In this document: positions 1-64,000 of the stretch, piece by piece
Numbering within the stretch: the stretch's first letter is position 1
How the letters are laid out: each line of letters starts with the position of its first letter
From: Rhodoferax saidenbachensis
Lineage (GTDB): Bacteria; Pseudomonadota; Gammaproteobacteria; Burkholderiales; Burkholderiaceae_C
DNA: 64,000 nt
Assembly (NCBI RefSeq): GCF_001955715.1
Contig: NZ_CP019239.1
Location: forward strand, 1,178,001-1,242,000
Direction of reading: 5' to 3'
Made by a program: the position numbers and the translations under genes
Notes under the pieces: generated by a model
The model's database searches: none
Told to the model about the DNA's origin: nothing
Seen by the model: the letters and a program-made list of their open reading frames with translations, nothing else

Positions 1-374
1 CGCGCGATGCTCCGGGCTGGATGGTGCTGCCTGCTGATCTGCCCTTGATACGACCGCAAACCCTGGTCGAGATTGCACGCGCGCCCATGGCCGTAAATGT
101 GCTGGTACCCAGCTTCGAAGGCCAGCGCGGCCACCCGGTGCGCTTTGCGGCTGCGTGTGGCGACGCACTCGCCAGTTTGCAAGGAAATCAGGGTGCAGCC
201 CCCGTGGTAGCTGCGCAAGCAGCTATGAAATTCATAGTGAGTGACGCGGGCTGTGTGGTGGATATTGATACGGTGGAGGACTTGCGCAGGGCGGCTGGGT
301 TGTTGGCTGAGCGGGCGGAAGTTGGTGGTTCAGAGATCGCACCGCAGGCAACATACGGATTCAAAATCAAGTGA
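1..374 (+). CDS. MobA-like NTP transferase (C-terminal part)
   Basis: The reading frame is open from base 3, so the gene begins before the window and only about 123 C-terminal residues are visible. The segment DAPGWMVLPADLPLI is the metal/nucleotide-binding aspartate loop of MobA/MocA-type molybdenum-cofactor nucleotidyltransferases, and VVDIDTVEDL near the end matches the family's usual DIDTPEDL close. Such enzymes transfer CMP or GMP to molybdopterin in the cytoplasm; xanthine-dehydrogenase accessory proteins belong to the same fold. The stretch between the two motifs coincides with a copy of the short interspersed repeat (182-240), so about 19 residues are repeat-encoded. Subfamily cannot be settled because the N-terminal GGxSxRMG loop is missing. 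Confidence 0.7.
   Translation, partial: RDAPGWMVLPADLPLIRPQTLVEIARAPMAVNVLVPSFEGQRGHPVRFAAACGDALASLQGNQGAAPVVAAQAAMKFIVSDAGCVVDIDTVEDLRRAAGLLAERAEVGGSEIAPQATYGFKIK
182..240 (+). repeat. Short interspersed repeat (family A), inside a CDS
   Basis: Matches the family A consensus seen elsewhere in the window: a CTGTAGCC-like left part, then GCGCAAGCAGCTAT, then an A/T-rich segment closing with ATAG. Best compared with the copy at 61010-61070. This copy lies wholly inside the MobA-like gene and is read in frame, so it encodes protein. Confidence 0.7.
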
Positions 375-472
375 AAACAATCACTTTGCGGCTGCAAGGG
401 AGGCAGCACTCATGACAACTGAGTCAAGTTATTTCGCATTTTTGCGGTCTATAGCAAGTTGAACATCTGAAA

Positions 473-691
473 ATGCAGTTGCTCCTTCAGAACCCTATTG
501 TTGGTTTCCTTGTTGGCTTCCTTGGCTTTGCGTTCATCGGCTACGGGTTGGTCCATGTTGCGAGTGGTCGCTCCTTTCGAGATCAGTCGCCAAAGTCGAA
601 GCGAACAACGGTTCTTCTTGCGCTCGCGCAGTGGCCATATTTTTTAATGCTGGCGTATAGCCTGATGCAACTAGTAGGCCGATCCCAATGA
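473..691 (+). CDS. Small membrane protein, unknown
   Basis: A 72-residue protein with two hydrophobic segments, about residues 6-28 (glycine- and phenylalanine-rich) and 45-66, separated by a short basic loop (SGRSFRDQSPKSKR). This suggests a two-pass inner-membrane protein with the loop on the cytoplasmic side. The family is not recognised. No strong ribosome-binding site precedes the ATG. Base composition here is more A/T-rich than in the flanking enzyme genes, as in the next two small genes, so this may be a small accessory patch. It could still be a chance frame. Confidence 0.45.
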   Translation: MQLLLQNPIVGFLVGFLGFAFIGYGLVHVASGRSFRDQSPKSKRTTVLLALAQWPYFLMLAYSLMQLVGRSQ

Positions 692-802
692 GCGCGTACA
701 TCGCAAAGTATTCTCTTGATGAGATGTGTAGCCTTTCATTGCGGTGGATCTGGGCCAGCTTCACTGGCTGGTCTGTTGAATTTAGACGTTAGTCTTCGAC
801 AT

Positions 803-1321
803 ATGTCGGTGCTTCAATCTCTCGCCAAACAAAAGACTGATGCGGAACTAAACCGCCAGCTCGCAGCGTTGTCGCGATCCATTGAAGCAATTTGTCATGA
901 GCATGCAGCTCAAGGCCGCTTCAACTCTGGTGCAACGCTCAAGCGCGTTCTTGCAGCTTGCAAAGACGCGACAGAAAAGCAACGAGATACGGCAATCAAA
1001 GAATATCTATGGGCGGCAAGCCAAGCACTGCTGGCGAGTCAGTCGTGGGTTGAATGTCTTGTCCTAGATGCTTCGCAGTCAATAGACTCTTTGCACATCG
1101 AATCCGAAAAACACATCAAAGAAATCTGCGAAAAGATCGGCAAGCCTGATCTGGTCGCTCGGCTTCTTTTGGATTTAGAGTCCACGGAAGTCGCTGCAAA
1201 GAACGATATAGCTTTGGCGCTGCGCTCTGGGTTTGCAGAAAGAAGTCGAGGCTTGGTCAGAAGCGGTGCTGGTTTCGTTCTGCGGCTCCTTTCCAGGATC
1301 ATAAAAGGAGGGGCAGCGTGA
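803..1321 (+). CDS. Hypothetical protein
   Basis: A 172-residue soluble-looking protein, helix-rich by composition, with many Ala, Leu, Glu and Lys and no signal peptide. An in-frame ATG 87 bases upstream would add a cysteine- and glycine-rich N-terminus unlike the rest, so the start at 803 (MSVLQSLAKQKTD) is preferred. The last residues turn basic and hydrophobic (SGAGFVLRLLSRIIKG), possibly an amphipathic membrane-contact helix. No family is recognised. The next small membrane gene follows within 26 bases, so the two may be co-transcribed. Confidence 0.5.
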   Translation: MSVLQSLAKQKTDAELNRQLAALSRSIEAICHEHAAQGRFNSGATLKRVLAACKDATEKQRDTAIKEYLWAASQALLASQSWVECLVLDASQSIDSLHIESEKHIKEICEKIGKPDLVARLLLDLESTEVAAKNDIALALRSGFAERSRGLVRSGAGFVLRLLSRIIKGGAA

Positions 1322-1346
1322 TGACTGTCCCTTACTTCCACGCCAG

Positions 1347-1583
1347 ATGCATCGCATCTTCATGCGCCGACTACTTCAACTCACCGTAGCGCTTTGCGTG
1401 CTGGGCATAGTCCTGTTGCTTGCCCTTCTTTTCCAGGGTTCTGCAGAGCAGTTCCCGACCGAAGAGCAAGAAGAAAAATTTCGCATCGCCATCGGTTTTC
1501 TGATCTTTCTTCTGATCACAGCTGCGGGCATAACGCTAGTGGTATTGAAGCGTTTGAAGTGGCAGTCGCTTTCACAGAAATAG
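1347..1583 (+). CDS. Small two-pass membrane protein, unknown
   Basis: A 78-residue protein with two strong hydrophobic helices, about residues 9-30 and 47-67. The loop between them is acidic (TEEQEEKFR) and the tail basic (KRLKWQSLSQK), so by the positive-inside rule the C-terminus should be cytoplasmic and the loop periplasmic. No family is recognised. It sits between the hypothetical gene at 803-1321 and a DUF1801 gene starting 15 bases downstream. Confidence 0.5.
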   Translation: MHRIFMRRLLQLTVALCVLGIVLLLALLFQGSAEQFPTEEQEEKFRIAIGFLIFLLITAAGITLVVLKRLKWQSLSQK

Positions 1584-1598
1584 CTGCTGGCAACAGCC

Positions 1599-1973
1599 AT
1601 GACCACCCAGCGCCCCACCACCATCGCCGAATACATCCAGGCAGCCCCGGCGAAAGGGAAGCCGCATTTGCAGCGGGTGTACGCCATTCTCAAAAGTGTT
1701 GCGCCAGAGGCCGAGGAGGCGATCAAGTGGGGAACACCTTTCTTTTTGGAGCCTCGCTTCCTGTTCGCTTTCTCTGCGCACAAGGCACACCTGAACTTCA
1801 CGCTCACAGAGGCGGATTGGGATGTCTTTCGCATTGAACTGGAAAAGCACAAGACGACGAAGAATTTTCTCCAGGTCCCCTATGACCAAGCTGTGCCAGA
1901 AGCGTTGATCCGCACGATTGCCGAGCATCGACTTCGCGTTGTCAGCGAACGTGAAGATGACGCATTTTGGTAA
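1599..1973 (+). CDS. DUF1801 family protein
   Basis: A 124-residue protein with the DUF1801 pattern: an N-terminal helix (TIAEYIQAAP), a central EAEEAIKWGTPFF motif and a C-terminal helix (LIRTIAEHRL). The fold resembles frataxin-like proteins such as Bacillus YdhG, for which an iron-chaperone role has been proposed; function in proteobacteria is unknown. A second DUF1801 protein, not closely similar, is encoded at 17531-17977. The 3' end overlaps nothing, and the amidohydrolase gene starts 17 bases later, so they may share a transcript. Confidence 0.75.
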   Translation: MTTQRPTTIAEYIQAAPAKGKPHLQRVYAILKSVAPEAEEAIKWGTPFFLEPRFLFAFSAHKAHLNFTLTEADWDVFRIELEKHKTTKNFLQVPYDQAVPEALIRTIAEHRLRVVSEREDDAFW

Positions 1974-1990
1974 GTGCAAGAATCCAGCGC

Positions 1991-2821
1991 ATGACAGCAC
2001 CCAACCAACCCCGCATCGACTGCCACGTCCACGTCTTTGACCCGCAGCGTTTTCCCTACGCACCCGACGCCTGGTATGTGCCCAACCCCGCGGAGACCGG
2101 CACGCCCGATCTGCTGGGGCAGGTGCTGGATGCACATGGTGTGGCGCATGCGCTGATCGTCGGGCCCAACTCGGGCTATGGGCTGGACAACCGTTGTCTG
2201 TTGGACACCCTGCAGCGCGGAGCGGGGCGTTACAAGGGCGTGGCCGTGGTGCGCAACGATGCATCGCGCGCCGAGCTGCAAGACCTGCAGGCGGCGGGTG
2301 TGGTGGGCGTGGCGTTCAACGTGGCCTTGCTGGGGCTGGACTTTTACAGCGACATTGGACCACTGCTGCAGCGCCTGCGTGACCTGGGCATGTGGGCGCA
2401 AGTACAAGTGCAGGGCGACCAGTTGGCCAGCCTGCGCCCGCTGCTGCAAGACAGCGGTGCGCGCCTGCTGTTCGACCACTGCGGCCGGCCTGACCCGGGG
2501 CAGGGCGTGGGGCAGGCCGGGTTTGCTGCGCTGCTGGCGTTGGCAGAAACGCAGCGTGCCGTGGTGAAGCTGTCGTCACTGAGCAAATGTTCTGCGCAGC
2601 CTTTTCCGCACCGCGATGCCTGGCCGTATGTAGCGGCGCTGGTGCAGGCCTACACACCGCAGGCCCTGGTGTGGGCGTCGGACTGGCCCTTCCTGCGTGC
2701 GCCCGAGCGCATCGACTACGGGCTGGTGTTGCAGTTGATGGAAACGCTGCTGCCCGACGCGGCGGCGCGGCAGGCGGTGTACTGGGACACACCGCGGCGC
2801 TTGTTTGGCTTTGATGCTTGA
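1991..2821 (+). CDS. LigI-like amidohydrolase
   Basis: A 276-residue TIM-barrel amidohydrolase. The N-terminal metal-site motif is DCHVHVFDP. Further on come LLFDHCGRPDP, resembling the DHxGRP motif of 2-pyrone-4,6-dicarboxylate lactonases, and a C-terminal ASDWPFL with the conserved Asp. The family hydrolyses lactones or C-C bonds of dicarboxylate intermediates in aromatic degradation, without a signal peptide, so in the cytoplasm. The ATG at 1991 gives the motif at the usual distance from the N-terminus; an upstream ATG at 1967 would overlap the DUF1801 gene. It lies beside a cluster predicted to make protocatechuate, whose meta-cleavage yields such lactones, so a link is plausible but not shown. 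Confidence 0.75.
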   Translation: MTAPNQPRIDCHVHVFDPQRFPYAPDAWYVPNPAETGTPDLLGQVLDAHGVAHALIVGPNSGYGLDNRCLLDTLQRGAGRYKGVAVVRNDASRAELQDLQAAGVVGVAFNVALLGLDFYSDIGPLLQRLRDLGMWAQVQVQGDQLASLRPLLQDSGARLLFDHCGRPDPGQGVGQAGFAALLALAETQRAVVKLSSLSKCSAQPFPHRDAWPYVAALVQAYTPQALVWASDWPFLRAPERIDYGLVLQLMETLLPDAAARQAVYWDTPRRLFGFDA

Positions 2822-2822
2822 G

Positions 2823-2886
2823 ATTTGCTACTGAATAGATAGCTGCTTGCGCACATGCCATAAGGGCTAGAGCCCTATTTCACTTA
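2823..2886 (-). repeat. Short interspersed repeat (family A), reverse
   Basis: On the minus strand this reads as GGGCTCTAGCCC, then GCGCAAGCAGCTAT, then an A/T-rich tail. It fills the space between two convergent genes, the amidohydrolase (+) and iclR-type gene (-). The left part GGGCTCTAGCCC is self-complementary and could act as a weak bidirectional hairpin. Confidence 0.75.
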
Positions 2887-2890
2887 AAAA

Positions 2891-3682
2891 TCACGCCTTG
2901 CCCAATGGCGGCCGGCCGAACATGGTGGATGCGTTGCTGATTGGCCCGAGCTCCGCCGCGGCGGCCAAGAGCGCCGGGGCGATCTCGTGCATGCGCTCCG
3001 GCGTAAAGCGGATGCGCGGCCCGGCGATGCTGATGACACCTATGGCTTCTTTGCGCCGGTACACCGGTGCCGCCATGGCGCTCATGCCTGGGGCAAACAC
3101 TTCGTCGATCATGGCGTAGCCGCGCACGCGTGCGGCGTGCAAAAAGCCCAGTAGTGCCTTGACGGTAGTGGGGGCCTTGGGGCCGTAGTCCTTGACCGCA
3201 CCAAAGCCCTGTTTGGAAACCACCTCCAACGCACGCTCGTCGCTCATGGTGAGCAGCCATGCATGGCCCGATGCGGTGCACGACAGGCGTGCGTCCATGC
3301 CCATGTCGGGGTCGTAGCGCAGGCCCTTGCGCATGCCCTGCGACTTGGCCACCCAGGTGAGGCGGTCTTCGTCCACGATAGACAGGCGCACCAGCTCGCC
3401 CGAGGCTTGGGCCAGGCGTTCCATCAGCGGTTCGGCAATGTCCACAATGCCGGCGCCGCTCAGGTAGCCCAGGCCCAGCGACACCAGTTTGGTGGTGAGT
3501 TGGTATTCGCCGTGTTTGTGGGCCTGGCGCACATAACCTTGGAGTTGCAGTTCGGCCAGCACGCGGTGGCAGGCGCTTAAGGGAATGTCCAGTTCGCCGG
3601 CCAGTTGCGCCAGTGCGAAGCCGTCAGGGTGCGCGGCCATGTGCTCCAGGATGGAGAGGCCACGGGTAAGTGCGGTGCTCAT
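2891..3682 (-). CDS. IclR family transcriptional regulator
   Basis: A 263-residue protein with an N-terminal winged helix (residues about 1-65; ALTRGLSILEHMAAHPDG, then LDIPLSACHRVLAELQLQGYV) and a C-terminal IclR effector domain with the family signatures ASGHAWL and VISIAGPRIRFTPERM. IclR proteins often control catabolism of aromatic acids such as protocatechuate, quinate and shikimate. The gene diverges from the TRAP binding-protein gene at 3821, and the 138-base gap holds stacked GGAAA/TTTCC palindromes typical of this family. It is therefore the likely regulator of the quinate/dehydroshikimate cluster and of itself. Confidence 0.9.
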   Translation of the reverse strand: MSTALTRGLSILEHMAAHPDGFALAQLAGELDIPLSACHRVLAELQLQGYVRQAHKHGEYQLTTKLVSLGLGYLSGAGIVDIAEPLMERLAQASGELVRLSIVDEDRLTWVAKSQGMRKGLRYDPDMGMDARLSCTASGHAWLLTMSDERALEVVSKQGFGAVKDYGPKAPTTVKALLGFLHAARVRGYAMIDEVFAPGMSAMAAPVYRRKEAIGVISIAGPRIRFTPERMHEIAPALLAAAAELGPISNASTMFGRPPLGKA

Positions 3683-3713
3683 AAGGGGTAAGAGGCCTTT
3701 GATTTCATATTAA

Positions 3714-3745
3714 GGAAAGGTTTTCCAATTTGGAAACTGTTTCCT
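3714..3745. promoter_or_regulatory. Stacked IclR-type operator palindromes
   Basis: Three overlapping inverted repeats lie end to end: GGAAAGGTTTTCC (3714-3726), TTTCCAATTTGGAAA (3722-3736) and TGGAAACTGTTTCCT (3731-3745). The arms match the TGGAAAnnnTTTCCA form known for IclR boxes. They sit 32 bases before the iclR-type start and about 76 bases before the TRAP binding-protein start, so one protein could control both directions. The assignment to this regulator is inference. Confidence 0.65.
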
Positions 3746-3820
3746 GTTCACTCCAAATAATACTGCTCAGGAGCGAGGCACCCTTCCAGACCTCGCCCAG
3801 ACACCCCAGGAGACAACACC

Positions 3821-4831
3821 ATGCGTAGATCATTTGTACTCGGCCTCAGCGCCCTAGCTTTGGCCATCACCAGTTTCGGCGCCTCGGCCCAGGACATTCA
3901 GGAGCGGACCATCAAGTTCGGCCACCTGAACAATGCCGGCCATCCCACCAGCTTGGGCGTACGCAAGTTTGCCGAGATCGTGACGGCCAAGAGCGGCGGC
4001 AAGATCAAGGTGCAGGAGTTCGCCGCATCCGCGCTGGGCAACGAGCTGCAGCAGCAGTCGGCGCTGCAGGGCGGCGTGCAGGAGATGTTGGTGGCATCGA
4101 CCACCTCGTTGAACGGCATCGTCAAGGAATTCGGCTTGCTCGACTTCCCATTCCTCTTCGCCAATGCCAAGCAGGCCGATTCCCTGGTGGATGGCCCGCT
4201 CGGAAAAATGCTCACCGCCAAGCTGCCTGAAAAAGGCGTGGTGGTGCTGGGCTTCTTCGATCTGGGCTTTCGCAATGTCACCAACAGCAAGCGGCCCATC
4301 ATGAAAGGTTCCGACCTCGAAGGCCTGAAGCTGCGTGTGATCCCGAACCCTGTGTTCCTGGAAACCTTCAAGACTTTCAAGGCCAACCCCGTGCCCATGG
4401 CGTTTGCCGAACTGTATGGCGCGCTGGAAAGCAAAGCCGTCGATGGCCAGGAGAATCCTTTTGCAGTGATTGAGTCGAGCAAGCTCTACGAAGTACAGAA
4501 GTACGTGAGTGGCACCAACCACGTTTACGCGACCAATCCCATTCAGATCAGCAAGCGTTTCTGGGACCGCCTCTCACCGGTGGAACAGAAGATTATTCAA
4601 GACGCCGCCACGGAAGCCCAGAACTGGCAGCGTGTTGTCAGCCGCGAAGTTTCCAGCAAAGCCCTGGGTGAGCTGACGGCTAAAGGCATGCTCTACAACG
4701 ACATCCCGGCCGCCGAGCTGGCCAAGATGCGTGCCGAAGTGCGCCCCGTCTATGACAAGTTCTCTGCCGCTTACGACCCGGCTGTCGTGACCCTTTTCAA
4801 GGCTGAACTGGAACGGGTTTCGAAGCTGTGA
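3821..4831 (+). CDS. TRAP transporter substrate-binding protein, DctP family (first copy)
   Basis: A 336-residue periplasmic protein with a signal peptide ending near FGASAQ. The mature start is QERTIKFGH-like and the DctP core is complete: KFAEIV, GLKLRVIPNP (the Arg that binds the substrate carboxylate) and DGQENP. A ribosome-binding site (CAGGAGACAACACC) precedes the ATG. No membrane subunits follow; the next gene is aroQ. The protein is clearly paralogous to the DctP at 8125-9120, which sits with a complete DctQM pair, so the two may share those membrane subunits. Expected ligand: quinate, shikimate, dehydroshikimate or a related carboxylate, inferred from context. Confidence 0.88.
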   Translation: MRRSFVLGLSALALAITSFGASAQDIQERTIKFGHLNNAGHPTSLGVRKFAEIVTAKSGGKIKVQEFAASALGNELQQQSALQGGVQEMLVASTTSLNGIVKEFGLLDFPFLFANAKQADSLVDGPLGKMLTAKLPEKGVVVLGFFDLGFRNVTNSKRPIMKGSDLEGLKLRVIPNPVFLETFKTFKANPVPMAFAELYGALESKAVDGQENPFAVIESSKLYEVQKYVSGTNHVYATNPIQISKRFWDRLSPVEQKIIQDAATEAQNWQRVVSREVSSKALGELTAKGMLYNDIPAAELAKMRAEVRPVYDKFSAAYDPAVVTLFKAELERVSKL

Positions 4832-4836
4832 GTCCT

Positions 4837-5283
4837 ATGAAAATTGTTGTCCTGCACGGCCCGAACCTCAACCTGTTCGGGCGGCGCGAACCGCATATCT
4901 ACGGCACCACCACCCTGGCGGAAATCAACGCCAAGCTCGAGGCCTTGGCCAAAGAGCTGGGGGTGGAGCTGGAGATACTGCAGTCCAACCACGAAGGCAC
5001 TCTGATCGACAAGCTGCATGAGCGCATCGACACGGCGGCTGGCGCGCTGGTCAACCCCGCGGGGTTGACGCAGCACGGCGTGCCGCTGCACGACGCGATC
5101 AAGGCGATGCCGTTTCCGGTGCTGGAAATCCACATGTCCAACATCGCCGCGCGCGAGACCTGGCGTGCGCATTCCATCATCTCGCCAGCGGTGAAAGCCA
5201 CCATCCAGGGCCTGGGCTGGCGCTCGTACACCATGGGTTTGCGTGCGCTGGTGGAGCTGGCGACGGAAGCCGCGGCGAAGTAA
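4837..5283 (+). CDS. aroQ: 3-dehydroquinate dehydratase, type II
   Basis: A 148-residue protein matching type II dehydroquinases (usually about 145-150 residues). Visible are the HGPNLNLFGRREPHIYG opening with the catalytic Tyr, QSNHEGTLID, ALVNPAGLTQHGVPL and EIHMSNIAARE with the active-site His. It converts 3-dehydroquinate to 3-dehydroshikimate in the cytoplasm. ATG 4837 is preferred over a GTG at 4828 that overlaps the previous stop. It follows the TRAP binding protein by five bases, so this copy most likely works in quinate/dehydroquinate breakdown rather than aromatic biosynthesis. The IclR-type operator should control both. Confidence 0.93.
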   Translation: MKIVVLHGPNLNLFGRREPHIYGTTTLAEINAKLEALAKELGVELEILQSNHEGTLIDKLHERIDTAAGALVNPAGLTQHGVPLHDAIKAMPFPVLEIHMSNIAARETWRAHSIISPAVKATIQGLGWRSYTMGLRALVELATEAAAK

Positions 5284-5360
5284 ATACGACTGCGTGAAAG
5301 GGCGGACCGGTGCACGTGCAATGACTGCCATGCGCCGCGTGCCGCTCTTATACTCGCGAA

Positions 5361-6059
5361 ATGAACGAGTTGGTACATTCCACAAAATCAGTGGCCACAG
5401 GCCGCAAGACCGCAACGCCAGCCAAGGCGACCAAGGTCATTGCGTCGCGTACCAACGATCCAGTGCGCACCATGGCCGGCATTCTGGAGGTGGCGACCAA
5501 GGAGTTTGCCAACAAGGGGCTGAGCGGCGCGCGTATCGACGCGATTGCCGAAGCCACCCACACCAGCAAACGCATGATCTATTACTACTACGGCAGCAAA
5601 GAAGGGCTGTACGTGGCAGTGCTGGAGGAGTCATACCGGCGCATGCGGCAGATCGAGAGCGAACTGCATCTGGAAGACCTGGAGCCCGAAGCGGCGCTGC
5701 GCCGTCTGGTGGAGTTCACCTTCGACCACCATGCGTGCAACGAAGACTACATCCGCCTGGTGATGAACGAAAACATCGAACGGGGGAGCTACCTGGCACA
5801 GAGCAAGTCCATCCAGGAGCTCAATGTGCCGGCCATCCTGGCCATCCGCTCGCTCTACGACCGGGGCGTCCAGCAGGGCGTGTTCCGCCCGGGCCTGGAC
5901 CCGGTGGACATCCACGCCTCGATCTCGGCGCTGACGTTCTTCAACGTCTCCAACCGCCATACCTTCGGGCTGATCTTCAAGGACAAGGCACAAGCCGCCA
6001 TGTCTGCAGCCCGTCGCACCAGCGTCACCGAAATGGTGGTGCGTTTTGTCCGCAAGTAG
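5361..6059 (+). CDS. TetR family transcriptional regulator
   Basis: A 232-residue protein with a basic, disordered N-terminal extension (residues 1-35). A TetR helix-turn-helix follows (ILEVATKEFANKGLSGARIDAIAEATHTSKRMIYYYYGSKEGLYVAVLEE region, about residues 40-90), then an all-helical ligand-binding domain. It lies between aroQ and the TRAP dctQMP genes, all on the same strand. A 16-base motif spanning its first codons recurs before dctQ with two mismatches, consistent with autoregulation and control of the transporter. The inducer is unknown; a substrate of the cluster is the natural guess. Confidence 0.9.
   Translation: MNELVHSTKSVATGRKTATPAKATKVIASRTNDPVRTMAGILEVATKEFANKGLSGARIDAIAEATHTSKRMIYYYYGSKEGLYVAVLEESYRRMRQIESELHLEDLEPEAALRRLVEFTFDHHACNEDYIRLVMNENIERGSYLAQSKSIQELNVPAILAIRSLYDRGVQQGVFRPGLDPVDIHASISALTFFNVSNRHTFGLIFKDKAQAAMSAARRTSVTEMVVRFVRK
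5364..5379 (+). promoter_or_regulatory. Shared 16-bp motif, copy 1 (candidate TetR operator)
   Basis: AACGAGTTGGTACATT overlaps codons 2-7 of the tetR-type gene. It matches AACTAGTTCGTACATT at 6146-6161 in 14 of 16 positions. A repressor bound here could block its own translation start or transcription. Because the copy is inside coding sequence, chance resemblance is possible. Confidence 0.4.
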
Positions 6060-6084
6060 GGCCTTCTAGCTCTATTCACTTTTG

Positions 6085-6108
6085 GCATAACAGCTATCTC
6101 TGTTATGC
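6085..6108. other. Perfect 9-bp-stem hairpin
   Basis: GCATAACAG and CTGTTATGC form a perfect 9-bp inverted repeat around a six-base loop (CTATCT), 25 bases after the tetR-type stop. There is no following T-run, so it is not a standard intrinsic terminator. It may be an operator or an RNA processing/stability element between tetR and dctQ. Confidence 0.45.
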
Positions 6109-6142
6109 GCGGCGACTTCAGGGAAAACCCGAAGTATTAAAA

Positions 6143-6161
6143 ACTAACTAGTTCGTACATT
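6143..6161 (+). promoter_or_regulatory. Candidate TetR operator before dctQ
   Basis: ACTAACTAGTTCGT (6143-6156) is a 14-base near-palindrome with 12 positions matching. It overlaps the 16-base motif (6146-6161) shared with the start of the tetR-type gene. It sits about 30 bases before the dctQ start, a good place for a repressor to block transcription of the TRAP operon. Confidence 0.5.
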
Positions 6162-6190
6162 AACGGGTAAGAACCGTACTGGAGACATGC

Positions 6191-6736
6191 GTGATCAAAA
6201 AATTCATTGATGGTTATTGCCAGCTCATTGGCTACCTGATTGCCGCCGCCATGGCGGTCATGGTGGTGCTGGTGTTTGGCAACGTAGTGATGCGTTATGC
6301 ATTCAATTCGGGCTTCACCGTGTCGGAAGAGCTCTCGCGCTGGCTCTTTGTCTGGGTGACTTTCCTGGGGGCCGTGGCCGCATTGCGCGACAAGGCCCAC
6401 CTGGGTACCGACATGCTGGTGGGCAAGCTGGGTGCCAAGGGCAAGCGCATCTGCATGGGCGTGTCGCTGGTGCTGATGCTGTACTGCCTGTGGCTGGTGT
6501 TCAAAGGGTCGTATGACCAGGTCATCGTCAATTGGGACACCACCAGTGCGGTGATGGAAATTTCCATGGGCCTGTTTTACGCCTGCGGCGTGGTGTTTGC
6601 GGTGCTGAGTGCCCCCATCCTGCTGCTGGAGCTCTACAGGCTGTTGACCGGCCAGGTCGACGATGCCCACCTGGTGTTGATCCAGGAGTCGGAAGATGTG
6701 CCGCACGGCAGTACCGACACCAAGACCGCCAACTGA
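6191..6736 (+). CDS. TRAP transporter small membrane subunit (DctQ)
   Basis: A 181-residue protein with four predicted membrane helices: about 10-34, 45-65 (interrupted by the family motif SRWLFVWVTFLGAVAALRDKAHLG), 85-105 and 120-145. The GTG start at 6191 is preceded by GGAG at a suitable distance. DctQ pairs with DctM to form the sodium-coupled TRAP carrier in the inner membrane. dctM starts 14 bases downstream and a cognate dctP follows. The acidic C-terminal tail is longer than the minimal family core. Confidence 0.9.
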   Translation: MIKKFIDGYCQLIGYLIAAAMAVMVVLVFGNVVMRYAFNSGFTVSEELSRWLFVWVTFLGAVAALRDKAHLGTDMLVGKLGAKGKRICMGVSLVLMLYCLWLVFKGSYDQVIVNWDTTSAVMEISMGLFYACGVVFAVLSAPILLLELYRLLTGQVDDAHLVLIQESEDVPHGSTDTKTAN

Positions 6737-6750
6737 TTCAGGAATCCGCC

Positions 6751-8028
6751 ATGACTATCGTTATTTTTCTGGGTTCCCTGCTTGCCGCCATGGCACTGGG
6801 TGTGCCAATCGCCTTTTCGCTGCTGCTGTGCGGTGCCGCCCTGATGTGGCAGATGAACATGTTCGATGCGCAGATCCTCGCGCAAAACGTGATCGAAGGT
6901 GCCAATAGCTTCCCGCTGCTGGCTGTGCCTTTCTTCATGCTGGCCGGCGAAATCATGAATGCGGGCGGCCTGTCACGCCGCATCGTGAACTTTGCAATGG
7001 CACTGGTTGGCCATATCAAGGGTGGTTTGGGTTACGTGACCATTGTGGCGGCGGTCATCATGGCGTCACTCTCCGGCTCTGCCGTGGCCGACGCCGCTGC
7101 GCTCACGGCTCTGCTGCTGCCCATGATGGTGGCCGCGGGCCATGACAAGGCGCGCTCCGCAGGCCTGATTGCATCGGCCGGCATCATCGCCCCCATCATT
7201 CCACCGAGTATCGGCTTTGTGATCTTTGGCGTTGCCGCCAATGTGTCCATTTCCAAACTGTTCATGGCCGGCATCTTCCCGGGTGTGTGGCTGGCCTTGT
7301 CGCTGGTGGCGACCTGGTGGTGGCTGGTGCGCAGGGAAGTGGTGGTGCCGCCACCCCGCAAGTCTCTGTCTGAAGTAGTGGAGGCTTTGCGCCTGGCTAC
7401 TTGGGCGCTGGTCTTGCCATTCATCATTATTTTTGGTCTGAAGTTTGGCGTGTTCACGCCCACCGAGGCAGCGGTCGTCGCTGCGGTGTACTCGCTGTTT
7501 GTTTCTACGGTGATTTACCGGGAACTCAACCTCAAAAAGCTGGTGCCCCTGTTTATGGCGGCGGCCAAGACCAGTGCGGTCGTGATGTTCCTGGTCGCTG
7601 CCGCAATGGTGTCAGCCTGGATGATCACCGTGGCCAACCTGCCCGCTCAGGTGGTGGAGTTGCTGCAACCCTTGCTCGACAGTCCGCGCCTGCTGATGCT
7701 GGCCATCATGATTTTGACCATGGTGGTGGGCACCGCGCTGGACATGACGCCCACCATCCTGCTGCTGACGCCCGTGCTGATGCCCGTGGTCAAGGCTGCA
7801 GGCATTGACCCGGTGTATTTCGGTGTGCTGTTCATCATCAACAACGCGATCGGCCTGATCACGCCGCCAGTGGGTACCGTTCTCAACGCCGTGGCGGGTG
7901 TGGGCAAGGTCAGCATGGACGAGGTCACCCGGGGTGTCATTCCTTTCATGATTGCCCAATTTGCCATCATGTTTTTGATGGTGGCCTTCCCGCAACTGGT
8001 GATGGTGCCGGCCCGCTGGTTCTATTGA
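6751..8028 (+). CDS. TRAP transporter large membrane subunit (DctM)
   Basis: A 425-residue, very hydrophobic protein of the expected DctM length. Family motifs include AGEIMNAGGLSRRIVNFA, GSAVADAAALTALLLPMM and IIPPSIGFVIFG in the first half, and FGVLFIINNAIGLITPPVGTVLN in the second, reflecting the internal repeat. It forms the sodium-driven transport channel. The true start is the ATG at 6751 after AGGAATCCGCC; a longer frame reading back into dctQ is spurious. It is followed after about 100 bases by dctP, which has its own ribosome-binding site. Confidence 0.93.
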   Translation: MTIVIFLGSLLAAMALGVPIAFSLLLCGAALMWQMNMFDAQILAQNVIEGANSFPLLAVPFFMLAGEIMNAGGLSRRIVNFAMALVGHIKGGLGYVTIVAAVIMASLSGSAVADAAALTALLLPMMVAAGHDKARSAGLIASAGIIAPIIPPSIGFVIFGVAANVSISKLFMAGIFPGVWLALSLVATWWWLVRREVVVPPPRKSLSEVVEALRLATWALVLPFIIIFGLKFGVFTPTEAAVVAAVYSLFVSTVIYRELNLKKLVPLFMAAAKTSAVVMFLVAAAMVSAWMITVANLPAQVVELLQPLLDSPRLLMLAIMILTMVVGTALDMTPTILLLTPVLMPVVKAAGIDPVYFGVLFIINNAIGLITPPVGTVLNAVAGVGKVSMDEVTRGVIPFMIAQFAIMFLMVAFPQLVMVPARWFY

Positions 8029-8124
8029 TTCGCAGCCGCAGGGCGCGACTGGGTACGCCGCGTCCTGCAAGCCTTGTATGCAGGCGTACAACCCTTGCAA
8101 ATACTTTTTACTAGGAGACAAACC

Positions 8125-9120
8125 ATGAAGCGTCTATTTCTGAAATCCGTTGCTGCCGCCGCTGTGCTCGCCGTGTGTGGTGTTGCCTTTGCGCAGGAAC
8201 GCACCATCAAGTTCACGACCCAGAATCCCAAGGGCCACCCCCTGGTGATGGGCATGGAGAAATTTGCCGAAATCGTGCAAGCCAAGTCCGGTGGCAAGAT
8301 CAAGGTCAACCTGTTCCCTGGCGGCGTGCTGGGCGGCGATGCCCAAGTCGTGTCTGCGATGCAGGGCGGTACCGTAGAGATGGCATCCCTGAATTCCGGC
8401 ATTTTGGCCAGCCAGGTCAAGGACTTTGAAGTGTTTGATCTGCCCTTCCTGTTTGCCAATGGCAAGGAAGCAGATGCCGTGGTGGACGGCCCCTTTGGCA
8501 AGAAGATGCATGCCAAGCTGGAAGCCAAGGGGCTGGTTGGCCTGACCTATTGGGAGTTGGGCTTCCGCCAGATCACCAACAGCAAGCGTCCCATCACCAA
8601 GGTGGAAGACATCGTGGGTCTGAAGCTGCGCGTCATCCCCAATGCCATCAACCTGGACTGGACCAAGGCACTGGGTGCGAACCCCACGCCGCTGGCTTTC
8701 CCCGAGGTGTATGCCGCGCTGGAGCAGGGCGCCATCGACGGGCAGGAGAATCCTTTGAGCGTGATTGCCGCCAACAAATTCTTCGAAGTGCAGAAGTACG
8801 CCACGCTGACCAACCACCAGTACAACCCGCAATCGGTGTTGATCAGCAAGAAGTTCTGGGACACCTTGTCGGCCGCAGAGCAGAAGATCATCAGCGATGC
8901 TGCTGCGGAGTCCACCACGTACCAGCGTCAGCAGGCGCGTGAGCAGGCCAACACGGCCCTGGACGCCGTCAAGAAGGGTGGCATGCAGGTGAGCGAATTG
9001 TCTGCAGCAGAGCTGGCCAAGTTCCGCGAAAAAATGAAGCCGGTGATCGACAAGCATGGCGCAGCCAGCCCCGATGCGCTGGCAGAGCTCAACGCCGAGC
9101 TGGCCAAGCTGCGCAAGTAA
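8125..9120 (+). CDS. TRAP transporter substrate-binding protein, DctP family (second copy)
   Basis: A 331-residue periplasmic protein: signal peptide of about 22 residues ending AFAQ, mature sequence beginning ERTIKFTTQNP, and the DctP motifs GLKLRVIPNA (ligand-binding Arg) and IDGQENPLSV. A good ribosome-binding site (CTAGGAGACAAACC) fixes the ATG at 8125. It is clearly paralogous to the DctP at 3821-4831 across the whole length (shared KFAEIV, KSGGKIKV, FDLPFLFAN-like and TNSKRPI segments). It is the expected partner of the DctQM just upstream, feeding ligand to the AroE/QuiC-type enzymes downstream. Confidence 0.92.
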   Translation: MKRLFLKSVAAAAVLAVCGVAFAQERTIKFTTQNPKGHPLVMGMEKFAEIVQAKSGGKIKVNLFPGGVLGGDAQVVSAMQGGTVEMASLNSGILASQVKDFEVFDLPFLFANGKEADAVVDGPFGKKMHAKLEAKGLVGLTYWELGFRQITNSKRPITKVEDIVGLKLRVIPNAINLDWTKALGANPTPLAFPEVYAALEQGAIDGQENPLSVIAANKFFEVQKYATLTNHQYNPQSVLISKKFWDTLSAAEQKIISDAAAESTTYQRQQAREQANTALDAVKKGGMQVSELSAAELAKFREKMKPVIDKHGAASPDALAELNAELAKLRK

Positions 9121-9144
9121 ACCTTTGTCCCGGGCCCACCACAC

Positions 9145-9981
9145 ATGATCATCAATGGCAACACCGAGCTGATTGCGCACATCGGGTTTCCCACGCACGC
9201 ATTCAAGGCTCCCATGATCTACAACCCCTGGTTTGAAAAAGCCGGGGTCAATGCGGTGGTGGTTCCCATGGGCTGCAGGGATACGGATTACGCGGGCTTT
9301 TTGCGTGCGGTGTTCTCGCTCGCGAACATCCGCGGTGCGCTGATCACCATGCCGCACAAGGTCCCGACGATAGATCTTCTTGACGAGGTCATGCCCACGG
9401 CCGCCATTGCCGGTGCCTGCAATGCAGTGCGCCTGGGGCCCAACGGGCAGTTGCAGGGCGAGATGTTTGACGGTGAAGGTTTTGTACGCGGCGTGCGGCG
9501 CAAGGGTTTTGTGCCCGAAGGTGCACGGGCGCTGGTGGTCGGTTGCGGTGGCGTTGGCTCTGCCATTGCAGCGTCGCTGGCAGCCGCAGGTGTGGGTGCC
9601 ATTGCGCTGTTTGATGCCCGCGCTGAGTCGGCGCAGGGGCTGGCGCAGCGTCTGACGGACCACTACCCGCTGCTGGAAGTCAGCACGGGCAGCAATGACC
9701 CCGCGGGGTTTGATCTGGTCGTGAACGGCACGCCCATGGGCATGAACGAGGGCGACCCGCTGCCCGTCGATGTGTCGCGCATTTCGCCGGACACCTTTGT
9801 GGGCGAGGTCGTGATGAAGCAGGAGATGACGGCCTTTTTGAAAGCCGTGCAGGCGCGGGGATGTCGTTTCCAGGTGGGTTCGGACATGTTGTTTGAAATG
9901 ATCCCGGCCTATCTGGAGTTTTTTGATCTCCCCAGCACCACGCCTGAAGAGTTGCGTTCTATTGCCACGCTAAGTTACTGA
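9145..9981 (+). CDS. AroE-like (shikimate/quinate dehydrogenase family) protein
   Basis: A 278-residue protein with the AroE two-domain layout: a substrate domain, then a Rossmann domain with GCGGVGSA at about residues 133-140. The catalytic pair is kept: Lys72 in TMPHK and Asp109 in FDGEGF have the same 37-residue spacing as Lys65 and Asp102 of Escherichia coli AroE. The serine pair that normally binds the shikimate carboxylate (S-x-S before the conserved Pro) is replaced by F20-K21-A22. The enzyme therefore probably oxidises or reduces a different cyclic acid from shikimate, using NAD(P). It lies between dctP and the split dehydroshikimate dehydratase genes. Confidence 0.82.
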   Translation: MIINGNTELIAHIGFPTHAFKAPMIYNPWFEKAGVNAVVVPMGCRDTDYAGFLRAVFSLANIRGALITMPHKVPTIDLLDEVMPTAAIAGACNAVRLGPNGQLQGEMFDGEGFVRGVRRKGFVPEGARALVVGCGGVGSAIAASLAAAGVGAIALFDARAESAQGLAQRLTDHYPLLEVSTGSNDPAGFDLVVNGTPMGMNEGDPLPVDVSRISPDTFVGEVVMKQEMTAFLKAVQARGCRFQVGSDMLFEMIPAYLEFFDLPSTTPEELRSIATLSY

Positions 9982-10003
9982 GTGAGTTATTGAGAAAGCA
10001 GCC

Positions 10004-10885
10004 ATGAACCCCACCACCCCCCAGCGCGAATCCGTCCCCGAAGTCCCCAACCGCCTGGGCATGGAAGGCATAGAGTTCATTGAATACGCCACCAGCCGCC
10101 CACAGGCGCTGGGGCAGGTGCTGGAGACCTTGGGGTTCCGGCCCGTAGCGCGCCACCGCTCGCGCGAGATCACGCTGTACCGCCAGGGCAGCATGAACCT
10201 GGTGGTCAACGCCCACCCCGACGATGCGCGGGTGAGCGCTACCGCAGGTGGCAACCCCGTGATTTCTGCCGTGGCCTTCCGTGTGCGCGATGCGCTCAAG
10301 GCGCAAACCCGTTGTCTGGAAGTCGGTGCCTGGGAAGTCGCCAGCCACGCCCAGGCCATGGAGCTGCATATCCCGGCCATCCACGGCCCCGGCGGCAGCC
10401 GCTTTTATTTTGTGGACCGGTGGAAAGAGTTTTCCATCTACGACATTGACTTCACGCCCATCCCCACGGTGGACCCACACCCTCCGGCGCTGGCCGGTAT
10501 GAGCTACTTCGGTCTGGTGCAGTACATCGGTGCGGCACGCACGGCCGACTGGTCGGCCTATTACGAAAACATGTTCGGTTTTGTCGAGATACCGGACGAA
10601 GAACGCTTTGGCATCCTGCCCAAGGGCAAGCTCATGCGCAGTGCCTGCGGCCACTTCCTGTGGCAACTGGTGGAGCCCGACCCTGGCATGGATGACGACA
10701 GCACCGGTGAATGCCTGCAGCGCATTGGTCTGGGCGTGCCCAACGTGGCCGAGGCCGTGGTGCTGCTCAAAGCCCGCGGTGTCGAGTTTGTCGAGTCCAG
10801 CCAGTTGCACCCTGAAGACCGCGGCGCGCTGACACGCACCGTGCTGGGTTCGGTGTCGTTCGAGCTGGTTCACCAGACCCCGTGA
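10004..10885 (+). CDS. HPPD-like VOC protein (QuiC C-terminal-domain homologue)
   Basis: A 293-residue protein made of two vicinal-oxygen-chelate modules, as in 4-hydroxyphenylpyruvate dioxygenase: about residues 15-150 (GIEFIEYA onward; GGSRFYFVDRW) and 165-290 (YFGLVQYIG; YYENMFGF; SFELV). By eye two of the three iron ligands of true HPPD appear lost: the DH motif is replaced in YFGLVQYIG, and the QH motif reads QRIGLG. Catalytic dioxygenase activity is therefore doubtful. In Pseudomonas-type QuiC this kind of domain is fused C-terminally to dehydroshikimate dehydratase. Here it is a separate protein encoded immediately upstream, overlapping the dehydratase gene by four bases. Confidence 0.78.
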   Translation: MNPTTPQRESVPEVPNRLGMEGIEFIEYATSRPQALGQVLETLGFRPVARHRSREITLYRQGSMNLVVNAHPDDARVSATAGGNPVISAVAFRVRDALKAQTRCLEVGAWEVASHAQAMELHIPAIHGPGGSRFYFVDRWKEFSIYDIDFTPIPTVDPHPPALAGMSYFGLVQYIGAARTADWSAYYENMFGFVEIPDEERFGILPKGKLMRSACGHFLWQLVEPDPGMDDDSTGECLQRIGLGVPNVAEAVVLLKARGVEFVESSQLHPEDRGALTRTVLGSVSFELVHQTP

Positions 10886-11784
10886 GCGCCACCATGAGCA
10901 ACACCATGGGAATACTCGACCGGTTTGGCATGGACACCATCACGCTGGCCGGCTCACTGGAGGCCAAGCTGGAGGCCATGGCAGGTGCCGGTTTTGGGCA
11001 GGTCATGCTCAGCGCTCGTGACATCGTGGGTCACCCGGGTGGCGTAGCCGCTGCGGTCAAAGTGGTGGAGGCCAGTGGCCTGCGCCCCACGGGTTTCCAG
11101 GTGCTGCGTGATTTTGAAGGACTGTCTGGCCACCTGCATGACTACAAGGTAGATATTGCCAAGTCCATGCTGGAGATGTGCCAGGCACTGGGCAGCAAGG
11201 TGTTGCTGGCCTGTTCTTCCACCTCGCGCCACGCGACGGACGACCTGGACACTATTGCCAAAGACCTGCGCAAGCTGGCCATGCTGGCGCTCCCGCTGGG
11301 CATTAAGGTGGCCTACGAAGGCTTGTCCTGGGGCCGCACGATCAACGAGTTCACCACCGCCTGGGATGTGGTCTGCCGCGCCGACTGCCCCAACTTGGGC
11401 ATGGGCATTGACTCCTTCCACATCTTCGCCGCCAAGACCCCGTTGGATGCGATTGAAGAGCTGGACGCGTCCAAGATATTCCTGGTGCAACTCTCCGACT
11501 TCATGTGGAACGAAACCCCCACCTTTGAAGACCGCATGACCACGGCCCGCACCTTCCGTGTGTTCCCGGGGGAGGGCGTGCACAGCAACGCGCTGGCCGA
11601 TCTGGTGCTCAAGCTCGACGGCATTGGTTACCGCGGTGACTACAGTTTTGAAGTCTTCAACGACGACTACCAGCAGCTCCCGTTGCCCACCGTCGCTGCG
11701 CGGGCACGTCGCAGTGCCCTGTGGCTGCGTGAGGATGTGTTGCACCAGGCTGTGCCGTTGCCCGGTTCGCATTTGCAAAAATAG
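10882..11784 (+). CDS. 3-dehydroshikimate dehydratase (TIM-barrel, QuiC N-terminal-domain type)
   Basis: A 300-residue sugar-phosphate-isomerase-like TIM barrel. The four expected metal ligands are visible: Glu146 (VAYEGLSWG), Asp177 (GIDSFHIF), Gln203 (LVQLSDF) and Glu257 (YSFEVFND), the pattern of bacterial dehydroshikimate dehydratases. The reaction converts 3-dehydroshikimate to protocatechuate, the last step before ring cleavage. The GTG at 10882 overlaps the previous stop (GTGA), implying translational coupling; ATGs at 10894 and 10906 are alternatives. Unlike QuiC1-type enzymes it has no fused HPPD-like domain, which is encoded separately just upstream. Confidence 0.88.
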   Translation: MSATMSNTMGILDRFGMDTITLAGSLEAKLEAMAGAGFGQVMLSARDIVGHPGGVAAAVKVVEASGLRPTGFQVLRDFEGLSGHLHDYKVDIAKSMLEMCQALGSKVLLACSSTSRHATDDLDTIAKDLRKLAMLALPLGIKVAYEGLSWGRTINEFTTAWDVVCRADCPNLGMGIDSFHIFAAKTPLDAIEELDASKIFLVQLSDFMWNETPTFEDRMTTARTFRVFPGEGVHSNALADLVLKLDGIGYRGDYSFEVFNDDYQQLPLPTVAARARRSALWLREDVLHQAVPLPGSHLQK

Positions 11785-11808
11785 TGTGAACAGGCCCTAA
11801 GATTTTTG

Positions 11809-12759
11809 ATGCTTGAAATACTGGCCGTCACCGGCCCCACGTACGTCATCATCGCCCTCGGTTATTTGTGCACGCGCGGCGGTTTGTTCAGCAAAACCGA
11901 CATGCGTGTGCTCGGCAAGTTTGTGCTGAACATTGCCTTGCCTGCCTTGTTGTTCAACGCATTGTCACAACGCTCGCTGCGCGAAGTCATGCACATGGAC
12001 TACCTGGTCGCCTATGGGCTGGGCGCTTTGGTCGCTGTGTCGTTGGGGTTTCTGTGGGCACGGTACCTGGGCATTCGCAGTCCCAGTGCGTCCACCTATT
12101 TCGCCATGGGCGTGAGCAGCTCCAACAGCGGCTTCATGGGTTACCCCATTGCGCTGATGTTGCTGGGCCCCGAGGCCGGGGTGGCGCTGGCGCTCAATAT
12201 GCTGGTGGAGAACCTGCTGATATTGCCGCTCTTGCTGGTGCTGGCAGACCGTGGGCCGGAGCACCATGGCGGCACCTTGCGTACGTTGGGTCGCATGCTC
12301 GGAGGGCTGGCACGCAATCCCATGATCATGGCTATCGCGGTGGGCTTTGCCTTTTCGGCGGCAGACCTGCAACTGCCCGGGCCGTTGGCACGCACCGTCA
12401 CGCTGTTTTCGCAGGCCAGCACGGCCTTGGCGTTGTTTGTGATTGGTGGCACCCTGGTGGGGCTGCAGGTCCACGGCCTGCGTGCGCGCATCGCCCAGAT
12501 CACGGTGGGCAAGCTCGTGGGGCACCCGCTGGCGGTGTTGTTGGTCTTGTTGTGGCTGGTGCCCGTCAATGACCCCGAACTGCGCACTGCAGCCGTGTTG
12601 TATGCCGCCATGCCCATGCTGGGTATTTACCCCTTGCTGGCCGAAAAGCACGGCCACCAGGAGCTCAGCGCGGCGACGCTGCTGGTGACGACGGTAGCGT
12701 CTTTTTTCACCATCAGCGCGCTGATCGGCCTGCTGCGGTACATCGGCCCCTGGGGCTAA
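11809..12759 (+). CDS. AEC (auxin efflux carrier) family transporter
   Basis: A 316-residue inner-membrane protein with about ten hydrophobic helices in two halves. The family features seen are PTYVIIALGYL at the start, the NIALPALLF segment and the SSNSGFMGYPIAL motif of helix 4-5. Bacterial AEC proteins move organic acids such as malonate or malate, or amino acids. It starts 24 bases after the dehydroshikimate dehydratase gene, so it is probably the last gene of that operon and may move a pathway acid. ATG 11809 is chosen over the adjacent TTG at 11806. Confidence 0.85.
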   Translation: MLEILAVTGPTYVIIALGYLCTRGGLFSKTDMRVLGKFVLNIALPALLFNALSQRSLREVMHMDYLVAYGLGALVAVSLGFLWARYLGIRSPSASTYFAMGVSSSNSGFMGYPIALMLLGPEAGVALALNMLVENLLILPLLLVLADRGPEHHGGTLRTLGRMLGGLARNPMIMAIAVGFAFSAADLQLPGPLARTVTLFSQASTALALFVIGGTLVGLQVHGLRARIAQITVGKLVGHPLAVLLVLLWLVPVNDPELRTAAVLYAAMPMLGIYPLLAEKHGHQELSAATLLVTTVASFFTISALIGLLRYIGPWG

Positions 12760-12843
12760 CCGCCTGTCCGCAGATGCGGGTTTGGTACCCCACTGGTAAC
12801 CATCCGCATTCACAAGGTCCCGTTTCCAAGTTACCATCGAACA

Positions 12844-12858
12844 TGTAATTTTGTTACA
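12844..12858. promoter_or_regulatory. HexR-like operator upstream of edd
   Basis: TGTAATTTTGTTACA has perfect 5-base arms, TGTAA and TTACA, around a five-base centre. This agrees with the TGTAAT...ATTACA form described for HexR, the KDPG-responsive repressor of central sugar genes in proteobacteria. It ends 19 bases before the edd ATG, the target expected for HexR. No hexR gene is in this window. Confidence 0.6.
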
Positions 12859-12877
12859 GAAACGGATTGAAAGCGCC

Positions 12878-14743
12878 ATGTCTAGTTCCTCTGCCCCCAA
12901 CGCTCTTCACCCCACCGTCTTGGCCGTCACGCGCCGCATTGTTGAGCGCAGTGCCCCCACACGCAGCGCCTACCTGGCGCAACTGGAGCTGGCCGCCAAC
13001 CGCAAGCCCGGCGCCGACCGCATGGGTTGTGCCAATGTGGCCCACGCCTTTGCCGCCATGCCCGACGCCGACAAGACCCGCGTCACCGGCCTGGACAAGC
13101 TCAAGATCGTGGAAGAGAAGGGTGCCAACATCGGCATCGTCAACGCCTACAACGACCTGCTATCGGCCCACGCGCCGTTGCAGCACTACCCCGACCTCAT
13201 CAAGGTGGAAGCCCGTAAACACGGCGCCACGGCCCAAGTAGCCGGTGGTGTGCCCGCCATGTGCGACGGCGTGACCCAGGGCACTCCGGGCATGGAACTG
13301 AGTCTGTTCAGCCGCGATGCCATCGCCATGGCGACCGCCGTGTCGCTGAGCCACGATGTGTTTGATTGCGCGCTGATGCTGGGCGTGTGCGACAAGATCG
13401 TGCCCGGCCTGCTGATTGGTGCGCTGCATTTTGGCCATCTGCCCACTGTGTTTGTGCCCGCAGGCCCCATGACATCGGGCCTGTCCAATAACGAAAAAGG
13501 CAAGATCCGCGAAAAGGCCGCGCAAGGCTTGGTAGGCCGCCCCGAGCTGCTCGCCGCCGAGAGCGCCGCGTACCACGGCCAGGGTACCTGTACCTTCTAT
13601 GGCACGGCCAATAGCAACCAGATGCTGCTCGAAGCCATGGGCCTGCATGTACCCGGTACGGCCTTTATCAACCCCGGCCAAGACGTGCGCCAAGAGTTGA
13701 CGCGCGAAGCCGTGCGCACTGTGCTGGGCATCACCAAGGCCAAGCGTTTTGCGCCCATTGGCCGTGTGGTGGACGAGCGATGTATTGTGAATGCCATGGT
13801 CGCTTTGTTGGCCACCGGTGGTTCTACCAACCACCTGATCCATTGGGTGGCCGTGGCCCGCTCGGCCGGTATCGTGATCGACTGGAACGACTTTTCGGCC
13901 CTGTCCGACGTGGTGCCCTTGTTGACCCGCGTGTACCCCAATGGCAGTGCGGACGTGAACCAATTCCAGGCCGCAGGCGGCCCCGGTTATGTGATCCGCG
14001 AGCTGCTGGATGCGGGCTTCCTGCACCCCGATGTGCTGACCGTGCGCAGTGGCGGTTTGCGTGAATTCACCGCCATCCCTTCCGCGCAGGCCAACGGCGC
14101 CTTGCAATGGACAGACGCTGGTGCCAGCAAAGACGAGTCCGTGGTGCGCCCTGCGAGCGCGCCTTTCAGTGCCAGCGGTGGCCTGAAGCTGCTCAAGGGC
14201 AATCTGGGCCGCAGTGTGATCAAGGTGTCCGCCGTCCCGGACGACCGCCACATCATTGAAGCTCCGTGCCGCGTTTTTGATTCCCAAGAGGCGCTGCACA
14301 AGGCCTTTAGCGCCAACGAGTTGAACCACGATGTGATTTGTGTGGTGCGCTGGCAGGGCCCGCAGGCCAACGGCATGCCCGAGTTGCACAAGCTCACGCC
14401 GCCGCTGGCCGTGCTGCAGGGCAAGGGCTTCCGCGTGGCCTTGGTTACCGATGGCCGCATGAGTGGCGCGTCGGGCAAGGTTCCCGCCGCCATCCACGTG
14501 TCGCCCGAAGCCGCTGCCGGTGGCCCGTTGGCCAAGGTGCTGGACGGCGATGTGATCCGCCTGGACGCCAATGCCGAGACTTTGCAGGTACTGGTGGACG
14601 CAGCCGTGTGGGACACGCGCCCACTGGCCACCATGCCCGCCGATTTGCGCGCTGCCAACGGCATCGGCATGGGCCGCGAACTGTTCGCCAACTTCCGCCG
14701 CAATGCGCTCACCGCTGAAGAAGGCGCCTGCACCTGGTTTTAA
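12878..14743 (+). CDS. edd: 6-phosphogluconate dehydratase
   Basis: A 621-residue cytoplasmic enzyme of the IlvD/Edd family, slightly longer than the usual 603-610. Motifs include [29 protein letters not shown] with an iron-sulfur cysteine, [16 protein letters not shown] with a second cysteine, STNHLIHW, and [19 protein letters not shown] near the C-terminus. It dehydrates 6-phosphogluconate to 2-keto-3-deoxy-6-phosphogluconate. The ATG at 12878 gives the normal N-terminus; an upstream frame start lies inside the HexR-like operator. eda follows on the same strand after a family B repeat. The two genes form the Entner-Doudoroff pair. Confidence 0.95.
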
Positions 14744-14761
14744 AACATGCAACACCACACA

Positions 14762-14843
14762 CCGTTCGCTCTGAGCCTGCCCACTCCGTTCGCCCTGAGC
14801 GTGTCGAAGGGCTTGCAGGCTTCGACAGGCTCAGCCCGAACGG
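14762..14843. repeat. Family B inverted repeat between edd and eda
   Basis: CCGTTCGCCCTGAGCGTGTC at 14786-14805 faces TTCGACAGGCTCAGCCCGAA near 14821-14840, giving a long imperfect hairpin; a partial extra copy precedes it (14762-14780). The same family recurs at 27905, 29754, 33750 and 37237. It lies inside the edd-eda transcript and may influence the relative expression of the two genes. Confidence 0.85.
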
Positions 14844-14874
14844 CATGTGAATTGACTAACTGGACTGAAACACC

Positions 14875-15516
14875 ATGACCACTCCCCAATCCTTTACCGC
14901 CCTGCAAGTCATGCAGGACGCCCCCGTGATCCCCGTCATCGTTTTGAATGACGTAGCCCACGCCGTGCCCATGGCGCGTGCACTGGTGGCCGGTGGTGTC
15001 CGCATGCTGGAAGTCACGCTGCGCACACCGCAGGCGCTGGCCTGCATAGAAGCCATTGCCAAAGAAGTGCCAGAAGCGGTAGTGGGTGCGGGCACCGTGC
15101 GCACCACGTCGGATGCGCAGGCGGCTGCTTTGGCTGGTGCCCGTTTCGCGGTGAGCCCCGGTTACACCCGCGCTGTGGGTCAGGCCTGCCGCGACGCCGG
15201 TCTGGCCCTCTTGCCTGGTGTGGCCACCGGCAGCGAAATCATGATGGCGCAGGAAGACGGCTTCACCCAGCTCAAGTTCTTCCCCGCCATGCAAGCCGGC
15301 GGCCCCGCCATGCTCAAGGCCTGGAGTGGCCCGTTCTTTGACGTGCAGTTCTGCCCCACCGGTGGCGTGACGCTGCAGAACGCGCCGGAGTTTTTGGCAC
15401 TGCCCAACGTGGTCTGTGTGGGCGGCTCGTGGATCGTGCCTGCCGATGCGATGGTCAAGGGTGAGTGGGACAAGATCACGCAACTGGCGAAGGATACGCA
15501 GGCGTTGCGTAAGTAG
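14875..15516 (+). CDS. eda: 2-dehydro-3-deoxy-phosphogluconate aldolase
   Basis: A 213-residue class I aldolase of expected length. Visible are the catalytic Glu in EVTLRTPQAL, GAGTVRT, and the Schiff-base Lys in QLKFFPAMQAGG, followed by the phosphate-binding end FCPTGGVTLQN and VGGSWIVP. It cleaves KDPG to pyruvate and glyceraldehyde 3-phosphate. It is encoded 131 bases after edd, with a family B hairpin between them, and is probably co-transcribed under the HexR-like operator. Confidence 0.95.
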   Translation: MTTPQSFTALQVMQDAPVIPVIVLNDVAHAVPMARALVAGGVRMLEVTLRTPQALACIEAIAKEVPEAVVGAGTVRTTSDAQAAALAGARFAVSPGYTRAVGQACRDAGLALLPGVATGSEIMMAQEDGFTQLKFFPAMQAGGPAMLKAWSGPFFDVQFCPTGGVTLQNAPEFLALPNVVCVGGSWIVPADAMVKGEWDKITQLAKDTQALRK

Positions 15517-15537
15517 GGCGCGCTGGCGTTTGAATAT

Positions 15538-15597
15538 AAAAGGGGGCTGCGGCCCTCTTTCTATTTGCGCGAGCAGCTATTAATTTTGTAGCGTATG
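15538..15597 (+). repeat. Short interspersed repeat (family A) with terminator-like hairpin
   Basis: AAAGGGGGC and GCCCTCTTT form a 9-bp stem (one G-T pair) followed by TCTATTTG, then the family A core GCGAGCAGCTAT. It sits 22 bases after eda and could end the edd-eda transcript. The rest of the gap to 15736 shows nothing recognisable. Confidence 0.65.
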
Positions 15598-15735
15598 GTG
15601 CTGCTGGTGTGCAGGCTGCTTCTGATGTTAGAAATCAGATATAACTCAAGGACTTGAAAATATACGGGAGGAAGACATGAGCCCATGCGGCTTTCTTCAT
15701 AAGACCGGTTTCACTTCCACAACAGGTTAATCCCA

Positions 15736-16248
15736 ATGAATTATGTCCGCGAGAACATCGTTCCAACGTCTATCGGGGCGATCCTGAGTGGGGTGGGCGC
15801 GCTGGCGATGAGCATCTACTCAGACTTTCTTCCAGGACTCATCCCAGTGCTAAAGAGCATTGCGCCAGAGATATACATCAAAATTTCGGCGCTTCTGGCT
15901 CTTCTCTTTGTTCTCGCTGCAGCTCTTGCACTCGTCGCTTTCATGAAGGCGCGACCATATCGTCCGCGCGCATTGGCAGGGAAAAAGTTTGGCTTTCAAT
16001 GGACAGCTGAACTTGACTACAGCAACAAGCGCAGCGAAGTAGAGGTTGAGGTTCAGTGGCTTTGCCCGAAGCACGGCGTGCATCTAGGTATTAAGTCCGC
16101 AGAGATACCCGAAACGACTTATCACACCCTCTGGTGTATGAAGTGCGACAAGTCTTACCCAATGCAGTCTCACGGAGATGCTGTACATGTCGAGGAGGTG
16201 GAACGTCTTGTACGGCGAGAAATACTTGGTAAGTTGCGGCTTGAGTAG
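15736..16248 (+). CDS. Membrane protein with zinc-ribbon-like tail, unknown
   Basis: A 170-residue protein with two hydrophobic helices (about residues 10-35 and 45-70) followed by a soluble domain. That domain carries two cysteine pairs or near-pairs, LCPKHG and WCMKCDK, about 35 residues apart, suggesting a small zinc ribbon. The C-terminus is basic and helical (EEVERLVRREILGKLRL). No family is recognised. It stands alone between eda and the DHFR-type gene, in a region of slightly lower GC, and may be an accessory gene. Confidence 0.6.
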   Translation: MNYVRENIVPTSIGAILSGVGALAMSIYSDFLPGLIPVLKSIAPEIYIKISALLALLFVLAAALALVAFMKARPYRPRALAGKKFGFQWTAELDYSNKRSEVEVEVQWLCPKHGVHLGIKSAEIPETTYHTLWCMKCDKSYPMQSHGDAVHVEEVERLVRREILGKLRLE

Positions 16249-16371
16249 TTCCAGGAATTCCCTCTTTACGCAACTCTGTTTAAGCTATTCTGCCGCTCCT
16301 CTCGATAACTTTTAGAGACGCCTAGCTTCGGAAATTGAGGCACACTTTCACTCGCACATCAGGGAGACCCC

Positions 16372-17019
16372 ATGTCCAAGCTTCGCGTAGAAAGTTTCAC
16401 CATCTCCCTAGACGGCTTTGGTGCCGGGCCGGACCAGGATCTGGCCAATCCGCTTGGTGTGGGCGGTACCTCGCTGCATGGCTGGGCGATGTCGACCCGG
16501 ACGTTTCAGAAACACGTGTTCGGCAAGGATGGAGGGGCAAGTGGTATCGACGAGGACTTTGCCCAGCGCGGTTTCCAGAACATGGGCGCCTGGATCATGG
16601 GGCGCAACATGTTTGGCCCCGTGCGCGGGCCCTGGCCCGATGAAAGCTGGCGCGGCTGGTGGGGGGAGAACCCGGTGTACCACGTGCCCGTGTTTGTGCT
16701 CACCAACCACGCGCGTCCGCCGCTGGTTATGGAGGGCGGCACGACGTTCCACTTTGTCACCGAAGGCCCGGTCGTCGCGCTGGAGCGCGCCCGTGCTGCG
16801 GCTGGGGGCAAGGATATACGTGTGGGTGGTGGCGTGGACACGATCCAGCAGTACCTGCGCCTGCGCCTGATTGACGAGATGCACATTGCCATCTCGCCGG
16901 TATTGCTGGGTGCGGGTGAGCGGTTGTTCGAAGGCATCAACCTGCCTGCCTTGGGCTACGCGTGCACCCGGCACGAAAGCTCGCCACTGGCCACGCACGT
17001 GGTCTTTACGCGGCAGTGA
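16372..17019 (+). CDS. Dihydrofolate-reductase/RibD C-terminal family protein
   Basis: A 215-residue protein of the RibD_C fold. It starts with FTISLDGFGAGP (the SLDG motif), contains GAWIMGRNMFGPVRGPW, and later KDIRVGGGVDTIQQYL (a GGGxxxxxxL nucleotide-binding loop) and DEMHIAISPVLLGAGERLF. Members are NADPH-dependent reductases of unknown substrate, sometimes annotated as riboflavin-specific deaminase/reductases. AGGGAGACCCC upstream is a good ribosome-binding site. It is followed closely by a VOC gene and a DUF1801 gene, a grouping of small enzymes of unknown joint role. Confidence 0.85.
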   Translation: MSKLRVESFTISLDGFGAGPDQDLANPLGVGGTSLHGWAMSTRTFQKHVFGKDGGASGIDEDFAQRGFQNMGAWIMGRNMFGPVRGPWPDESWRGWWGENPVYHVPVFVLTNHARPPLVMEGGTTFHFVTEGPVVALERARAAAGGKDIRVGGGVDTIQQYLRLRLIDEMHIAISPVLLGAGERLFEGINLPALGYACTRHESSPLATHVVFTRQ

Positions 17020-17049
17020 TCACGGTAACGTTGACCCAAGGAGAAGCCC

Positions 17050-17529
17050 ATGACCCCCAAGAACACGATTTGCATCTGGTACGAGGGCGGCGCAGTCGAG
17101 GCCGCGACGTTTTACGCCAAGACCTTCCCGGACAGCGCGGTGGGCGCGGTCTACTACGCACCCGGTGACTACCCGGACGGCAAGCAGGGCAACGTGCTGA
17201 CGGTGGAGTTCACCGTGATGGGCATTCCGTGTCTGGGGCTCAACGGCGGGCCGATGTTCAAACACTCCGAGGCGTTTTCGTTCCAGGTGGCGACGGATGA
17301 CCAGGCCGAGACAGACCGTTTGTGGAACGCCATCGTGGGCAATGGTGGGCAGGAAAGTGCTTGCGGCTGGTGCAAGGACCGCTGGGGCCTGTCGTGGCAG
17401 ATTACGCCGCGCGCACTCATGGCCGCCATATCCGATCCCAACCCTGCCGCGGCCAAGCGCGCCTTTGACGCCATGATGCAGATGGGGAAAATCGACATCG
17501 CGACAATCGAAGCCGCACGGCGCGGTTGA
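17050..17529 (+). CDS. VOC family protein (PhnB / 3-demethylubiquinone methyltransferase-like)
   Basis: A 159-residue protein of the PhnB-like glyoxalase superfamily: IWYEGGAVEAATFYAKTFPDS at the start, GIPCLGLNGGPMFKHSEAFSFQV in the middle and WCKDRWGLSWQITP near the end. It is often annotated as 3-demethylubiquinone-9 3-methyltransferase domain, but that activity is not supported for this family. AAGGAGAAGCCC gives a clear ribosome-binding site. The DUF1801 gene starts directly after its stop, so the two are coupled. Confidence 0.85.
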   Translation: MTPKNTICIWYEGGAVEAATFYAKTFPDSAVGAVYYAPGDYPDGKQGNVLTVEFTVMGIPCLGLNGGPMFKHSEAFSFQVATDDQAETDRLWNAIVGNGGQESACGWCKDRWGLSWQITPRALMAAISDPNPAAAKRAFDAMMQMGKIDIATIEAARRG

Positions 17530-17530
17530 G

Positions 17531-17977
17531 ATGACTCCATTCTCCAACCCCGAAGTCCAGGCCAGGTTCAACGCGTACCCACCGGGACCGCGCAAACGGC
17601 TGCTCGCGCTGCGTGAACTTGTCTTCCGTGTTGCCGCTGCCACACCCGGGGTGGGGGAGATTGCAGAGTCGCTGAAATGGGGTGAGCCGAGCTACACCAC
17701 CAGCAACAAGGCCGGCAGTCCCTTCCGCATGGACTGGAAGGAAAAATCACCCGACCAGGTCGCGATGTACTTCAACTGCCAGACTGATTTGGTGGAAATC
17801 TTCAGAACCCTGTTCCCCCAGGACTTCAGGTTCGAAGGGAACCGGGCGCTGGTCCTTGCGCTGTCCAGCAAGGCGCCTGAAGAGGAACTGGCTTTCTGTA
17901 TCGCTGCCGCACTCATCTACCGCCTCAAGAAGCGGGAAGGCAAACGTGCGGGAATTTATAGAGAAATTGGGCTCTAG
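17531..17977 (+). CDS. DUF1801 family protein
   Basis: A 148-residue protein with the DUF1801 core: GPRKRLLALRELVF, then EIAESLKWGEPSY, then a lysine-rich closing helix. It begins one base after the VOC stop. The stop codon and the last residues (about REIGL) come from a family A repeat that starts within the gene, so the natural C-terminus may have been altered by the repeat. The function of the family is unknown. Confidence 0.8.
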   Translation: MTPFSNPEVQARFNAYPPGPRKRLLALRELVFRVAAATPGVGEIAESLKWGEPSYTTSNKAGSPFRMDWKEKSPDQVAMYFNCQTDLVEIFRTLFPQDFRFEGNRALVLALSSKAPEEELAFCIAAALIYRLKKREGKRAGIYREIGL

Positions 17978-18024
17978 CCCTCGTGGATAGAGCGTGAGCA
18001 GCTATTGAAAATATAGCGATTGCG
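17962..18024 (+). repeat. Short interspersed repeat (family A) overlapping a gene end
   Basis: GAAATTGGGCTCTAGCCCTC leads into GCGTGAGCAGCTAT and ATATAGCGATTG. The TAG in GGGCTCTAGCCC is the stop codon of the DUF1801 gene. The following 200 bases up to the chemotaxis receptor gene hold no gene that can be supported. Confidence 0.75.
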
Positions 18025-18228
18025 CAACGTCTATTCTGGCTTTTTCCTGGTGTTGCAATAGCCGGTGTCCGCGTAGCCCGGCGCCACCGCGCTCCGCCGG
18101 GCTTGGCATTCCTCCGTATTGACAAGCCCACCCTTTCGGCAATTAATGGTGCAAGAACCTGTTCACTTGACTGTCACGCAAGCGAATGGGGGCTTGTCGA
18201 AACCACACGTAATTCAAGGGGGAAGTAC

Positions 18229-19851
18229 ATGAATTTCAAGAATTTGACGGTTGCTCGCCGGCTGGCCTACGCCTTTGGCGTTGTCCTGGCCATCAGCGTG
18301 ATTGCGGCCGCGCTGTCCATATCCAAGCTGTCTGACATACAAGACAACCTCAAGGATGTTGTCTTTGACAACAACGTCAAGATCAAATTGAACACGGAGA
18401 TGTCCGATGCTGTTCACGTGGTTGCGCGGGTGATGCGCAGTGTGGTGTTGTTGAGCGACAAAGCTGAGATGGAGCGCGAGATTGCAAAAATAACCAAGGC
18501 CCGTGCTGACTACGACCGCGCATGGGCGGAGTTGGAAAAATTCCCGGCAAGCGAGACGGGGCGGCAGAACCGGCAGAAAATTTCCAGCGCCCGCGATGCA
18601 GCGCGCCCGGTGAACAACAAAGTGCTAGAGCTGGGCATGGCCGACAAGGACGACGAGGCCAAAGTGATTCTGTTCAAAGAGGCCATTCCCGCAACGCAGA
18701 AGTGGCAGGAGGCCTTGGCCGAGAACATCGCGTTCCAGCAGGCCAAAAGCGAAAAACAATATACCGAGGCGGAAGCCGACTACCAACAGGCGCGCACGCT
18801 GCTGATTGCCGCCAACGCCCTGAGTTTTGCGCTGGCCATTGTGCTGGGTTGGCTGGTCACCCGTTCCATCACGTCGCAGCTGGGCGGCGAGCCTGCTGCG
18901 GCCGCTGAGGTGGCCAAGGCGGTGGCCAATGGCGACTTGCGCATGCAAATCGTGGTGCGCCCCAACGACAGCACCAGCATGATGCTGCATCTGCAGAAGA
19001 TGCAGGAGAGCCTGGCCCTGGTGGTGCGCAAAGTGCGTTTGGGCTCCGAAGGCGTTTCCGCTGCCAGTGCCGAGATTGCGCAAGGCAATAACGACCTCAG
19101 CAGCCGCACCGAGCAGCAGGCCAGTGCCTTGGAGGAAACCGCGGCGTCGATGGAGGAGCTCAGTGCGACGGTGCAGCAAAACGCCGACAGCGCCCGCCAG
19201 GCGAACCAACTGGCGATCAATGCGTCTGCGGTGGCCGTCAAAGGCGGCTCGGTAGTGGGCCAGGTGGTGGAGACCATGCGCGGTATCAACGACTCGTCCA
19301 AAAAAATCTCCGACATCATCAGCGTGATTGATGGCATCGCTTTTCAAACCAACATCCTGGCCCTGAATGCCGCCGTGGAAGCCGCCCGTGCGGGTGAGCA
19401 GGGCCGCGGTTTTGCAGTGGTCGCCTCCGAGGTGCGCTCGCTGGCGGGGCGCTCGGCCGAGGCCGCGAAAGAGATCAAGGCCTTGATCAGCGCCAGCGTG
19501 GAGCGGGTGGAGTTTGGGAGCAATCTGGTCGACCAAGCCGGCGTCACCATGACCGAGGTGGTGGACGCCATCCAGCGCGTCACGGATTTGATGGGCGAAA
19601 TCAGCGCGGCCAACAACGAACAAAGTTCGGGTGTTTCGCAGATTGGCGAAGCCGTGGTGCAAATGGACCAGGTGACCCAGCAAAATGCGGCCTTGGTGGA
19701 GCAAATGGCTGCAGCGGCCAGCAGCCTCAAGGCCCAAGCGCAAGATTTGGTGCGTACCGTGGGTATCTTCAAACTGGGCGAAGAGGGCGCGACACTTCTG
19801 CCTGCGCAGGCGGCCCGGCTGGCCCCGATGCAGATGGCGCGCTTGGCGTAA
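18229..19851 (+). CDS. Methyl-accepting chemotaxis protein
   Basis: A 540-residue receptor. An N-terminal membrane helix (about residues 12-33) is followed by a periplasmic four-helix-bundle ligand domain (about 35-185), a second helix (about 190-210), a HAMP region beginning SQLGGEP and a long coiled-coil signalling domain. The hairpin tip [20 protein letters not shown] is typical of the family. There is no C-terminal NWETF-type pentapeptide, so CheR/CheB tethering must come from other receptors. The ATG at 18229 follows GGGGGAAGTAC; a start 126 bases upstream would add a non-membrane leader and is rejected. The ligand is unknown. Confidence 0.93.
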
Positions 19852-19882
19852 GCGGCAAGCGCCATTGGTGCGGTGGCGACGC

Positions 19883-20509
19883 TTACGCCGCCCGCCATCC
19901 CATCCATAGCGTCCAAACCGCTGTGAGCACCAGCAGCCCCCCCAGCCAATGGCTGAATGCTGTTTGGCTTTTGGAACTGCCCTGTAACCACACGCGCAGT
20001 TGCGCGGCGGCCAGTGCCACGCCGCCGTACACCACCATTTGTGCTGTGGCAGTGATGGCACCCAGGACGATGGACTGGGCTGCGATGTTGCCGAGCTGCG
20101 GTCGGATGAATTGCGGGAACACCGCCAGCATGAAGATGTAGGCCTTGGGGTTCATCAAGCAGGTGAGGGTGGCGCGCACGAATGTGCTGTGCAAGGGGCG
20201 CGAGGGCTGGTCCTGCACGTCGGACAGTGCCTGTGTGTTGCGCAGCAGACCGTAGCCCATCCACGCCACATACAGGCTGCCTGCCAGCAACAACCCATTG
20301 AATGCCATCGGAAAGTGCTGCAGCAGCAAACCCACGCCCAGGGCGCCCATGGCTACATGCACCATGCCGCCCAGCACGATGCCCGCCACCGCCGCAGCGC
20401 CGGAGCGCCTGCCGTCCACCAGCGTGCTGGCCAGCACAAAGGCCATGTCCATGCCCGGTAGCACCACGATGCCCGCTACCAAAACCGCGTAAAGCCAGAG
20501 GTGTTCCAT
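19883..20509 (-). CDS. LysE/RhtB family amino-acid exporter
   Basis: A 208-residue inner-membrane protein with about six helices and the LysE/RhtB features: VLPGMDMAFVLASTL near helix 1, GIVLGGMVHVAMGALG, AGSLYVAWMGYGLLR and CLMNPKAYIFMLAVFPQFI. Members export amino acids or homoserine lactones. The start is the ATG at 20509 (MEHLWLYAVLV); a frame running on to 21109 is spurious because it crosses the divergent regulator gene. The WYL regulator starts 91 bases away on the other strand and may control it. Confidence 0.9.
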   Translation of the reverse strand: MEHLWLYAVLVAGIVVLPGMDMAFVLASTLVDGRRSGAAAVAGIVLGGMVHVAMGALGVGLLLQHFPMAFNGLLLAGSLYVAWMGYGLLRNTQALSDVQDQPSRPLHSTFVRATLTCLMNPKAYIFMLAVFPQFIRPQLGNIAAQSIVLGAITATAQMVVYGGVALAAAQLRVWLQGSSKSQTAFSHWLGGLLVLTAVWTLWMGWRAA

Positions 20510-20599
20510 CTCGATTCCTTGTTCATTGGTGAAGATGGGAGCGAGTGTGTGCAGCAATAGCTGCCATCGAATGTCAGCATTTATCGGTACCATGCAGAA

Positions 20600-21571
20600 A
20601 TGCGTGCCAGCCGCCTTTTGACCATCCAGATGCTTCTGCAAACCCGCGGGCGCATGAGCGCGCAGGCGCTGGCCCAACTGCTGGAGGTGTCGGTGCGCAC
20701 GCTGTACCGCGATGTGGACCAACTCACCGCGGCGGGCGTGCCTATTTACGCGGAGCAGGGCCGCAACGGCGGTTTTCAGTTGGTGGAGGGGTGGAAGACC
20801 ACGCTCACCGGCTTCACGGCGTCCGAGTCGCAAGCCGTGTTCATGAGTGGGCTGGCTGGCCCCGCGACTGAGTTGGGCCTGGGCCAGCAGGTGGTGGACG
20901 CGCAGCTCAAACTCATGAGTGCGCTGCCCGTGCACCAGCGCGATGGCGCACAGCGCGTGCAAGCGCGCTTTCACCTGGACCCGGCCGACTGGTACCGCGA
21001 GGCAGACCCGGTGCCACACCTGGCCACGGTGGCTGCCGCTGTGTGGCAAGACCGGCAACTGAACCTGCGCTACGACAGCTGGAAGGCCGAAGTGCAGCGC
21101 ACGGTGCACCCGCTCGGGCTGGTGCTGAAGGCGGGCGTCTGGTACCTGGTGGCCACCCGTGACGCCCAGCCGCGCACCTACCGCATCTCCAACATTCTGG
21201 GCGCCGAGCTGCTGGACAAGGCCAGCGCGCGGCCCAAGCGCTTTGACCTACCCGCGTATTGGACCGAATCCATCCAGCGCTTTGAGGCTGCGTTGTACCA
21301 AGGGCATGCTGTGGTGCAGGCGACAACCCAGGGTGTGAAGCAATTGCGCCAGCTCAGCAGCGCGGTGGCCAAAGCCGTGGTGGCGCAGGCCCCGTCAATT
21401 CAGGCCGGTGAGACGGTGCGCCTCAAGATCCCAATAGAAACGTTGGAGAACGCCAGCTACCAATTGCTGCGCATGGCGCCTGATGTGCAAGTGCTGTCGC
21501 CCGTGGCCCTGCGCCGGGCCATAGCGCAGCGCCTGAAGGCGATCCAAGCCTGCTACGCAGACAATTTGTAA
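20600..21571 (+). CDS. WYL-domain (YafY-type) transcriptional regulator
   Basis: A 323-residue protein with an N-terminal winged helix (LLTIQMLLQTRGRMSAQALA, then VSVRTLYRDVDQL, about residues 5-60) and a WYL effector domain (LGLVLKAGVWYLVATRD, about residues 170-185) followed by the C-terminal WCX part. WYL proteins sense nucleotides or other ligands. It diverges from the LysE-type exporter, which is the probable target. A family A repeat follows the stop codon immediately. Confidence 0.9.
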   Translation: MRASRLLTIQMLLQTRGRMSAQALAQLLEVSVRTLYRDVDQLTAAGVPIYAEQGRNGGFQLVEGWKTTLTGFTASESQAVFMSGLAGPATELGLGQQVVDAQLKLMSALPVHQRDGAQRVQARFHLDPADWYREADPVPHLATVAAAVWQDRQLNLRYDSWKAEVQRTVHPLGLVLKAGVWYLVATRDAQPRTYRISNILGAELLDKASARPKRFDLPAYWTESIQRFEAALYQGHAVVQATTQGVKQLRQLSSAVAKAVVAQAPSIQAGETVRLKIPIETLENASYQLLRMAPDVQVLSPVALRRAIAQRLKAIQACYADNL

Positions 21572-21572
21572 T

Positions 21573-21635
21573 GAAATCGGCCTCTAGCCGCCGTGAATAT
21601 TGCGCAAGCAGCTATCCATTTAATAGCATTTTGGT
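21573..21635 (+). repeat. Short interspersed repeat (family A)
   Basis: GAAATCGGCCTCTAGCCGCC, then GCGCAAGCAGCTAT and TTAATAGCATTTTGG. It starts right after the WYL regulator stop and fills most of the gap to the convergent DUF1569 gene. Confidence 0.8.
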
Positions 21636-21656
21636 TGAGGGCAACCCCATACGAAT

Positions 21657-22166
21657 CTACCCGCTGACGATTTCGTCTTGGTGATTGGCGATGTGAAATA
21701 CATGGGCTTGTGCGAATTCGGCTTTGCTCAGGGCTCCGTAGGCAAAGTGTGGCTTCAGTGGGCCGGTGTTCGCCTCAAACCGTGCAATGGCCGCGCGCAG
21801 ACGGTTGGCAGCGGGCTTCCAATCGCCCTGGGCGGTGAGGGCGGGGGCACCGGGGATGGGTTCATCTAAACCGTGGCTCATCTTGCCGCGCCACTGAAAC
21901 ACGGCAAACGCTGCAGCACCCAAGGTGTGCTGAAACGCGGCGCTCTTGGGCTGTGGAAAACCATCCAAACTCATCTCTATGCTTTGCGACAGGTGCTCCA
22001 GGACGGAGACCAGGGGCCAGGTGCCCGTGGTCTTGGCACCTGGGGCTTTTTCCAACTGGTCGAGCCAGATGCGTGCCTCGGTCAGGGTTTGCACCTTGAC
22101 CGGCGCAGCCAGGATCAGGCCAGGCCCGAGGGCCAAGCCGGACACTACAAAGTCGCGTCGTTTCAT
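21657..22166 (-). CDS. DUF1569 family protein
   Basis: A 169-residue protein. The N-terminus MKRRDFVVSGLALGPGLILA resembles a twin-arginine or Sec signal, so export is likely. The body matches DUF1569, a DinB-like four-helix bundle: WPLVSVLEHLSQSIEMSL and, near the end, AQAHVFHIANHQDEI with two histidines as possible metal ligands. Function is unknown. It is encoded 9 bases after the glyoxalase gene on the same strand, so the two are likely co-transcribed. Confidence 0.75.
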   Translation of the reverse strand: MKRRDFVVSGLALGPGLILAAPVKVQTLTEARIWLDQLEKAPGAKTTGTWPLVSVLEHLSQSIEMSLDGFPQPKSAAFQHTLGAAAFAVFQWRGKMSHGLDEPIPGAPALTAQGDWKPAANRLRAAIARFEANTGPLKPHFAYGALSKAEFAQAHVFHIANHQDEIVSG

Positions 22167-22175
22167 ATGGTCTCC

Positions 22176-22589
22176 CTAGCGCAACCCGCCACCTGCTGCC
22201 TGCTCGGCGCGCTGGATCAGCTCGATCTTGTAGCCATCGGGGTCGGTCACAAATGCAATCACCGTGGTGCCGCCCTTGACCGGGCCCGCTTCGCGCGTGA
22301 CGTTGCCGCCGGCGGCCTTGATCTTGTCGCAGGCCGCGTAGGCGTCAGGTACGCCCAGCGCAATGTGGCCGTAGGCGGTGCCCAGGTCGTAGCTCTCGGT
22401 GCCCCAGTTGTAGGTCAGTTCGATCTCGGCCTGGCCGGGGTTGCCGCCGCCAAAGCCGAGGAAGGCGAGGCTGTATTTGTATTCCGGGTTTTCCGAGGTG
22501 CGCAGCACCTGCATGCCCAGTACCTTGGTATAGAAATCGATGGAGCGTTGAAGGTTGCCAACGCGCAGCATGGTGTGGAGGAATCGCAT
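22176..22589 (-). CDS. gloA: Lactoylglutathione lyase (glyoxalase I)
   Basis: A 137-residue protein of standard GloA length. The four metal ligands are visible: His5 ([19 protein letters not shown]), Glu in [10 protein letters not shown], His in AYGHIALGV and Glu in YKIELIQ. It isomerises the hemithioacetal of methylglyoxal and glutathione to S-lactoylglutathione in the cytoplasm. The start at 22589 (MRFLHTML) is typical; an upstream in-frame ATG adds ten atypical residues. Confidence 0.95.
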
Positions 22590-22773
22590 GTGCCGATTGT
22601 GCCGCAGCCGGCAATTCACGGTTTAAAGCGTAATACCACAAACTTGTATAGACAGCAATACGCCGAAAGTCCCTATACGAACTGCCGTCAGGTGGACTAG
22701 TATTGGTTTCGGCAGTCATTTTTGGTGGCGTTTCCTTGCGTTAAGGATTGAAACGGCGGCAAAATAAGCATTC

Positions 22774-22792
22774 CTGTATATACAAGTACAGG
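22774..22792. promoter_or_regulatory. HutC-type operator before the hut transporter genes
   Basis: TGTATATACA (22775-22784) is a perfect palindrome inside CTGTATATACAAG, followed at once by TACAGG, making a wider inverted pair (CCTGTA...TACAGG). It matches the TGTAnnTACA form of HutC sites and is almost the mirror of the site before hutH. It lies 82 bases before the binding-protein start. A one-mismatch relative, TGTATAGACA, is at 22646-22655 in the same gap. Confidence 0.65.
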
Positions 22793-22873
22793 TTGCCTGG
22801 TTGGACTGGCGTTAAGCCAGGGTCTTGAAGACGCTGGCGCCAACGGGTCATTTCTTATTCAAAGGGGTTCGTC

Positions 22874-23839
22874 ATGGGTAAATCGGGTTTGAAGATCGCA
22901 TCGTTGCTGGCCGCCAGTCTGGTGGCTGCGGGCACGGCCTCTACGGCTGTAGCGCAAGAAACAAAAATCGTGTTGGGCATGTCCGGTTGGACCGGCTTTG
23001 CACCACTGACCCTGGCCGACAAGGCCGGCATTTTCAAGAAACACGGTCTGGATGTGGAAATCAAGATGATTCCCCAGAAGGACCGCCACCTGGCACTGGC
23101 TTCTGAAGCCATCCAGTGCGCAGCCACCACCGTGGAAACCCACGTGGCCTGGAACGCCAACGGCGTGCCCATCGTGCAGATCTTCCAGATGGACAAGTCC
23201 TACGGCGCAGACGGCATCGCAGTGCGCGGTGACATCAAGACGTTTGCCGACCTCAAGGGCAAGACCATTGGTGTGGACGCCCCCGGCACCGCACCGTACT
23301 TCGGCCTGGCCTGGATGCTCAGCAAGAACGGCATGACGCTCAAAGACGTAAAGACCACTACGCTGTCGCCCCAGGCGTCGGCCCAGGCTTTTGTCGCTGG
23401 TCAGAACGATGCGGCCATGACCTACGAACCCTACCTCTCCACCGTGCGTGACAACCCTGCCTCTGGCAAGATTCTGGCCACCACGCTGGACTACCCCATG
23501 GTGATGGACACCGTGGGTTGCGCTCCCACCTGGCTCAAGGCCAACCCCAAGGCCGCCAAGGCGCTGGCCGACTCCTACTTTGCTGCGCTGGACATGATCA
23601 AGGCTGAGCCCGCCAAGGCCAACGAAATCATGGGCGCTGCGGTCAAGCAATCGGGCGAACAGTTTGCCAAGTCGTCGGCCTACCTGCGCTGGCAAGACAA
23701 GGCAGCCAACCAGAAATTCTTTGCTGGTGAGCTGACCGCCTTCATGAAGGATGCCCAAAAGATCCTGCTGGAAGCTGGCGTGATCCGCAAGGCCCCTGAG
23801 AACCTGGCAGTGACGTTCGATGACAGCTTCATCAAGTAA
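22874..23839 (+). CDS. NitT/TauT-family ABC transporter substrate-binding protein
   Basis: A 321-residue periplasmic protein with a signal peptide of about 25 residues ending TAVAQ. It has the SsuA/NMT1-like fold: MSGWTGFAPLTLADKAGIFKKHG at the start, then IGVDAPGTAPYFGL and NDAAMTYEPYLS. A strong AAAGGGG ribosome-binding site precedes the ATG. Permease and ATPase genes follow with almost no gaps, then hutC and hutH. A HutC-type operator lies upstream, so histidine, urocanate or a related imidazole acid is the most likely ligand. The family alone would also allow sulfonates, nitrate or pyrimidines. Confidence 0.87.
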   Translation: MGKSGLKIASLLAASLVAAGTASTAVAQETKIVLGMSGWTGFAPLTLADKAGIFKKHGLDVEIKMIPQKDRHLALASEAIQCAATTVETHVAWNANGVPIVQIFQMDKSYGADGIAVRGDIKTFADLKGKTIGVDAPGTAPYFGLAWMLSKNGMTLKDVKTTTLSPQASAQAFVAGQNDAAMTYEPYLSTVRDNPASGKILATTLDYPMVMDTVGCAPTWLKANPKAAKALADSYFAALDMIKAEPAKANEIMGAAVKQSGEQFAKSSAYLRWQDKAANQKFFAGELTAFMKDAQKILLEAGVIRKAPENLAVTFDDSFIK

Positions 23840-23843
23840 AGCC

Positions 23844-24677
23844 ATGCAAGGTGCACCCGCCATTTCCACGCCAGCGGCCGGTGCGCCGGTGCGCCGGCGT
23901 GGGCTGGCGCCACTGGAGCCGGTCAGCTTGCGCGCACGCTGGATGCTGGGGCTGGCCTTCTTCGTGGTGTTTGTCGCGGTCTGGTCCTTCTTCACGCTGG
24001 GCGGCTTCGTGTCGCCCACCTTCCTGGCCAGCCCGGTCACGATGGCGCGGGAGGGTTGGCTGCTGTTCACCGAGTACAACTTCATCCACGACATCGGCAT
24101 GACCGTGTGGCGTGTATTGGGCGGCTTTGTGCTGGCCGCCATCGTGGCGGTGCCCCTGGGCATTGCCATGGGCGCGCACAAGGGGGTGGAGGCGTTCCTG
24201 GAGCCCTTCGTCTCTTTCTGCCGTTACCTGCCTGCGTCTGCCTTTATTCCGCTGCTCATTCTGTGGGCCGGTCTGGGTGAATTGCAGAAACTGCTGGTGA
24301 TCTTCATCGGCTCGGTGTTCCAGGTCACGCTGATGGTGGCGGTGACGGTGGGCAGTGCGCGCCGTGATCTGGTGGAGGCGGCCTATACCCTGGGCGCCAA
24401 CAACAGCGGCATCGTCAAACGGGTGCTGATTCCGGGCGCTGCGCCCGAGATCGCCGAAACCCTGCGTCTGGTGCTGGGCTGGGCCTGGACCTATGTGATC
24501 GTGGCGGAGCTGATCGGATCAAGCAGCGGCATTGGCCACATGATCACCGACAGCCAGGCGCTGCTCAACACCGGGCAGATCATCTTCGGCATCATCATCA
24601 TCGGCCTGATCGGGCTGGTGTCTGACTTTGCCTTCAAGGCGCTGAACCGCCGTCTGTTTGTCTGGAGTGCGATATGA
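23844..24677 (+). CDS. NitT/TauT-family ABC transporter permease
   Basis: A 277-residue inner-membrane protein with about six helices and the family's EAA-type loop (VEAAYTLGANNSGIVKRVLIPGAAPEI, about residues 175-201) that docks on the ATPase. A Pro- and Arg-rich N-terminal tail of about 30 residues precedes helix 1. The ATG lies 4 bases after the binding-protein stop. The 3' end overlaps the ATPase start by four bases (ATGA). Partner of the adjacent transporter genes under probable HutC control. Confidence 0.92.
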   Translation: MQGAPAISTPAAGAPVRRRGLAPLEPVSLRARWMLGLAFFVVFVAVWSFFTLGGFVSPTFLASPVTMAREGWLLFTEYNFIHDIGMTVWRVLGGFVLAAIVAVPLGIAMGAHKGVEAFLEPFVSFCRYLPASAFIPLLILWAGLGELQKLLVIFIGSVFQVTLMVAVTVGSARRDLVEAAYTLGANNSGIVKRVLIPGAAPEIAETLRLVLGWAWTYVIVAELIGSSSGIGHMITDSQALLNTGQIIFGIIIIGLIGLVSDFAFKALNRRLFVWSAI

Positions 24678-25456
24678 GCGCCAAGTTGTCCATCCAAGGC
24701 GTATCGCGCGTCTTCACCAGTCCCAAGGGCGCGAAGACACAAGCGCTCACGCCGGTTGATTTTGACGTGCGCGAAAACGACTTCGTCACCATTCTGGGCC
24801 CCTCGGGTTGCGGCAAGTCCACCATGCTGCGCATCGTGGCGGGGCTGGACCAGCCCACCACCGGGCGCGTGCTGCTCGACGGTCAGCCCGTCGACGGCCC
24901 GGGCGCGGACCGTGGCATGGTGTTCCAGAGCTACACGCTGTTCCCCTGGCTCACGATTGCGCAGAACATCCGCTTCGGCCTGCGTGAACGTGGCATGCCC
25001 GAGGCGCAGCAAAAGGAGCGCTGCGACTACTTCATGGCCAAAGTCGGCCTGCGGGGTTTCGAGCACCATTTTCCCAAGCAGCTCTCGGGTGGCATGCAGC
25101 AGCGCACGGCGATTGCCCGTGCGTTGGCGAATGACCCCAAGATATTGCTGCTCGACGAGCCTTTTGGCGCGCTGGACAACCAGACCCGCGTGCTGATGCA
25201 GGAGCTGTTGCTCGGCATCTGGGAGGCCGAGCGCAAGACGGTGCTGTTCGTGACCCACGACATCGACGAAGCCATCTTCATGGCCAATCGGGTTGCGGTG
25301 TTCAGCGCACGGCCTGGGCGTATCAAGACCGAGCTGGAAGTAGACTTGCCGCACCCGCGGCACTACACCATCAAGACTTCGCCCGAGTTCATGCAACTCA
25401 AGGCGCGCTTGACCGAAGAAATTCGGGCCGAGTCCATGGCCGCGGCAGAACACTAA
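24674..25456 (+). CDS. NitT/TauT-family ABC transporter ATP-binding protein
   Basis: A 260-residue ATPase: Walker A GPSGCGKST, Q-loop VFQSYTLFPWL, signature LSGGMQQRTAIARAL, Walker B ILLLDEPFGALD and switch His in FVTHDIDEA, all in order. It energises the permease encoded just upstream, with which its start overlaps by four bases. hutC follows 25 bases later. The three transporter genes precede hutC and the histidine catabolic genes on the same strand. Confidence 0.94.
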   Translation: MSAKLSIQGVSRVFTSPKGAKTQALTPVDFDVRENDFVTILGPSGCGKSTMLRIVAGLDQPTTGRVLLDGQPVDGPGADRGMVFQSYTLFPWLTIAQNIRFGLRERGMPEAQQKERCDYFMAKVGLRGFEHHFPKQLSGGMQQRTAIARALANDPKILLLDEPFGALDNQTRVLMQELLLGIWEAERKTVLFVTHDIDEAIFMANRVAVFSARPGRIKTELEVDLPHPRHYTIKTSPEFMQLKARLTEEIRAESMAAAEH

Positions 25457-25481
25457 AAACTGCCACCAGAGACAACCCGCC

Positions 25482-26270
25482 ATGAATGCCAAGCTGCACG
25501 CCATCACTTCCGCTGCCTCCGCCATCCGGCGGTCGGGGGAGGTGCCGGCCAGCGTGGCGCTGTACCAGCAGATCAAGGACTTCATTGCCAGCCGCATCCA
25601 GGACGGCACTTGGCGGCCCGGCGACAAGCTGCCGTCGGAGAACGACCTGGTGGTGCAGTTTGGCATGTCGCGCATGACGGTGAACCGCGCGCTACGCGAG
25701 CTGGTGGAACAGGGCCGCATACGGCGTGTGGCCGGTGTGGGCAGCTTTGTGGCCGACGACAAACCGCAGGCCAACCTGCTGCAGATCGCCAGCCTGGCCG
25801 AGGACATCCGCCGCCGCGGACATGACTACGCGTGTGACGTGATCGTGGTCGAGCGTACCTCGGCCTCGCTGGAAATCGCCACCGCGCTGGGGCTGACGAC
25901 CGGCGCCTCGGTGTTCCATTCGGTGTGTGTGCATCTGGAAAACGGTGTGCCCATGCAACTGGAAGACCGCTATGTCAGCCCAGCCATGGTGCCGCAGTTC
26001 ATCCAGCAGGACTTCGCCCGCGAACAACCGGCCGACTTTCTGGTGCGCACCGTGCTGTTCGACCAGATGGAGCATGTTGTCGACGCCGTGTTGCCCACGG
26101 CCGAGCAGGCCCGCCTGCTGCAGATGGATGCGCACCAACCCTGCCTGCTGCTCACGCGCCGCACCTGGCAGCGCGATATTCCCATCACCATCGTGCGTTG
26201 CCTGCACCCCGGCATGCGATACCGCCTGGGCAGCCGCTTCCGTACCGACGGCAACGCCCTGTCCAGCTGA
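25482..26270 (+). CDS. hutC: Histidine utilization repressor, GntR/HutC family
   Basis: A 262-residue regulator with a GntR winged helix (VALYQQIKDFIASRIQDGTW, KLPSENDLVVQFGMSRMTVN, about residues 25-95) and a C-terminal UTRA effector domain ending LLTRRTWQRDIPITIVRCLHPG, characteristic of HutC. In other proteobacteria HutC binds urocanate and releases its operators. Two TGTATATACA palindromes in this locus, before the transporter genes and before hutH, are its likely targets, so it should also regulate itself through the upstream operator. Confidence 0.93.
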   Translation: MNAKLHAITSAASAIRRSGEVPASVALYQQIKDFIASRIQDGTWRPGDKLPSENDLVVQFGMSRMTVNRALRELVEQGRIRRVAGVGSFVADDKPQANLLQIASLAEDIRRRGHDYACDVIVVERTSASLEIATALGLTTGASVFHSVCVHLENGVPMQLEDRYVSPAMVPQFIQQDFAREQPADFLVRTVLFDQMEHVVDAVLPTAEQARLLQMDAHQPCLLLTRRTWQRDIPITIVRCLHPGMRYRLGSRFRTDGNALSS

Positions 26271-26306
26271 TACGAAGAACCGCTTTCATTTTTTCGCTGA
26301 TACCTA

Positions 26307-26320
26307 CTTGTATATACAGG
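26307..26320. promoter_or_regulatory. HutC-type operator before hutH
   Basis: CTTGTATATACAGG contains the perfect palindrome TGTATATACA (26309-26318). It ends 8 bases before the hutH ATG, so a bound repressor would also cover the ribosome-binding site (ACAGGATAAAAC). The inverse-oriented equivalent is at 22774. Confidence 0.65.
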
Positions 26321-26327
26321 ATAAAAC

Positions 26328-27887
26328 ATGACAACACCCACTGCATCCACTTTGACGCTGTTGCCCGGCCAGGTGCCATTGGCCCACTGGCGTGCCATCT
26401 ACCGCGGCGCCACGCCCACGCTGGACGCGTCCTGCGCCGCTGCCGTAAAAGCTAGCGCCGAGACCGTGGCGCGCATCGTCGCCAAGGGTGAGCCGGTTTA
26501 CGGCATCAACACCGGCTTCGGCAAGCTCGCCAGCGTGCGTATTCCCGCCGAAGACCTGGAAACCCTGCAACGCAACATCGTGCTGTCGCACGCCGCGGGT
26601 GTGGGTGAGGCAACCCCCTTGCCCATCGCGCGCCTGATGATGGCGTTGAAGCTGGCGAGCTTGGCGCAGGGCGCATCGGGCATTCGCCCCGCAACCTTGG
26701 CCTTGCTCGAAGCCATGTTGGTGCGCGGTGTGATTCCCGTGGTTCCCGGCCAAGGTTCGGTGGGCGCCTCGGGCGATCTGGCGCCGCTGTCCCACATGAC
26801 GGAAGTGATGATCGGTGTAGGCGAAGCCTTCACCCCCACGGGCCGCATGCCCGCCGTAGAAGCGCTGGCCAGCGTGGGCCTCCAACCTGTGGTGCTCGGC
26901 CCCAAGGAAGGCTTGGCCTTGCTCAACGGCACACAGTTTTCCACCGCCAATGCATTGGCCGGTTTGTTCGAGGCGGAGCGTCTGCTGCAGTCGGCCCTGC
27001 TGACCGGCGCGCTGTCCACCGACGCGGCCAAGGGCACGGATGCGCCATTTGACGCACGCATCCACCGCCTGCGCAAACACAAGGGCCAGATGGCCACGGC
27101 CGAAGCATTGCGCCAGTTGCTGGTTGGCAGTGCCATCCGTGCTTCGCACCTGAGCGGCGACGAGCGCGTGCAAGACCCGTATTGCCTGCGCTGCCAGCCG
27201 CAGGTCATGGGCGCATGCCTGGACGTGCTGCACCACGCGGCCGACCTGCTGGAGACCGAAGCCAACGGCGTGTCGGACAACCCGCTGATCTTCCCTGGCG
27301 TCAACGGCCAGCCCGACGAGTCCTTGTCCGGTGGCAACTTCCACGCCGAGCCGGTGGCCTTTGCGGCCGACATGATTGCCATGGCGATCTGCGAAATCGG
27401 TTCGCTGTCCGAGCGCCGCATTGCCATGCTGGTGGACCCTGCACTGTCGGGACTGCCGGCATTTCTGACCCCCAAGCCGGGCCTGAACTCGGGATTCATG
27501 ATTCCGCAGGTCACGGCCGCTGCGCTGGTGTCGGAAAACAAGCAACGCGCGTATCCTGCCAGCGTGGACTCCATCCCCACTTCGGCGAACCAGGAAGACC
27601 ATGTGTCCATGGCCGCCCACGGTGCGCGCCGCCTGATGCCCATGGCCGAGAACGCCATGGCCGTGATTGCCATTGAATGGCTGGCTGCGGCCCAGGGCTG
27701 CCATTTCCACGCGCCACTGCAATCCAGCGCTCCGCTGCAGCAAGTGGTGCAACTGTTGCGCACCCAAGTGCCGCACCTGGAGGATGACCGCCACATCCAG
27801 CCCGATATGCAGGCCGCGATTGCCATGGTGCGCAGTGGCGCCCTGGTAGCGGCTAGCCAAAGCGTTGCGCTGCCCAGCGTCGCTTGA
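26328..27887 (+). CDS. hutH: Histidine ammonia-lyase
   Basis: A 519-residue cytoplasmic enzyme, the usual length. The tripeptide that cyclises to the MIO electrophile is Ala147-Ser148-Gly149 in [21 protein letters not shown] (active-site Tyr), [11 protein letters not shown] and [18 protein letters not shown] are also present. It deaminates L-histidine to urocanate. The operator for HutC overlaps its translation start region. hutU follows after a family B repeat. First enzyme of the complete pathway encoded here. Confidence 0.97.
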
Positions 27888-27904
27888 AGTGCCGTTGATG
27901 AAGT

Positions 27905-27985
27905 CCGTTCCCGTTAAGCTTGTTGAAACGCAGCCCTTGCAAATCCAAGATTGGCAAAAGGCTTCGACAGGCTCAGCCCGAACGG
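27905..27985. repeat. Family B repeat between hutH and hutU
   Basis: A degenerate left arm (CCGTTCCCGTTAAGCTTGTT) faces an intact right arm, CTTCGACAGGCTCAGCCCGA, ending CGG at 27985. Between them is CAGCCCTTGCAAATCCAAGA, which also occurs in the copy at 37237-37340, so these two copies are of one subtype. Confidence 0.8.
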
Positions 27986-28047
27986 AAGTACTTTTTGCCT
28001 AACCCGTTTCTCTCTACCGTACAACGAATGTTCTGAAGGAGCCCACC

Positions 28048-29745
28048 ATGACCACCAACACCGATCCCCGCATTGACCCCACCCGAGTGATCCGCGCCCC
28101 GCGTGGCACCGCGCTGACCTGCAAGAGCTGGCTGACCGAAGCCGCGTACCGCATGATCCAGAACAACCTGGACCCCGAAGTCGCCGAGAACCCGCAGGCC
28201 CTGGTGGTCTACGGCGGCATTGGCCGCGCCGCGCGCGACTGGGCCTGTTTTGACCAGATCCTGGCGTCGCTCAAAGACCTGAATGACGACGAATCGCTGC
28301 TGGTGCAATCTGGCAAGCCCGTGGGCGTGTTCAAGACCCACGCCAACGCGCCGCGCGTGCTGATCGCCAATTCCAACCTGGTGCCCAAGTGGGCCAACTG
28401 GGAACACTTCAATGAGCTGGACCGCAAGGGCCTGTTCATGTACGGCCAGATGACGGCGGGTAGCTGGATCTACATCGGCAGCCAGGGCATCGTGCAAGGC
28501 ACGTTTGAGACTTTTGTGGAGGCTGGCCGCCAGCACTACAACAACAGCCTCGCGGGCAAGTGGATTCTGACCGCCGGTCTGGGCGGCATGGGCGGCGCAC
28601 AGCCGTTGGCCGCCACGCTGGCCGGAGCCGTCTCGCTGAACATCGAGTGCCAGCAGAGCAGCATCGACTTCCGTCTGCGCACGCGTTATGTGGACAAGCA
28701 GGCGCGTGACATCGACCACGCGCTCGAACTCATCGCGCAACACTGCGCCGCGAAAGAAGCCGTCTCTATCGCCCTGCTGGGCAACGCGGCCGACATCCTG
28801 CCCGAGCTGGTGAAGCGCGCCAAGGCCGGCGCCATCAAGCCCGACCTGGTGACCGACCAGACCTCGGCGCACGATTTGATCAACGGCTATCTGCCCACCG
28901 GCTGGACCGTGGCCCAGTGGAAGACCGCGCAGCGCGACCCCGCACAACACAAACGCCTGACCGATGAAGCTGCCCAAAGCTGCGCGGTGCACGTGCAGGC
29001 CATGCTGGACTTCCAGGCCATGGGCATCCCCACGGTGGATTACGGCAACAACATCCGCCAGGTGGCGTTTGACGTGGGCGTGAAGAACGCGTTCGACTTC
29101 CCCGGCTTTGTGCCCGCCTACATCCGCCCGCTGTTCTGCGAAGGCAAGGGCCCGTTCCGCTGGGTGGCACTCTCTGGCGACCCGGAAGATATCTACAAGA
29201 CCGACGCCAAGATCAAGGAACTGTTCCCCGAGAACAAACACACGCACCGCTGGCTCGACATGGCGCGCGAGCGCATCAGCTTCCAGGGCCTGCCCGCACG
29301 CATCTGCTGGCTCGGTCTGGGTGAGCGCCACATCGCCGGTCTGGCCTTCAATGAGATGGTGAAAAACGGCGAACTCAAAGCGCCGATCGTCATCGGCCGC
29401 GACCACCTGGACACCGGCTCGGTGGCTAGCCCGAACCGCGAAACCGAAGCCATGAAGGACGGCACCGATGCTGTGTCCGACTGGCCGCTGCTCAACGCGC
29501 TGCTCAACACTGCTGGCGGCGCCACCTGGGTCAGCCTGCACCATGGCGGTGGCGTGGGCATGGGCTACTCGCAGCACTCCGGCATGGTCATCGTGGCCGA
29601 TGGTACCGATGCGGCCGCCGAGCGCCTGGCGCGTGTGCTGGTCAACGACAGCGGCTCGGGCGTCATGCGCCACGCTGATGCCGGTTACGACATCGCTGTC
29701 GCTACCGCGAAGAAGCAGGGCCTGAAACTGCCGATGATCAAGTGA
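28048..29745 (+). CDS. hutU: Urocanate hydratase
   Basis: A 565-residue cytoplasmic NAD-dependent lyase, the expected size. Motifs include the NAD-binding glycine loop in [29 protein letters not shown] and the catalytic Cys at about residue 420 in [11 protein letters not shown]. It converts urocanate to imidazolone propionate. GAAGGAGCCCACC is a good ribosome-binding site. Family B repeats lie on both sides. Confidence 0.97.
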
Positions 29746-29753
29746 TAGGAAAT

Positions 29754-29827
29754 CCGTTCGCCCTGAGCCTGTCGAAGGGCCCTTCGTCCTTGCTCAGGAT
29801 AGGCTTCGACAGGCTCAGCCCGAACGG
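29754..29827. repeat. Family B inverted repeat between hutU and hutD
   Basis: CCGTTCGCCCTGAGCCTGTC and GACAGGCTCAGCCCGAACGG are perfect reverse complements and can form a 20-bp stem; the loop holds CTTCGTCCTTGCTCAGGATA. This is the cleanest copy in the window. It sits in the hut transcript, 9 bases after the hutU stop. Confidence 0.9.
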
Positions 29828-29858
29828 GACTCTTGACACACTGCAACTTCAATAAAAC

Positions 29859-30431
29859 ATGCTGCACCGCTTTGACATTGCCACCTTGCCTGCCACACCG
29901 TGGAAAAACGGCGGTGGCAGCACACGTGAAATCGTGTGTCGCCCCGAGGGCGCGGGCATGGATGGCTTCGACTGGCGCGTCAGCATTGCCACCATCGCAC
30001 AGCCCGGGCCGTTCTCGGCCTTTCCGGGAGTGGACCGTGTGATCATGTTATTGGACGGCGATGGCGTGTTGTTGCAATCGGCCAGCGGCATCAACCATAG
30101 GCTGGGTGAAGCCTATGCGCCATTTGCCTTCTCCGGCGATGTGGCGCTGGACTGCACACTCTTGGGCGGTGCGTCTACCGACTTCAACGTGATGACGCGG
30201 CGCGGCGCCGTACGCGCGGAGGTGCAGGTGCTGCGGTCTGCTGCAGACCTGATGGCCTCAGCGCACGGTCTGCTATTGGCCCTGCAAGGGGATTGGCAGT
30301 TGCAGGGCGCGCAAGCTACCCTGTCTTGCACTGCAGGGCAGGGACTGTGGTGGGACGGTGCGCAACACGGCTGGCAAGCCACGCCGCAGCGCAGTGATGC
30401 GGCCCTGGTGTGGGTACGTCTGGACACGTAG
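29859..30431 (+). CDS. hutD: HutD family protein
   Basis: A 190-residue cupin-like protein: [20 protein letters not shown] at residues 9-28, then [19 protein letters not shown] and [11 protein letters not shown]. HutD is regularly found in hut operons and in Pseudomonas is thought to limit hut expression or bind a pathway intermediate; it has no demonstrated enzymatic step. It starts 32 bases after a family B repeat. Its stop is 13 bases before the chosen hutI ATG. Confidence 0.88.
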
Positions 30432-30439
30432 GAGCCTGA

Positions 30440-30509
30440 AATTTATGAAAAAAGTGCCTGTAGCCCCCATGCAGTCTGCGCAAGCAGCTACGCATTTGAT
30501 AGCAAATTT
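30440..30509 (+). repeat. Short interspersed repeat (family A) at the hutI start
   Basis: AGTGCCTGTAGCCCCCATGC, then GCGCAAGCAGCTAC and TTGATAGCAAATTT. Both plausible hutI start codons (30445 and 30469) lie inside it, so the repeat provides the first residues of HutI. Confidence 0.75.
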
Positions 30510-31725
30510 ACCTAGCGCCAACGGTGTCTGGACGCATCTGCACCCCATGCCCGGTGCACTGGCCGATGGCGACATGCCTGCGGGTGAAGTCAGCCTGGTG
30601 GTGGAGCAGGGCCTCATTCGCTGGATCGGTGCAGGCGATGCCGTACCCGCCGCCTATGCTGCCTTGCCACGCTTTGACGGTGGCGGTGCGCTGCTCACGC
30701 CCGGCCTGGTCGACTGCCACACCCACTTGGTCTACGGCGGCCAGCGCGCCAATGAGTTTGCGATGCGGCTGGCCGATGCCAGCTACGAAGAGGTGGCCAA
30801 AGCAGGCGGAGGCATTGTCTCCAGCGTGCGCGCCACGCGTGAGGACGATGAAGACACGCTGTTCGCATCGGCCGCCCGTCGGCTCGAAGAGCTGCTGGCC
30901 GAGGGCGTCTGCGCGATAGAGATCAAATCCGGCTACGGCCTGGCACTCGAACACGAACGCAAGCAGTTGCGCGTGGCACGCCGCCTGGGCGAGGCCTATG
31001 GCGTCACCGTGCGCACCACCTTTCTAGGCGCGCATGCATTGCCGCCCGAATACGCAGGCCGCAGCCAGGACTACATCGATGTGGTCTGCAACGAGATGCT
31101 GCCAGCACTCGCCGCCGAGGGTCTGGTGGATGCAGTTGATGTGTTCTGCGAACGCATAGGCTTCTCGCTGGCCGAGACCGAACAAGTTTTCAAAGCGGCG
31201 AAGGCTTTGGGTTTGCCAGTCAAGTTGCATGCCGAACAACTCTCGGACATGGGCGGTTCGGCGCTGGCCGCACGTTATGGCGCGCTGTCGTGCGACCACA
31301 TCGAACACTTGAGCGCGGAGGGCATTGCCACCATGAAGGCCGCGGGCACGGTGGCCGTGTTGCTGCCCGGCGCCTACTACACGCTGCGCGACACCCACCT
31401 GCCACCGATCCAGGCGCTGCGCGATGCCGGTGTGCCGATGGCGGTGAGCACTGACCACAACCCTGGCACCTCACCGGCCTTGAGTTTGCTGCTGATGGCG
31501 AACATGGCTTGCACGTTGTTCCGTCTGACGGTGCCGGAGGCGCTGGTCGGTATCACGCGCAACGCGGCGTTGGCGTTGGGGTTGCAGGACACCCATGGCA
31601 CGATTGGTGTTGGGCGGCCGGCCAACTTTGTGTTGTGGGGTGTGCAGGAGGCTTCGGAGTTGGCTTATTGGTTTGGGCAGCGGCCGGTGAGGACGGTGGT
31701 GCGGCAGGGTAGGGTGGCGGTGTGA
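30445..31725 (+). CDS. hutI: Imidazolonepropionase
   Basis: A 426-residue amidohydrolase. [16 protein letters not shown] carries the two metal histidines, followed by [25 protein letters not shown] and [11 protein letters not shown] with the metal Asp. It hydrolyses imidazolone propionate to N-formimino-L-glutamate. The start is uncertain: ATG 30445 has GGAG ten bases upstream, ATG 30469 has none. Either start lies in a family A repeat, so the first 14-22 residues are repeat-encoded and probably dispensable; the conserved part begins near NGVWTHL. Confidence 0.95.
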
Positions 31726-31750
31726 CTGCCTCTCTTCTTTTGAGGGGTGC

Positions 31751-32323
31751 CTGCCGGCGGGGCAGGTCGGGTTGTGCGCCCGACAGATGGTTTGGCCGGG
31801 TCTCGCCCCGGCGGGCGACTCACTTTCTCTTGCTTCGCCAAGAGAAAGTAAGCAAAGAGAAGGCGACCCTACTGTCTGCGACCCTCCGCTGCGCTGCGGG
31901 CAACCTGCGGTGCTCGGGGTCGGGGGGGTCTGGCTCGAACTCGCCCTGCGGGCTCAAACAATCGCCAGCCCTCATCCGCCGCCCCCTGCGCTCCTCGGCG
32001 TATACAGAAGGGATTGGGGGAATACACGCCATCGCTGCGCTCGGCGCGTCCGCGCGCAGGCGCGGACGGGATGTTGGTAGTTGCTACCCGGTGGTTACTG
32101 TCACCGCCGTAATGAGGAGGCGAGTAGCGCAGGTTTGGGCGGATCAGGGCTGGCGATTGTTTGAGGCGATAGCCGAGTTCGAGCCAGACCCCGCCCAAAC
32201 CGAGCAACGCAGCGTGCCCGTAGCGAAGCGCAGGGCCGACGAATCCGGCTCGCCTTTCTTTGCTTACTTTCTTTGGCGAAGCAAAGAAAGTGAGTGCGCT
32301 GTCGGGCGCATATCCCGACATGC
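31751..32323. repeat. Family C: 0.57-kb near-palindromic element, copy 1
   Basis: The outer ends are inverted copies (GTTGTGCGCCCGACAG against CTGTCGGGCGCATATCCCGA). Next inward comes CTTCGCCAAGAGAAAGTAAG against CTTACTTTCTTTGGCGAAGC, then TCTGGCTCGAACTCGCCC against GAGTTCGAGCCAGACC, then AATCGCCAGCCCT against AGGGCTGGCGATT. The unpaired centre is about 32010-32105. A second copy in the same orientation is at 50659-51215. It separates hutI from hutF in an otherwise tight operon. Short open frames on both strands exist in both copies but change with indels, so I do not call genes. Confidence 0.85.
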
Positions 32324-32344
32324 CACGCAACCAAAACAATCACC

Positions 32345-33739
32345 ATGAATAAAACACTATTCGCCCAGGACGCTTTGTTACCCACCGGCTGGGCCAAAAA
32401 CGTCCTGCTGCAATGGAACGCGCAGGGTCAACTCACCCAAGTGCAAACCAACAGCACCCCCGACAGCACGGCGCAAAAGGCAATAGGGCCAATCATCCCC
32501 GGCACTCCCAACCTCCACTCCCACGCCTTCCAACGCGCCTTCGGCGGCCTCACCGAATACCGCGGTCAAAGCCTGGATGGAGGGCAAGACAGCTTCTGGA
32601 GCTGGCGCACGCTGATGTATCGCTTCGCGCAGCGCATCACGCCCGCACAGCTGGAGGCCATCGCCACCTGGCTCTACATCGAGATGCTGGAGGCGGGTTA
32701 CACCTCTGTCTGCGAATTCCACTACGTGCACCACGACCAAAGCGGCCAGCCTTATGCCGACGACGCGACGCTGGCCCAGTGCCTGCTGCGCGCCGCGCAG
32801 AAGACCGGCATGGGTCTGACGCTGCTGCCCGTGCTGTACCAGACCAGCGGTTTTGGTGCCACGCCACCGTCTGAGGGCCAGCGCCGATTTATCCGCAGCA
32901 CCGACAACATGCTGCGTTTGCTGGAGCGCTTGAAGCCTCTGTGCGAAGCGCAGGGCGCGCGCCTGGGCCTGGCGCCGCATTCGCTGCGTGCCGTACCGCC
33001 CGATGGACTGCGCGATGCGCTCGCGGGCTTGAATACCATCGACGCCACTGCCCCGGTGCACATCCACATCGCTGAGCAGACCGGCGAGGTCGATGCCTGC
33101 GTGGCCTGGAGCGGCCAACGTCCGGTGGAATGGTTGCTGAACCATGCCGAGGTCAACGCACGCTGGTGCCTGGTACACGCCACGCACATGAACGAGGCTG
33201 AGTACCAGCGCGCCGCACAAAGCGGCGCCGTGGCCGGCATTTGCCCCAGCACGGAGGCCAATTTGGGCGATGGTATTTTTGACATGCCACGCTGGCTCTC
33301 AAACGGTGGCGCCTGGGGTGTGGGCTCGGACAGCCACGCCACGGTGAATGCCGCCGAAGAACTGATGCTGCTCGAATACGGCCAGCGCCTGCACCTGCGC
33401 CAGCGCAATGTGCTGGCCACTCCCCAGCAGTCGCAGGTCGCCACTGCCATGACTTTGCAGGTTTTGCAGGGTGGTGCGCAAGCCGCAGGCCGCACCATTG
33501 CTGGCCTGACCGTGGGCCAGCAGGCGGACTTTGTGGCGCTCGACGCCCAGCACATTGCACTCGCAGGTTTGTCCGCGCCCGAGATGCTATCTGCCCATGT
33601 GTTTGCTAGCCACCGCACCTCCGCATTGGACGGCGTCTGGGTTGCGGGCCAGCAGCAGGTACAGGCCGGTCGCCATGCATTGCACGACGAGGCCGCACAG
33701 GCGTTTGTGCAGGCGCGTCGGCGTCTGCTGGTTGAATAA
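32345..33739 (+). CDS. hutF: Formimidoylglutamate deiminase
   Basis: A 464-residue amidohydrolase. It has PGTPNLHSHAFQRAFGG with metal histidines, CEFHYVHHD, IHIAEQTGEVDACVAWSGQR and GSDSHATVNAAEEL with the metal Asp. It converts N-formimino-L-glutamate to N-formyl-L-glutamate plus ammonia. Its presence with HutG, and absence of a formiminoglutamase, marks the five-step pathway. The ATG at 32345 gives the normal N-terminus (MNKTLFAQDALLP). A start 51 bases upstream would lie in the family C element. Confidence 0.95.
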   Translation: MNKTLFAQDALLPTGWAKNVLLQWNAQGQLTQVQTNSTPDSTAQKAIGPIIPGTPNLHSHAFQRAFGGLTEYRGQSLDGGQDSFWSWRTLMYRFAQRITPAQLEAIATWLYIEMLEAGYTSVCEFHYVHHDQSGQPYADDATLAQCLLRAAQKTGMGLTLLPVLYQTSGFGATPPSEGQRRFIRSTDNMLRLLERLKPLCEAQGARLGLAPHSLRAVPPDGLRDALAGLNTIDATAPVHIHIAEQTGEVDACVAWSGQRPVEWLLNHAEVNARWCLVHATHMNEAEYQRAAQSGAVAGICPSTEANLGDGIFDMPRWLSNGGAWGVGSDSHATVNAAEELMLLEYGQRLHLRQRNVLATPQQSQVATAMTLQVLQGGAQAAGRTIAGLTVGQQADFVALDAQHIALAGLSAPEMLSAHVFASHRTSALDGVWVAGQQQVQAGRHALHDEAAQAFVQARRRLLVE

Positions 33740-33749
33740 CGTGAAAAAT

Positions 33750-33799
33750 CCGTTCGCCCTGAGCCCGTCGAAGGGCTTCGACAGGCTCAGCCCGAACGG
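33750..33799. repeat. Family B inverted repeat between hutF and hutG
   Basis: CCGTTCGCCCTGAGCCCGTC and GACAGGCTCAGCCCGAACGG face each other with only a short loop (GAAGGGCTTC), giving a compact, near-perfect hairpin. It begins 11 bases after the hutF stop. Confidence 0.9.
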
Positions 33800-33823
33800 T
33801 GTTGATATGAAAGTTCGAAAACC

Positions 33824-34639
33824 ATGACCATCACCACCGAAGCCCCTTTCATCTTTCATCAGGGCACCCGTCCCCTGCTGATTTCCATGCCGCACGTGGG
33901 TACGCATGTGCCGCCAGCGATTGCCACGCGCCTGACGCCCGAAGGCCGCGAGGTGCATGACACCGACTGGCATCTGGGCCGCCTCTACGACTTCGCCAAG
34001 GCAATGGGCGCTTCCATCCTCATGGCCACGCATTCGCGCTATGTGGTGGACCTGAACCGTCCGCCCGATGGCGCCAGCCTCTACCCGGGCCAGAGCGTCA
34101 CAGGCCTGTGCCCGGTCGATACTTTCAATGACACGCCGTTGTATGCCGATGGCAATGGGCCTGATGAGGCCGAGATCGCCGCGCGGCGCGAGGCGGTCTG
34201 GCGGCCGTACCATGACCAGCTCGCTGCCGAGTTGGCACGTATCAAGGCCCGGCATGGCATCGCGATGCTGTGGGACGCACATTCCATCCGTTCGGTCGTT
34301 CCGCGCTTCTTCGAGGGCAAGCTGCCCGATTTCAACCTCGGCACCGCCGATGGCGCGAGTTGCGACCTGGTGCTGGCGCAGCAACTGCTGGCGATTGCCC
34401 AGGCCTCGCTGGGCTACACCGCCGTGCTCAATGGCCGCTTCAAGGGCGGTCACATCACCCGCCACTACGGTCAACCCGCACACAACGTCCATGCGGTGCA
34501 ATTGGAGATGACGCAATGCAGCTATATGCAGGAGCACATGCCGTTCGACTACCTGCCCGACGTAGCCGAGCGTGTGCAGCCTACGCTGCAAGCGCTGCTG
34601 CAGACAGTGCTTGCCTTTGCTGAGCGCCGAGACCATTGA
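33824..34639 (+). CDS. hutG: N-formylglutamate deformylase
   Basis: A 271-residue zinc hydrolase of the N-formylglutamate amidohydrolase family. It has ISMPHVGTHVP, HDTDWHLGRLYDFAKAMGAS, THSRYVVDLNRP, LWDAHSIRSVVPRFF and QLEMTQCSYM. It releases formate and L-glutamate from N-formyl-L-glutamate, the last step of the five-step histidine pathway. The FAD-linked dehydrogenase gene starts two bases after its stop, implying coupled translation. Confidence 0.95.
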   Translation: MTITTEAPFIFHQGTRPLLISMPHVGTHVPPAIATRLTPEGREVHDTDWHLGRLYDFAKAMGASILMATHSRYVVDLNRPPDGASLYPGQSVTGLCPVDTFNDTPLYADGNGPDEAEIAARREAVWRPYHDQLAAELARIKARHGIAMLWDAHSIRSVVPRFFEGKLPDFNLGTADGASCDLVLAQQLLAIAQASLGYTAVLNGRFKGGHITRHYGQPAHNVHAVQLEMTQCSYMQEHMPFDYLPDVAERVQPTLQALLQTVLAFAERRDH

Positions 34640-34640
34640 G

Positions 34641-36071
34641 ATGACGACGCCAAGCTTGATCGAAGAACTGGTTGCGGCATTGGGTGCTGATGCGGTGCGC
34701 AGCGGTGACGCCATTGACGCGCGTTACCAGGCTGACTGGAGTGGTACAGCACCCGTACTTCCTTTGGCTCTGCTGCGGCCCGCCAGCACCGAACAGGTGG
34801 CAGCGGCCTTGCGCATCTGCCACACGCACCGGGTGCCCGTGGTGCCACAAGGCGGTATGACCGGCCTGGCCGGCGGCGCTGTTCCGCAGCTTGACGGTGT
34901 GGCTTTGTCGCTGGAGCGTATGAACGCTATCGAGCGGGTCGATGCCGCAGCGGCCACCATCACGGTGCAAGCCGGTGCCACATTGCAGGCCGTGCAGGAA
35001 GCTGCATTGGCGCAGGGCTTGCTGTTTGGCGTGGACCTGGGCGCGCGCGGCACCTGCCAGATTGGCGGCAACCTGGCCACCAATGCCGGTGGCAATGGCG
35101 TAGTGCAGTACGGCATGGCGCGCGAGCAGGTGCTGGGGCTGGAGGTGGTGCTGGCCGATGGCACGGTGTTGCCCATGCTGCGCCCCATGCTCAAGAACAA
35201 CACGGGTTACGACCTCAAGCACTGGTTCATCGGCTCCGAAGGTACGCTGGGCATCATCACGCGCGCCGTGCTGGTACTGCGTCCGGCGCCGCGCGCACGC
35301 GTCAGTACGCTGGTGGCCTTGCCGGACTACGCCAGTGCCATCCGTTTGCTGCGCCGCTTGCAGGCCCGCTTTCCCGGGGCGCTGGCGGCGTTTGAGCTCA
35401 TGTGGGACGACTTCTTCAGCACCTCGCTGCGCTGGAGCCAGATGGCGTCGCCGCTGTCGCAGGCCTATCCGTTCCAGGTGCTGGCCGAAGTCACTGGACA
35501 CGTGGAAGCGGATCTGGCCGAAGCGCTGCAAAACACGCTGGGCGAGGCCATGGAAGACGGCAGCGTACTGGATGCCGTGGTGGCCCAGTCGCAGGCCCAG
35601 GCGCGCGCGCTTTGGCGCATTCGCGAAGCCACGGCGGAGTTCCCTACGCACCTGGCGCCCATCAACTTTGACATCAGCCTGCCGCTAGACCAGATCGACG
35701 CCTTTGCAGAAGAGTGCGTGCAGGCGCTGACTGCACGCTGGCCGACGCAACGCAGTTTTCGCTTTGGCCATCTGGGTGACGGCAATCTGCACCTGACCAC
35801 CGATGCGCGCTCGCTTGCCGGCGGTATCTCGCTGGCTGAGGCGGAGCATGCGGTGGAAGAGATCGTCTACGGCCTGCTGGCGCAGCGCGGCGGCAGTGTC
35901 TCGGCCGAGCACGGCATCGGCCTGCACAAAAAGCCTTACCTGCATGTAAGCCGCACACCTGCCGAACTGGCCGCCATGCGCGCCATCAAGCAGGCGCTCG
36001 ATCCTTTGAATCTGCTCAACCCGGGCAAGGTGTTTGACCTCCATCCTTTTGCTACGAAAGCGACTCCATGA
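34641..36071 (+). CDS. FAD-linked 2-hydroxyacid dehydrogenase (GlcD/D-2-hydroxyglutarate dehydrogenase-like)
   Basis: A 476-residue flavoprotein. An FAD_binding_4 domain spans about residues 40-215 (VPQGGMTGLAGGAVPQ; QIGGNLATNAGGNGV; LVLGxE-like LGLEVVLADGTVLP) and an FAD-oxidase C-terminal domain follows (RFGHLGDGNLHLTT; GGSVSAEHGIGLHKKP). Members oxidise D-2-hydroxyacids such as D-lactate, glycolate or D-2-hydroxyglutarate to 2-oxoacids. Being directly joined to hutG (2 bases) and to an aminotransferase (4-base overlap) suggests a role beside histidine breakdown, for example imidazole-lactate oxidation or disposal of 2-hydroxyglutarate. The start at 34641 avoids overlap with hutG. Confidence 0.87.
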   Translation: MTTPSLIEELVAALGADAVRSGDAIDARYQADWSGTAPVLPLALLRPASTEQVAAALRICHTHRVPVVPQGGMTGLAGGAVPQLDGVALSLERMNAIERVDAAAATITVQAGATLQAVQEAALAQGLLFGVDLGARGTCQIGGNLATNAGGNGVVQYGMAREQVLGLEVVLADGTVLPMLRPMLKNNTGYDLKHWFIGSEGTLGIITRAVLVLRPAPRARVSTLVALPDYASAIRLLRRLQARFPGALAAFELMWDDFFSTSLRWSQMASPLSQAYPFQVLAEVTGHVEADLAEALQNTLGEAMEDGSVLDAVVAQSQAQARALWRIREATAEFPTHLAPINFDISLPLDQIDAFAEECVQALTARWPTQRSFRFGHLGDGNLHLTTDARSLAGGISLAEAEHAVEEIVYGLLAQRGGSVSAEHGIGLHKKPYLHVSRTPAELAAMRAIKQALDPLNLLNPGKVFDLHPFATKATP

Positions 36072-37219
36072 CTGTTGCCACCCTCACCGCAAGCGCTGAA
36101 CTGCTGACCCGTCTTGCCCGCCCCGAAGTGCGTGATTTGCCGGCCTACAACGCCGGCTTGTCTTCCGAGGTCGTGCGCCAGCGTTATGGTGTCAGCCATG
36201 TAGCGCGCCTGGCCAGCAACGAAAACCCGCTCGGCCCCAGCCCGGCTGTGGGCCGGGCGCTGGCGCAGCTCGCGCAGACCATCGGCCTGTACCCCGACGC
36301 CAATTGCCGCGCCCTGCGCGCTGCCATCGCCGCACGCACTGGCGCAAAGCCGGAGCAGGTGGTGGTAGGCAATGGTTCGGAGAACTTGCTGGAAGTGTTG
36401 TGTCAGGCTTTTCTGGAGCCGGGCGACCGTGTGGTCACGTTGCTGCCCTCCTTTGGTCTGCACGAAATTTACCCTCGCATGATGGGTGCCAAGGTGCAAA
36501 TGTTGCCGGTCACACCTGCGCTGGAGTTCGATGTGGATGCCTGGTGCGCTGCATTGACCGCAGGGCCAGCGCCTAAGTTGGCCATGCTCAGCAACCCGTC
36601 CAACCCGGTTGGCTGCATGCTGGACGCAGCGGCATTTCGCCGCATTGTGCAGGCGACGCCACAGGAAACCCTGCTGGTGATCGACGAAGCCTATTACGAA
36701 TACGCGTTACGCACGCCCGGCTTCCCGGATGCGCTGGCGGAGCTTCGCGCGCAAAACCGCCCGTGGATCGTTCTGCGTACCTTCTCCAAAGCCTGGGGTC
36801 TGGCTGGTTTGCGTGTGGGTTATGGCATTGCCTCGGATGACAAACTGGTGCAGATGCTGGACCGCGTACGCACGCCGTTCAATGTGAATCTGGCAGCACA
36901 GACAGCAGCACTGGCCGCATGGAACGATGTTGCGTACATGGAAAAATGCGTAAGTGACACCGTGGCGCAGCGCCAGTGGCTGGCCACGCAATTGCACGCC
37001 ATGGGCGTGCGCATGGCGCCGTCAGCCACCAACTTCCTGTTTGTCGACCTGCAGCGCCCCAATGGCCCGGTGGCCGAGGCGTTGTTGCAACGCGGCGTTG
37101 TCGTTAAGCCGTGGAAGGAAGTGGGCTATGAGAACTTTATCCGCGTTTCCATTGGCAGCGTGCAAGACAACGCGCTGTTTCTGCAGGCCTTTGCAGACGC
37201 GATGCGCAACCCTGTTTAA
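36068..37219 (+). CDS. HisC-like PLP-dependent aminotransferase
   Basis: A 383-residue fold-type-I aminotransferase closest to histidinol-phosphate aminotransferase. Visible are LASNENPLGPSPAV, VGNGSENLLEVL, LSNPSNPVGCML, DEAYYEYA and the PLP lysine in RTFSKAWGLAGLRVGYG. It overlaps the FAD-dehydrogenase gene by four bases (ATGA), so it belongs to the hut transcript rather than a his biosynthetic operon. It could interconvert histidine and imidazole pyruvate, or serve as a second HisC. HisC-type enzymes also accept aromatic amino acids. Confidence 0.87.
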   Translation: MTVATLTASAELLTRLARPEVRDLPAYNAGLSSEVVRQRYGVSHVARLASNENPLGPSPAVGRALAQLAQTIGLYPDANCRALRAAIAARTGAKPEQVVVGNGSENLLEVLCQAFLEPGDRVVTLLPSFGLHEIYPRMMGAKVQMLPVTPALEFDVDAWCAALTAGPAPKLAMLSNPSNPVGCMLDAAAFRRIVQATPQETLLVIDEAYYEYALRTPGFPDALAELRAQNRPWIVLRTFSKAWGLAGLRVGYGIASDDKLVQMLDRVRTPFNVNLAAQTAALAAWNDVAYMEKCVSDTVAQRQWLATQLHAMGVRMAPSATNFLFVDLQRPNGPVAEALLQRGVVVKPWKEVGYENFIRVSIGSVQDNALFLQAFADAMRNPV

Positions 37220-37236
37220 GGTTGTGCTGAATAAGC

Positions 37237-37340
37237 CCGTTCGCGTTGAGCTTGGCCTGTCCTGAGCTTGGCGAAGGGCGAAACGCAGTCCTTACAAATC
37301 AAGGGCTTGCTAAGAGCTTCGACAAGCTCAGCCCGAACGG
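37237..37340. repeat. Family B repeat at the end of the hut operon
   Basis: CCGTTCGCGTTGAGCTTGGC leads through a duplicated CTGAGCTTGGCGAAGGGCGA and CAGTCCTTACAAATCAAGGG to CTTCGACAAGCTCAGCCCGA. It shares its middle with the copy at 27905-27985. It lies between the aminotransferase and the convergent thioesterase gene and may help end both transcripts. Confidence 0.8.
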
Positions 37341-37350
37341 AGGCATTACC

Positions 37351-37896
37351 TTAAGACGCCTTCAATTCAAACACCAGGCAGGTGGTGGTGGCGTGCGCGT
37401 ACAGCGTGCCGTCCGGTCCGACGATGCGGGCTTCTGCGGTGGCCAACTGGCGGCCGCAATGGATCACGGTGCCGATGGCACGCACCCTGGGTGCCTTGGC
37501 CGGGTTGATAGCCTTGACCAAATTCACGCCCAGCTCCGCCGTGGTGTACCCGCGGCCCACCGGCATCATGGTGTGCACCGCGCAACCCAGGGCTGAGTCG
37601 AGCAGCGTGGCGTACCAGCCGCCGTGGATGCCACCCATGGGGTTCAGGTGCGTTGGACCGGGTGCGCCCTGGAACACAGCACGGCCTTCACTGACCTCGA
37701 TCAACTGAAAGTCCAGCGTCTTGGCGATGGGCGGGTAGGGCAGTTCGCCGCGCAGCATGGCCTGCATCATTTCCAGTCCGGTTTTGCCTGCCACCTGGTC
37801 GGGACGGGACACACCGGCGCCCGCTCCGGCGTTCAGGCGGTTCGTGATTTCCTGCTCTTGGGCGATCCAGGTTTCTAGTACGGATACGTTAGACAT
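37351..37896 (-). CDS. PaaI-type hotdog thioesterase
   Basis: A 181-residue protein with the hotdog core at about residues 55-175: LDFQLIEVSEGRAVFQGAPGPTHLNPMGGIHGGWYATLLDSALG (the HGGxxxxLxD active-site pattern) and TTAELGVNLVKAI. It is expected to hydrolyse acyl- or phenylacetyl-CoA thioesters. An N-terminal helical extension of about 45 residues precedes the core. The start at 37896 is preferred because a longer frame crosses the palindromic regulatory region. It diverges from the marR-type gene, which may control it. Confidence 0.88.
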   Translation of the reverse strand: MSNVSVLETWIAQEQEITNRLNAGAGAGVSRPDQVAGKTGLEMMQAMLRGELPYPPIAKTLDFQLIEVSEGRAVFQGAPGPTHLNPMGGIHGGWYATLLDSALGCAVHTMMPVGRGYTTAELGVNLVKAINPAKAPRVRAIGTVIHCGRQLATAEARIVGPDGTLYAHATTTCLVFELKAS

Positions 37897-37932
37897 TGCT
37901 GTGTTCCTTTCAGGGGGATTTAATACTATAGT

Positions 37933-37959
37933 TGCATATGCATCAATTGTAGCTACAAT
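37933..37959. promoter_or_regulatory. Two palindromes in the thioesterase/marR divergent gap
   Basis: TGCATATGCA (37933-37942) and ATTGTAGCTACAAT (37946-37959) are both perfect inverted repeats, placed between the thioesterase start (37896) and the marR start (37967). The 14-bp palindrome is a typical size for a MarR dimer and ends 7 bases before the marR ATG, suggesting autorepression. Binding is inferred. Confidence 0.6.
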
Positions 37960-37966
37960 CATCTGC

Positions 37967-38452
37967 ATGAAAACCGAAGTCAAGCCCGACATTGCAAATT
38001 TCCACCCGGACAAGCCGCAGGGCTGTACCAATCTGAAACTGCGCCAGCTCATGCGGCGTGTTGCGCAGCACTACGACGTGGAGCTGGCCAAGACCGGCCT
38101 GAAGACCACGCAGTATTCGCTGCTGTCCCATGTGGTGAAGCTTGGGCCGATTCGTGCCGTGGATCTGGCGGGTGTGATGCGCATGAGCACCTCCACCCTG
38201 TCGCGCAACCTGCAGCCGTTGGCGGCGATGGGCGTGATCGAAATCCTGCCCGGCGCCGATGCGCGCAGTCGCCTGATCAGTGCGACCGAAGCCGGCCAGC
38301 ACAAGCGCACCGAAGCGCAGCGCAAATGGCGCATCGCGCAAGAAGGCATCAACCAGACATTGGGCGCGCAGCGCGTGCTGGCCCTGCATGCGCTGATAGA
38401 CGAATCCCTTGAACTGTTGTCCCCCGCGGACGGAGAAAACGACGATGTCTGA
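37967..38452 (+). CDS. MarR family transcriptional regulator
   Basis: A 161-residue protein with a MarR winged helix: KLRQLMRRVAQHYD, LKTTQYSLLSHVVKLGPIRA and LAGVMRMSTSTLSRNLQPLAA with the recognition helix, followed by the wing (GADARSRLISATEAG). Its stop overlaps the MFS gene start by 8 bases, and MATE follows, so it heads an efflux operon. Palindromes immediately upstream fit autorepression. The ligand is unknown. Confidence 0.92.
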   Translation: MKTEVKPDIANFHPDKPQGCTNLKLRQLMRRVAQHYDVELAKTGLKTTQYSLLSHVVKLGPIRAVDLAGVMRMSTSTLSRNLQPLAAMGVIEILPGADARSRLISATEAGQHKRTEAQRKWRIAQEGINQTLGAQRVLALHALIDESLELLSPADGENDDV

Positions 38453-39659
38453 ACAAATCAAAAAATATGCCGTCTGGCTGGTGCTGCTGGCGGCGGCCGG
38501 CACCTTTGCCCTCACCATGGGCGTGCGCCAGACCATGGGTTTGTTCATGGGTTCGCTGAATACCTCCACCGGTTTGGGCGTGGGCCAGATCAGTCTGGCG
38601 TTCGCGTTTGGGCAGCTGTGGTGGGGGCTGACGCAGCCGTTTGCCGGTGCGTTCGCCGACCGCGTGGGCGCCGGGCGCGTGCTGCTCCTCGGTGTGGCGT
38701 TGGTGGCCTTGGGCACTTTCATCACCCCCTTCATGACCACCACTGCTGGCTTGATCTTCGCCATCGGCGTACTGGCTGCGGGCGGCGCTGGTATGGCAGG
38801 CCCCGCCGTATTGATGGCCGCGACCACGCGCCTGTTACCACCCGAGAAGCGCGGTGTGGCCACTGGCATCGTCAACGCCGGCGGCTCGTTTGGCCAGTTC
38901 CTGATGGCGCCGATTGCCGGTGCATTGATCCTGGGCGTCGGCTGGGGCAATGCGATGCAGGTGATGGCGGCCATCGTGCTGTTGGCGCTGCCCGCGGCTT
39001 TCTTCCTGAAGGGCAATAACGTGCAGGCTGCAGTGCCTGGCGTCAAATCGGTCAGTACCGGGGAGGCCGTGCGCACAGCGTTGCGCACCCCAAGCTTCTT
39101 GCTGTTGGCCACAGGTTTTTTTGTCTGCGGTTTCCACGTCGCATTTCTCGCGACCCATTTGCCCGGCGTCGTTGCTGCCTGCGGCCTGCCGGTGCAATGG
39201 GGCGCCTGGGCGCTGGCTACGCTGGGCCTGTTCAATATCGTCGGTAGCATTGCAATGGGCTGGGCGGTTGGTCGCTGGCGCATGAAGTCGCTGCTGTCGC
39301 TGGTCTATGCGGTGCGTGCTGTGGCGGTGCTGGTGTTCCTGTTCGCACCCAAGACCGGTCCGGTCGTGCTGGTGTTCGCCGCAGTGATGGGTGTGAGCTT
39401 TTTGTCCACCGTCCCGCCCACCGCGGGCCTGGTCGCCAAGTTCTTTGGCACGGCCAATATGGCGACGTTGTTTGGCCTGGTGATGTTGACGCACCAGGTG
39501 GGCGGTTTCCTGGGCGCCTATCTGGGTGGCAAGGTGTTTGATGCGACCGGCAGTTACGACTGGATCTGGTACGCCGATATCTTGCTGGCAATAGCTGCCG
39601 CGCTGATTCACTTGCCGATCAAAGAGGCCAAGTTGCCAGCGCGCGCGGTGGCTGCATGA
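38445..39659 (+). CDS. Major facilitator superfamily transporter
   Basis: A 404-residue protein with about twelve helices. It has the MFS loop after helix 2 (QPFAGAFADRVGAGRVLLLG) and LPPEKRGVATGIVNAGGSFGQFL in helices 4-5, resembling oxalate/formate-antiporter-like or BVMF-type permeases. It is translationally coupled to the marR-type gene (8-base overlap) and to the MATE gene (ATGA overlap). Substrate is not predictable; regulation by the adjacent MarR protein suggests efflux of a toxic or signalling compound. Confidence 0.9.
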   Translation: MSEQIKKYAVWLVLLAAAGTFALTMGVRQTMGLFMGSLNTSTGLGVGQISLAFAFGQLWWGLTQPFAGAFADRVGAGRVLLLGVALVALGTFITPFMTTTAGLIFAIGVLAAGGAGMAGPAVLMAATTRLLPPEKRGVATGIVNAGGSFGQFLMAPIAGALILGVGWGNAMQVMAAIVLLALPAAFFLKGNNVQAAVPGVKSVSTGEAVRTALRTPSFLLLATGFFVCGFHVAFLATHLPGVVAACGLPVQWGAWALATLGLFNIVGSIAMGWAVGRWRMKSLLSLVYAVRAVAVLVFLFAPKTGPVVLVFAAVMGVSFLSTVPPTAGLVAKFFGTANMATLFGLVMLTHQVGGFLGAYLGGKVFDATGSYDWIWYADILLAIAAALIHLPIKEAKLPARAVAA

Positions 39660-41056
39660 GCACTACCGCTGCGCTGGACCCGCGCACTCGCCTGTTGCTC
39701 GAAGGCCCCATCGTTTCCACGCTGTTGCGTCTGGGTGCACCGATGGTCCTGGTGATGGTGGCGCAAGCCGCGGTTGGGCTGATCGAGACCTGGTTTGTCG
39801 GCAAGCTGGGTACCGACGCACTGGCCGGCATGGCGCTGGTGTTCCCTGCGGTGATGCTGATGCAGATGATGTCGGCGGGTGCCATGGGCGGCGGCATTGC
39901 GTCCGCCATTGCCCGCGCTTTGGGCGCGCGCCGCCTTGACGATGCGGATGCCCTGGTGTTCCATGCGCTGGTGATTGGGCTGCTGTTTGCGGCTGCGTTC
40001 ACGCTGAGCTTGTTGTTGGGTGGGCGCTGGCTGTACACCCGCATGGGTGGCTCCGGCGCGGCCCTGGAAGCGGCCATGCAGTATTCCAACTGGGTGTTCG
40101 CCGGGGCGGTGCTGGTGTGGATGTTCAATTCGCTCTCCGCCATCATCCGCGGCACCGGCAATATGGCGGTGCCCGCGGTCGTGACGGTCGGTGGGCTGGT
40201 GTTCTTGGTTCCGCTTTCACCCCTGTTGATTTTTGGCTGGGGCCCTGTGCCAGCGATGGGTATTGCCGGTGGCGCGTTGGCGCTGTTGGTCTATTACGCG
40301 GTCGGCACGCTGGTGTTGATCGCCTATATGCGCTCCGGCCGCAGCCTGCTGCGCATCGGGTGGGCACATTGCAAGATGCGCTGGCCCTTGTTCAAGGACA
40401 TTCTGCGGGTCGGCGTGATCGGTGCGGTATCCACGGTGGCGACCAACGTGTGTATTGCCATTGCCACGGCGCTCTCCGGTGCTTTCGGCCCCACCGCCAT
40501 TGCGGGTTATGGCACGGCTTCGCGGCTGGAATACCTGCTGGTGCCCTTGGTGTTTGGCCTGGGTGCGCCACTGGTGGCGATGGTCGGCACCTGTGTGGGC
40601 GCCGGTCAGCGCGAGCGTGCCATGCGGGCCACCTGGATCGGCGCAGGCATGGCGTTTTTATTGGCGGAAGCCATTGGTATTGCGGCGGCGCTGTTTCCCG
40701 CGGCCTGGTTGTCGCTGTTTGACAGCGACCCGGCGATGATTGCTGCGGGCGCGCGCTACCTGCAGATCGTCGGCCCGTTTTACGGCTTCTTCGGTCTGGG
40801 GCTGGTGTTGTACTTTGCATCGCAGGGCGCAGGCAAGTTGTTGTGGCCCATCATTGGCAACGGGGCGCGCCTGTTGGTCGCTGCGGTGGGTGGTTTGCTG
40901 GCGCTGCAGTGGGGCGGTGATCTGGGTATTGTGTTTGCGGCGCAGGCGGCTGCGATGGTGGTGTACGGCGTGGTCAACGCGTATGCGATTGCGGGTGGCG
41001 CGTGGTTTGGCAGACCCGGTTGGCCGCGGTTGCCGGGGGCTTGGGCGCGGGCTTGA
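39656..41056 (+). CDS. MATE family efflux transporter
   Basis: A 466-residue protein with about twelve helices in two MATE repeats: LGAPMVLVMVAQAAVGLIETWFVGKLGTDALAGMAL in the first and LRVGVIGAVSTVATNVCIAI in the second. It should export cationic compounds using a sodium or proton gradient. It overlaps the MFS gene by four bases and is the last gene of the marR operon. Finding two unrelated exporters under one MarR regulator is somewhat unusual. Confidence 0.92.
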   Translation: MSTTAALDPRTRLLLEGPIVSTLLRLGAPMVLVMVAQAAVGLIETWFVGKLGTDALAGMALVFPAVMLMQMMSAGAMGGGIASAIARALGARRLDDADALVFHALVIGLLFAAAFTLSLLLGGRWLYTRMGGSGAALEAAMQYSNWVFAGAVLVWMFNSLSAIIRGTGNMAVPAVVTVGGLVFLVPLSPLLIFGWGPVPAMGIAGGALALLVYYAVGTLVLIAYMRSGRSLLRIGWAHCKMRWPLFKDILRVGVIGAVSTVATNVCIAIATALSGAFGPTAIAGYGTASRLEYLLVPLVFGLGAPLVAMVGTCVGAGQRERAMRATWIGAGMAFLLAEAIGIAAALFPAAWLSLFDSDPAMIAAGARYLQIVGPFYGFFGLGLVLYFASQGAGKLLWPIIGNGARLLVAAVGGLLALQWGGDLGIVFAAQAAAMVVYGVVNAYAIAGGAWFGRPGWPRLPGAWARA

Positions 41057-41210
41057 GTTTTTAAGGCATCGTTTGCGCGAGGGCGCAGTCGGACTATGTG
41101 TTTTGCTCCGTGTCCTCCGGGCCGTGAGGGCCCTCCTCCTTTCCCTGCGCAAAACCCAAAGCCCGACTAGGCCTTCTGCAATATGCGTAGCGGTAGTAAG
41201 CTAGGCATCT

Positions 41211-41594
41211 ATGACCACCTTCACCAAAGTAATCCTGTTTACCGACACCGATGGCCGCGCGAAGTTTCGGGAAGAAACCGTGCCGCTGGACCAGGGTACG
41301 CCGCAATCAATGCTTTCTGAAGTATTTGCCACTGGCGGTTACCAGTTGCGTACCAGCCCGGTGGGGTTTCGCAGCCAGTTCCATTGCTCGGGCCATACGC
41401 AGTGGTGCTTCATTTTGGGCGGGCAGATGGAGATTGGCATCCAGGACGGTGTGTCGCGCATCTTCAAGCCGGGTGAACATTTCTATTCGGCTGATCTGCT
41501 GCCCGAAGGTGCGGTGTTTGACCCGGCCATCCATGGGCACTGGAGTCGGCAGGTCGGCCCCGACCCGTTGGTGACTTTGTTCGTTCGCGGTTAA
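41211..41594 (+). CDS. Cupin-like protein, unknown
   Basis: A 127-residue single-domain protein with a cupin pattern: FHCSGHTQWCFILGGQMEIGIQ (motif 1, with His), then FKPGEHFYSADLLPEGAVFDPAIHGHWS (motif 2 with His). Metal binding is plausible but no enzyme family is recognised. It converges with the Rossmann oxidoreductase gene, and the two stop codons overlap (41591-41594), so antisense effects at the 3' ends are possible. Confidence 0.7.
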   Translation: MTTFTKVILFTDTDGRAKFREETVPLDQGTPQSMLSEVFATGGYQLRTSPVGFRSQFHCSGHTQWCFILGGQMEIGIQDGVSRIFKPGEHFYSADLLPEGAVFDPAIHGHWSRQVGPDPLVTLFVRG

Positions 41595-42253
41595 CCGCGG
41601 TCCGCGGCACCCTGCAGCGCACCGGACAGCAGATGTATTACGCCGGATAGCGTGGACTGCACACCCTGCACCAGACCCGCCGCCACATCGCGGGCCGTGA
41701 TGGAGCGATAGTCTTTGGGGATGAGGGGCTTGAAAACACGGCTGATGACCAGTGCAATGCCTTCACCGGCGCGCGTGGGCTGGTTCAAGGCCTCGCGGTC
41801 CCCGGCCAGCATGGAGGGGCGGGCGATGACCACGCTCTGGAAGCCCAGACCGGCCAGCGCCACCTCCATCTCGCCCTTGACCCGGTTGTAGAAAATCGAC
41901 GAGCGCGGGTCGGCACCCATGGCGCTGACTACTCCTAATTTCGTAGCGCCTTGCGCACGCGCTGCGCGGGCTGCAGCCACAACAGCCTCGTAATCCACGG
42001 CGCGGAAGGCTTCCTGGCTGCCAGCCACCTTGATGGTGGTGCCCAACGCAATAAAGACCTCGTCCACGGCCGGCAATGCTGCCAGCGTGGAGAGGTCTTT
42101 GAAGTCCACCACATGCTGTGCCAGCTTGCGGTGGGTAGCGATGGAGCCCGCCAACTGGCGGCGCCCCACGCTGTGTACCTTGGTGTAGCGCTTATCGGCT
42201 AGAAGATCCGCCAGGACCTCGCGGCCCACGAGGCCCGTTGCCCCCACGACCAT
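41591..42253 (-). CDS. NAD(P)-binding oxidoreductase, TIP30/YbjT-like
   Basis: A 220-residue atypical short-chain dehydrogenase: [17 protein letters not shown] (Rossmann glycine loop) starts at residue 2, then [27 protein letters not shown], and [13 protein letters not shown] with the Tyr-x-x-x-Lys-like pair YNRVKGE. The family resembles TIP30/HTATIP2 and related NAD(P)H-binding proteins. The start codon lies inside the 3' end of rhlE (62-base overlap in another frame). The protein begins directly at the first beta-strand, shorter than usual, so an upstream start inside the glycine-rich rhlE tail cannot be excluded. Confidence 0.78.
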
Positions 42254-43940
42254 TGCCACCGCCGCCGCCGTATCCGCCGCCGTTGCCGCCATAACCGCCA
42301 CCTCCCGTATTGGAACCTCCGCGGTTGCCGCCACCATAGCCGCCTCCACCGCCACCACGGCGTGCGCCGCGTCCAGCCATCATATCGACGCTGGTACGCA
42401 TCGGGTCGGGTTGTGCGGTGGAAGGACGCGGAGCGCGGCCTTCATGCGTGAAACCTGCTGGAGGTTGGTGCTCGGAATTGCCACCACCACCTTGGCGAGG
42501 TCCACGGTTTTGTGGTGGGCGTGCGCCTTGAGGACGGGGCTGCTGGTCGCCACGGGCTGGGCCCCGGCCACCACCATTGCCGCCACCGCCGTTGCGCGGG
42601 CCGCCACGGCCGCCGCCGCCGCCATTTCCACCACCGTTGCCACCGCCTTGACCGGCTTTGTTGTCGCGCACGCGCTGCATCATTTCGGTCCGTGCGGCGC
42701 GGGCAGCTGCCTGCATCACGTCACGGCTTGGGGGCTTGCCAGCGCCGCCCCAGATGGTCTGGCGGCCCATGGCGATGGGCTCACCCTTTTCGCCTGGCTC
42801 GGGGCCGAAGCCTTCGATGATCTTGACTTCGATGTTCTGCTTGGTGAAGCGTTCGATGTCCTGCATGAAGCCTTCTTCGTCCAGGCACACCAGATTCACC
42901 GCGGCGCCATCGGCACCGGCGCGGCCAGTACGGCCAATGCGGTGCACATAGTCCTCGCTGACGTTCGGGATTTCGTAGTTCACCACGTGTGGCAGGTCGT
43001 CGATGTCAATACCGCGGGCGGCAATGTCAGTGGCGACCAAAGCGCGCACGTCGCCGCTCTTGAAGCCGGCCAGCGCCTGCGTACGGGCGGCCTGGCTCTT
43101 GTTGCCGTGCAGGGCCATGGCAGTGATGCCGTTCTTTTCCAGGAACTCGGCGACGTTGTTGGCGCCGAACTTGGTGCGCGTGAACACCAGCACCTGGCTC
43201 CAGTTTTGCTCGTTGATGATGTGGGCCAGCAGGGCCTTTTTCTTGCCACGGCCGACCGGGTGGATCACCTGGGTGATGCGTTGCACGGTGGTGTTGCGCG
43301 GAGTCACCTGCACGCTTTGCGGGTTCTTCAACAGGCCATTGGCCAGGTCACGGATTTCGTCGCTGAAGGTGGCGGAGAACAGCAGGCTCTGCTTTTCCTT
43401 GGGCACCAGGGCCAGCACCTTCTTCACGTCATGGATGAAGCCCATGTCCAGCATGCGGTCGGCTTCGTCCAGCACCAGGATTTGCACTTGGCCGAGGTCC
43501 AGCATGCCTTGTTGTGCCAGATCCAGCAGACGGCCAGGGGTGGCCACCAGAATGTCCACGCCCTTTTTGAGCTTGGAGATTTGCGGGTTCATGCCAACAC
43601 CGCCAAAAATCACGGTGGAGGACAGTTGCAGGTACTTGCCGTAAATGCGTGCGGACTCTTCCACCTGGGCGGCGAGTTCACGGGTGGGTGTCAGCACCAG
43701 GGCACGGATGCCAGTGCCGCCAAATTTGTTTTGCGCACTGCGGCTCATGGAGAGGCGGTGCAGCAGGGGCAGCATAAAGGCAGCGGTTTTGCCGGTGCCG
43801 GTCTGGGCGCCGCCCAGCAGGTCATGGCCTTCCATGACCAGGGGGATGGCTTGCTCCTGGATGGCCGTAGGGGTTTCGTAACCTTCCTCGCGCACGGCTT
43901 TCACAATGGCGGGGGCCAGTTTCAATTCTTCGAAGTTCAT
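42192..43940 (-). CDS. rhlE: DEAD-box ATP-dependent RNA helicase RhlE
   Basis: A 582-residue helicase. Core motifs appear in order: Q motif ([13 protein letters not shown]), [29 protein letters not shown] in [34 protein letters not shown] and [10 protein letters not shown], occupying about residues 1-380. The remaining 200 residues are a low-complexity tail rich in Gly, Arg, Asn and Tyr (RGG/GGYGG repeats) that likely binds RNA and promotes condensation. RhlE takes part in ribosome assembly and cold-shock RNA remodelling. The last codons overlap the start of the next gene. The 298-base gap upstream of the start holds no supportable gene. Confidence 0.95.
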
Positions 43941-44238
43941 AGTAGTGCGCCCATCCGGGGCGCTTAAGGATCGGCCTGTACCGCGGTCGCAACAGCGGTT
44001 CAGTCAAAGGCAGATGGATTTCAGGGGTGGACGCAAATTGTCGGTCTGGTCCCCAGCAAGGTGCTGGCGTTGTGGGCAACTGACGCGCCACAACAGGCCG
44101 TATTGTCGCACGTTGTGCCTTCAACCCCGAAATGGGCGGTTTACCACCGCCTGTTGTGCGGCTTTGGTGGTAACAAAATGTTAGGGAATGTGCGCCCGGG
44201 CTGGCCTTGTGCAGGCGCCCGGGTGAGAATGAATAACG

Positions 44239-46473
44239 ATGAACAAATTCCTCTTGCGACGCCTGGGTGTGGCGGATGACCCCGGTGGCTTCAAACCTTC
44301 GTTGCACGATTGTCTGGAGGCCGTTCTCACCCAAAGCGACGCCTTGGTGGAAGACATGCTGGCCGGTCTGCAGGCCTCGCTGGCGCCTGCCCGCGGCAAA
44401 TCGCAGGCCACCCAGCACAGCCCCGCAACGCGGGCCGCCATCCAGATCCTGACCACCCAACCCAGCGCATTGAAGCAACTGTTCGGCAAGGCGCTGCGTG
44501 CGGCGGTGTATGGGGGAGACACCCAGCGCGCCAGCGCAGCGGTGCAGGTGCGGTTTGACGATTTCCAATTCCTCGAAGAAGAGCAGATCGACGCCAACAT
44601 CGAGATGGCCCTGACGCAGCAGGAAGTCCAGATGGCGGTGGACGATGTACTGCCCGCACTCAACGCCCTGGTCAGCAGCCTGATGGGTTTTGTGACGGTA
44701 CAGGCGCACCTGAGTCCGCTCAAACCGGAGTCGTTTGTTTACGCCCTGCGCGAGAGTCTGTCGGAGCTGATCCCCGAAGACGCGGTTCGGGCTGCGCTGA
44801 TGACGCCCGTGGCCGGCATGCTGGGTAACAGTCTGCGCCAGTTGTACAAGGAGGTGGGTGAGTGGCTGCGATCCCAGGGTGTGGAACCGGTGGCGCCCCA
44901 TTCTTCTTCGGTGGGGGGCTTTGGTGCGCCCATCAAGGCGCCGGAAAACGCCGTGTCCCGCACCATGTTGACGCTGGACAAGTTGCGCCGCCTGTTGTCG
45001 GGCGAACTGGACCCCGGTCCGCTGGCCGCCGGGGCCAAGGATTTCATGCACACCGTGCCGGCCTCTTATGTGGCGCTGGAAGACATGAAACTGGTTGAGC
45101 CCATGATGAAGCGCCTGGCTGCCCGAGCCAACCAGGCGGTGAGCAACACCACGGGCGAAAAATTGGCAGGGCCAACAACCCTGGTGCGCGGTGATACTCC
45201 CGCCCAGCGCCAGCACGCCCAGAGCAAAAAATTGGGCCGTCAGCTTGGCGAGGAAGTGGTGCGCCTGATGCTGGAAAACCTGATGCAGGACCACCGCCTC
45301 TTGCCCCCGGTGCGCGCAGGCTTGCACGCGCTGGAGCCGGTCCTGATCAAGCTGTCCCAGACCGACGCCCGCTTTTTCAGCGAACGCCAGCACCCGGCGC
45401 GCCAGTTCCTGGACAAACTCACCAGCCGCAGCCTGGCGTTTTCTTCTCCCGAAGAACCTGGTTTCCCCCGTTTTCAGAAAACGCTGGAGAACGCCGTCAA
45501 CGTGCTGGCTTGGGGCGAGAGCGACGCAGCGGCCTTTGCCCGCGTGCTGCGCAAGCTGGAAGAGGGATGGAGCAAGGACGAGCAGGAGCAGCGCATACGC
45601 GCCGAAGAAGCGGCGCGCGGCCTCATGCATGCCGAGCAGCGCAATCTCTTGGCCGAGCGCATGGCCCATGACTTTAACGAACGCCTGCAGAAAAAGAAGG
45701 TTCCGGAGATGGTGGCCAACTTCCTGCGCGGGCCTTGGGCCCAGGTGGTGGCGGAGTCCCAGTTGCTGCGCACCGATGGCGGTGCCGATGCCGATGGCTA
45801 TCTGGCACTGGTGGAGGATTTGATCTGGAGCGTGCAACTCAAGCTGGCGCGGCGCAACCGCGCCCGCCTGGTGGCCATGGTGCCCGGCATGCTGGTCACC
45901 ATGCGCCAGGGTCTGGGACTGATCTCCTACCCCGAGGAACGTATTGCGGTGTTGTTTGACGAACTGATCACCTTCCACGAACAGGCTTTCGAAGCGGGCA
46001 GGCCTGTACCTGCGGACGCCACGGTGGCGCCTGCCACCGAAGTTCCAGCAGAAGAGCAGACCGGGCTGTCCCGGGATGCCTTCTGGATCGCCCAGGACGA
46101 GGCGGCCGATTCGGGTTATCTGCGTGGCGACGAAGAGGCTGCGTTGGACTTCACCCAGATGCCAGAGCCCCCCGAGGTGGCCCAGCCGCAGGATTGGAGC
46201 ACCGAAAGTTTGACGACCGGGTCCTGGGTGGACTTGGCCTTGGGCGGTGTCTGGGTGCGCGCGCAGCTCACCTGGGCCAGTCCGCACCGTACGCTTTTCA
46301 TGTTTATTTCGGGCGCGGGCATGGCGCATTCCATGTCGCGGCGGACCATGAACCGCCTGCATGGGCTGGGTTTGATCCGGCTGGTGTCGGACGGGCGCGT
46401 CATGGACAACGCGCTGGACGCGGTGGCCCAGGCCGCGCTGCGCAATGATGTGGAGAAGGCCGGGGGAGTGTGA
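44239..46473 (+). CDS. DUF1631 family protein (first copy)
   Basis: A 744-residue, helix-rich soluble protein of the DUF1631 family, usual length. Recognisable parts are the N-terminal TLDKLRRLLSGELDPG segment (about residues 235-255), the central RLMLENLMQDHRLLPPVRAGLHALEPVLIKL and FFSERQHPARQFLD, and the C-terminal PilZ-like GSWVDLALGGVWVRAQLTWASPHRTLFMF. Function is not established. A paralogue of similar architecture is encoded at 48281-50623, and ettA lies between them on the same strand. The central segments SDARFFSERQHPAR and VDPRFFTDKQHPAR show the relationship. Confidence 0.88.
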   Translation: MNKFLLRRLGVADDPGGFKPSLHDCLEAVLTQSDALVEDMLAGLQASLAPARGKSQATQHSPATRAAIQILTTQPSALKQLFGKALRAAVYGGDTQRASAAVQVRFDDFQFLEEEQIDANIEMALTQQEVQMAVDDVLPALNALVSSLMGFVTVQAHLSPLKPESFVYALRESLSELIPEDAVRAALMTPVAGMLGNSLRQLYKEVGEWLRSQGVEPVAPHSSSVGGFGAPIKAPENAVSRTMLTLDKLRRLLSGELDPGPLAAGAKDFMHTVPASYVALEDMKLVEPMMKRLAARANQAVSNTTGEKLAGPTTLVRGDTPAQRQHAQSKKLGRQLGEEVVRLMLENLMQDHRLLPPVRAGLHALEPVLIKLSQTDARFFSERQHPARQFLDKLTSRSLAFSSPEEPGFPRFQKTLENAVNVLAWGESDAAAFARVLRKLEEGWSKDEQEQRIRAEEAARGLMHAEQRNLLAERMAHDFNERLQKKKVPEMVANFLRGPWAQVVAESQLLRTDGGADADGYLALVEDLIWSVQLKLARRNRARLVAMVPGMLVTMRQGLGLISYPEERIAVLFDELITFHEQAFEAGRPVPADATVAPATEVPAEEQTGLSRDAFWIAQDEAADSGYLRGDEEAALDFTQMPEPPEVAQPQDWSTESLTTGSWVDLALGGVWVRAQLTWASPHRTLFMFISGAGMAHSMSRRTMNRLHGLGLIRLVSDGRVMDNALDAVAQAALRNDVEKAGGV

Positions 46474-46594
46474 CCGTGGCCCCTGGGGCCGCTTACGGCG
46501 TGTAGTTCCCGGTGTCCTGAGAGGGGCGTTTTTTCTCCGGCAAGGGCGCGGCAGTCGATAATGTCGGTTTTACGCCTCTGAAATCAATACTGCA

Positions 46595-48256
<1,662 letters not shown>

Positions 48257-48280
48257 CTCCATTTACCTCCATCACTGACC

Positions 48281-50623
48281 ATGCCATCAGCCTCCGCCCA
48301 GTACCAAGCGCTTTACCAAGCCACTGTGAGGGAGGCGGCCAGTGGTGGCAGTCTCTTGATGGGCAAGCTGGTGGAGGCCGCGCGCGCTGCTTTGCAGACG
48401 CGTGAGGCCGCATCGCGCGACTTGCGTGAGCGCGATGCGCTGACGATGTCGATCAAACACCTGCGCGCCTGGGAGTCGGAGTTGTGCAAACGTTATCCGC
48501 TGGCCTTGCTGGCAGCGTTTGACAACCCCGAAGTGGCGAAGAAAGCCGCCCCCAGTGCGGGAGGCGGCCTGCAGTTCGACCAGCTTGAACTGATGGACGA
48601 AGTGCAGGTGCTTACCAGCGTGGCGCTGGCACGCACGCAGCAGGTCACCATGCTCGCGGCCGAGGCCAGCCTGGCCGAACTCAACACCCTGATTTGCAGC
48701 ACGCTCGGTCTGACCGCTGTGCGTCCCGAGAGCAATCCGCTGCGTCCTGACGTTTACATCAAGGCGCTCAAGGACGTGGTGGAGCAGACCCAGGTGTCCG
48801 CCGCTACGCAGCTCGACTGGCTGGGCGCCATGAGCGTGACGCTGGGGCAGGAGCTGCGCAAACTCTACGAACACCTCTCCGGAAAACTGCGCGTGGAAGG
48901 CGTGGTGGCGGCCGGCTACAAGGTGGTGCAGACGCCCAGTGCCAGCGGTGTGGGCCGCGGTGTGGCGCAGGGTGTCAATGAACCCGCTTTGGCGCAGCCG
49001 CCCCAGGTATCTAGCGGTGCGCCGGGCGCTCCTGCGCGTGTGGCACCGCCAACCGCCCAGTCTGTGCGTGAGCGCAGTACCGATGATGCGCTGCTGACGC
49101 TGGACAAGCTGCGCCGCTTGCTGGCCGGTGAGCTGGAGCCACAGCAGGCGCCTGCCAACCGGGTGCAGAGTTTTGCGGAGCAGTTCTCCCGCGACTTTGA
49201 AAGCGGGCCGCAGGCCGCCGAGCCGCACGCCACCGATTTCGACTCCACCGTGCCCGCTGCACTGGAAGCGTTGACCGAAATGAAACAGGTCGACCGCGTG
49301 GTGCAAAACCTGGAGGCACGCCGCGCGGCGCCCGCTGCACCGTCTGCAGACAATTCGGTGGCGGGCGTGCGGCAAAGCCTGCGGCGCGGTGCCCGGGGCA
49401 TGGCCCAGGCGCTGAGCCTGGAAGTGGTCACGCTGATGGTGGACAACATTGCGCACGACCCGCGTCTGTTGCCACCGGTGCAGGAACTGGTGCGGAGCCT
49501 GGAGCCGGCGCTGTTACGCCTCTCGCTGGTGGATCCACGTTTTTTTACCGACAAACAGCACCCGGCCCGCGTGTTGTTGCAGGAAATCACGCACCGCAGC
49601 CTGGCCTATGTAACGGTGGAGGCGCCCGGCTTTGATGGTTTCCTGCGTCACCTCAAACTGACGCTGGAGCCACTGATCAGTGCCGACATCCAGGGCGCGG
49701 AATTGTTTGTCGAGGTCTTGGCCCAGTTGCAGATCGCCTGGATGCAGGCTGACGAGCGCAAGACTGAAGGCCGGCAAGAGGCCGTGCAGGTGCTCAAACA
49801 CGCCGAGGCGCGCAACCTGCTGGCCGAAAAAATTGCCCGCGAGATCGATGCCCACCCCGATGCGTCGCGCGTGCCGGCCGTTGTGATTGACTTCTTGTGT
49901 GGCCCCTGGGCGCAGGTGGTAGCGCAGGCGCGAATTGCCGGCGGTGCGGGTTCCAGCGTGGCGGACAAATACCAGGCGCTGATCTCGGCGCTGTTGTGGA
50001 GCGCGCACCCGGATCTGGCGCGCAAGAACGTGTCCAAACTCACACGCCTGGTACCGTTGCTGCTGAACACGCTGCGCGACGGTCTGGACAGCATCCGTTA
50101 CCCGGCCACCAAGACCAGCGCTTTTCTCGAAGCGCTGATGGGCTTGCATCAACTGGCTTTCCGTGGTGTTGCGCCCGCGCCAACCGACGCAGCACCCACC
50201 ACCAGTGCCCGCGCGCGCTGGCTGGAAGGCGGCGACCCTTGGGTGGCTCCCGAGGAAGCCCAGGCTTCCAATTTCATCGAATTGCCGGATGTGCCGCAAC
50301 AGCCTGCGGCTGCCAATGCAGCACCCGCTGCGGTTAATGTGGATGTACCCGTCGATGTTGCGCTGGGCGACCTGCCGCTGGGTTCGTGGGTGGAACTGCT
50401 CGTCAACGACCAGTGGGTACGCACCCAGCTCACCTGGGCCAGCCCACACGGCACCTTGTTCCTCTTCACCAGCGTGTTTGGCACCACCCAGTCCATGACA
50501 CGGCGCTCGCGTGACAAGCTGGTGGAAGCTGGCAAGTTGCGCGTGATTTCCGGTCAGGTGGTTGAAGGTGCGTTGAACGCTGTGGCGCAGATTGCTATGC
50601 GTAATAGTGTGGATGGGTTGTAG
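48281..50623 (+). CDS. DUF1631 family protein (second copy)
   Basis: A 780-residue paralogue of the DUF1631 protein at 44239-46473. Shared features: LLTLDKLRRLLAGELEPQ near residue 270, VVTLMVDNIAHDPRLLPPVQELVRSLEPALLRLSLVDPRFFTDKQHPAR in the centre, and a C-terminal GSWVELLVNDQWVRTQLTWASPHGTLFLF. A proline- and alanine-rich linker occurs at about residues 215-265. It starts 24 bases after ettA, so the two are probably co-transcribed. A family C palindromic element follows the stop by 35 bases. Confidence 0.88.
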   Translation: MPSASAQYQALYQATVREAASGGSLLMGKLVEAARAALQTREAASRDLRERDALTMSIKHLRAWESELCKRYPLALLAAFDNPEVAKKAAPSAGGGLQFDQLELMDEVQVLTSVALARTQQVTMLAAEASLAELNTLICSTLGLTAVRPESNPLRPDVYIKALKDVVEQTQVSAATQLDWLGAMSVTLGQELRKLYEHLSGKLRVEGVVAAGYKVVQTPSASGVGRGVAQGVNEPALAQPPQVSSGAPGAPARVAPPTAQSVRERSTDDALLTLDKLRRLLAGELEPQQAPANRVQSFAEQFSRDFESGPQAAEPHATDFDSTVPAALEALTEMKQVDRVVQNLEARRAAPAAPSADNSVAGVRQSLRRGARGMAQALSLEVVTLMVDNIAHDPRLLPPVQELVRSLEPALLRLSLVDPRFFTDKQHPARVLLQEITHRSLAYVTVEAPGFDGFLRHLKLTLEPLISADIQGAELFVEVLAQLQIAWMQADERKTEGRQEAVQVLKHAEARNLLAEKIAREIDAHPDASRVPAVVIDFLCGPWAQVVAQARIAGGAGSSVADKYQALISALLWSAHPDLARKNVSKLTRLVPLLLNTLRDGLDSIRYPATKTSAFLEALMGLHQLAFRGVAPAPTDAAPTTSARARWLEGGDPWVAPEEAQASNFIELPDVPQQPAAANAAPAAVNVDVPVDVALGDLPLGSWVELLVNDQWVRTQLTWASPHGTLFLFTSVFGTTQSMTRRSRDKLVEAGKLRVISGQVVEGALNAVAQIAMRNSVDGL

Positions 50624-50658
50624 GTTTTTCTTTTTCTTGGATGGATGTTTGATGTTTT

Positions 50659-51215
50659 GGCGTGTCGGGATGTGCGCCCGACAGCGCAGTAACTTTTCTT
50701 TGCTTCGCCAAAGAAAAGTCACCAAAAGAAAGGCGACCCTGCTGTCTGCGACCCCGGCTGCGCCGTGGCAACCTGCGGTGCTCGGGCTCAGTGGGGTCTG
50801 GCTCGAACTCGCCCTTTGGGCTCAAACAATCGCCAGCCCTAATCCACTGAACCCTGCGCTCCTCGGCGCACACAGAAGGGATGAGGGCGATTCACGTGCC
50901 ATCGCTGCGCTCGGCCCAGTGAGATGAATACCCGTCCGCGCTACGCGCGGACGAAGTTCTGTCTTTGGTATCCGGTTGTTGGATTTGCGATAGCGCCGTA
51001 ATGAGGAGGCGAGTAGCGCAGGTTTGGGCGGTTCAGGGCTGGCGATTGTTTGAGCGAAGCGAGTTCGAGCCAGACCCCGCCCAAACCGAGCAACGCAGCG
51101 TGCCCGCGTAGCGGGCCGACGAATCCGGCTCGCCTTTCTTTGCTTACTTTCTTTGGCGAAGCAAAGAAAGTAAGTGCGCTGTCGGGCGCACACCCCGACA
51201 TGCCAAACAAACCAG
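50659..51215. repeat. Family C: 0.57-kb near-palindromic element, copy 2
   Basis: Ends are GTCGGGATGTGCGCCCGACA and TGTCGGGCGCACACCCCGAC, perfect or near-perfect inverted copies. Inner arms match those of copy 1 (CTTCGCCAAAGAAAAGTCAC against CTTACTTTCTTTGGCGAAGC; GGTCTGGCTCGAACTCGCCC against GAGTTCGAGCCAGACC). The unpaired centre, about 50880-51000, includes CCGTCCGCGCTACGCGCGGA, itself a small hairpin. It fills the gap between the DUF1631 gene and the convergent TAXI gene. Confidence 0.85.
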
Positions 51216-51272
51216 TCATCCCGTCGGAGCAAACTGCCGTAGCCACAAGAGGCCCAGACGCTTCCCCCAGCG

Positions 51273-52595
51273 TTATTTCTTGAGAAGCCGCTGCCTCACC
51301 AGATCAATGTGGTTACGCAGCGCGTACAGCTCATCCGCATACGACAGCGGCACGATCACCTTCTCAACACGGGTTTCCATGTCGTTCAGCTCCTGTAACA
51401 AATCGGCGACCGGTACGTTGCCTGCTTCCAGCCGTTCTTCCAGGTCACGCAGTTGCCCGTACCAGCGGAACACGCGGGAGCGCACGCGAAAGGCGTACAG
51501 CGGCGGCGCAATCTTGCCCAGGGGCAGCAACACCGCCACGATGATGCCCAGTGCCAGCCACATGCGCTCCACCAGATTCGCCCAGGAAAACGGCAGGTAG
51601 CGCTGCAGCGTGGGCACGCCGTTGCGCAGCGTGCGCTCGGCCTCGGGTGCCAGCGGGAACTCACCGATGCTGGCCTTGGGGAACTCATGCGCCCGGTTGA
51701 ACCAGCCTGCGTTGCTGTGTAGCGTCAACGTGGCCTGTGACACCAGTTGCAGCAGGGCCGGGTGCACGCCGTCGCGCGCCAGCATGGCGGTGGTGGTGGC
51801 GATCAGGCGCACGTCTTGCGCGGGCATGTTGCGCGCCAGGTCCACCACACCGCGTGGCAGCACCACTGGCGTCAGGAACGACAGGCGGCGTGCGTAGGCT
51901 TCGTTTTGTGGAAAGTCCATGAGCCGGATGCCCGGCGTCTGCAGCAACATCTGCACCATGGGGGATTCGGGGGCCGATGCAAAGACCACCGCGTCCAGCG
52001 TGCCACCGAGCAGGCCTACCGTGGCCGGTGTCTGGTCCAGCCGCGACAGCGTGATGGACTTGGGGTCCACATGGTTCATGTCCAGCAGCGTGCTCATCAG
52101 GTTGGGCACACCACTGCCGGCCGCCCCCACGTTGATGCGCAGGTTGCGCAGTTGCGCCAGGGAGGTCAGGCGGCCCGACTCGGTCACGCGCAGCGCGGCG
52201 GCCTCGCGGTAGAACAGCCAGATGGGCTCGACAAACAGGCTGCCCAGGGACTGCATCTCCTGCTCTTCTTCTGCGGCCTGACCGGCGCTGCCGCCCTGGA
52301 CGAAACCGATGTCTGCCTTGCCCTCGCGCAGCAGTTGCAGGTTGGCCGAAGAGCCCTCGCTGGGCAGCAGGCGCACTTCAATGCCGTTGGCCTTCAGGGC
52401 CTGGGCGTAGCGCGCACCAAACTCGGCGTAAGCGCTTTGCGCCGGGCCGGTGGCCAGCGTGATGTGTTTGGGCGGCGTCGGGTTGAGCCACCAGTAGGCT
52501 AGCCACAGCAGGGCCACTGCGGCGATGACCAGCGGGCTGGCGGAGGTCAGCAGCTCGCGCAGGGACAACAGGAAGCGGCGTATCGAAGTTGACAT
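51273..52595 (-). CDS. TAXI-family TRAP solute-binding protein, membrane-anchored
   Basis: A 440-residue protein of the TAXI group. An N-terminal hydrophobic helix (about residues 20-42) acts as an anchor or signal. A periplasmic binding domain follows (ITLATGPAQSAYAEFGARYAQAL; ADIGFVQGGSAG; RINVGAAGSGVPNLMSTLL-like). A second membrane helix near residue 355 (LALGIIVAVLLPLG) precedes a cytoplasmic coiled-coil tail of about 60 residues. No TRAP permease gene is adjacent. The added helix and tail are a known variant of TAXI proteins. Ligand unknown; glutamate/glutamine-like acids are typical for the group. Confidence 0.85.
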   Translation of the reverse strand: MSTSIRRFLLSLRELLTSASPLVIAAVALLWLAYWWLNPTPPKHITLATGPAQSAYAEFGARYAQALKANGIEVRLLPSEGSSANLQLLREGKADIGFVQGGSAGQAAEEEQEMQSLGSLFVEPIWLFYREAAALRVTESGRLTSLAQLRNLRINVGAAGSGVPNLMSTLLDMNHVDPKSITLSRLDQTPATVGLLGGTLDAVVFASAPESPMVQMLLQTPGIRLMDFPQNEAYARRLSFLTPVVLPRGVVDLARNMPAQDVRLIATTTAMLARDGVHPALLQLVSQATLTLHSNAGWFNRAHEFPKASIGEFPLAPEAERTLRNGVPTLQRYLPFSWANLVERMWLALGIIVAVLLPLGKIAPPLYAFRVRSRVFRWYGQLRDLEERLEAGNVPVADLLQELNDMETRVEKVIVPLSYADELYALRNHIDLVRQRLLKK

Positions 52596-52597
52596 AT

Positions 52598-52656
52598 AAA
52601 TTGGCCTCAAGCCCTTATGGATATTGAGCAAGCAGCTACTGAATTAATAGCATTAT
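52598..52656 (+). repeat. Short interspersed repeat (family A)
   Basis: AAATTGGCCTCAAGCCCTTA, then GAGCAAGCAGCTACTGAATT and AATAGCATTATG. It begins 3 bases from the TAXI gene start and its far end carries the stop codon of the EamA-type gene (TTA at 52653 on the plus strand). It therefore fills the whole intergenic space. Confidence 0.8.
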
Positions 52657-53549
52657 GGGGCCCGCCGGTTGACCAGCACAATGCCCACCGCCACCAGAGC
52701 CAGCGCCGCCAGGAGTGCAGGTGTGATGGCCTCACCCAGCCACAGCGCGCCAAACAGCAGCGCAAACAGCGGCGTGAGGAAGGCAAAGGCGCTGACTTTG
52801 GTGGCCGGGTAGTGGCCCAGCACCCACATCCACACCAGGTAGCTGGCGAAGGCGCCCACCCCAGCCTGCACCAAGAGCGAGAGGCTGGCAAAGGGGCTGA
52901 AGTGCCAGCTCCATTGTTCGCCCAGTGCGAGCGAGATCAAGGGCAGGGCCAGCGCACTCAGGGCCACCTGGTACATCAGCAGTTTTTCGGGCGAGATGCG
53001 TGCCAGGCGTGTGCCGCGTATCACCACGGTCGTCAGCCCCCACAACATGCCGGCCAGCAGGCCCAGCAAATCACCGAGCCATTGCATGGGTGTGCCACCG
53101 TTGGAAAAACCTTCGCGCAGCGTGAACACCACCGCCGCAAATGCAAACGCCAGACCCAGCCACTGGATGGGCGAGAGCCGTTCGGACCTCACGACAAAAG
53201 GCAGTACCAGTGCTACCCACAGCGGCGAGGTGTAGAGAAACACCGTGAGGCGTGACGCCGCCGAATACTGCAGGCCCACAAACAGGCACGCAAATTCCAG
53301 CGCGAACAACGTGCCGGCCACCAGGCCCGCGATCAACGAACCATCACGCTCCAGCAGGCGCACACCGCGCCAGCGGCACCACAGCCACAACAGCAGCGTG
53401 GCGCCGCCAAAACGGATGGCCGCCTGGAACACCGGCGGTACTTCGGCGATGGTGACTTTCACCAGTACCTGCTGGAAACCCCAGAAGAGAAAACACACCA
53501 GCAGCAGGGCGATGGCGATGGGGTCGAGGTGTTCTTTGCGTTGGTGCAT
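52653..53549 (-). CDS. EamA/DMT family transporter
   Basis: A 298-residue inner-membrane protein with ten predicted helices in two EamA repeats: LLLVCFLFWGFQQVLVKVTIAEVPPVFQAAIRFGGATLLL in the first and GMLWGLTTVVIRGTRLARISPEKLLMYQVALSAL in the second. It is a drug/metabolite-type exporter of unknown substrate. The start at 53549 (MHQRKEHLDPIAIALL) is chosen; the stop codon lies in a family A repeat. It is transcribed towards the TAXI gene. Confidence 0.9.
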   Translation of the reverse strand: MHQRKEHLDPIAIALLLVCFLFWGFQQVLVKVTIAEVPPVFQAAIRFGGATLLLWLWCRWRGVRLLERDGSLIAGLVAGTLFALEFACLFVGLQYSAASRLTVFLYTSPLWVALVLPFVVRSERLSPIQWLGLAFAFAAVVFTLREGFSNGGTPMQWLGDLLGLLAGMLWGLTTVVIRGTRLARISPEKLLMYQVALSALALPLISLALGEQWSWHFSPFASLSLLVQAGVGAFASYLVWMWVLGHYPATKVSAFAFLTPLFALLFGALWLGEAITPALLAALALVAVGIVLVNRRAP

Positions 53550-53605
53550 GGGGAAACAGAGAGAGAGTGGGGCTGGCAGCAAGGTCTGCCCGCCGCCAGA
53601 GACGG

Positions 53606-54124
53606 TCAGAGCGGGTGTTCGGCGTAGAAGCGGCCACCGTGGAAGAGCAGGGGCGATGCCCCGGCCCGCGCGGCGCAGCGCTCCACTTCGCCGACGAAGA
53701 TGACGTGGTCACCTTCTTCGTAGCGGCTGCGGTTGAAACATTCAAAGGTGGCTGCGGCGCCGTGCAGCAGCGGTGCACCGCCGGCCCCGGGTGTGAACTG
53801 CACGCCGGCAAAACGGTCATCGCCCCGCGCGGCGAACTGTTTGGCCAGGTCCTGCTGGTCGGCGCTGAGGATGTTGATGGCGTAGTGGGAGCCGGTGCTG
53901 AAAGCGGCCATGGAGCCGGCCGAGCGGGCCAGGCTCCACAACACCAGTGGGGGCGCAAGCGACACCGAGTTGAACGAGTTGGCGGTCAGGCCTATGGGTT
54001 GGCCTTCGGGCGAGAGCGCGGTGACGATGGTCACGCCGGTGGCAAACATCCCCAGGGCGGTACGGAACTCGGTCTGTGAAAAATTCGGTGGCACCGCCTG
54101 CGACGGTTTGAGGGGGGAATGCAT
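53606..54124 (-). CDS. Flavin reductase family protein
   Basis: A 172-residue protein of the HpaC/DIM6-NTAB flavin-reductase-like family: FRTALGMFATGVTIVTAL at the start, GLTANSFNSVSLAPPLVLWSL in the FMN-binding region, YAINILSADQQDLAKQFA and GDHVIFVGEVERC. It supplies reduced FMN or FAD to two-component monooxygenases. No partner oxygenase of that type is adjacent; the monooxygenase at 55132 is a single-component class. It faces away from the M14 peptidase gene. Confidence 0.9.
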   Translation of the reverse strand: MHSPLKPSQAVPPNFSQTEFRTALGMFATGVTIVTALSPEGQPIGLTANSFNSVSLAPPLVLWSLARSAGSMAAFSTGSHYAINILSADQQDLAKQFAARGDDRFAGVQFTPGAGGAPLLHGAAATFECFNRSRYEEGDHVIFVGEVERCAARAGASPLLFHGGRFYAEHPL

Positions 54125-54218
54125 GGCTGCAATTTACCTGAAATCCCGCGGTCGACCGTCGCCCAGGCGCAGCGCCAAACGCCCCGGACGCCCCAGACGG
54201 CCCCTCTACAATGCAGAG

Positions 54219-55073
54219 ATGCATTTGAAATCCCTCGCAGCCATCCTGATTGCTACTGTTTCCATAGCTGCTCACGCAGCCCCACCAAGGGTTTGCGTCG
54301 ATTATTCTTACAAAATCCCAAATGTGCGGCCGGCCTTGTGTGAGGCCGCCCAGTTGCAGGACATGCAGGCGCGTTCGGTGCAGGGCCGCACCGTCTGGGG
54401 GCGCGATATACGTCCTGCAGATGCCAAGCTGCGCATCCTGGTGGTGGGCGGCATCCATGGCGACGAGATGTCGTCCAGCTCGCTGGTGTTCCACTGGATT
54501 GCACTGGCCGGCGCGCCGGTGGCCGACATGCCACAACCCGTGCATTGGCGCTTCATTCCCACGCTCAACCCCGACGGCCTGTTTGCCCGCCCCTCGCGGC
54601 GCATGAATGCCAATGGGGTGGACCTGAACCGCAACTTCCCCACGCCCAACTGGGACCGCGATGCCAAGCTCTACTGGGAAGGCCGCACCAAGCGCGATCC
54701 GCGCCGCTGGCCTGGCTCGAAGCCCTTGTCCGAGCCCGAGTCGCGTTTCTTGCACGAGCAGATGGACAGCTTCAAACCCAACCTGATCGTCAGCGTGCAC
54801 GCACCCTATGGCGTGCTGGACTTTGATGGCCCGTCGGTGCCGCCCAGCAAACTGGGGCGCCTGTACCTGGACCAGGTGGGTATCTTCCCGGGCTCGCTGG
54901 GTAACTACGGCGGCATCCACAAGGGAGTGCCAGTGGTGACGATTGAGCTGCCCAGCGCGACCCACACACCGCAGGACCCGGAGATCCGCCAGATGTGGAT
55001 TGACCTGTTGCGCTGGACCAGCGATCGCCTGGGTCCCAGCATCAAGACTGCGGCAGTGCCCTTACCCAAGTAA
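54219..55073 (+). CDS. M14 zinc carboxypeptidase-like (MpaA-like murein peptide amidase)
   Basis: A 284-residue protein with a signal peptide (MHLKSLAAILIATVSIAAHA). The M14 metal motif is VVGGIHGDEMSSS (His and Glu), then NGVDLNRNFPTP (substrate Arg), SVHAPYGVLDFDG (third metal His) and TIELPSATHT (catalytic Glu). It should cut a C-terminal residue or a gamma-D-Glu-diaminopimelate bond of murein peptides. E. coli MpaA is cytoplasmic, whereas this one appears exported. The hydrophobic part of the signal peptide coincides with the reverse of a family A repeat half. Confidence 0.85.
   Translation: MHLKSLAAILIATVSIAAHAAPPRVCVDYSYKIPNVRPALCEAAQLQDMQARSVQGRTVWGRDIRPADAKLRILVVGGIHGDEMSSSSLVFHWIALAGAPVADMPQPVHWRFIPTLNPDGLFARPSRRMNANGVDLNRNFPTPNWDRDAKLYWEGRTKRDPRRWPGSKPLSEPESRFLHEQMDSFKPNLIVSVHAPYGVLDFDGPSVPPSKLGRLYLDQVGIFPGSLGNYGGIHKGVPVVTIELPSATHTPQDPEIRQMWIDLLRWTSDRLGPSIKTAAVPLPK
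54249..54288 (-). repeat. Partial family A repeat inside a signal-peptide sequence
   Basis: On the minus strand: GGGGCTGCGTGAGCAGCTAT, then GGAAACAGTAGCAATC, matching the right half of the family A copies at 17962 and 2823. On the plus strand, in frame, it encodes IATVSIAAHAAPP of the M14 peptidase signal. The match is shorter than in other copies. Confidence 0.5.
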
Positions 55074-55131
55074 GCCACTGGGCTGTTCCAGTGTGACAGG
55101 CCTTTGCAAAGGCCTGTGGTAAGTTGCCGCC

Positions 55132-56592
55132 ATGAATATTCTTGACGTAGCGGTGGTGGGTGCAGGGGTAGGCGGTTTGTGCGCGGCCATCCGCCTGCGC
55201 GAGAGCGGTGTGCAGTCCCTGGTGGTGCTGGAGCGCAGCAGTGAAGTGGGCGGAACCTGGCGCGACAACGTGTACCCGGGCTGCGCCTGCGATGTGCCTT
55301 CGCACATGTACTCGTTCTCCTTTGAACCCAACACGCAGTGGACGCGCCCTTACCCGCAGCAGCAAGAGATTCAGAACTACATCTTGCGCGTGGTCGACAA
55401 ATACGCGCTGCGCCCGTTGATCCGTTTCAACACCTCTATCGACGCCATGCGTTGGCTGCCTGACTTGGCGTGCTGGCAGGTCGATGTGGCAGGGCAGGAG
55501 CCAGTGCTGGCCCGCCATGTGGTGCTGGCCACCGGCCCGCTGAACAAACCGCTGATCCCCGACATTCCCGGCGTGCAGGACTTTGCGGGTGTTGCATTCC
55601 ACTCCAACCAGTGGCGCGGCGATGTGGAACTGCGTGGCAAACGCATTGCCGTGGTCGGCACCGGTGCCAGCGCGGTGCAGATCGTGCCCGAGATCGCGCC
55701 CGATGCAGCGCATGTCGATGTGTTCCAGCGCACCGCCGCCTGGGTGTTGCCACGCTGGGACCAGCCCTATGGCGCGTTGCGCCGCTGGGCCTACCGCTGG
55801 GTGCCGGGCCTGCAGCGCCTGAGTCGCTGGCGTGTGTACTGGTTCAACGAGTTGGTGGGCATGGGCTTCATGGGCTCCAAACGCATGCAAGGCATGCTGA
55901 TGAAACTCTCGGGGTACCACCTGAAGAGCCAGGTGGCAGACCCGGAGATGCGCAAGGCGCTCACCCCCAACTTCAACCCCGGCTGCAAGCGCCTGTTGAT
56001 CTCCAACACCTGGTTCCCCACATTGCAGCGGCCGAACGTGCAACTGGTCACGCAAGCCGTAGCGCGCATTGCGCCCGAAGGTGTGGTGGGCGCGGATGGC
56101 GTGCTCTACCCCTGCGACGTGATCGTCTGGGGCACCGGCTTCAAGGCCACCGAGTTCGTGGCGCCCATGCAGATTCATGGCGAAGCACAAGGTGGCGTTG
56201 CGCCCGAGTTGGGCGCCCTGTGGCGTAGCCAGCCCGCACAAACCCGCCTGGGCATCACGGTGGCAGGCTTCCCCAACCTGTTCATGCTGGTAGGCCCCAA
56301 CACGGGGCTGGGCCACAACTCCATCATCTTCATGATCGAGGCGCAGGTGAACTACATCGTGGGCGCGCTGCGCAGCCTGCGCCAGCAAGGCAAGACGGTT
56401 CTGCGCTTGCGCACCGATGTGCAGCGCGATGACTACGCGCTGATGCAGCAGAAGATGAAGGGCACCGTGTGGTCTTCGGGCTGCAAGAGCTGGTACCAGA
56501 ATGCCGATGGGCATATCGATACCTTGTGGCCAGGGTACACGTGGGAGTACTGGTTGAAGACGCGGCGGTTTCAGGTTTCGGACTACCTTTAA
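55132..56592 (+). CDS. Flavin-containing (Baeyer-Villiger-type) monooxygenase
   Basis: A 486-residue flavoprotein. The FAD-binding loop is VVGAGVGGLCAAIRLRESG at residues 6-24, the NADPH-binding loop VVGTGASAVQIVPEIA at about 174-189, and between them FAGVAFHSNQW resembles the FxGxxxHxxxW fingerprint of class B monooxygenases. A C-terminal LGHNSIIFMIEAQVNYI segment is typical. It likely inserts oxygen into ketones or N/S-oxygenates substrates using NADPH. It stands alone; the next gene on the strand lies past the inverted repeat that borders the accessory island. Confidence 0.9.
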   Translation: MNILDVAVVGAGVGGLCAAIRLRESGVQSLVVLERSSEVGGTWRDNVYPGCACDVPSHMYSFSFEPNTQWTRPYPQQQEIQNYILRVVDKYALRPLIRFNTSIDAMRWLPDLACWQVDVAGQEPVLARHVVLATGPLNKPLIPDIPGVQDFAGVAFHSNQWRGDVELRGKRIAVVGTGASAVQIVPEIAPDAAHVDVFQRTAAWVLPRWDQPYGALRRWAYRWVPGLQRLSRWRVYWFNELVGMGFMGSKRMQGMLMKLSGYHLKSQVADPEMRKALTPNFNPGCKRLLISNTWFPTLQRPNVQLVTQAVARIAPEGVVGADGVLYPCDVIVWGTGFKATEFVAPMQIHGEAQGGVAPELGALWRSQPAQTRLGITVAGFPNLFMLVGPNTGLGHNSIIFMIEAQVNYIVGALRSLRQQGKTVLRLRTDVQRDDYALMQQKMKGTVWSSGCKSWYQNADGHIDTLWPGYTWEYWLKTRRFQVSDYL

Positions 56593-56611
56593 CGGCCTTG
56601 GCGTTGGCTAC

Positions 56612-56695
56612 GCCCCACCGGGCTGGCCCAGCGCAGGGCCTCAGAGGCGCTTCGCTTGCCAAGTCGGCCCCACGCCGGGCCAGCCCGTTGGGGCT
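56612..56695. repeat. Family D repeat, left border of accessory island
   Basis: A 35-bp core at 56636-56670 (beginning GGGCCTCAGAGGCGCTTCGC and ending AAGTCGGCCC) is present as an exact reverse complement at 61112-61146. Around it, CGGGCTGGCCCAGCGC and CGCCGGGCCAGCCCG are themselves an inverted pair, so each copy can fold as a hairpin. Confidence 0.85.
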
Positions 56696-56720
56696 GCGGG
56701 GTGACTTTGGACTGCTAAGT

Positions 56721-56760
56721 GGCGGAAGAAGACGTTCAAAAATTCACCCGAATGGGGGAT
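56721..56760 (+). repeat. 40-bp direct repeat, copy 1
   Basis: Begins GGCGGAAGAAGACGTTCAAA and ends CACCCGAATGGGGGAT. It matches 59582-59621 in 36 of 40 positions, same orientation, about 2.86 kb away. It lies just inside the family D border and before the lipoprotein gene. Confidence 0.8.
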
Positions 56761-56820
56761 GTTCGGGCCATGCCAGGACAGTCACAATGCAATTTAATTT
56801 GGTTCCACGCCACAGCCTTC

Positions 56821-57495
56821 ATGAAACAGAAAATAGCGATTGTCTTTATCGGTTTACTTTTGGGCGCGTGTGCAGATGTGCCACAGTCGTCAAATTCACG
56901 TCCTTGTGATGTAACGGTTTTTCAGGATGGGAACCAGGTTGTTGGTGTAACACCGCCTAATGGCGTCACAACGTTCACTCTTCAAAATAGGCCGTTTACG
57001 CTCAGAGTTGCAAAGCTCGAGTGCAAGCCAAGTATTGGCACCTTCAGCAGTTTTGAAAGAATGCGCTCGCTCGGTGCTCAAAACAGCAAACTATTCACAA
57101 CCACAGGTTTTGAAATGGCTGAGGATCCCGCAAACCTGCGCGTTTTGCCTGCGCCCCGCGACGCTGAGCGCATTGCTGCTGCCGATTTCGGCAACATGTT
57201 TGGTGACGTAGGTACAAGACACTTTAACGATATTTGCAAACGAGATGGCAAGTGTCCGATTCCTGTCATGGCATTTAGAAGTTACTGGAATTTTTCGAAA
57301 AATAAAGAAGGCACTCCAAATACGGAAGCGACGCTTGATCCCACTGCACCACGTGGCTCTGCACTACCTCGTAAGCCAGTTTCACTCATGGTCTACACAG
57401 AAACTGAACGTTTTTTGCACCCTCAAGCGATAGGGAATTGGCCAGCAGAGATCGTCTTGGAAACACACCCTTTACTGCTTGTATTTAAGAATTGA
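56821..57495 (+). CDS. Putative lipoprotein, unknown
   Basis: A 224-residue protein with a lipoprotein signal: MKQKIAIVFIGLLLGAC, lipobox LGAC with Cys17. The mature part has an early beta-rich region (CDVTVFQDGNQVVGVTPPNG, TFTLQNRPFTLRV), reminiscent of PEGA-like surface modules. A cysteine pair lies further on (DICKRDGKCPIPV). No family is recognised. A frame start at 56719 would run through the direct repeat and is rejected. Base composition is visibly more A/T-rich than in the BVMO gene upstream, consistent with acquired DNA. Confidence 0.65.
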   Translation: MKQKIAIVFIGLLLGACADVPQSSNSRPCDVTVFQDGNQVVGVTPPNGVTTFTLQNRPFTLRVAKLECKPSIGTFSSFERMRSLGAQNSKLFTTTGFEMAEDPANLRVLPAPRDAERIAAADFGNMFGDVGTRHFNDICKRDGKCPIPVMAFRSYWNFSKNKEGTPNTEATLDPTAPRGSALPRKPVSLMVYTETERFLHPQAIGNWPAEIVLETHPLLLVFKN

Positions 57496-57532
57496 GACCT
57501 GGAATCCACGGGCATCACAGCCATCGACGCCT

Positions 57533-57910
57533 ATGAAGCTCGCGCTCTGCCTTTTGCTCATGCTTGCATCGACTGCCGCAACCGCGCAGCCCGAGGCCAA
57601 AGACTTCCCAAGAGCGGCGACCGACTTTCTTGGACAGGAACTTCCTCAGATGGAGGCAGCGATCAAGGTCTCTGATCGCGCATATTTCGTCTCAGCTACG
57701 ACTCGCATGAAGAATTTTCTTGAGGGTTGGGGCCTTAGCGGGGACGCAGTCGCCCTAGAGCAATTCCCGATGTGCACTGAAGCAGTAACGGATTTTGTGA
57801 TCGTTGGGTTCTGCAAAATATCGCCGCCCGGCGCCATCTGCGATCCTGAAACCTTCTTCCCAAAATTCGAACGCAATCTATTGAGGTGCCGCAGTGCAGC
57901 TGGCGTCTAG
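57533..57910 (+). CDS. Small secreted protein, unknown
   Basis: A 125-residue protein with a signal peptide (MKLALCLLLMLASTAATAQ, cleavage after about residue 18). The mature domain is mostly helical and carries several cysteines (FPMCTEA, VGFCKI, GAICDPE, LLRCRS), possibly two disulfides. The family is not recognised. It starts 37 bases after the lipoprotein stop on the same strand, so the two may form one transcript in the island. Confidence 0.6.
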   Translation: MKLALCLLLMLASTAATAQPEAKDFPRAATDFLGQELPQMEAAIKVSDRAYFVSATTRMKNFLEGWGLSGDAVALEQFPMCTEAVTDFVIVGFCKISPPGAICDPETFFPKFERNLLRCRSAAGV

Positions 57911-58037
57911 ACGCCCACAGACTGATTGCGGTCTTTCACAGCACTCCAAAGCAGTTATTCAGCGGTATCTCCGAATAGGGCTGGGTGCGGGCGTAGTCGT
58001 TTGCCCAACCCTCGGCCCTTATTTGCCCCCATTTAGA

Positions 58038-58514
58038 TCATCGCCGCATTCCATCGCCCCCATTGAAGACGCTCAATCCTTTGGCAATGCTTTCGCAGAT
58101 ATCCAAAACCACATCGTCTCTCATGGAAGGACCGAACAGAGCGTGCAATCTGGCAATCAGCAGGTGTTGGCCTTTGGGGCCACTTAGGTTGATGGACCAG
58201 CCAGCATTTCTTGCAAACGGGCTTGCATATACCCTTGTGAATTCACGCAGAGAGATGGTCTTTGATTTGCGAACTGGATTGAAGACGGAGTAAAAAAAGG
58301 TCGCTTCCCTCGAGTGGAATGAAATGACAACTTTCTCAACTCGGGATACCCACCATGCTGCAAGCAGTGCGACGATGATGAGTACAAACATCGCTTTAAG
58401 GGTGATGCTTGGGGGCGCAAGCGCGCTGCCCAAGAGCATCCAGACACCCATGAAAGGTATCCCCGGATGTCTAGGTATTTGAATCGAGATTTCGTTCCGT
58501 TCCTGTTGATGCAT
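58038..58514 (-). CDS. Membrane protein, unknown
   Basis: A 158-residue protein with one long or two short hydrophobic segments (about residues 17-60; FMGVWMLLGSALAPP and AMFVLIIVALLAAWWV). A beta-rich soluble tail follows (VVISFHSREATFFYSVFNPVRKSKTISLREFTRVY) that resembles a PH-like or bPH domain seen in small membrane proteins. No confident family. It is encoded opposite to its upstream neighbour and transcribed towards it. Confidence 0.55.
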   Translation of the reverse strand: MHQQERNEISIQIPRHPGIPFMGVWMLLGSALAPPSITLKAMFVLIIVALLAAWWVSRVEKVVISFHSREATFFYSVFNPVRKSKTISLREFTRVYASPFARNAGWSINLSGPKGQHLLIARLHALFGPSMRDDVVLDICESIAKGLSVFNGGDGMRR

Positions 58515-58628
58515 TTGAGCTCATGTTTTCAAACATGACCAAGAAACCTACAGCGGTCGTTGAGTGACCGCTTTCGCCGCAGTGCGGAATTTCGAATTCA
58601 CTGCCAAAAAGTGAACATTGCCCAACGA

Positions 58629-59228
58629 CTACTGCATAAGCGCCACAAAACCCGGGGTTGAATAGACTTTGGACAGGAATGACTCAATCCCCGTTTCCAT
58701 CGCTTTCATGATTTCACCGCATCCCGTTACCGCCTTGAACGAAACAGGAAAGGTGTATTCATTTTTAACGGAAAAAGAAGCCTTGCCAGGGGCAGAAAAT
58801 GTCGCAGACATTTTCCAAGCGCCGCCGCCAAAAGAGCTAAAGTCAAACTCATCCAGCGTCGCTTGTATCCGCGCGGAGTTTTCATTGGTCACACCAGATG
58901 CCACCAATTCCATATTGAGGGCCGCCTCCATCAGGGAAGAAAATGGGGTTTTATTGGGCCCATATACCGGAAAGCTGCCGCGGCACAACAACATATTCCT
59001 ATTGTCTTTTGCAGCATCAAATGTGACCAACTGCATTTCGGGAATCTTTTCCTTGAGGCTTTTCAGGAATTCAATGTTCTTCTCTGAAGGCTTATAGCCA
59101 GTAGCCACATAAACGCGAAAGGCGGGAGTCACAATGGTTTGCCCGCCGGGCAAGATGAAAACTTCATTTTCTTGCGCCATGGCAGCGCACGAAACAAGCA
59201 TTCCGCAAATAATGTAGACAAACTTCAT
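58629..59228 (-). CDS. Secreted protein, unknown
   Basis: A 199-residue protein with a signal peptide ending near CAAMAQ (residues 1-19). The mature part has mixed alpha/beta composition with two cysteines (LLCRGSF and TGCGEIM). The segment IPEMQLVTFDAAKDNRNMLLCRG resembles a periplasmic binding or BON-like core only loosely, so no function is assigned. It lies in the A/T-rich island. The 114-base gap to the next gene on the same strand contains a CCAAAAAGTGAACATTGCCC stretch, one of several related pieces in the island. Confidence 0.6.
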   Translation of the reverse strand: MKFVYIICGMLVSCAAMAQENEVFILPGGQTIVTPAFRVYVATGYKPSEKNIEFLKSLKEKIPEMQLVTFDAAKDNRNMLLCRGSFPVYGPNKTPFSSLMEAALNMELVASGVTNENSARIQATLDEFDFSSFGGGAWKMSATFSAPGKASFSVKNEYTFPVSFKAVTGCGEIMKAMETGIESFLSKVYSTPGFVALMQ

Positions 59229-59693
59229 GGGTTGATTCTTAGAGGTTGGAGTGATTGAAAACGATTACCTTGACTAACTTAGTCGACTCCACTGTCGGGC
59301 TCTCTACGGTAGATAAATTCAAGAGTTCGATGTGAAGCCGAGGCGATTCTGATTGCTTCCCCGTGGTTTGGCTATCCCCCGTTCAGGTGAATTTTTAGAC
59401 CTAGTACTCGACTTACAGCTGGAGACAGTGCGCCCGTTTGAAAGCAGACATTGTCCGATGACTGGTTGTGGCCCTTAGCCGCAGTCGACCCAAAGCGGTC
59501 CTCCGCACTCCTGGAATACAAGCCCGAAAGCGGACATCCGATCTGCTACAAATGAGATGCGCCTGCCGAGGTCGCCTATGCGGCGGAAGCAGTCGTTCAA
59601 AGAATCACCCGAATGGGGGATATTCAAGCATCTGAATTGAGTTAAGAATTGGTACGACCATGCCTGTATGTCGACTTTTAAAGAATTGCGTCT
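59229..59693. other. Gene-free stretch in the island
   Basis: No gene is supported in these 465 bases. Contents: two short related motifs, TTGAAAGCAGACATTGTCCG near 59440 and CCGAAAGCGGACATCCGATC near 59523, and copy 2 of the 40-bp direct repeat at 59582-59621. A promoter for the small gene at 59694 should lie at its right end. Confidence 0.5.
59582..59621 (+). repeat. 40-bp direct repeat, copy 2
   Basis: Begins GGCGGAAGCAGTCGTTCAAA and ends CACCCGAATGGGGGAT. Four mismatches to 56721-56760. It bounds the right side of the segment holding the four secreted or membrane protein genes. Confidence 0.8.
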
Positions 59694-60023
59694 ATGACAC
59701 CTGAGGTACAGAAGAAGGGCCTTGAGTTGCCCCACGTAACTGCTGCATTGGCGGGCGCGATAGGTCTTCTAAGTCTGATTCAACGGCAGGAAATTTCTGC
59801 TGGAGACTTCTGCGTGCGCTTTGAGCACATGTGGAATTTTGAATTTAATAATGAAGCCCTCTCGGATAAAGAGTACCAATCGTTGGACGCATTATTCGAC
59901 GAAGTGGTTTGGTTTTCCCCACTGCCGCGAGCGCAATGGGAGTATCCAAAATACAGGGATGAAGCCGAAATTCGGGCGGCAGTTGCGGCAACAATTCGTT
60001 CGTTCGATTTACCAAACGCGTGA
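59694..60023 (+). CDS. Small acidic protein, unknown
   Basis: A 109-residue acidic, helix-rich protein: SLIQRQEISAGDFCVRFEHMWNFE, then ALFDEVVWFSPLPR, then DEAEIRAAVAATIRSF. The layout (small, acidic, an LF-DEV core) loosely resembles colicin-D/self-protective immunity proteins, but the match is by eye only and weak. It precedes the phospholipase-D-like gene by 37 bases on the same strand. Confidence 0.5.
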   Translation: MTPEVQKKGLELPHVTAALAGAIGLLSLIQRQEISAGDFCVRFEHMWNFEFNNEALSDKEYQSLDALFDEVVWFSPLPRAQWEYPKYRDEAEIRAAVAATIRSFDLPNA

Positions 60024-60060
60024 CCGCTTTCAGTCTCTAGGCGTCTCAACTAGGCTTCAA

Positions 60061-60777
60061 ATGAACAAGATTCCTTCAGACCAACTTCTCTTTGAAGTCG
60101 AGGACGTGCTGCGAACAATGCCTCCAGCCCAGAGTTTGGGGAACGACGACTTCGAGGTGCTTGCATGGTTGGGTCGCGCATCAGCAGCAGTTCATGCATG
60201 GGACCCGTTGAAAGCCGTTGCACTCTTTGACAGCCACGTAGGGCGCTTAAGTTCGGCTGGGGCGCGGGACTTCAACTCAGCAATGCGTGGCGTGCTTGTG
60301 ATGTTGCATCAGGCTCGCAACGATCTTCGGATGAAGACCACCGGCCCACTTTCCGTGGGCGTAGTGAAGGGCAGCGTCTTTGAGTACTTCGACGAGATTC
60401 GCCGGGTCATCGAAGTCGCGCGAAGTGACCTACTCTTTGTCGATCCATTCCTAGATGCCGAGTTTACCTCTAGATATTTGCCATTCGTCGCCAGCGGAAC
60501 ATCAGTGAGACTGCTAGGCAGAGAGAAGATCCCCGGGTTGGTCGCGGCCGTCGGTCTCTTTGCAGCACAACACGGCCTGTCCATCACCGTACGCTCATCT
60601 GGCGGCCTGCATGATCGATACATACTGGTTGACGGCGTGGCCTGCTACCAGTCTGGAGCCTCATTCAAGGATGGCGCGAAGAAGGCCGGGACGACACTCA
60701 CTCAGATAACTGACGCATTCGTTGGCGTCCGCGACACGTACGAAGCACTGTGGGCAGCAGGAACAGTCCATGTCTAG
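60061..60777 (+). CDS. Phospholipase-D-like (HDR-motif) protein
   Basis: A 238-residue protein. The N-terminal half is helical; the C-terminal part has one PLD-like half-site: SDLLFVDPFLDAEFTSRYLPF, then GGLHDRYILVDG with the active-site-like His, then YQSGASFKDG. A single HDR/HKD half suggests a dimeric enzyme or a binding domain, as in some proteins tied to defence or DNA repair. The start at 60061 is preferred over a longer frame that overlaps the previous gene. An attC-like site begins ten bases after the stop, so it resembles an integron cassette gene. Confidence 0.65.
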   Translation: MNKIPSDQLLFEVEDVLRTMPPAQSLGNDDFEVLAWLGRASAAVHAWDPLKAVALFDSHVGRLSSAGARDFNSAMRGVLVMLHQARNDLRMKTTGPLSVGVVKGSVFEYFDEIRRVIEVARSDLLFVDPFLDAEFTSRYLPFVASGTSVRLLGREKIPGLVAAVGLFAAQHGLSITVRSSGGLHDRYILVDGVACYQSGASFKDGAKKAGTTLTQITDAFVGVRDTYEALWAAGTVHV

Positions 60778-60787
60778 TGCGAGCGAG

Positions 60788-60915
60788 GCCCAACCCCTCG
60801 CTCAACCGGACCCGCTACGGCAGGCCACCTTGGCCCGGCCGCGGCAGCAGTAACATCGTCGCAGTCCAGGCCAAGGCGTCCCGCCTTCGCGGGCCGGTTA
60901 GCTCGGACGTTATGA
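60788..60915 (+). other. attC-like integron recombination site
   Basis: Left end GCCCAACCCCTCGCTCAACC pairs with right end GGCCGGTTAGCTCGGACGTT: the reverse complement of the left end (GGTTGAGCGAGGGGTTGGGC) aligns with extrahelical bases, the layout of attC R''-L''/L'-R' arms. GCCCAAC fits the R'' consensus RYYYAAC; the right core is GTTATGA. Length 128 bases, within the attC range. The variable centre contains a further inverted pair (CCACCTTGGCC against GGCCAAGGCG). No integrase gene is in the window. Confidence 0.6.
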
Positions 60916-61009
60916 CTGTTTCGGAGCGCCGCAAAAGACCGCTATCAGTCTAAAGCAGCAGTTTTACGTATCAATTCACGTGCAGGCAATTGGCTGTAGA
61001 TTTATAAGA

Positions 61010-61070
61010 AAAATCAGCCTGTAGCCCTCGTAAATAGAGCGCAACAAGCTATAAATTTAATAGCATTTGC
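61010..61070 (+). repeat. Short interspersed repeat (family A)
   Basis: AAAATCAGCCTGTAGCCCTC, then GAGCGCAACAAGCTAT and TTTAATAGCATTTGC. It is the copy most like the one inside the MobA-like gene at 182-240. It lies between the attC-like site and the right family D border. Confidence 0.8.
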
Positions 61071-61089
61071 AGTGCCCACGCCCTCAGTC

Positions 61090-61176
61090 CTAAGGGGCAG
61101 GCCGGGGCTGGGGGCCGACTTGGCAAGCGAAGCGCCTCTGAGGCCCTCGGCTCCGGTCTGCCTCTTGGGGAGGACC
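61090..61176. repeat. Family D repeat, right border of accessory island
   Basis: 61112-61146 (beginning GGGCCGACTTGGCAAGCGAA) is the exact reverse complement of 56636-56670. Outer arms GGCAGGCCGGGGCT and GGCTCCGGTCTGCC are an imperfect inverted pair. It ends 13 bases before the stop of the next minus-strand gene. Confidence 0.85.
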
Positions 61177-61188
61177 ACTTAAAGGGAT

Positions 61189-61482
61189 TCAGCCGACAGC
61201 AGAAGCCACCAACTGCCCCCGCGCCTTGTCCACCCACACCTGCAGGTTGTCCAAGAGACCCTGCTGGCTGAACGAACAACTCTCTTCGCTGAACAGCGCA
61301 CTGGACTCCAGCCGGTCCAGCAGACCCAGTAGCACCTCGGCATAACGAGGCGCCAGTGCATCCAGCAGTACGTTCTGGGAACGCGCCAAATCGGATAACG
61401 CGTGTGGCGTCAAGGCGCCGCTGCGCAATTGTTCCAGCGCGGTTTGCACCGCGTCGAGTTGGGTCTGGGCAGTCGTTGGCAT
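61189..61482 (-). CDS. Conserved small helical protein, unknown
   Basis: A 97-residue protein, almost entirely helical by composition (TQLDAVQTALEQLRSGALTP; QNVLLDALAPRYAEVLLGLL; GLLDNLQVWVDKARGQL), with no signal or membrane segment. It starts 6 bases after the stop of the amino-acid ABC ATPase gene on the same strand, so it is probably co-transcribed with the transporter. Function unknown. Confidence 0.65.
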   Translation of the reverse strand: MPTTAQTQLDAVQTALEQLRSGALTPHALSDLARSQNVLLDALAPRYAEVLLGLLDRLESSALFSEESCSFSQQGLLDNLQVWVDKARGQLVASAVG

Positions 61483-61488
61483 ATGTGG

Positions 61489-62241
61489 TCAGTGCCCCAA
61501 AATCTTCGACAGGAAGTCCCGGCTGCGTTCGCTTTGCGGGTTGTTGAAGAAGTCGTGCGGGTTGTTCTGCTCGACGATCTGGCCTTGGTCCATGAAGATC
61601 ACACGGTCGGCCACGGCCTTGGCGAAGCCCATTTCGTGGGTCACGCAGATCATGGTGATGCCGTGGCTGGCCATCTCGACCATCACGTCCAGCACTTCCT
61701 TGATCATCTCGGGGTCAAGCGCCGAGGTGGGCTCATCAAACAGCATGATCTTGGGCGTGAGACACAACGCGCGCGCGATGGCCACGCGTTGCTGCTGACC
61801 GCCGGAGAGTTGCAGCGGGTACTTGTGGGCTTGCTCGGCAATACGCACGCGCTTGAGCTGTTCCATGGCCTTTTCTTCGGCGTCTTTCTTGGGCATCTTG
61901 CCCACCCACATGGGCGACAGCGTCAGGTTTTCCAGCACCGTGAGGTGGGGGAACAGGTTGAACTGCTGGAACACCATGCCGACCTTTTTGCGCACGTCGT
62001 CGATGGCTTTGATGTCGTCGGTGAGTTCTACGCCGTCGACGATGAGGTTGCCTTGTTGGTGTTCTTCAAGGCGGTTGATGCAGCGGATTAGCGTGGACTT
62101 GCCCGAGCCGGACGGGCCGCAGATGACGATGCGTTCGCCTTTGGTGACGGTCAGGTCAATGTCGCGCAACACATGGAAGTTGTTGCCATACCATTTGTTG
62201 ACTTTGTTAAAAGTGATGATGGGTTCAGAGGTTTCGGACAT
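61489..62241 (-). CDS. Polar amino-acid ABC transporter ATP-binding protein (GltL/AapP-like)
   Basis: A 250-residue ATPase of the PAAT family: Walker [28 protein letters not shown] (Q-loop), signature [15 protein letters not shown], Walker [16 protein letters not shown] and the switch His in CVTHEMGFA. It powers uptake of glutamate, aspartate or other polar amino acids with the two permeases encoded directly upstream. The start is the ATG at 62241 ([11 protein letters not shown]), 21 bases after the preceding permease stop. Confidence 0.94.
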
Positions 62242-62262
62242 GGTGTTTCCTGGACGCAATAT

Positions 62263-63363
62263 TTAACGCAATTTGGACTTGTTGACCTGCTTCTCGATCC
62301 ACAGGCTGTAACGCGACATGGAGAAGCAGAACACGAAATAAATCATGGCAATGAACAAGTAGCCTTCGATCTTGAACGGGCGCCAATTGGCATCCGAGTT
62401 CAGGGCCAGGCTCATCGCACCGGTGAGTTCGTACAGGCTCACGATGGTCACCAGCGAGGTGTCCTTGAAGGTGGAGATGAAGTTGTTCATGATGCCGGGC
62501 ACGACCATGGCCAGGGCCTGGGGCAGCACGATCTTGCGCTGGGTCTGCCAGTACGACAGGCCCAATGTGGCGGCGGCTTCGATCTGGCCCTTGGGGATGG
62601 CTTGCAGGCCACCGCGGATCACCTCGGCCATATAGGCCGCAGCAAACAGCGTGATACCGGCCAGCACCCGCACCAGCACGTCGATGCTGAAGCCCTGGGG
62701 CATGAGCAGCGGGAACATGAAGGACGCCATGAACAGCACCGAGATCAGCGGCACACCGCGGATCAGCTCCACATACACGGTGCAGACGCTGCGAATGGCG
62801 GGCAGACTGGAGCGGCGCCCCAGCGCAATCACCAGCGCAATCGGGAAGGCCATGGCCATGGAGAGCGAAGCCAGCAGCAGGGTCAGCGGCAGGCCGCCCC
62901 AGCGGTCAGTTTCCACGCGGGACAGGCCCAGCACGCCACCGTACATCACGGTGAAGAAGAAGCCGAGCACGCCGATCCAGAGGATGGCCAGCCAGGGCTT
63001 CCAAAAGGCACGCATGCAACTGGCGACCAGCAGGCTCAGCAGCAGCAGGGTGGATATCAGCGGGCGCCATTGTTCTTCAAACGGGTAACGCCCGAAGATG
63101 ATGATGCGGTACTTCTCACCGACCACACCCCAGCAGGCACCGGCAGCGGTGTGGCAGGCTTCGTAATCGGTGGTCCAGACGGCGTTGATAAACGCCCAGT
63201 GGAAGAAGCGGGGCAGCACGGCCAGCAGGATCGCAGCGATGACCAGCGTGCCAATGGTGGTGGGCAGGTTGCCAAACAGGTTGCTGCGGATCCAGGCCAC
63301 CAAACCGGTGCTTTTGACCGGGGCGGGGCGGGCTGCGATAGGTTGAAAGGTTGTAGCGCTCAT
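62263..63363 (-). CDS. Polar amino-acid ABC transporter permease (AapM-like)
   Basis: A 366-residue inner-membrane protein, longer than a typical HisM-type permease because of an N-terminal extension with one helix and a periplasmic loop with two cysteines (EACHTAAGACWGVV). The core has TVYVELIRGVPLISVLFM and the docking loop IEAAATLGLSYWQTQRKIVLPQAL. The size and layout match AapM of the general L-amino-acid transporter. It follows the other permease gene by 7 bases, so the genes are co-transcribed. Confidence 0.93.
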   Translation of the reverse strand: MSATTFQPIAARPAPVKSTGLVAWIRSNLFGNLPTTIGTLVIAAILLAVLPRFFHWAFINAVWTTDYEACHTAAGACWGVVGEKYRIIIFGRYPFEEQWRPLISTLLLLSLLVASCMRAFWKPWLAILWIGVLGFFFTVMYGGVLGLSRVETDRWGGLPLTLLLASLSMAMAFPIALVIALGRRSSLPAIRSVCTVYVELIRGVPLISVLFMASFMFPLLMPQGFSIDVLVRVLAGITLFAAAYMAEVIRGGLQAIPKGQIEAAATLGLSYWQTQRKIVLPQALAMVVPGIMNNFISTFKDTSLVTIVSLYELTGAMSLALNSDANWRPFKIEGYLFIAMIYFVFCFSMSRYSLWIEKQVNKSKLR

Positions 63364-63370
63364 GGCAGTC

Positions 63371-64000
63371 CTAACGTTCCTTGATGGCCGAACGGGTGTT
63401 GTACCAGTTCATCAGGATGGAAGTGAAAAGCGAAGTGCTCAGGTAGATCACCATGATGATGGCGATACATTCCACCGCGCGGCCGGTCTGGTTGAGCGCC
63501 GTGTTGGCGATCGACACCACATCGGGGTAACCAATCGCCACCGCGAGCGAAGAGTTCTTGGTCAGGTTGAGGTACTGGTTGGTCACGGGCGGGATGATCA
63601 CGCGCAGTGCCTGCGGCAGCATCACCAGGCGCATGGTGTGGCCGCGTGAGAGGCCCAGCGCAGCAGCAGCCTCTGACTGGCCCAGTGCGACGGACTGGAT
63701 ACCACCACGCACCACTTCAGACACAAAGGCGGCGGTGTAGACGGTCAGGCCCAACAGCACCGACAGGAATTCGGGGGTCAGCGCGCCGCCGTTTTCAATG
63801 GCGAACTCACCCAGCACCGGGCGGTTCAGCGCGGTGGGCGCACCACCGAGCAACCAGCCCAATACACCAAAGGCCAGGACCAGCGCGATGGGCGCCAGCA
63901 GCATGCTTTTGGCCACGCCGGTTTTCTCGAACGAGATGCGGGCAAAGTGGCGGTACGCAAAAGCAGCGACCACGCCCACCAGCAGACCCCAGGCGCCCCA
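63371..64000 (-). CDS. Polar amino-acid ABC transporter permease (AapQ-like), partial
   Basis: The frame stays open to the window end; 209 C-terminal residues are visible. The motifs are family-typical: TVYTAAFVSEVVRGGIQSVA, then the docking loop SEAAAALGLSRGHTMRLVMLPQALRV, then NQYLNLTKNSSLAVAIGYPD. It pairs with the AapM-like permease just downstream. The binding protein of this system should be encoded beyond the window on the same strand. Confidence 0.92.
   Translation of the reverse strand, partial: WGAWGLLVGVVAAFAYRHFARISFEKTGVAKSMLLAPIALVLAFGVLGWLLGGAPTALNRPVLGEFAIENGGALTPEFLSVLLGLTVYTAAFVSEVVRGGIQSVALGQSEAAAALGLSRGHTMRLVMLPQALRVIIPPVTNQYLNLTKNSSLAVAIGYPDVVSIANTALNQTGRAVECIAIIMVIYLSTSLFTSILMNWYNTRSAIKER

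Follow-up and report, generated by a model that had tools for sequence, protein, structure and literature searches.

Two genes behind hutG in Rhodoferax saidenbachensis as a candidate extension of histidine degradation to D-imidazolyl-lactate

The hut cluster and the two genes at its end

The analyzed sequence, referred to here as the window, is the whole stretch of 64,000 nucleotides from Rhodoferax saidenbachensis, with positions counted from its first letter. It contains a hut cluster followed by genes for a FAD-linked D-2-hydroxyacid dehydrogenase (FADox) and a HisC-like aminotransferase (AT), with the following features:

22773..22786, + strand, HutC-operator-like palindrome upstream of the ABC-transporter genes, 1 mismatch to the consensus
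23820..25456, + strand, permease and ATPase genes for the ABC transporter in the hut cluster (ORFs, named by eye from sequence)
25482..26270, + strand, hutC, repressor (TIGR02018 above cut-off)
26307..26320, + strand, HutC-operator-like palindrome directly before hutH, 1 mismatch to the consensus
26328..27887, + strand, hutH, histidine ammonia-lyase (TIGR01225 above cut-off)
28048..29745, + strand, hutU, urocanate hydratase (TIGR01228 above cut-off)
29859..30431, + strand, hutD-like gene, Ves/HutD family (NF008488 (Ves) match under its cut-off)
30445..31725, + strand, hutI, imidazolonepropionase (TIGR01224 above cut-off; start inferred)
32348..33739, + strand, hutF, formimidoylglutamate deiminase (NF006684 and TIGR02022 above cut-off)
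33824..34639, + strand, hutG, N-formylglutamate deformylase (TIGR02017 above cut-off)
34641..36071, + strand, FADox, FAD-linked D-2-hydroxyacid dehydrogenase, 476 aa (PF01565 and PF02913)
36068..37219, + strand, AT, HisC-like aminotransferase, 383 aa (PF00155; NF003496 and TIGR01141 above cut-off)

Both palindromes were compared with the HutC operator consensus. The gene at 29859..30431 is called hutD-like after the HutD family; the gene at the same place before hutI in CP099603 is annotated as 'HutD family protein' (a comparison of positions, with no alignment). Homologues of the ABC transporter genes precede hutC in related hut clusters.

The coordinates confirm the gene order of the original prediction, in which FADox and AT adjoin hutG at the end of the hut operon. 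The hutG stop codon TGA occupies 34637-34639 and the FADox ATG begins at 34641, which leaves 1 base between them; the gap of 2 bases given originally is the coordinate difference, whereas the 4-base overlap (ATGA) between the FADox stop (TGA, 36069-36071) and the AT start (ATG, 36068-36070) stands as described. Between 31600 and 38100 there are 2 promoter-like sites, compared to 1.2 in shuffled sequences, and 9 terminator-like sites, compared to 6.1.

Linkage to hut in related genomes

The survey of hut clusters for the gene pair that accompanied the original prediction as a check was run on 399 genomes of the family, with orthologues defined by E<=1e-85 for AT and E<=1e-145 for FADox. AT orthologues occur in 24 genomes and lie within a hut cluster in 23 (18 recognized from 1.5-kb flanks and 5 more from wider regions), while FADox orthologues occur in 27 genomes, 23 of which have a hut structural gene at most 1.5 kb away. 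A sample of 200 family genomes includes 110 with hutG; the 12 AT-bearing genomes in this sample all have hutG on the contig of AT, within 1.6 kb in 11 and at 9 kb in 1. The named-genome scan covered the best 80 of at least 573 relatives, and its counts lean to close relatives. The gene orders observed are hutG-FAD-AT, hutI-FAD-AT-hutF-hutG, hutI-FAD-hutF-hutG, FAD-AT-hutG, hutI-AT-hutF-hutG and hutG-AT. Because 23 of 24 AT and 23 of 27 FADox orthologues are found in hut clusters, and in several gene orders, the linkage to hut is more than chance, and this repeated association leads us to reject the notion of chance neighbours. With the 1-base gap and the 4-base overlap, the two genes are tightly and co-directionally linked to the hut operon, and the linkage is conserved across genomes. 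A point against a role in Hut is that neither gene was found at these E thresholds in the 4 other sampled genomes of the genus.

As for the two genes being a pair, the pairing is frequent but not obligate. A close FADox adjoins AT in 18 of 24 cases (the adjoining FADox of genome G003 reads in two frames), no FADox adjoins AT in 5 of its 23 hut clusters (these 5 genomes are also absent from the FADox list), and 10 of the 27 FADox genomes lack an adjoining AT. Four FADox orthologues lie outside hut in the stretches read and have an unchanged substrate pocket, so the pocket described below is not unique to hut.

Transamination is reversible. This property and the five clusters with AT alone are consistent with AT turning histidine into imidazolyl-pyruvate, either as a side branch or to salvage nitrogen, with FADox acting on another 2-hydroxyacid. 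We regard such a reversal as decidedly unlikely, given that histidine is already removed by hut, that a close FADox adjoins AT in most cases, and that flavin dehydrogenases of this kind work in the direction of the 2-oxoacid, so that FADox would be expected to refill rather than drain the pool.

Other arrangements bear on our preferred reading, i.e., that the pair makes histidine from D-imidazolyl-lactate. Delftia acidovorans and Comamonas testosteroni both have the order hutI-FADox-AT, and in C. testosteroni AT and hutF are separated by the gene of an MFS protein that scores best in NCBIfam against an L-lactate transporter (182 of 320 bits, under cut-off). A HutC homologue, a copy of hutH and an ABC transporter of the amino-acid type accompany FADox and AT in Vreelandella boliviensis, genome G562 and some Paraburkholderia, Caballeronia and Pandoraea; such neighbours are expected if histidine is the product. 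What counts against the preferred reading is that AT is present in 7 of 26 Paraburkholderia-type islands, and a 2OG-Fe(II) oxygenase in 25 of 26. The latter gene adjoins FADox, and a Rieske-oxygenase-like gene, judged by eye from sequence, lies close to the AT/FADox-like pair of genome G725; both could signify that the pair acts on a hydroxyacid that derives from histidine and carries a modification, such as N-methylation, which the oxygenases of the island trim first. We consider this very improbable: the 2OG oxygenase was found neither in the window nor in any Comamonadaceae row of the FADox alignment.

In G194 (L063) and in Curvibacter lanceolatus (L080), a FADox of 72% identity overlaps a transaminase gene by 4 bases, and that of L063 is an aromatic amino acid transaminase (NCBIfam). 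The pairing of a hydroxyacid dehydrogenase with an amino acid-forming enzyme therefore recurs with another transaminase. It also raises the alternative that FADox is a general dehydrogenase of D-aryl-lactates (phenyl-, indolyl- and imidazolyl-) and AT a broad aromatic transaminase, with hut as one of several homes and imidazolyl-lactate as one of several substrates. The L063 FADox has the same pocket and a neighbouring Lrp-type regulator; moreover, mouse LDHD is reported to take several D-2-hydroxyacids including a phenyl one, and aromatic and HisC transaminases are likewise said to overlap functionally. The concentration of both genes in hut clusters and the hutH and HutC homologues on some islands argue against such generality, which we find rather unlikely.

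Family, pocket and paralogues of the two enzymes

The nearest solved chains to FADox are 3pm9 (Rhodopseudomonas palustris) and human D2HGDH (6lpn). Its predicted pocket consists of R328, A332, N342, F375, H377, H384, T386, E423 and H424. The residues of human D2HGDH that serve the metal, the base and the C1-carboxylate (R386, H434, H441, E475 and H476) are kept as R328, H377, H384, E423 and H424, whereas the ligands of the C5-carboxylate are all replaced: T390A, K401N, Y432F and N443T, corresponding to A332, N342, F375 and T386. In the human enzyme, T390, K401, Y432 and N443 hold the C5-carboxylate and the K401 mutant is dead; T390 also contacts the C1-carboxylate, which is a point against the pocket argument. 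Among the 59 FADox sequences with at least 55% identity, Asn at K401, Phe at Y432 and Thr or Ser at N443 are found in all 59 and Ala at T390 in 57, while the complete set of replacements is absent from all 41 more distant rows; the five metal, base and C1-carboxylate residues are kept in the 59 and in the 41 alike. This alignment leaves out L074, L086 (gene in two frames), L162, L163 and L164 (no close FADox). The D2HGDH-like paralogue of the same genome has Lys, Tyr and Asn at K401, Y432 and N443, and Pro at T390. The structure model of FADox (pLDDT 76.8, with 422-430 among the stretches below 50) was used for the fold only.

We reject the identification of FADox as a D-2-hydroxyglutarate dehydrogenase, since the residues for the C5-carboxylate are replaced. 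Specificity for 2-hydroxyglutarate or for D-lactate had been named as contrary to the original prediction; the pocket opposes the former and is compatible with the latter. Relatives of FADox are D-specific where studied (human D2HGDH and mouse LDHD), and FADox should be D-specific as well. From family and pocket we propose FADox as a candidate D-imidazolyl-lactate dehydrogenase.

AT scores 302.7 bits against TIGR01141 (cut-off 276.55), and both this model and NF003496 carry the name histidinol-phosphate transaminase, which counts against a role in making histidine from imidazolyl-pyruvate. In the tree, AT forms a clade separate from the other HisC-like proteins of the class. For AT and FADox alike, the tree comes from a quick search with SH-aLRT as its sole support measure, and the places of some long branches (L118, L072, L073, L150 and the genome's own HisC) are unsure; the AT tree left out hits with less than 85% coverage, with an internal stop or identical to another hit, as well as the G725 AT and most ATs first found in the 399-genome scan. 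G130, L131, H132, S178, V181 and K347 of AT differ from 27 other HisC-like proteins of the class, drawn from the best matches without a one-by-one check of his-operon context; K347 is also found in the genome's own biosynthetic HisC, again a point against our reading. G130, L131 and K347 align with Glu111, Leu112 and Arg322 of the Mycobacterium tuberculosis ArAT, residues that move upon substrate binding. The structure model of AT (pLDDT 85.4) fits HisCs and 4r2n about equally, and so leaves the choice of substrate undecided.

The original prediction would have been refuted if the genome had no HisC besides AT, and this we reject: a separate HisC overlaps hisB in the his operon, and a his-type HisC is also present in 23 of the 24 AT-bearing genomes. 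The presence of this second HisC bears on a further alternative, in which AT is an ordinary surplus HisC and FADox a common dehydrogenase of D-lactate or glycolate that came to lie after hutG, as the NCBI family names and the compatibility of the pocket with D-lactate would allow. FADox reaches neither GlcD cut-off (260.3 of 567.9 bits for TIGR00387 and 176.3 of 897 bits for NF008408), and the genome has a better GlcD candidate with 733.5 of 897 bits. AT and FADox also each form their own clade, and their association with hut is repeated in several gene orders; we give this alternative hardly any credence.

A candidate route and its relation to known systems

In the route that we favour, FADox would oxidize D-imidazolyl-lactate to imidazolyl-pyruvate, with electrons passing from FAD to an acceptor probably belonging to the respiratory chain, and AT would convert imidazolyl-pyruvate and L-glutamate to L-histidine. 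The latter would then be degraded by HutH, HutU, HutI, HutF and HutG; the conversion of histidine to glutamate, ammonia and formate is established Hut chemistry. Since Hut returns glutamate, the latter would carry the amino group and be regenerated in each round, and the carbon would on balance leave as 2-oxoglutarate. FADox and AT may be co-regulated by HutC. Passage from a 2-hydroxyacid through a 2-oxoacid to histidine for Hut, as originally predicted for imidazole-lactate, fits the comparative evidence best, and we narrow it to the D isomer because the FADox family is D-specific where studied. That the pair extends Hut catabolism by turning D-imidazolyl-lactate into histidine for degradation appears to us fairly probable. 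We see about an even chance for the wider proposal of a Hut-linked D-imidazolyl-lactate assimilation, with FADox as the FAD-dependent dehydrogenase and AT as EC 2.6.1.38, which in Paraburkholderia relatives would be a free-standing island with its own HutC homologue and transporter, joined in some of these relatives by a separate AT and hutH.

If correct, this two-gene route from imidazole-lactate to histidine would explain consumption of the former by soil and water bacteria, assign a sequence to histidine transaminase (EC 2.6.1.38), correct the NCBI family name histidinol-phosphate transaminase for the family of AT, and add a substrate, with a clear pocket rule, to the D-2-hydroxyacid dehydrogenases.

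Pseudomonas testosteroni is now named Comamonas testosteroni, and imidazolyl-lactate:NADP oxidoreductase has the number EC 1.1.1.111. By its title, the paper of Coote and Hassall (1969) concerns a NADP-linked imidazolyl-lactate oxidoreductase and a histidine-2-oxoglutarate aminotransferase in Pseudomonas acidovorans (Delftia), and it is cited for the statement that EC 2.6.1.38 is known from Delftia acidovorans; the title of Coote and Hassall (1973) names the degradation of imidazolyl-L-lactate by Pseudomonas testosteroni. AT is a strong candidate for this histidine:2-oxoglutarate transaminase, working towards histidine, because D. acidovorans and C. testosteroni, imidazolyl-lactate degraders by these titles, carry the pair in hut. 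The open-licence literature searched names no gene for the 1969 and 1973 activities and contains no mention of a FAD-dependent D-imidazolyl-lactate dehydrogenase activity, nor did the gene pair appear in the titles or abstract openings of the open-licence papers listed for imidazole-lactate with hut or for hutG/hutF with HisC and a FAD oxidase. The authors of a 2014 orphan-enzyme paper, in their published exchange with the reviewers, reject the sole gene proposed for histidine transaminase. D- and L-imidazole lactate are listed among microbial-derived metabolites in a 2025 urinary-tract study.

Compared to the degradation of imidazolyl-lactate described in 1969 and 1973, the overall route would be the same, going by the titles, and the pair lies in hut in either species. 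Two differences count against the preferred reading: the oxidoreductase of 1969 depends on NADP and the compound named in 1973 is L-configured, whereas FADox is of the FAD type and its family is D-specific where studied. The identity of FADox with the 1969 enzyme is rejected by family (PF01565, FAD-oxidase fold). FADox shares its fold with human D2HGDH (6lpn) and 3pm9, and its metal, base and C1-carboxylate residues with the human enzyme, but differs from the latter at all four C5-carboxylate positions. Mouse LDHD, a general D-2-hydroxyacid dehydrogenase, has the same residues in subsite A and a side-chain subsite with no charged residue; its identity to FADox is 30-31%, and the position of W351 would be Ala in FADox if the equivalence follows from R347+4. 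AT has the fold of HisC and membership in TIGR01141, but is found in hut rather than his, in its own clade and with six altered pocket positions. Its best sequence match among solved chains is the M. tuberculosis aromatic transaminase Rv3772 (4r2n). The two are 34% identical when their folds are aligned; they share the Leu of position Leu112, and Lys347 of AT takes the place of Arg322.

The hut cluster and its two distal genes

The genome carrying the window is a single contig of 4.26 Mb, and its hut cluster runs entirely along the forward strand in the order ABC transporter genes, hutC, hutH, hutU, a hutD-like gene, hutI, a 572-base inverted-repeat element, hutF, hutG, FADox (an FAD-linked 2-hydroxyacid dehydrogenase) and AT (a HisC-like aminotransferase). 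The original prediction was that the last two genes extend the pathway by taking imidazole-lactate through imidazole-pyruvate to histidine. A dedicated hydroxyacid-to-histidine extension of Hut is the best reading, and a moderately probable one, because of the linkage to hut, the changed substrate pocket and the separate clades. The features concerned are as follows.

31757-32328, imperfect inverted-repeat element of 572 bases, interrupting the operon between hutI and hutF
33771-33799 and 37312-37340, short repeat pair, 93% alike, one on each side of the hutG-FADox-AT block
34641..36071, forward strand, FADox
36068..37219, forward strand, AT

The predicted 4-base overlap of AT with FADox stands, the spacing between hutG and FADox is 1 base instead of 2, and AT is followed by a gap containing a repeat and then by an opposite-strand ORF. 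Roughly 18 genomic sites carry copies similar to the 572-base element (among 59 candidates 40 were scored, and the matches listed number 46 across both orientations). Scanning with a HutC-operator palindrome consensus gave five matches with at most three mismatches in the window (0.61 expected), and the palindrome lies before hutH and upstream of the ABC transporter genes.

Linkage to hut across genomes

A survey of hut operons for the gene pair, suggested as a check of the original prediction, supports the association. Among 399 genomes of the family, AT orthologues (E<=1e-85) occur in 24 and lie within a hut cluster in 23, and FADox orthologues (E<=1e-145) occur in 27, with a hut structural gene no more than 1.5 kb away in 23. 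A hut gene is found within 1.5 kb of AT in 18 genomes, in one of which (L215) the nearby genes are hut-type ABC genes and the wider region (L164) has the whole cluster; five further AT are linked in wider regions (L060, L061, L066, L218 and L219). The 24th AT, from genome G725 (50% identity), lies outside hut, beside the type of ABC transporter found in the islands described below and a FADox relative of 42% identity with a different pocket; this group (locus L220) adjoins Rieske oxygenase/reductase-looking genes. The four FADox exceptions (G194, G105, G053 and G686) have no hut gene in the 19-kb stretches read around each.

A close FADox adjoins AT in 18 of the 24 genomes, and AT adjoins FADox in 17 of the 27. 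The five hut-located AT (of 23) that have no adjoining FADox belong to genomes absent from the FADox orthologue list. Gene orders around the hut-linked genes vary among genomes, so that the association has outlived several rearrangements. The distribution is patchy: at the same thresholds, the other four sampled genomes of the genus have neither gene, and across 369 genomes of the whole class AT of at least 50% identity was found, besides that of the window, only in G128 and G562, both hut-linked. In G003 and the Polaromonas P2-4 record (L074, L086) the FADox gene is split over two frames, perhaps through decay or sequencing error. At three loci (L072, L092 and L235) the cluster comprises ABC genes, hutD, hutF, hutG and FADox, and the stretches read revealed no hutH, hutU or hutI; the L092 cluster is headed by an IclR-type regulator.

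Families and substrate pockets of the two proteins

AT scores past the thresholds of NF003496 and TIGR01141. The possibility that it is the only HisC of the genome can be set aside, since a separate biosynthetic HisC, 30% identical to AT, is encoded by a gene overlapping hisB, and such a HisC is present in 23 of the 24 AT-bearing genomes (in G750 none of biosynthetic type was found at the search threshold used). In a tree with 27 further HisC-like proteins of the class, the 32 AT encoded in hut or HutC surroundings group together (SH-aLRT 96), and the columns separating the two sets include G130, L131, H132, S178, V181 and K347. G130, L131 and K347 align to Glu111, Leu112 and Arg322 of 4r2n, a mycobacterial aromatic transaminase in which these residues are described as rearranging upon substrate binding (PMC4703992). 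K347 is not decisive, because the genome's own HisC also has it.

FADox matches the FAD_binding_4 and FAD-oxidase_C families, and its closest matches among solved chains are 3pm9 and human D-2-hydroxyglutarate dehydrogenase (D2HGDH). In the account of the human enzyme in PMC7801405, R386 binds the C1-carboxylate, H434, H441 and E475 the metal, and H476 is the base; the C5-carboxylate is held by T390 (which also contacts the C1-carboxylate), K401, Y432 and N443, and a K401 mutant is inactive. FADox of the window keeps all five metal, base and C1-carboxylate residues but has Ala, Asn, Phe and Thr at the four C5-carboxylate positions. With all four ligands replaced, specificity for 2-hydroxyglutarate, another possibility raised at the outset, appears improbable. 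The comparison covered 59 FADox with identities of 55% or more, counting that of the window and leaving aside one locus that is an exact duplicate: every one has Asn and Phe at the second and third positions and Thr/Ser at the fourth, and 57 have Ala at the first, the exceptions being L062 (Thr) and L118 (Gly). The full set occurs in none of 41 more distant rows, among them the genome's own D2HGDH-like paralogue (Pro, Lys, Tyr, Asn). At the same four positions the FADox of G562 (54% identity), whose gene lies next to hutH, AT and HutC, carries Gly, Asn, Phe and Thr.

In a tree of these 100 rows, some of them near-copies (L067 duplicates L091 exactly, and L063 is almost the same as L080), the 59 FADox form one group (SH-aLRT 99), of which 31 lie near hut enzyme genes (a few near hutH only), 21 in HutC-homologue modules and 7 in neither; the named loci are the best 80 of at least 573 relatives. 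One of the 41 rows outside the group, L126 from a Kordiimonadales bin, is near hut genes; there the genes after the hut cluster resemble a thiamine enzyme, FADox (49-50% identity, with another pocket) and lldD (names assigned by eye). Relatives in Sinorhizobium/Ensifer (L124, L130 and L151) keep the pocket Asn and Phe, with Ala/Gly at the Thr position; those of L124 and L130 adjoin another ABC transporter, with no hut genes at the locus.

Work on mouse LDHD describes specificity in the D-2-hydroxyacid dehydrogenase family as set by the side-chain subsite, L isomers being unused (PMC10589216). Given this and the pocket replacements, FADox is expected to be a dehydrogenase of D-2-hydroxyacids whose side chain carries no carboxylate; that the side chain is imidazole we infer from hut.

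Variant partners and earlier biochemistry

At each of the 26 Paraburkholderia-type loci (Paraburkholderia, Burkholderia, Caballeronia, Pandoraea and Trinickia) FADox has a HutC homologue and an ABC transporter of the amino-acid type nearby; 25 of them also have a 2OG-Fe(II) oxygenase, 7 an AT and 5 a hutH with an identity of 42% or more. The oxygenase gene (DIOX_N/2OG-FeII_Oxy) is divergent from the transporter in L097, L098, L102, L108 and similar loci with HutC homologues, and some islands, e.g., L102, hold a second HutH-like gene of ~40% identity. In Vreelandella boliviensis and in G562 hutH, FADox, the ABC transporter, AT and HutC are consecutive, hutH of V. boliviensis being called as two ORFs of 453 and 81 aa (L118:7118-8697). 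The HutC-type palindrome with at most two mismatches occurs 32 times in 27 loci (the 26 above and that of V. boliviensis), which are close relatives and not independent cases, versus 2.7 in shuffles; one variant with two mismatches lies between the transporter and oxygenase genes in 16 loci, and 8 of the 27 have no match at this threshold.

A broader role for FADox, as a general D-aryl-lactate dehydrogenase, finds its strongest support in two almost identical loci, of G194 (L063) and of Curvibacter lanceolatus (L080), where a FADox of 72% identity overlaps by 4 bases the gene of a transaminase, in L063 an aromatic amino acid transaminase. The pair, which stands with a divergent Lrp-type regulator (L063:7872-10507 and L080), is possibly an operon leading from D-aryl-lactate to an aromatic amino acid, and its predicted functions show the same chemistry with another transaminase partner. 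Within the dedicated Hut extension that we prefer, the firmer half is AT as histidine transaminase, and FADox is proposed as D-imidazolyl-lactate dehydrogenase on context and pocket.

The arrangement hutI-FADox-AT is present in C. testosteroni JL40 (L088) and in the type strain D. acidovorans NBRC 14950 (L090). C. testosteroni has an MFS gene between AT and hutF, for which the best NCBIfam match, an L-lactate transporter, scores below cut-off. The authors of an orphan-enzyme paper, in its reviewer exchange, rejected the sole gene proposed for histidine transaminase because it was the HisC of a his operon (PMC4084501). Supplied imidazolyl-pyruvate is described as giving histidine in E. coli-based expression in a labelling paper (PMC6096522), and a 2025 article counts imidazole lactate, in both isomeric forms, among microbial-derived metabolites (PMC12583827). 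Histidine transaminase (EC 2.6.1.38) has been listed as known from D. acidovorans with reference to Coote and Hassall (1969), whose title mentions an NADP-linked oxidoreductase. The 1973 work of the same authors on imidazolyl-L-lactate in P. testosteroni is cited in passages of PMC3953581, PMC9157411 and PMC5487837. These old reports from the same species group, of an NADP-linked activity and an L-isomer substrate, need reconciling with a dehydrogenase proposed to be FAD-type and D-specific, and the simplest hypothesis would be two dehydrogenases, one for each isomer of imidazolyl-lactate.
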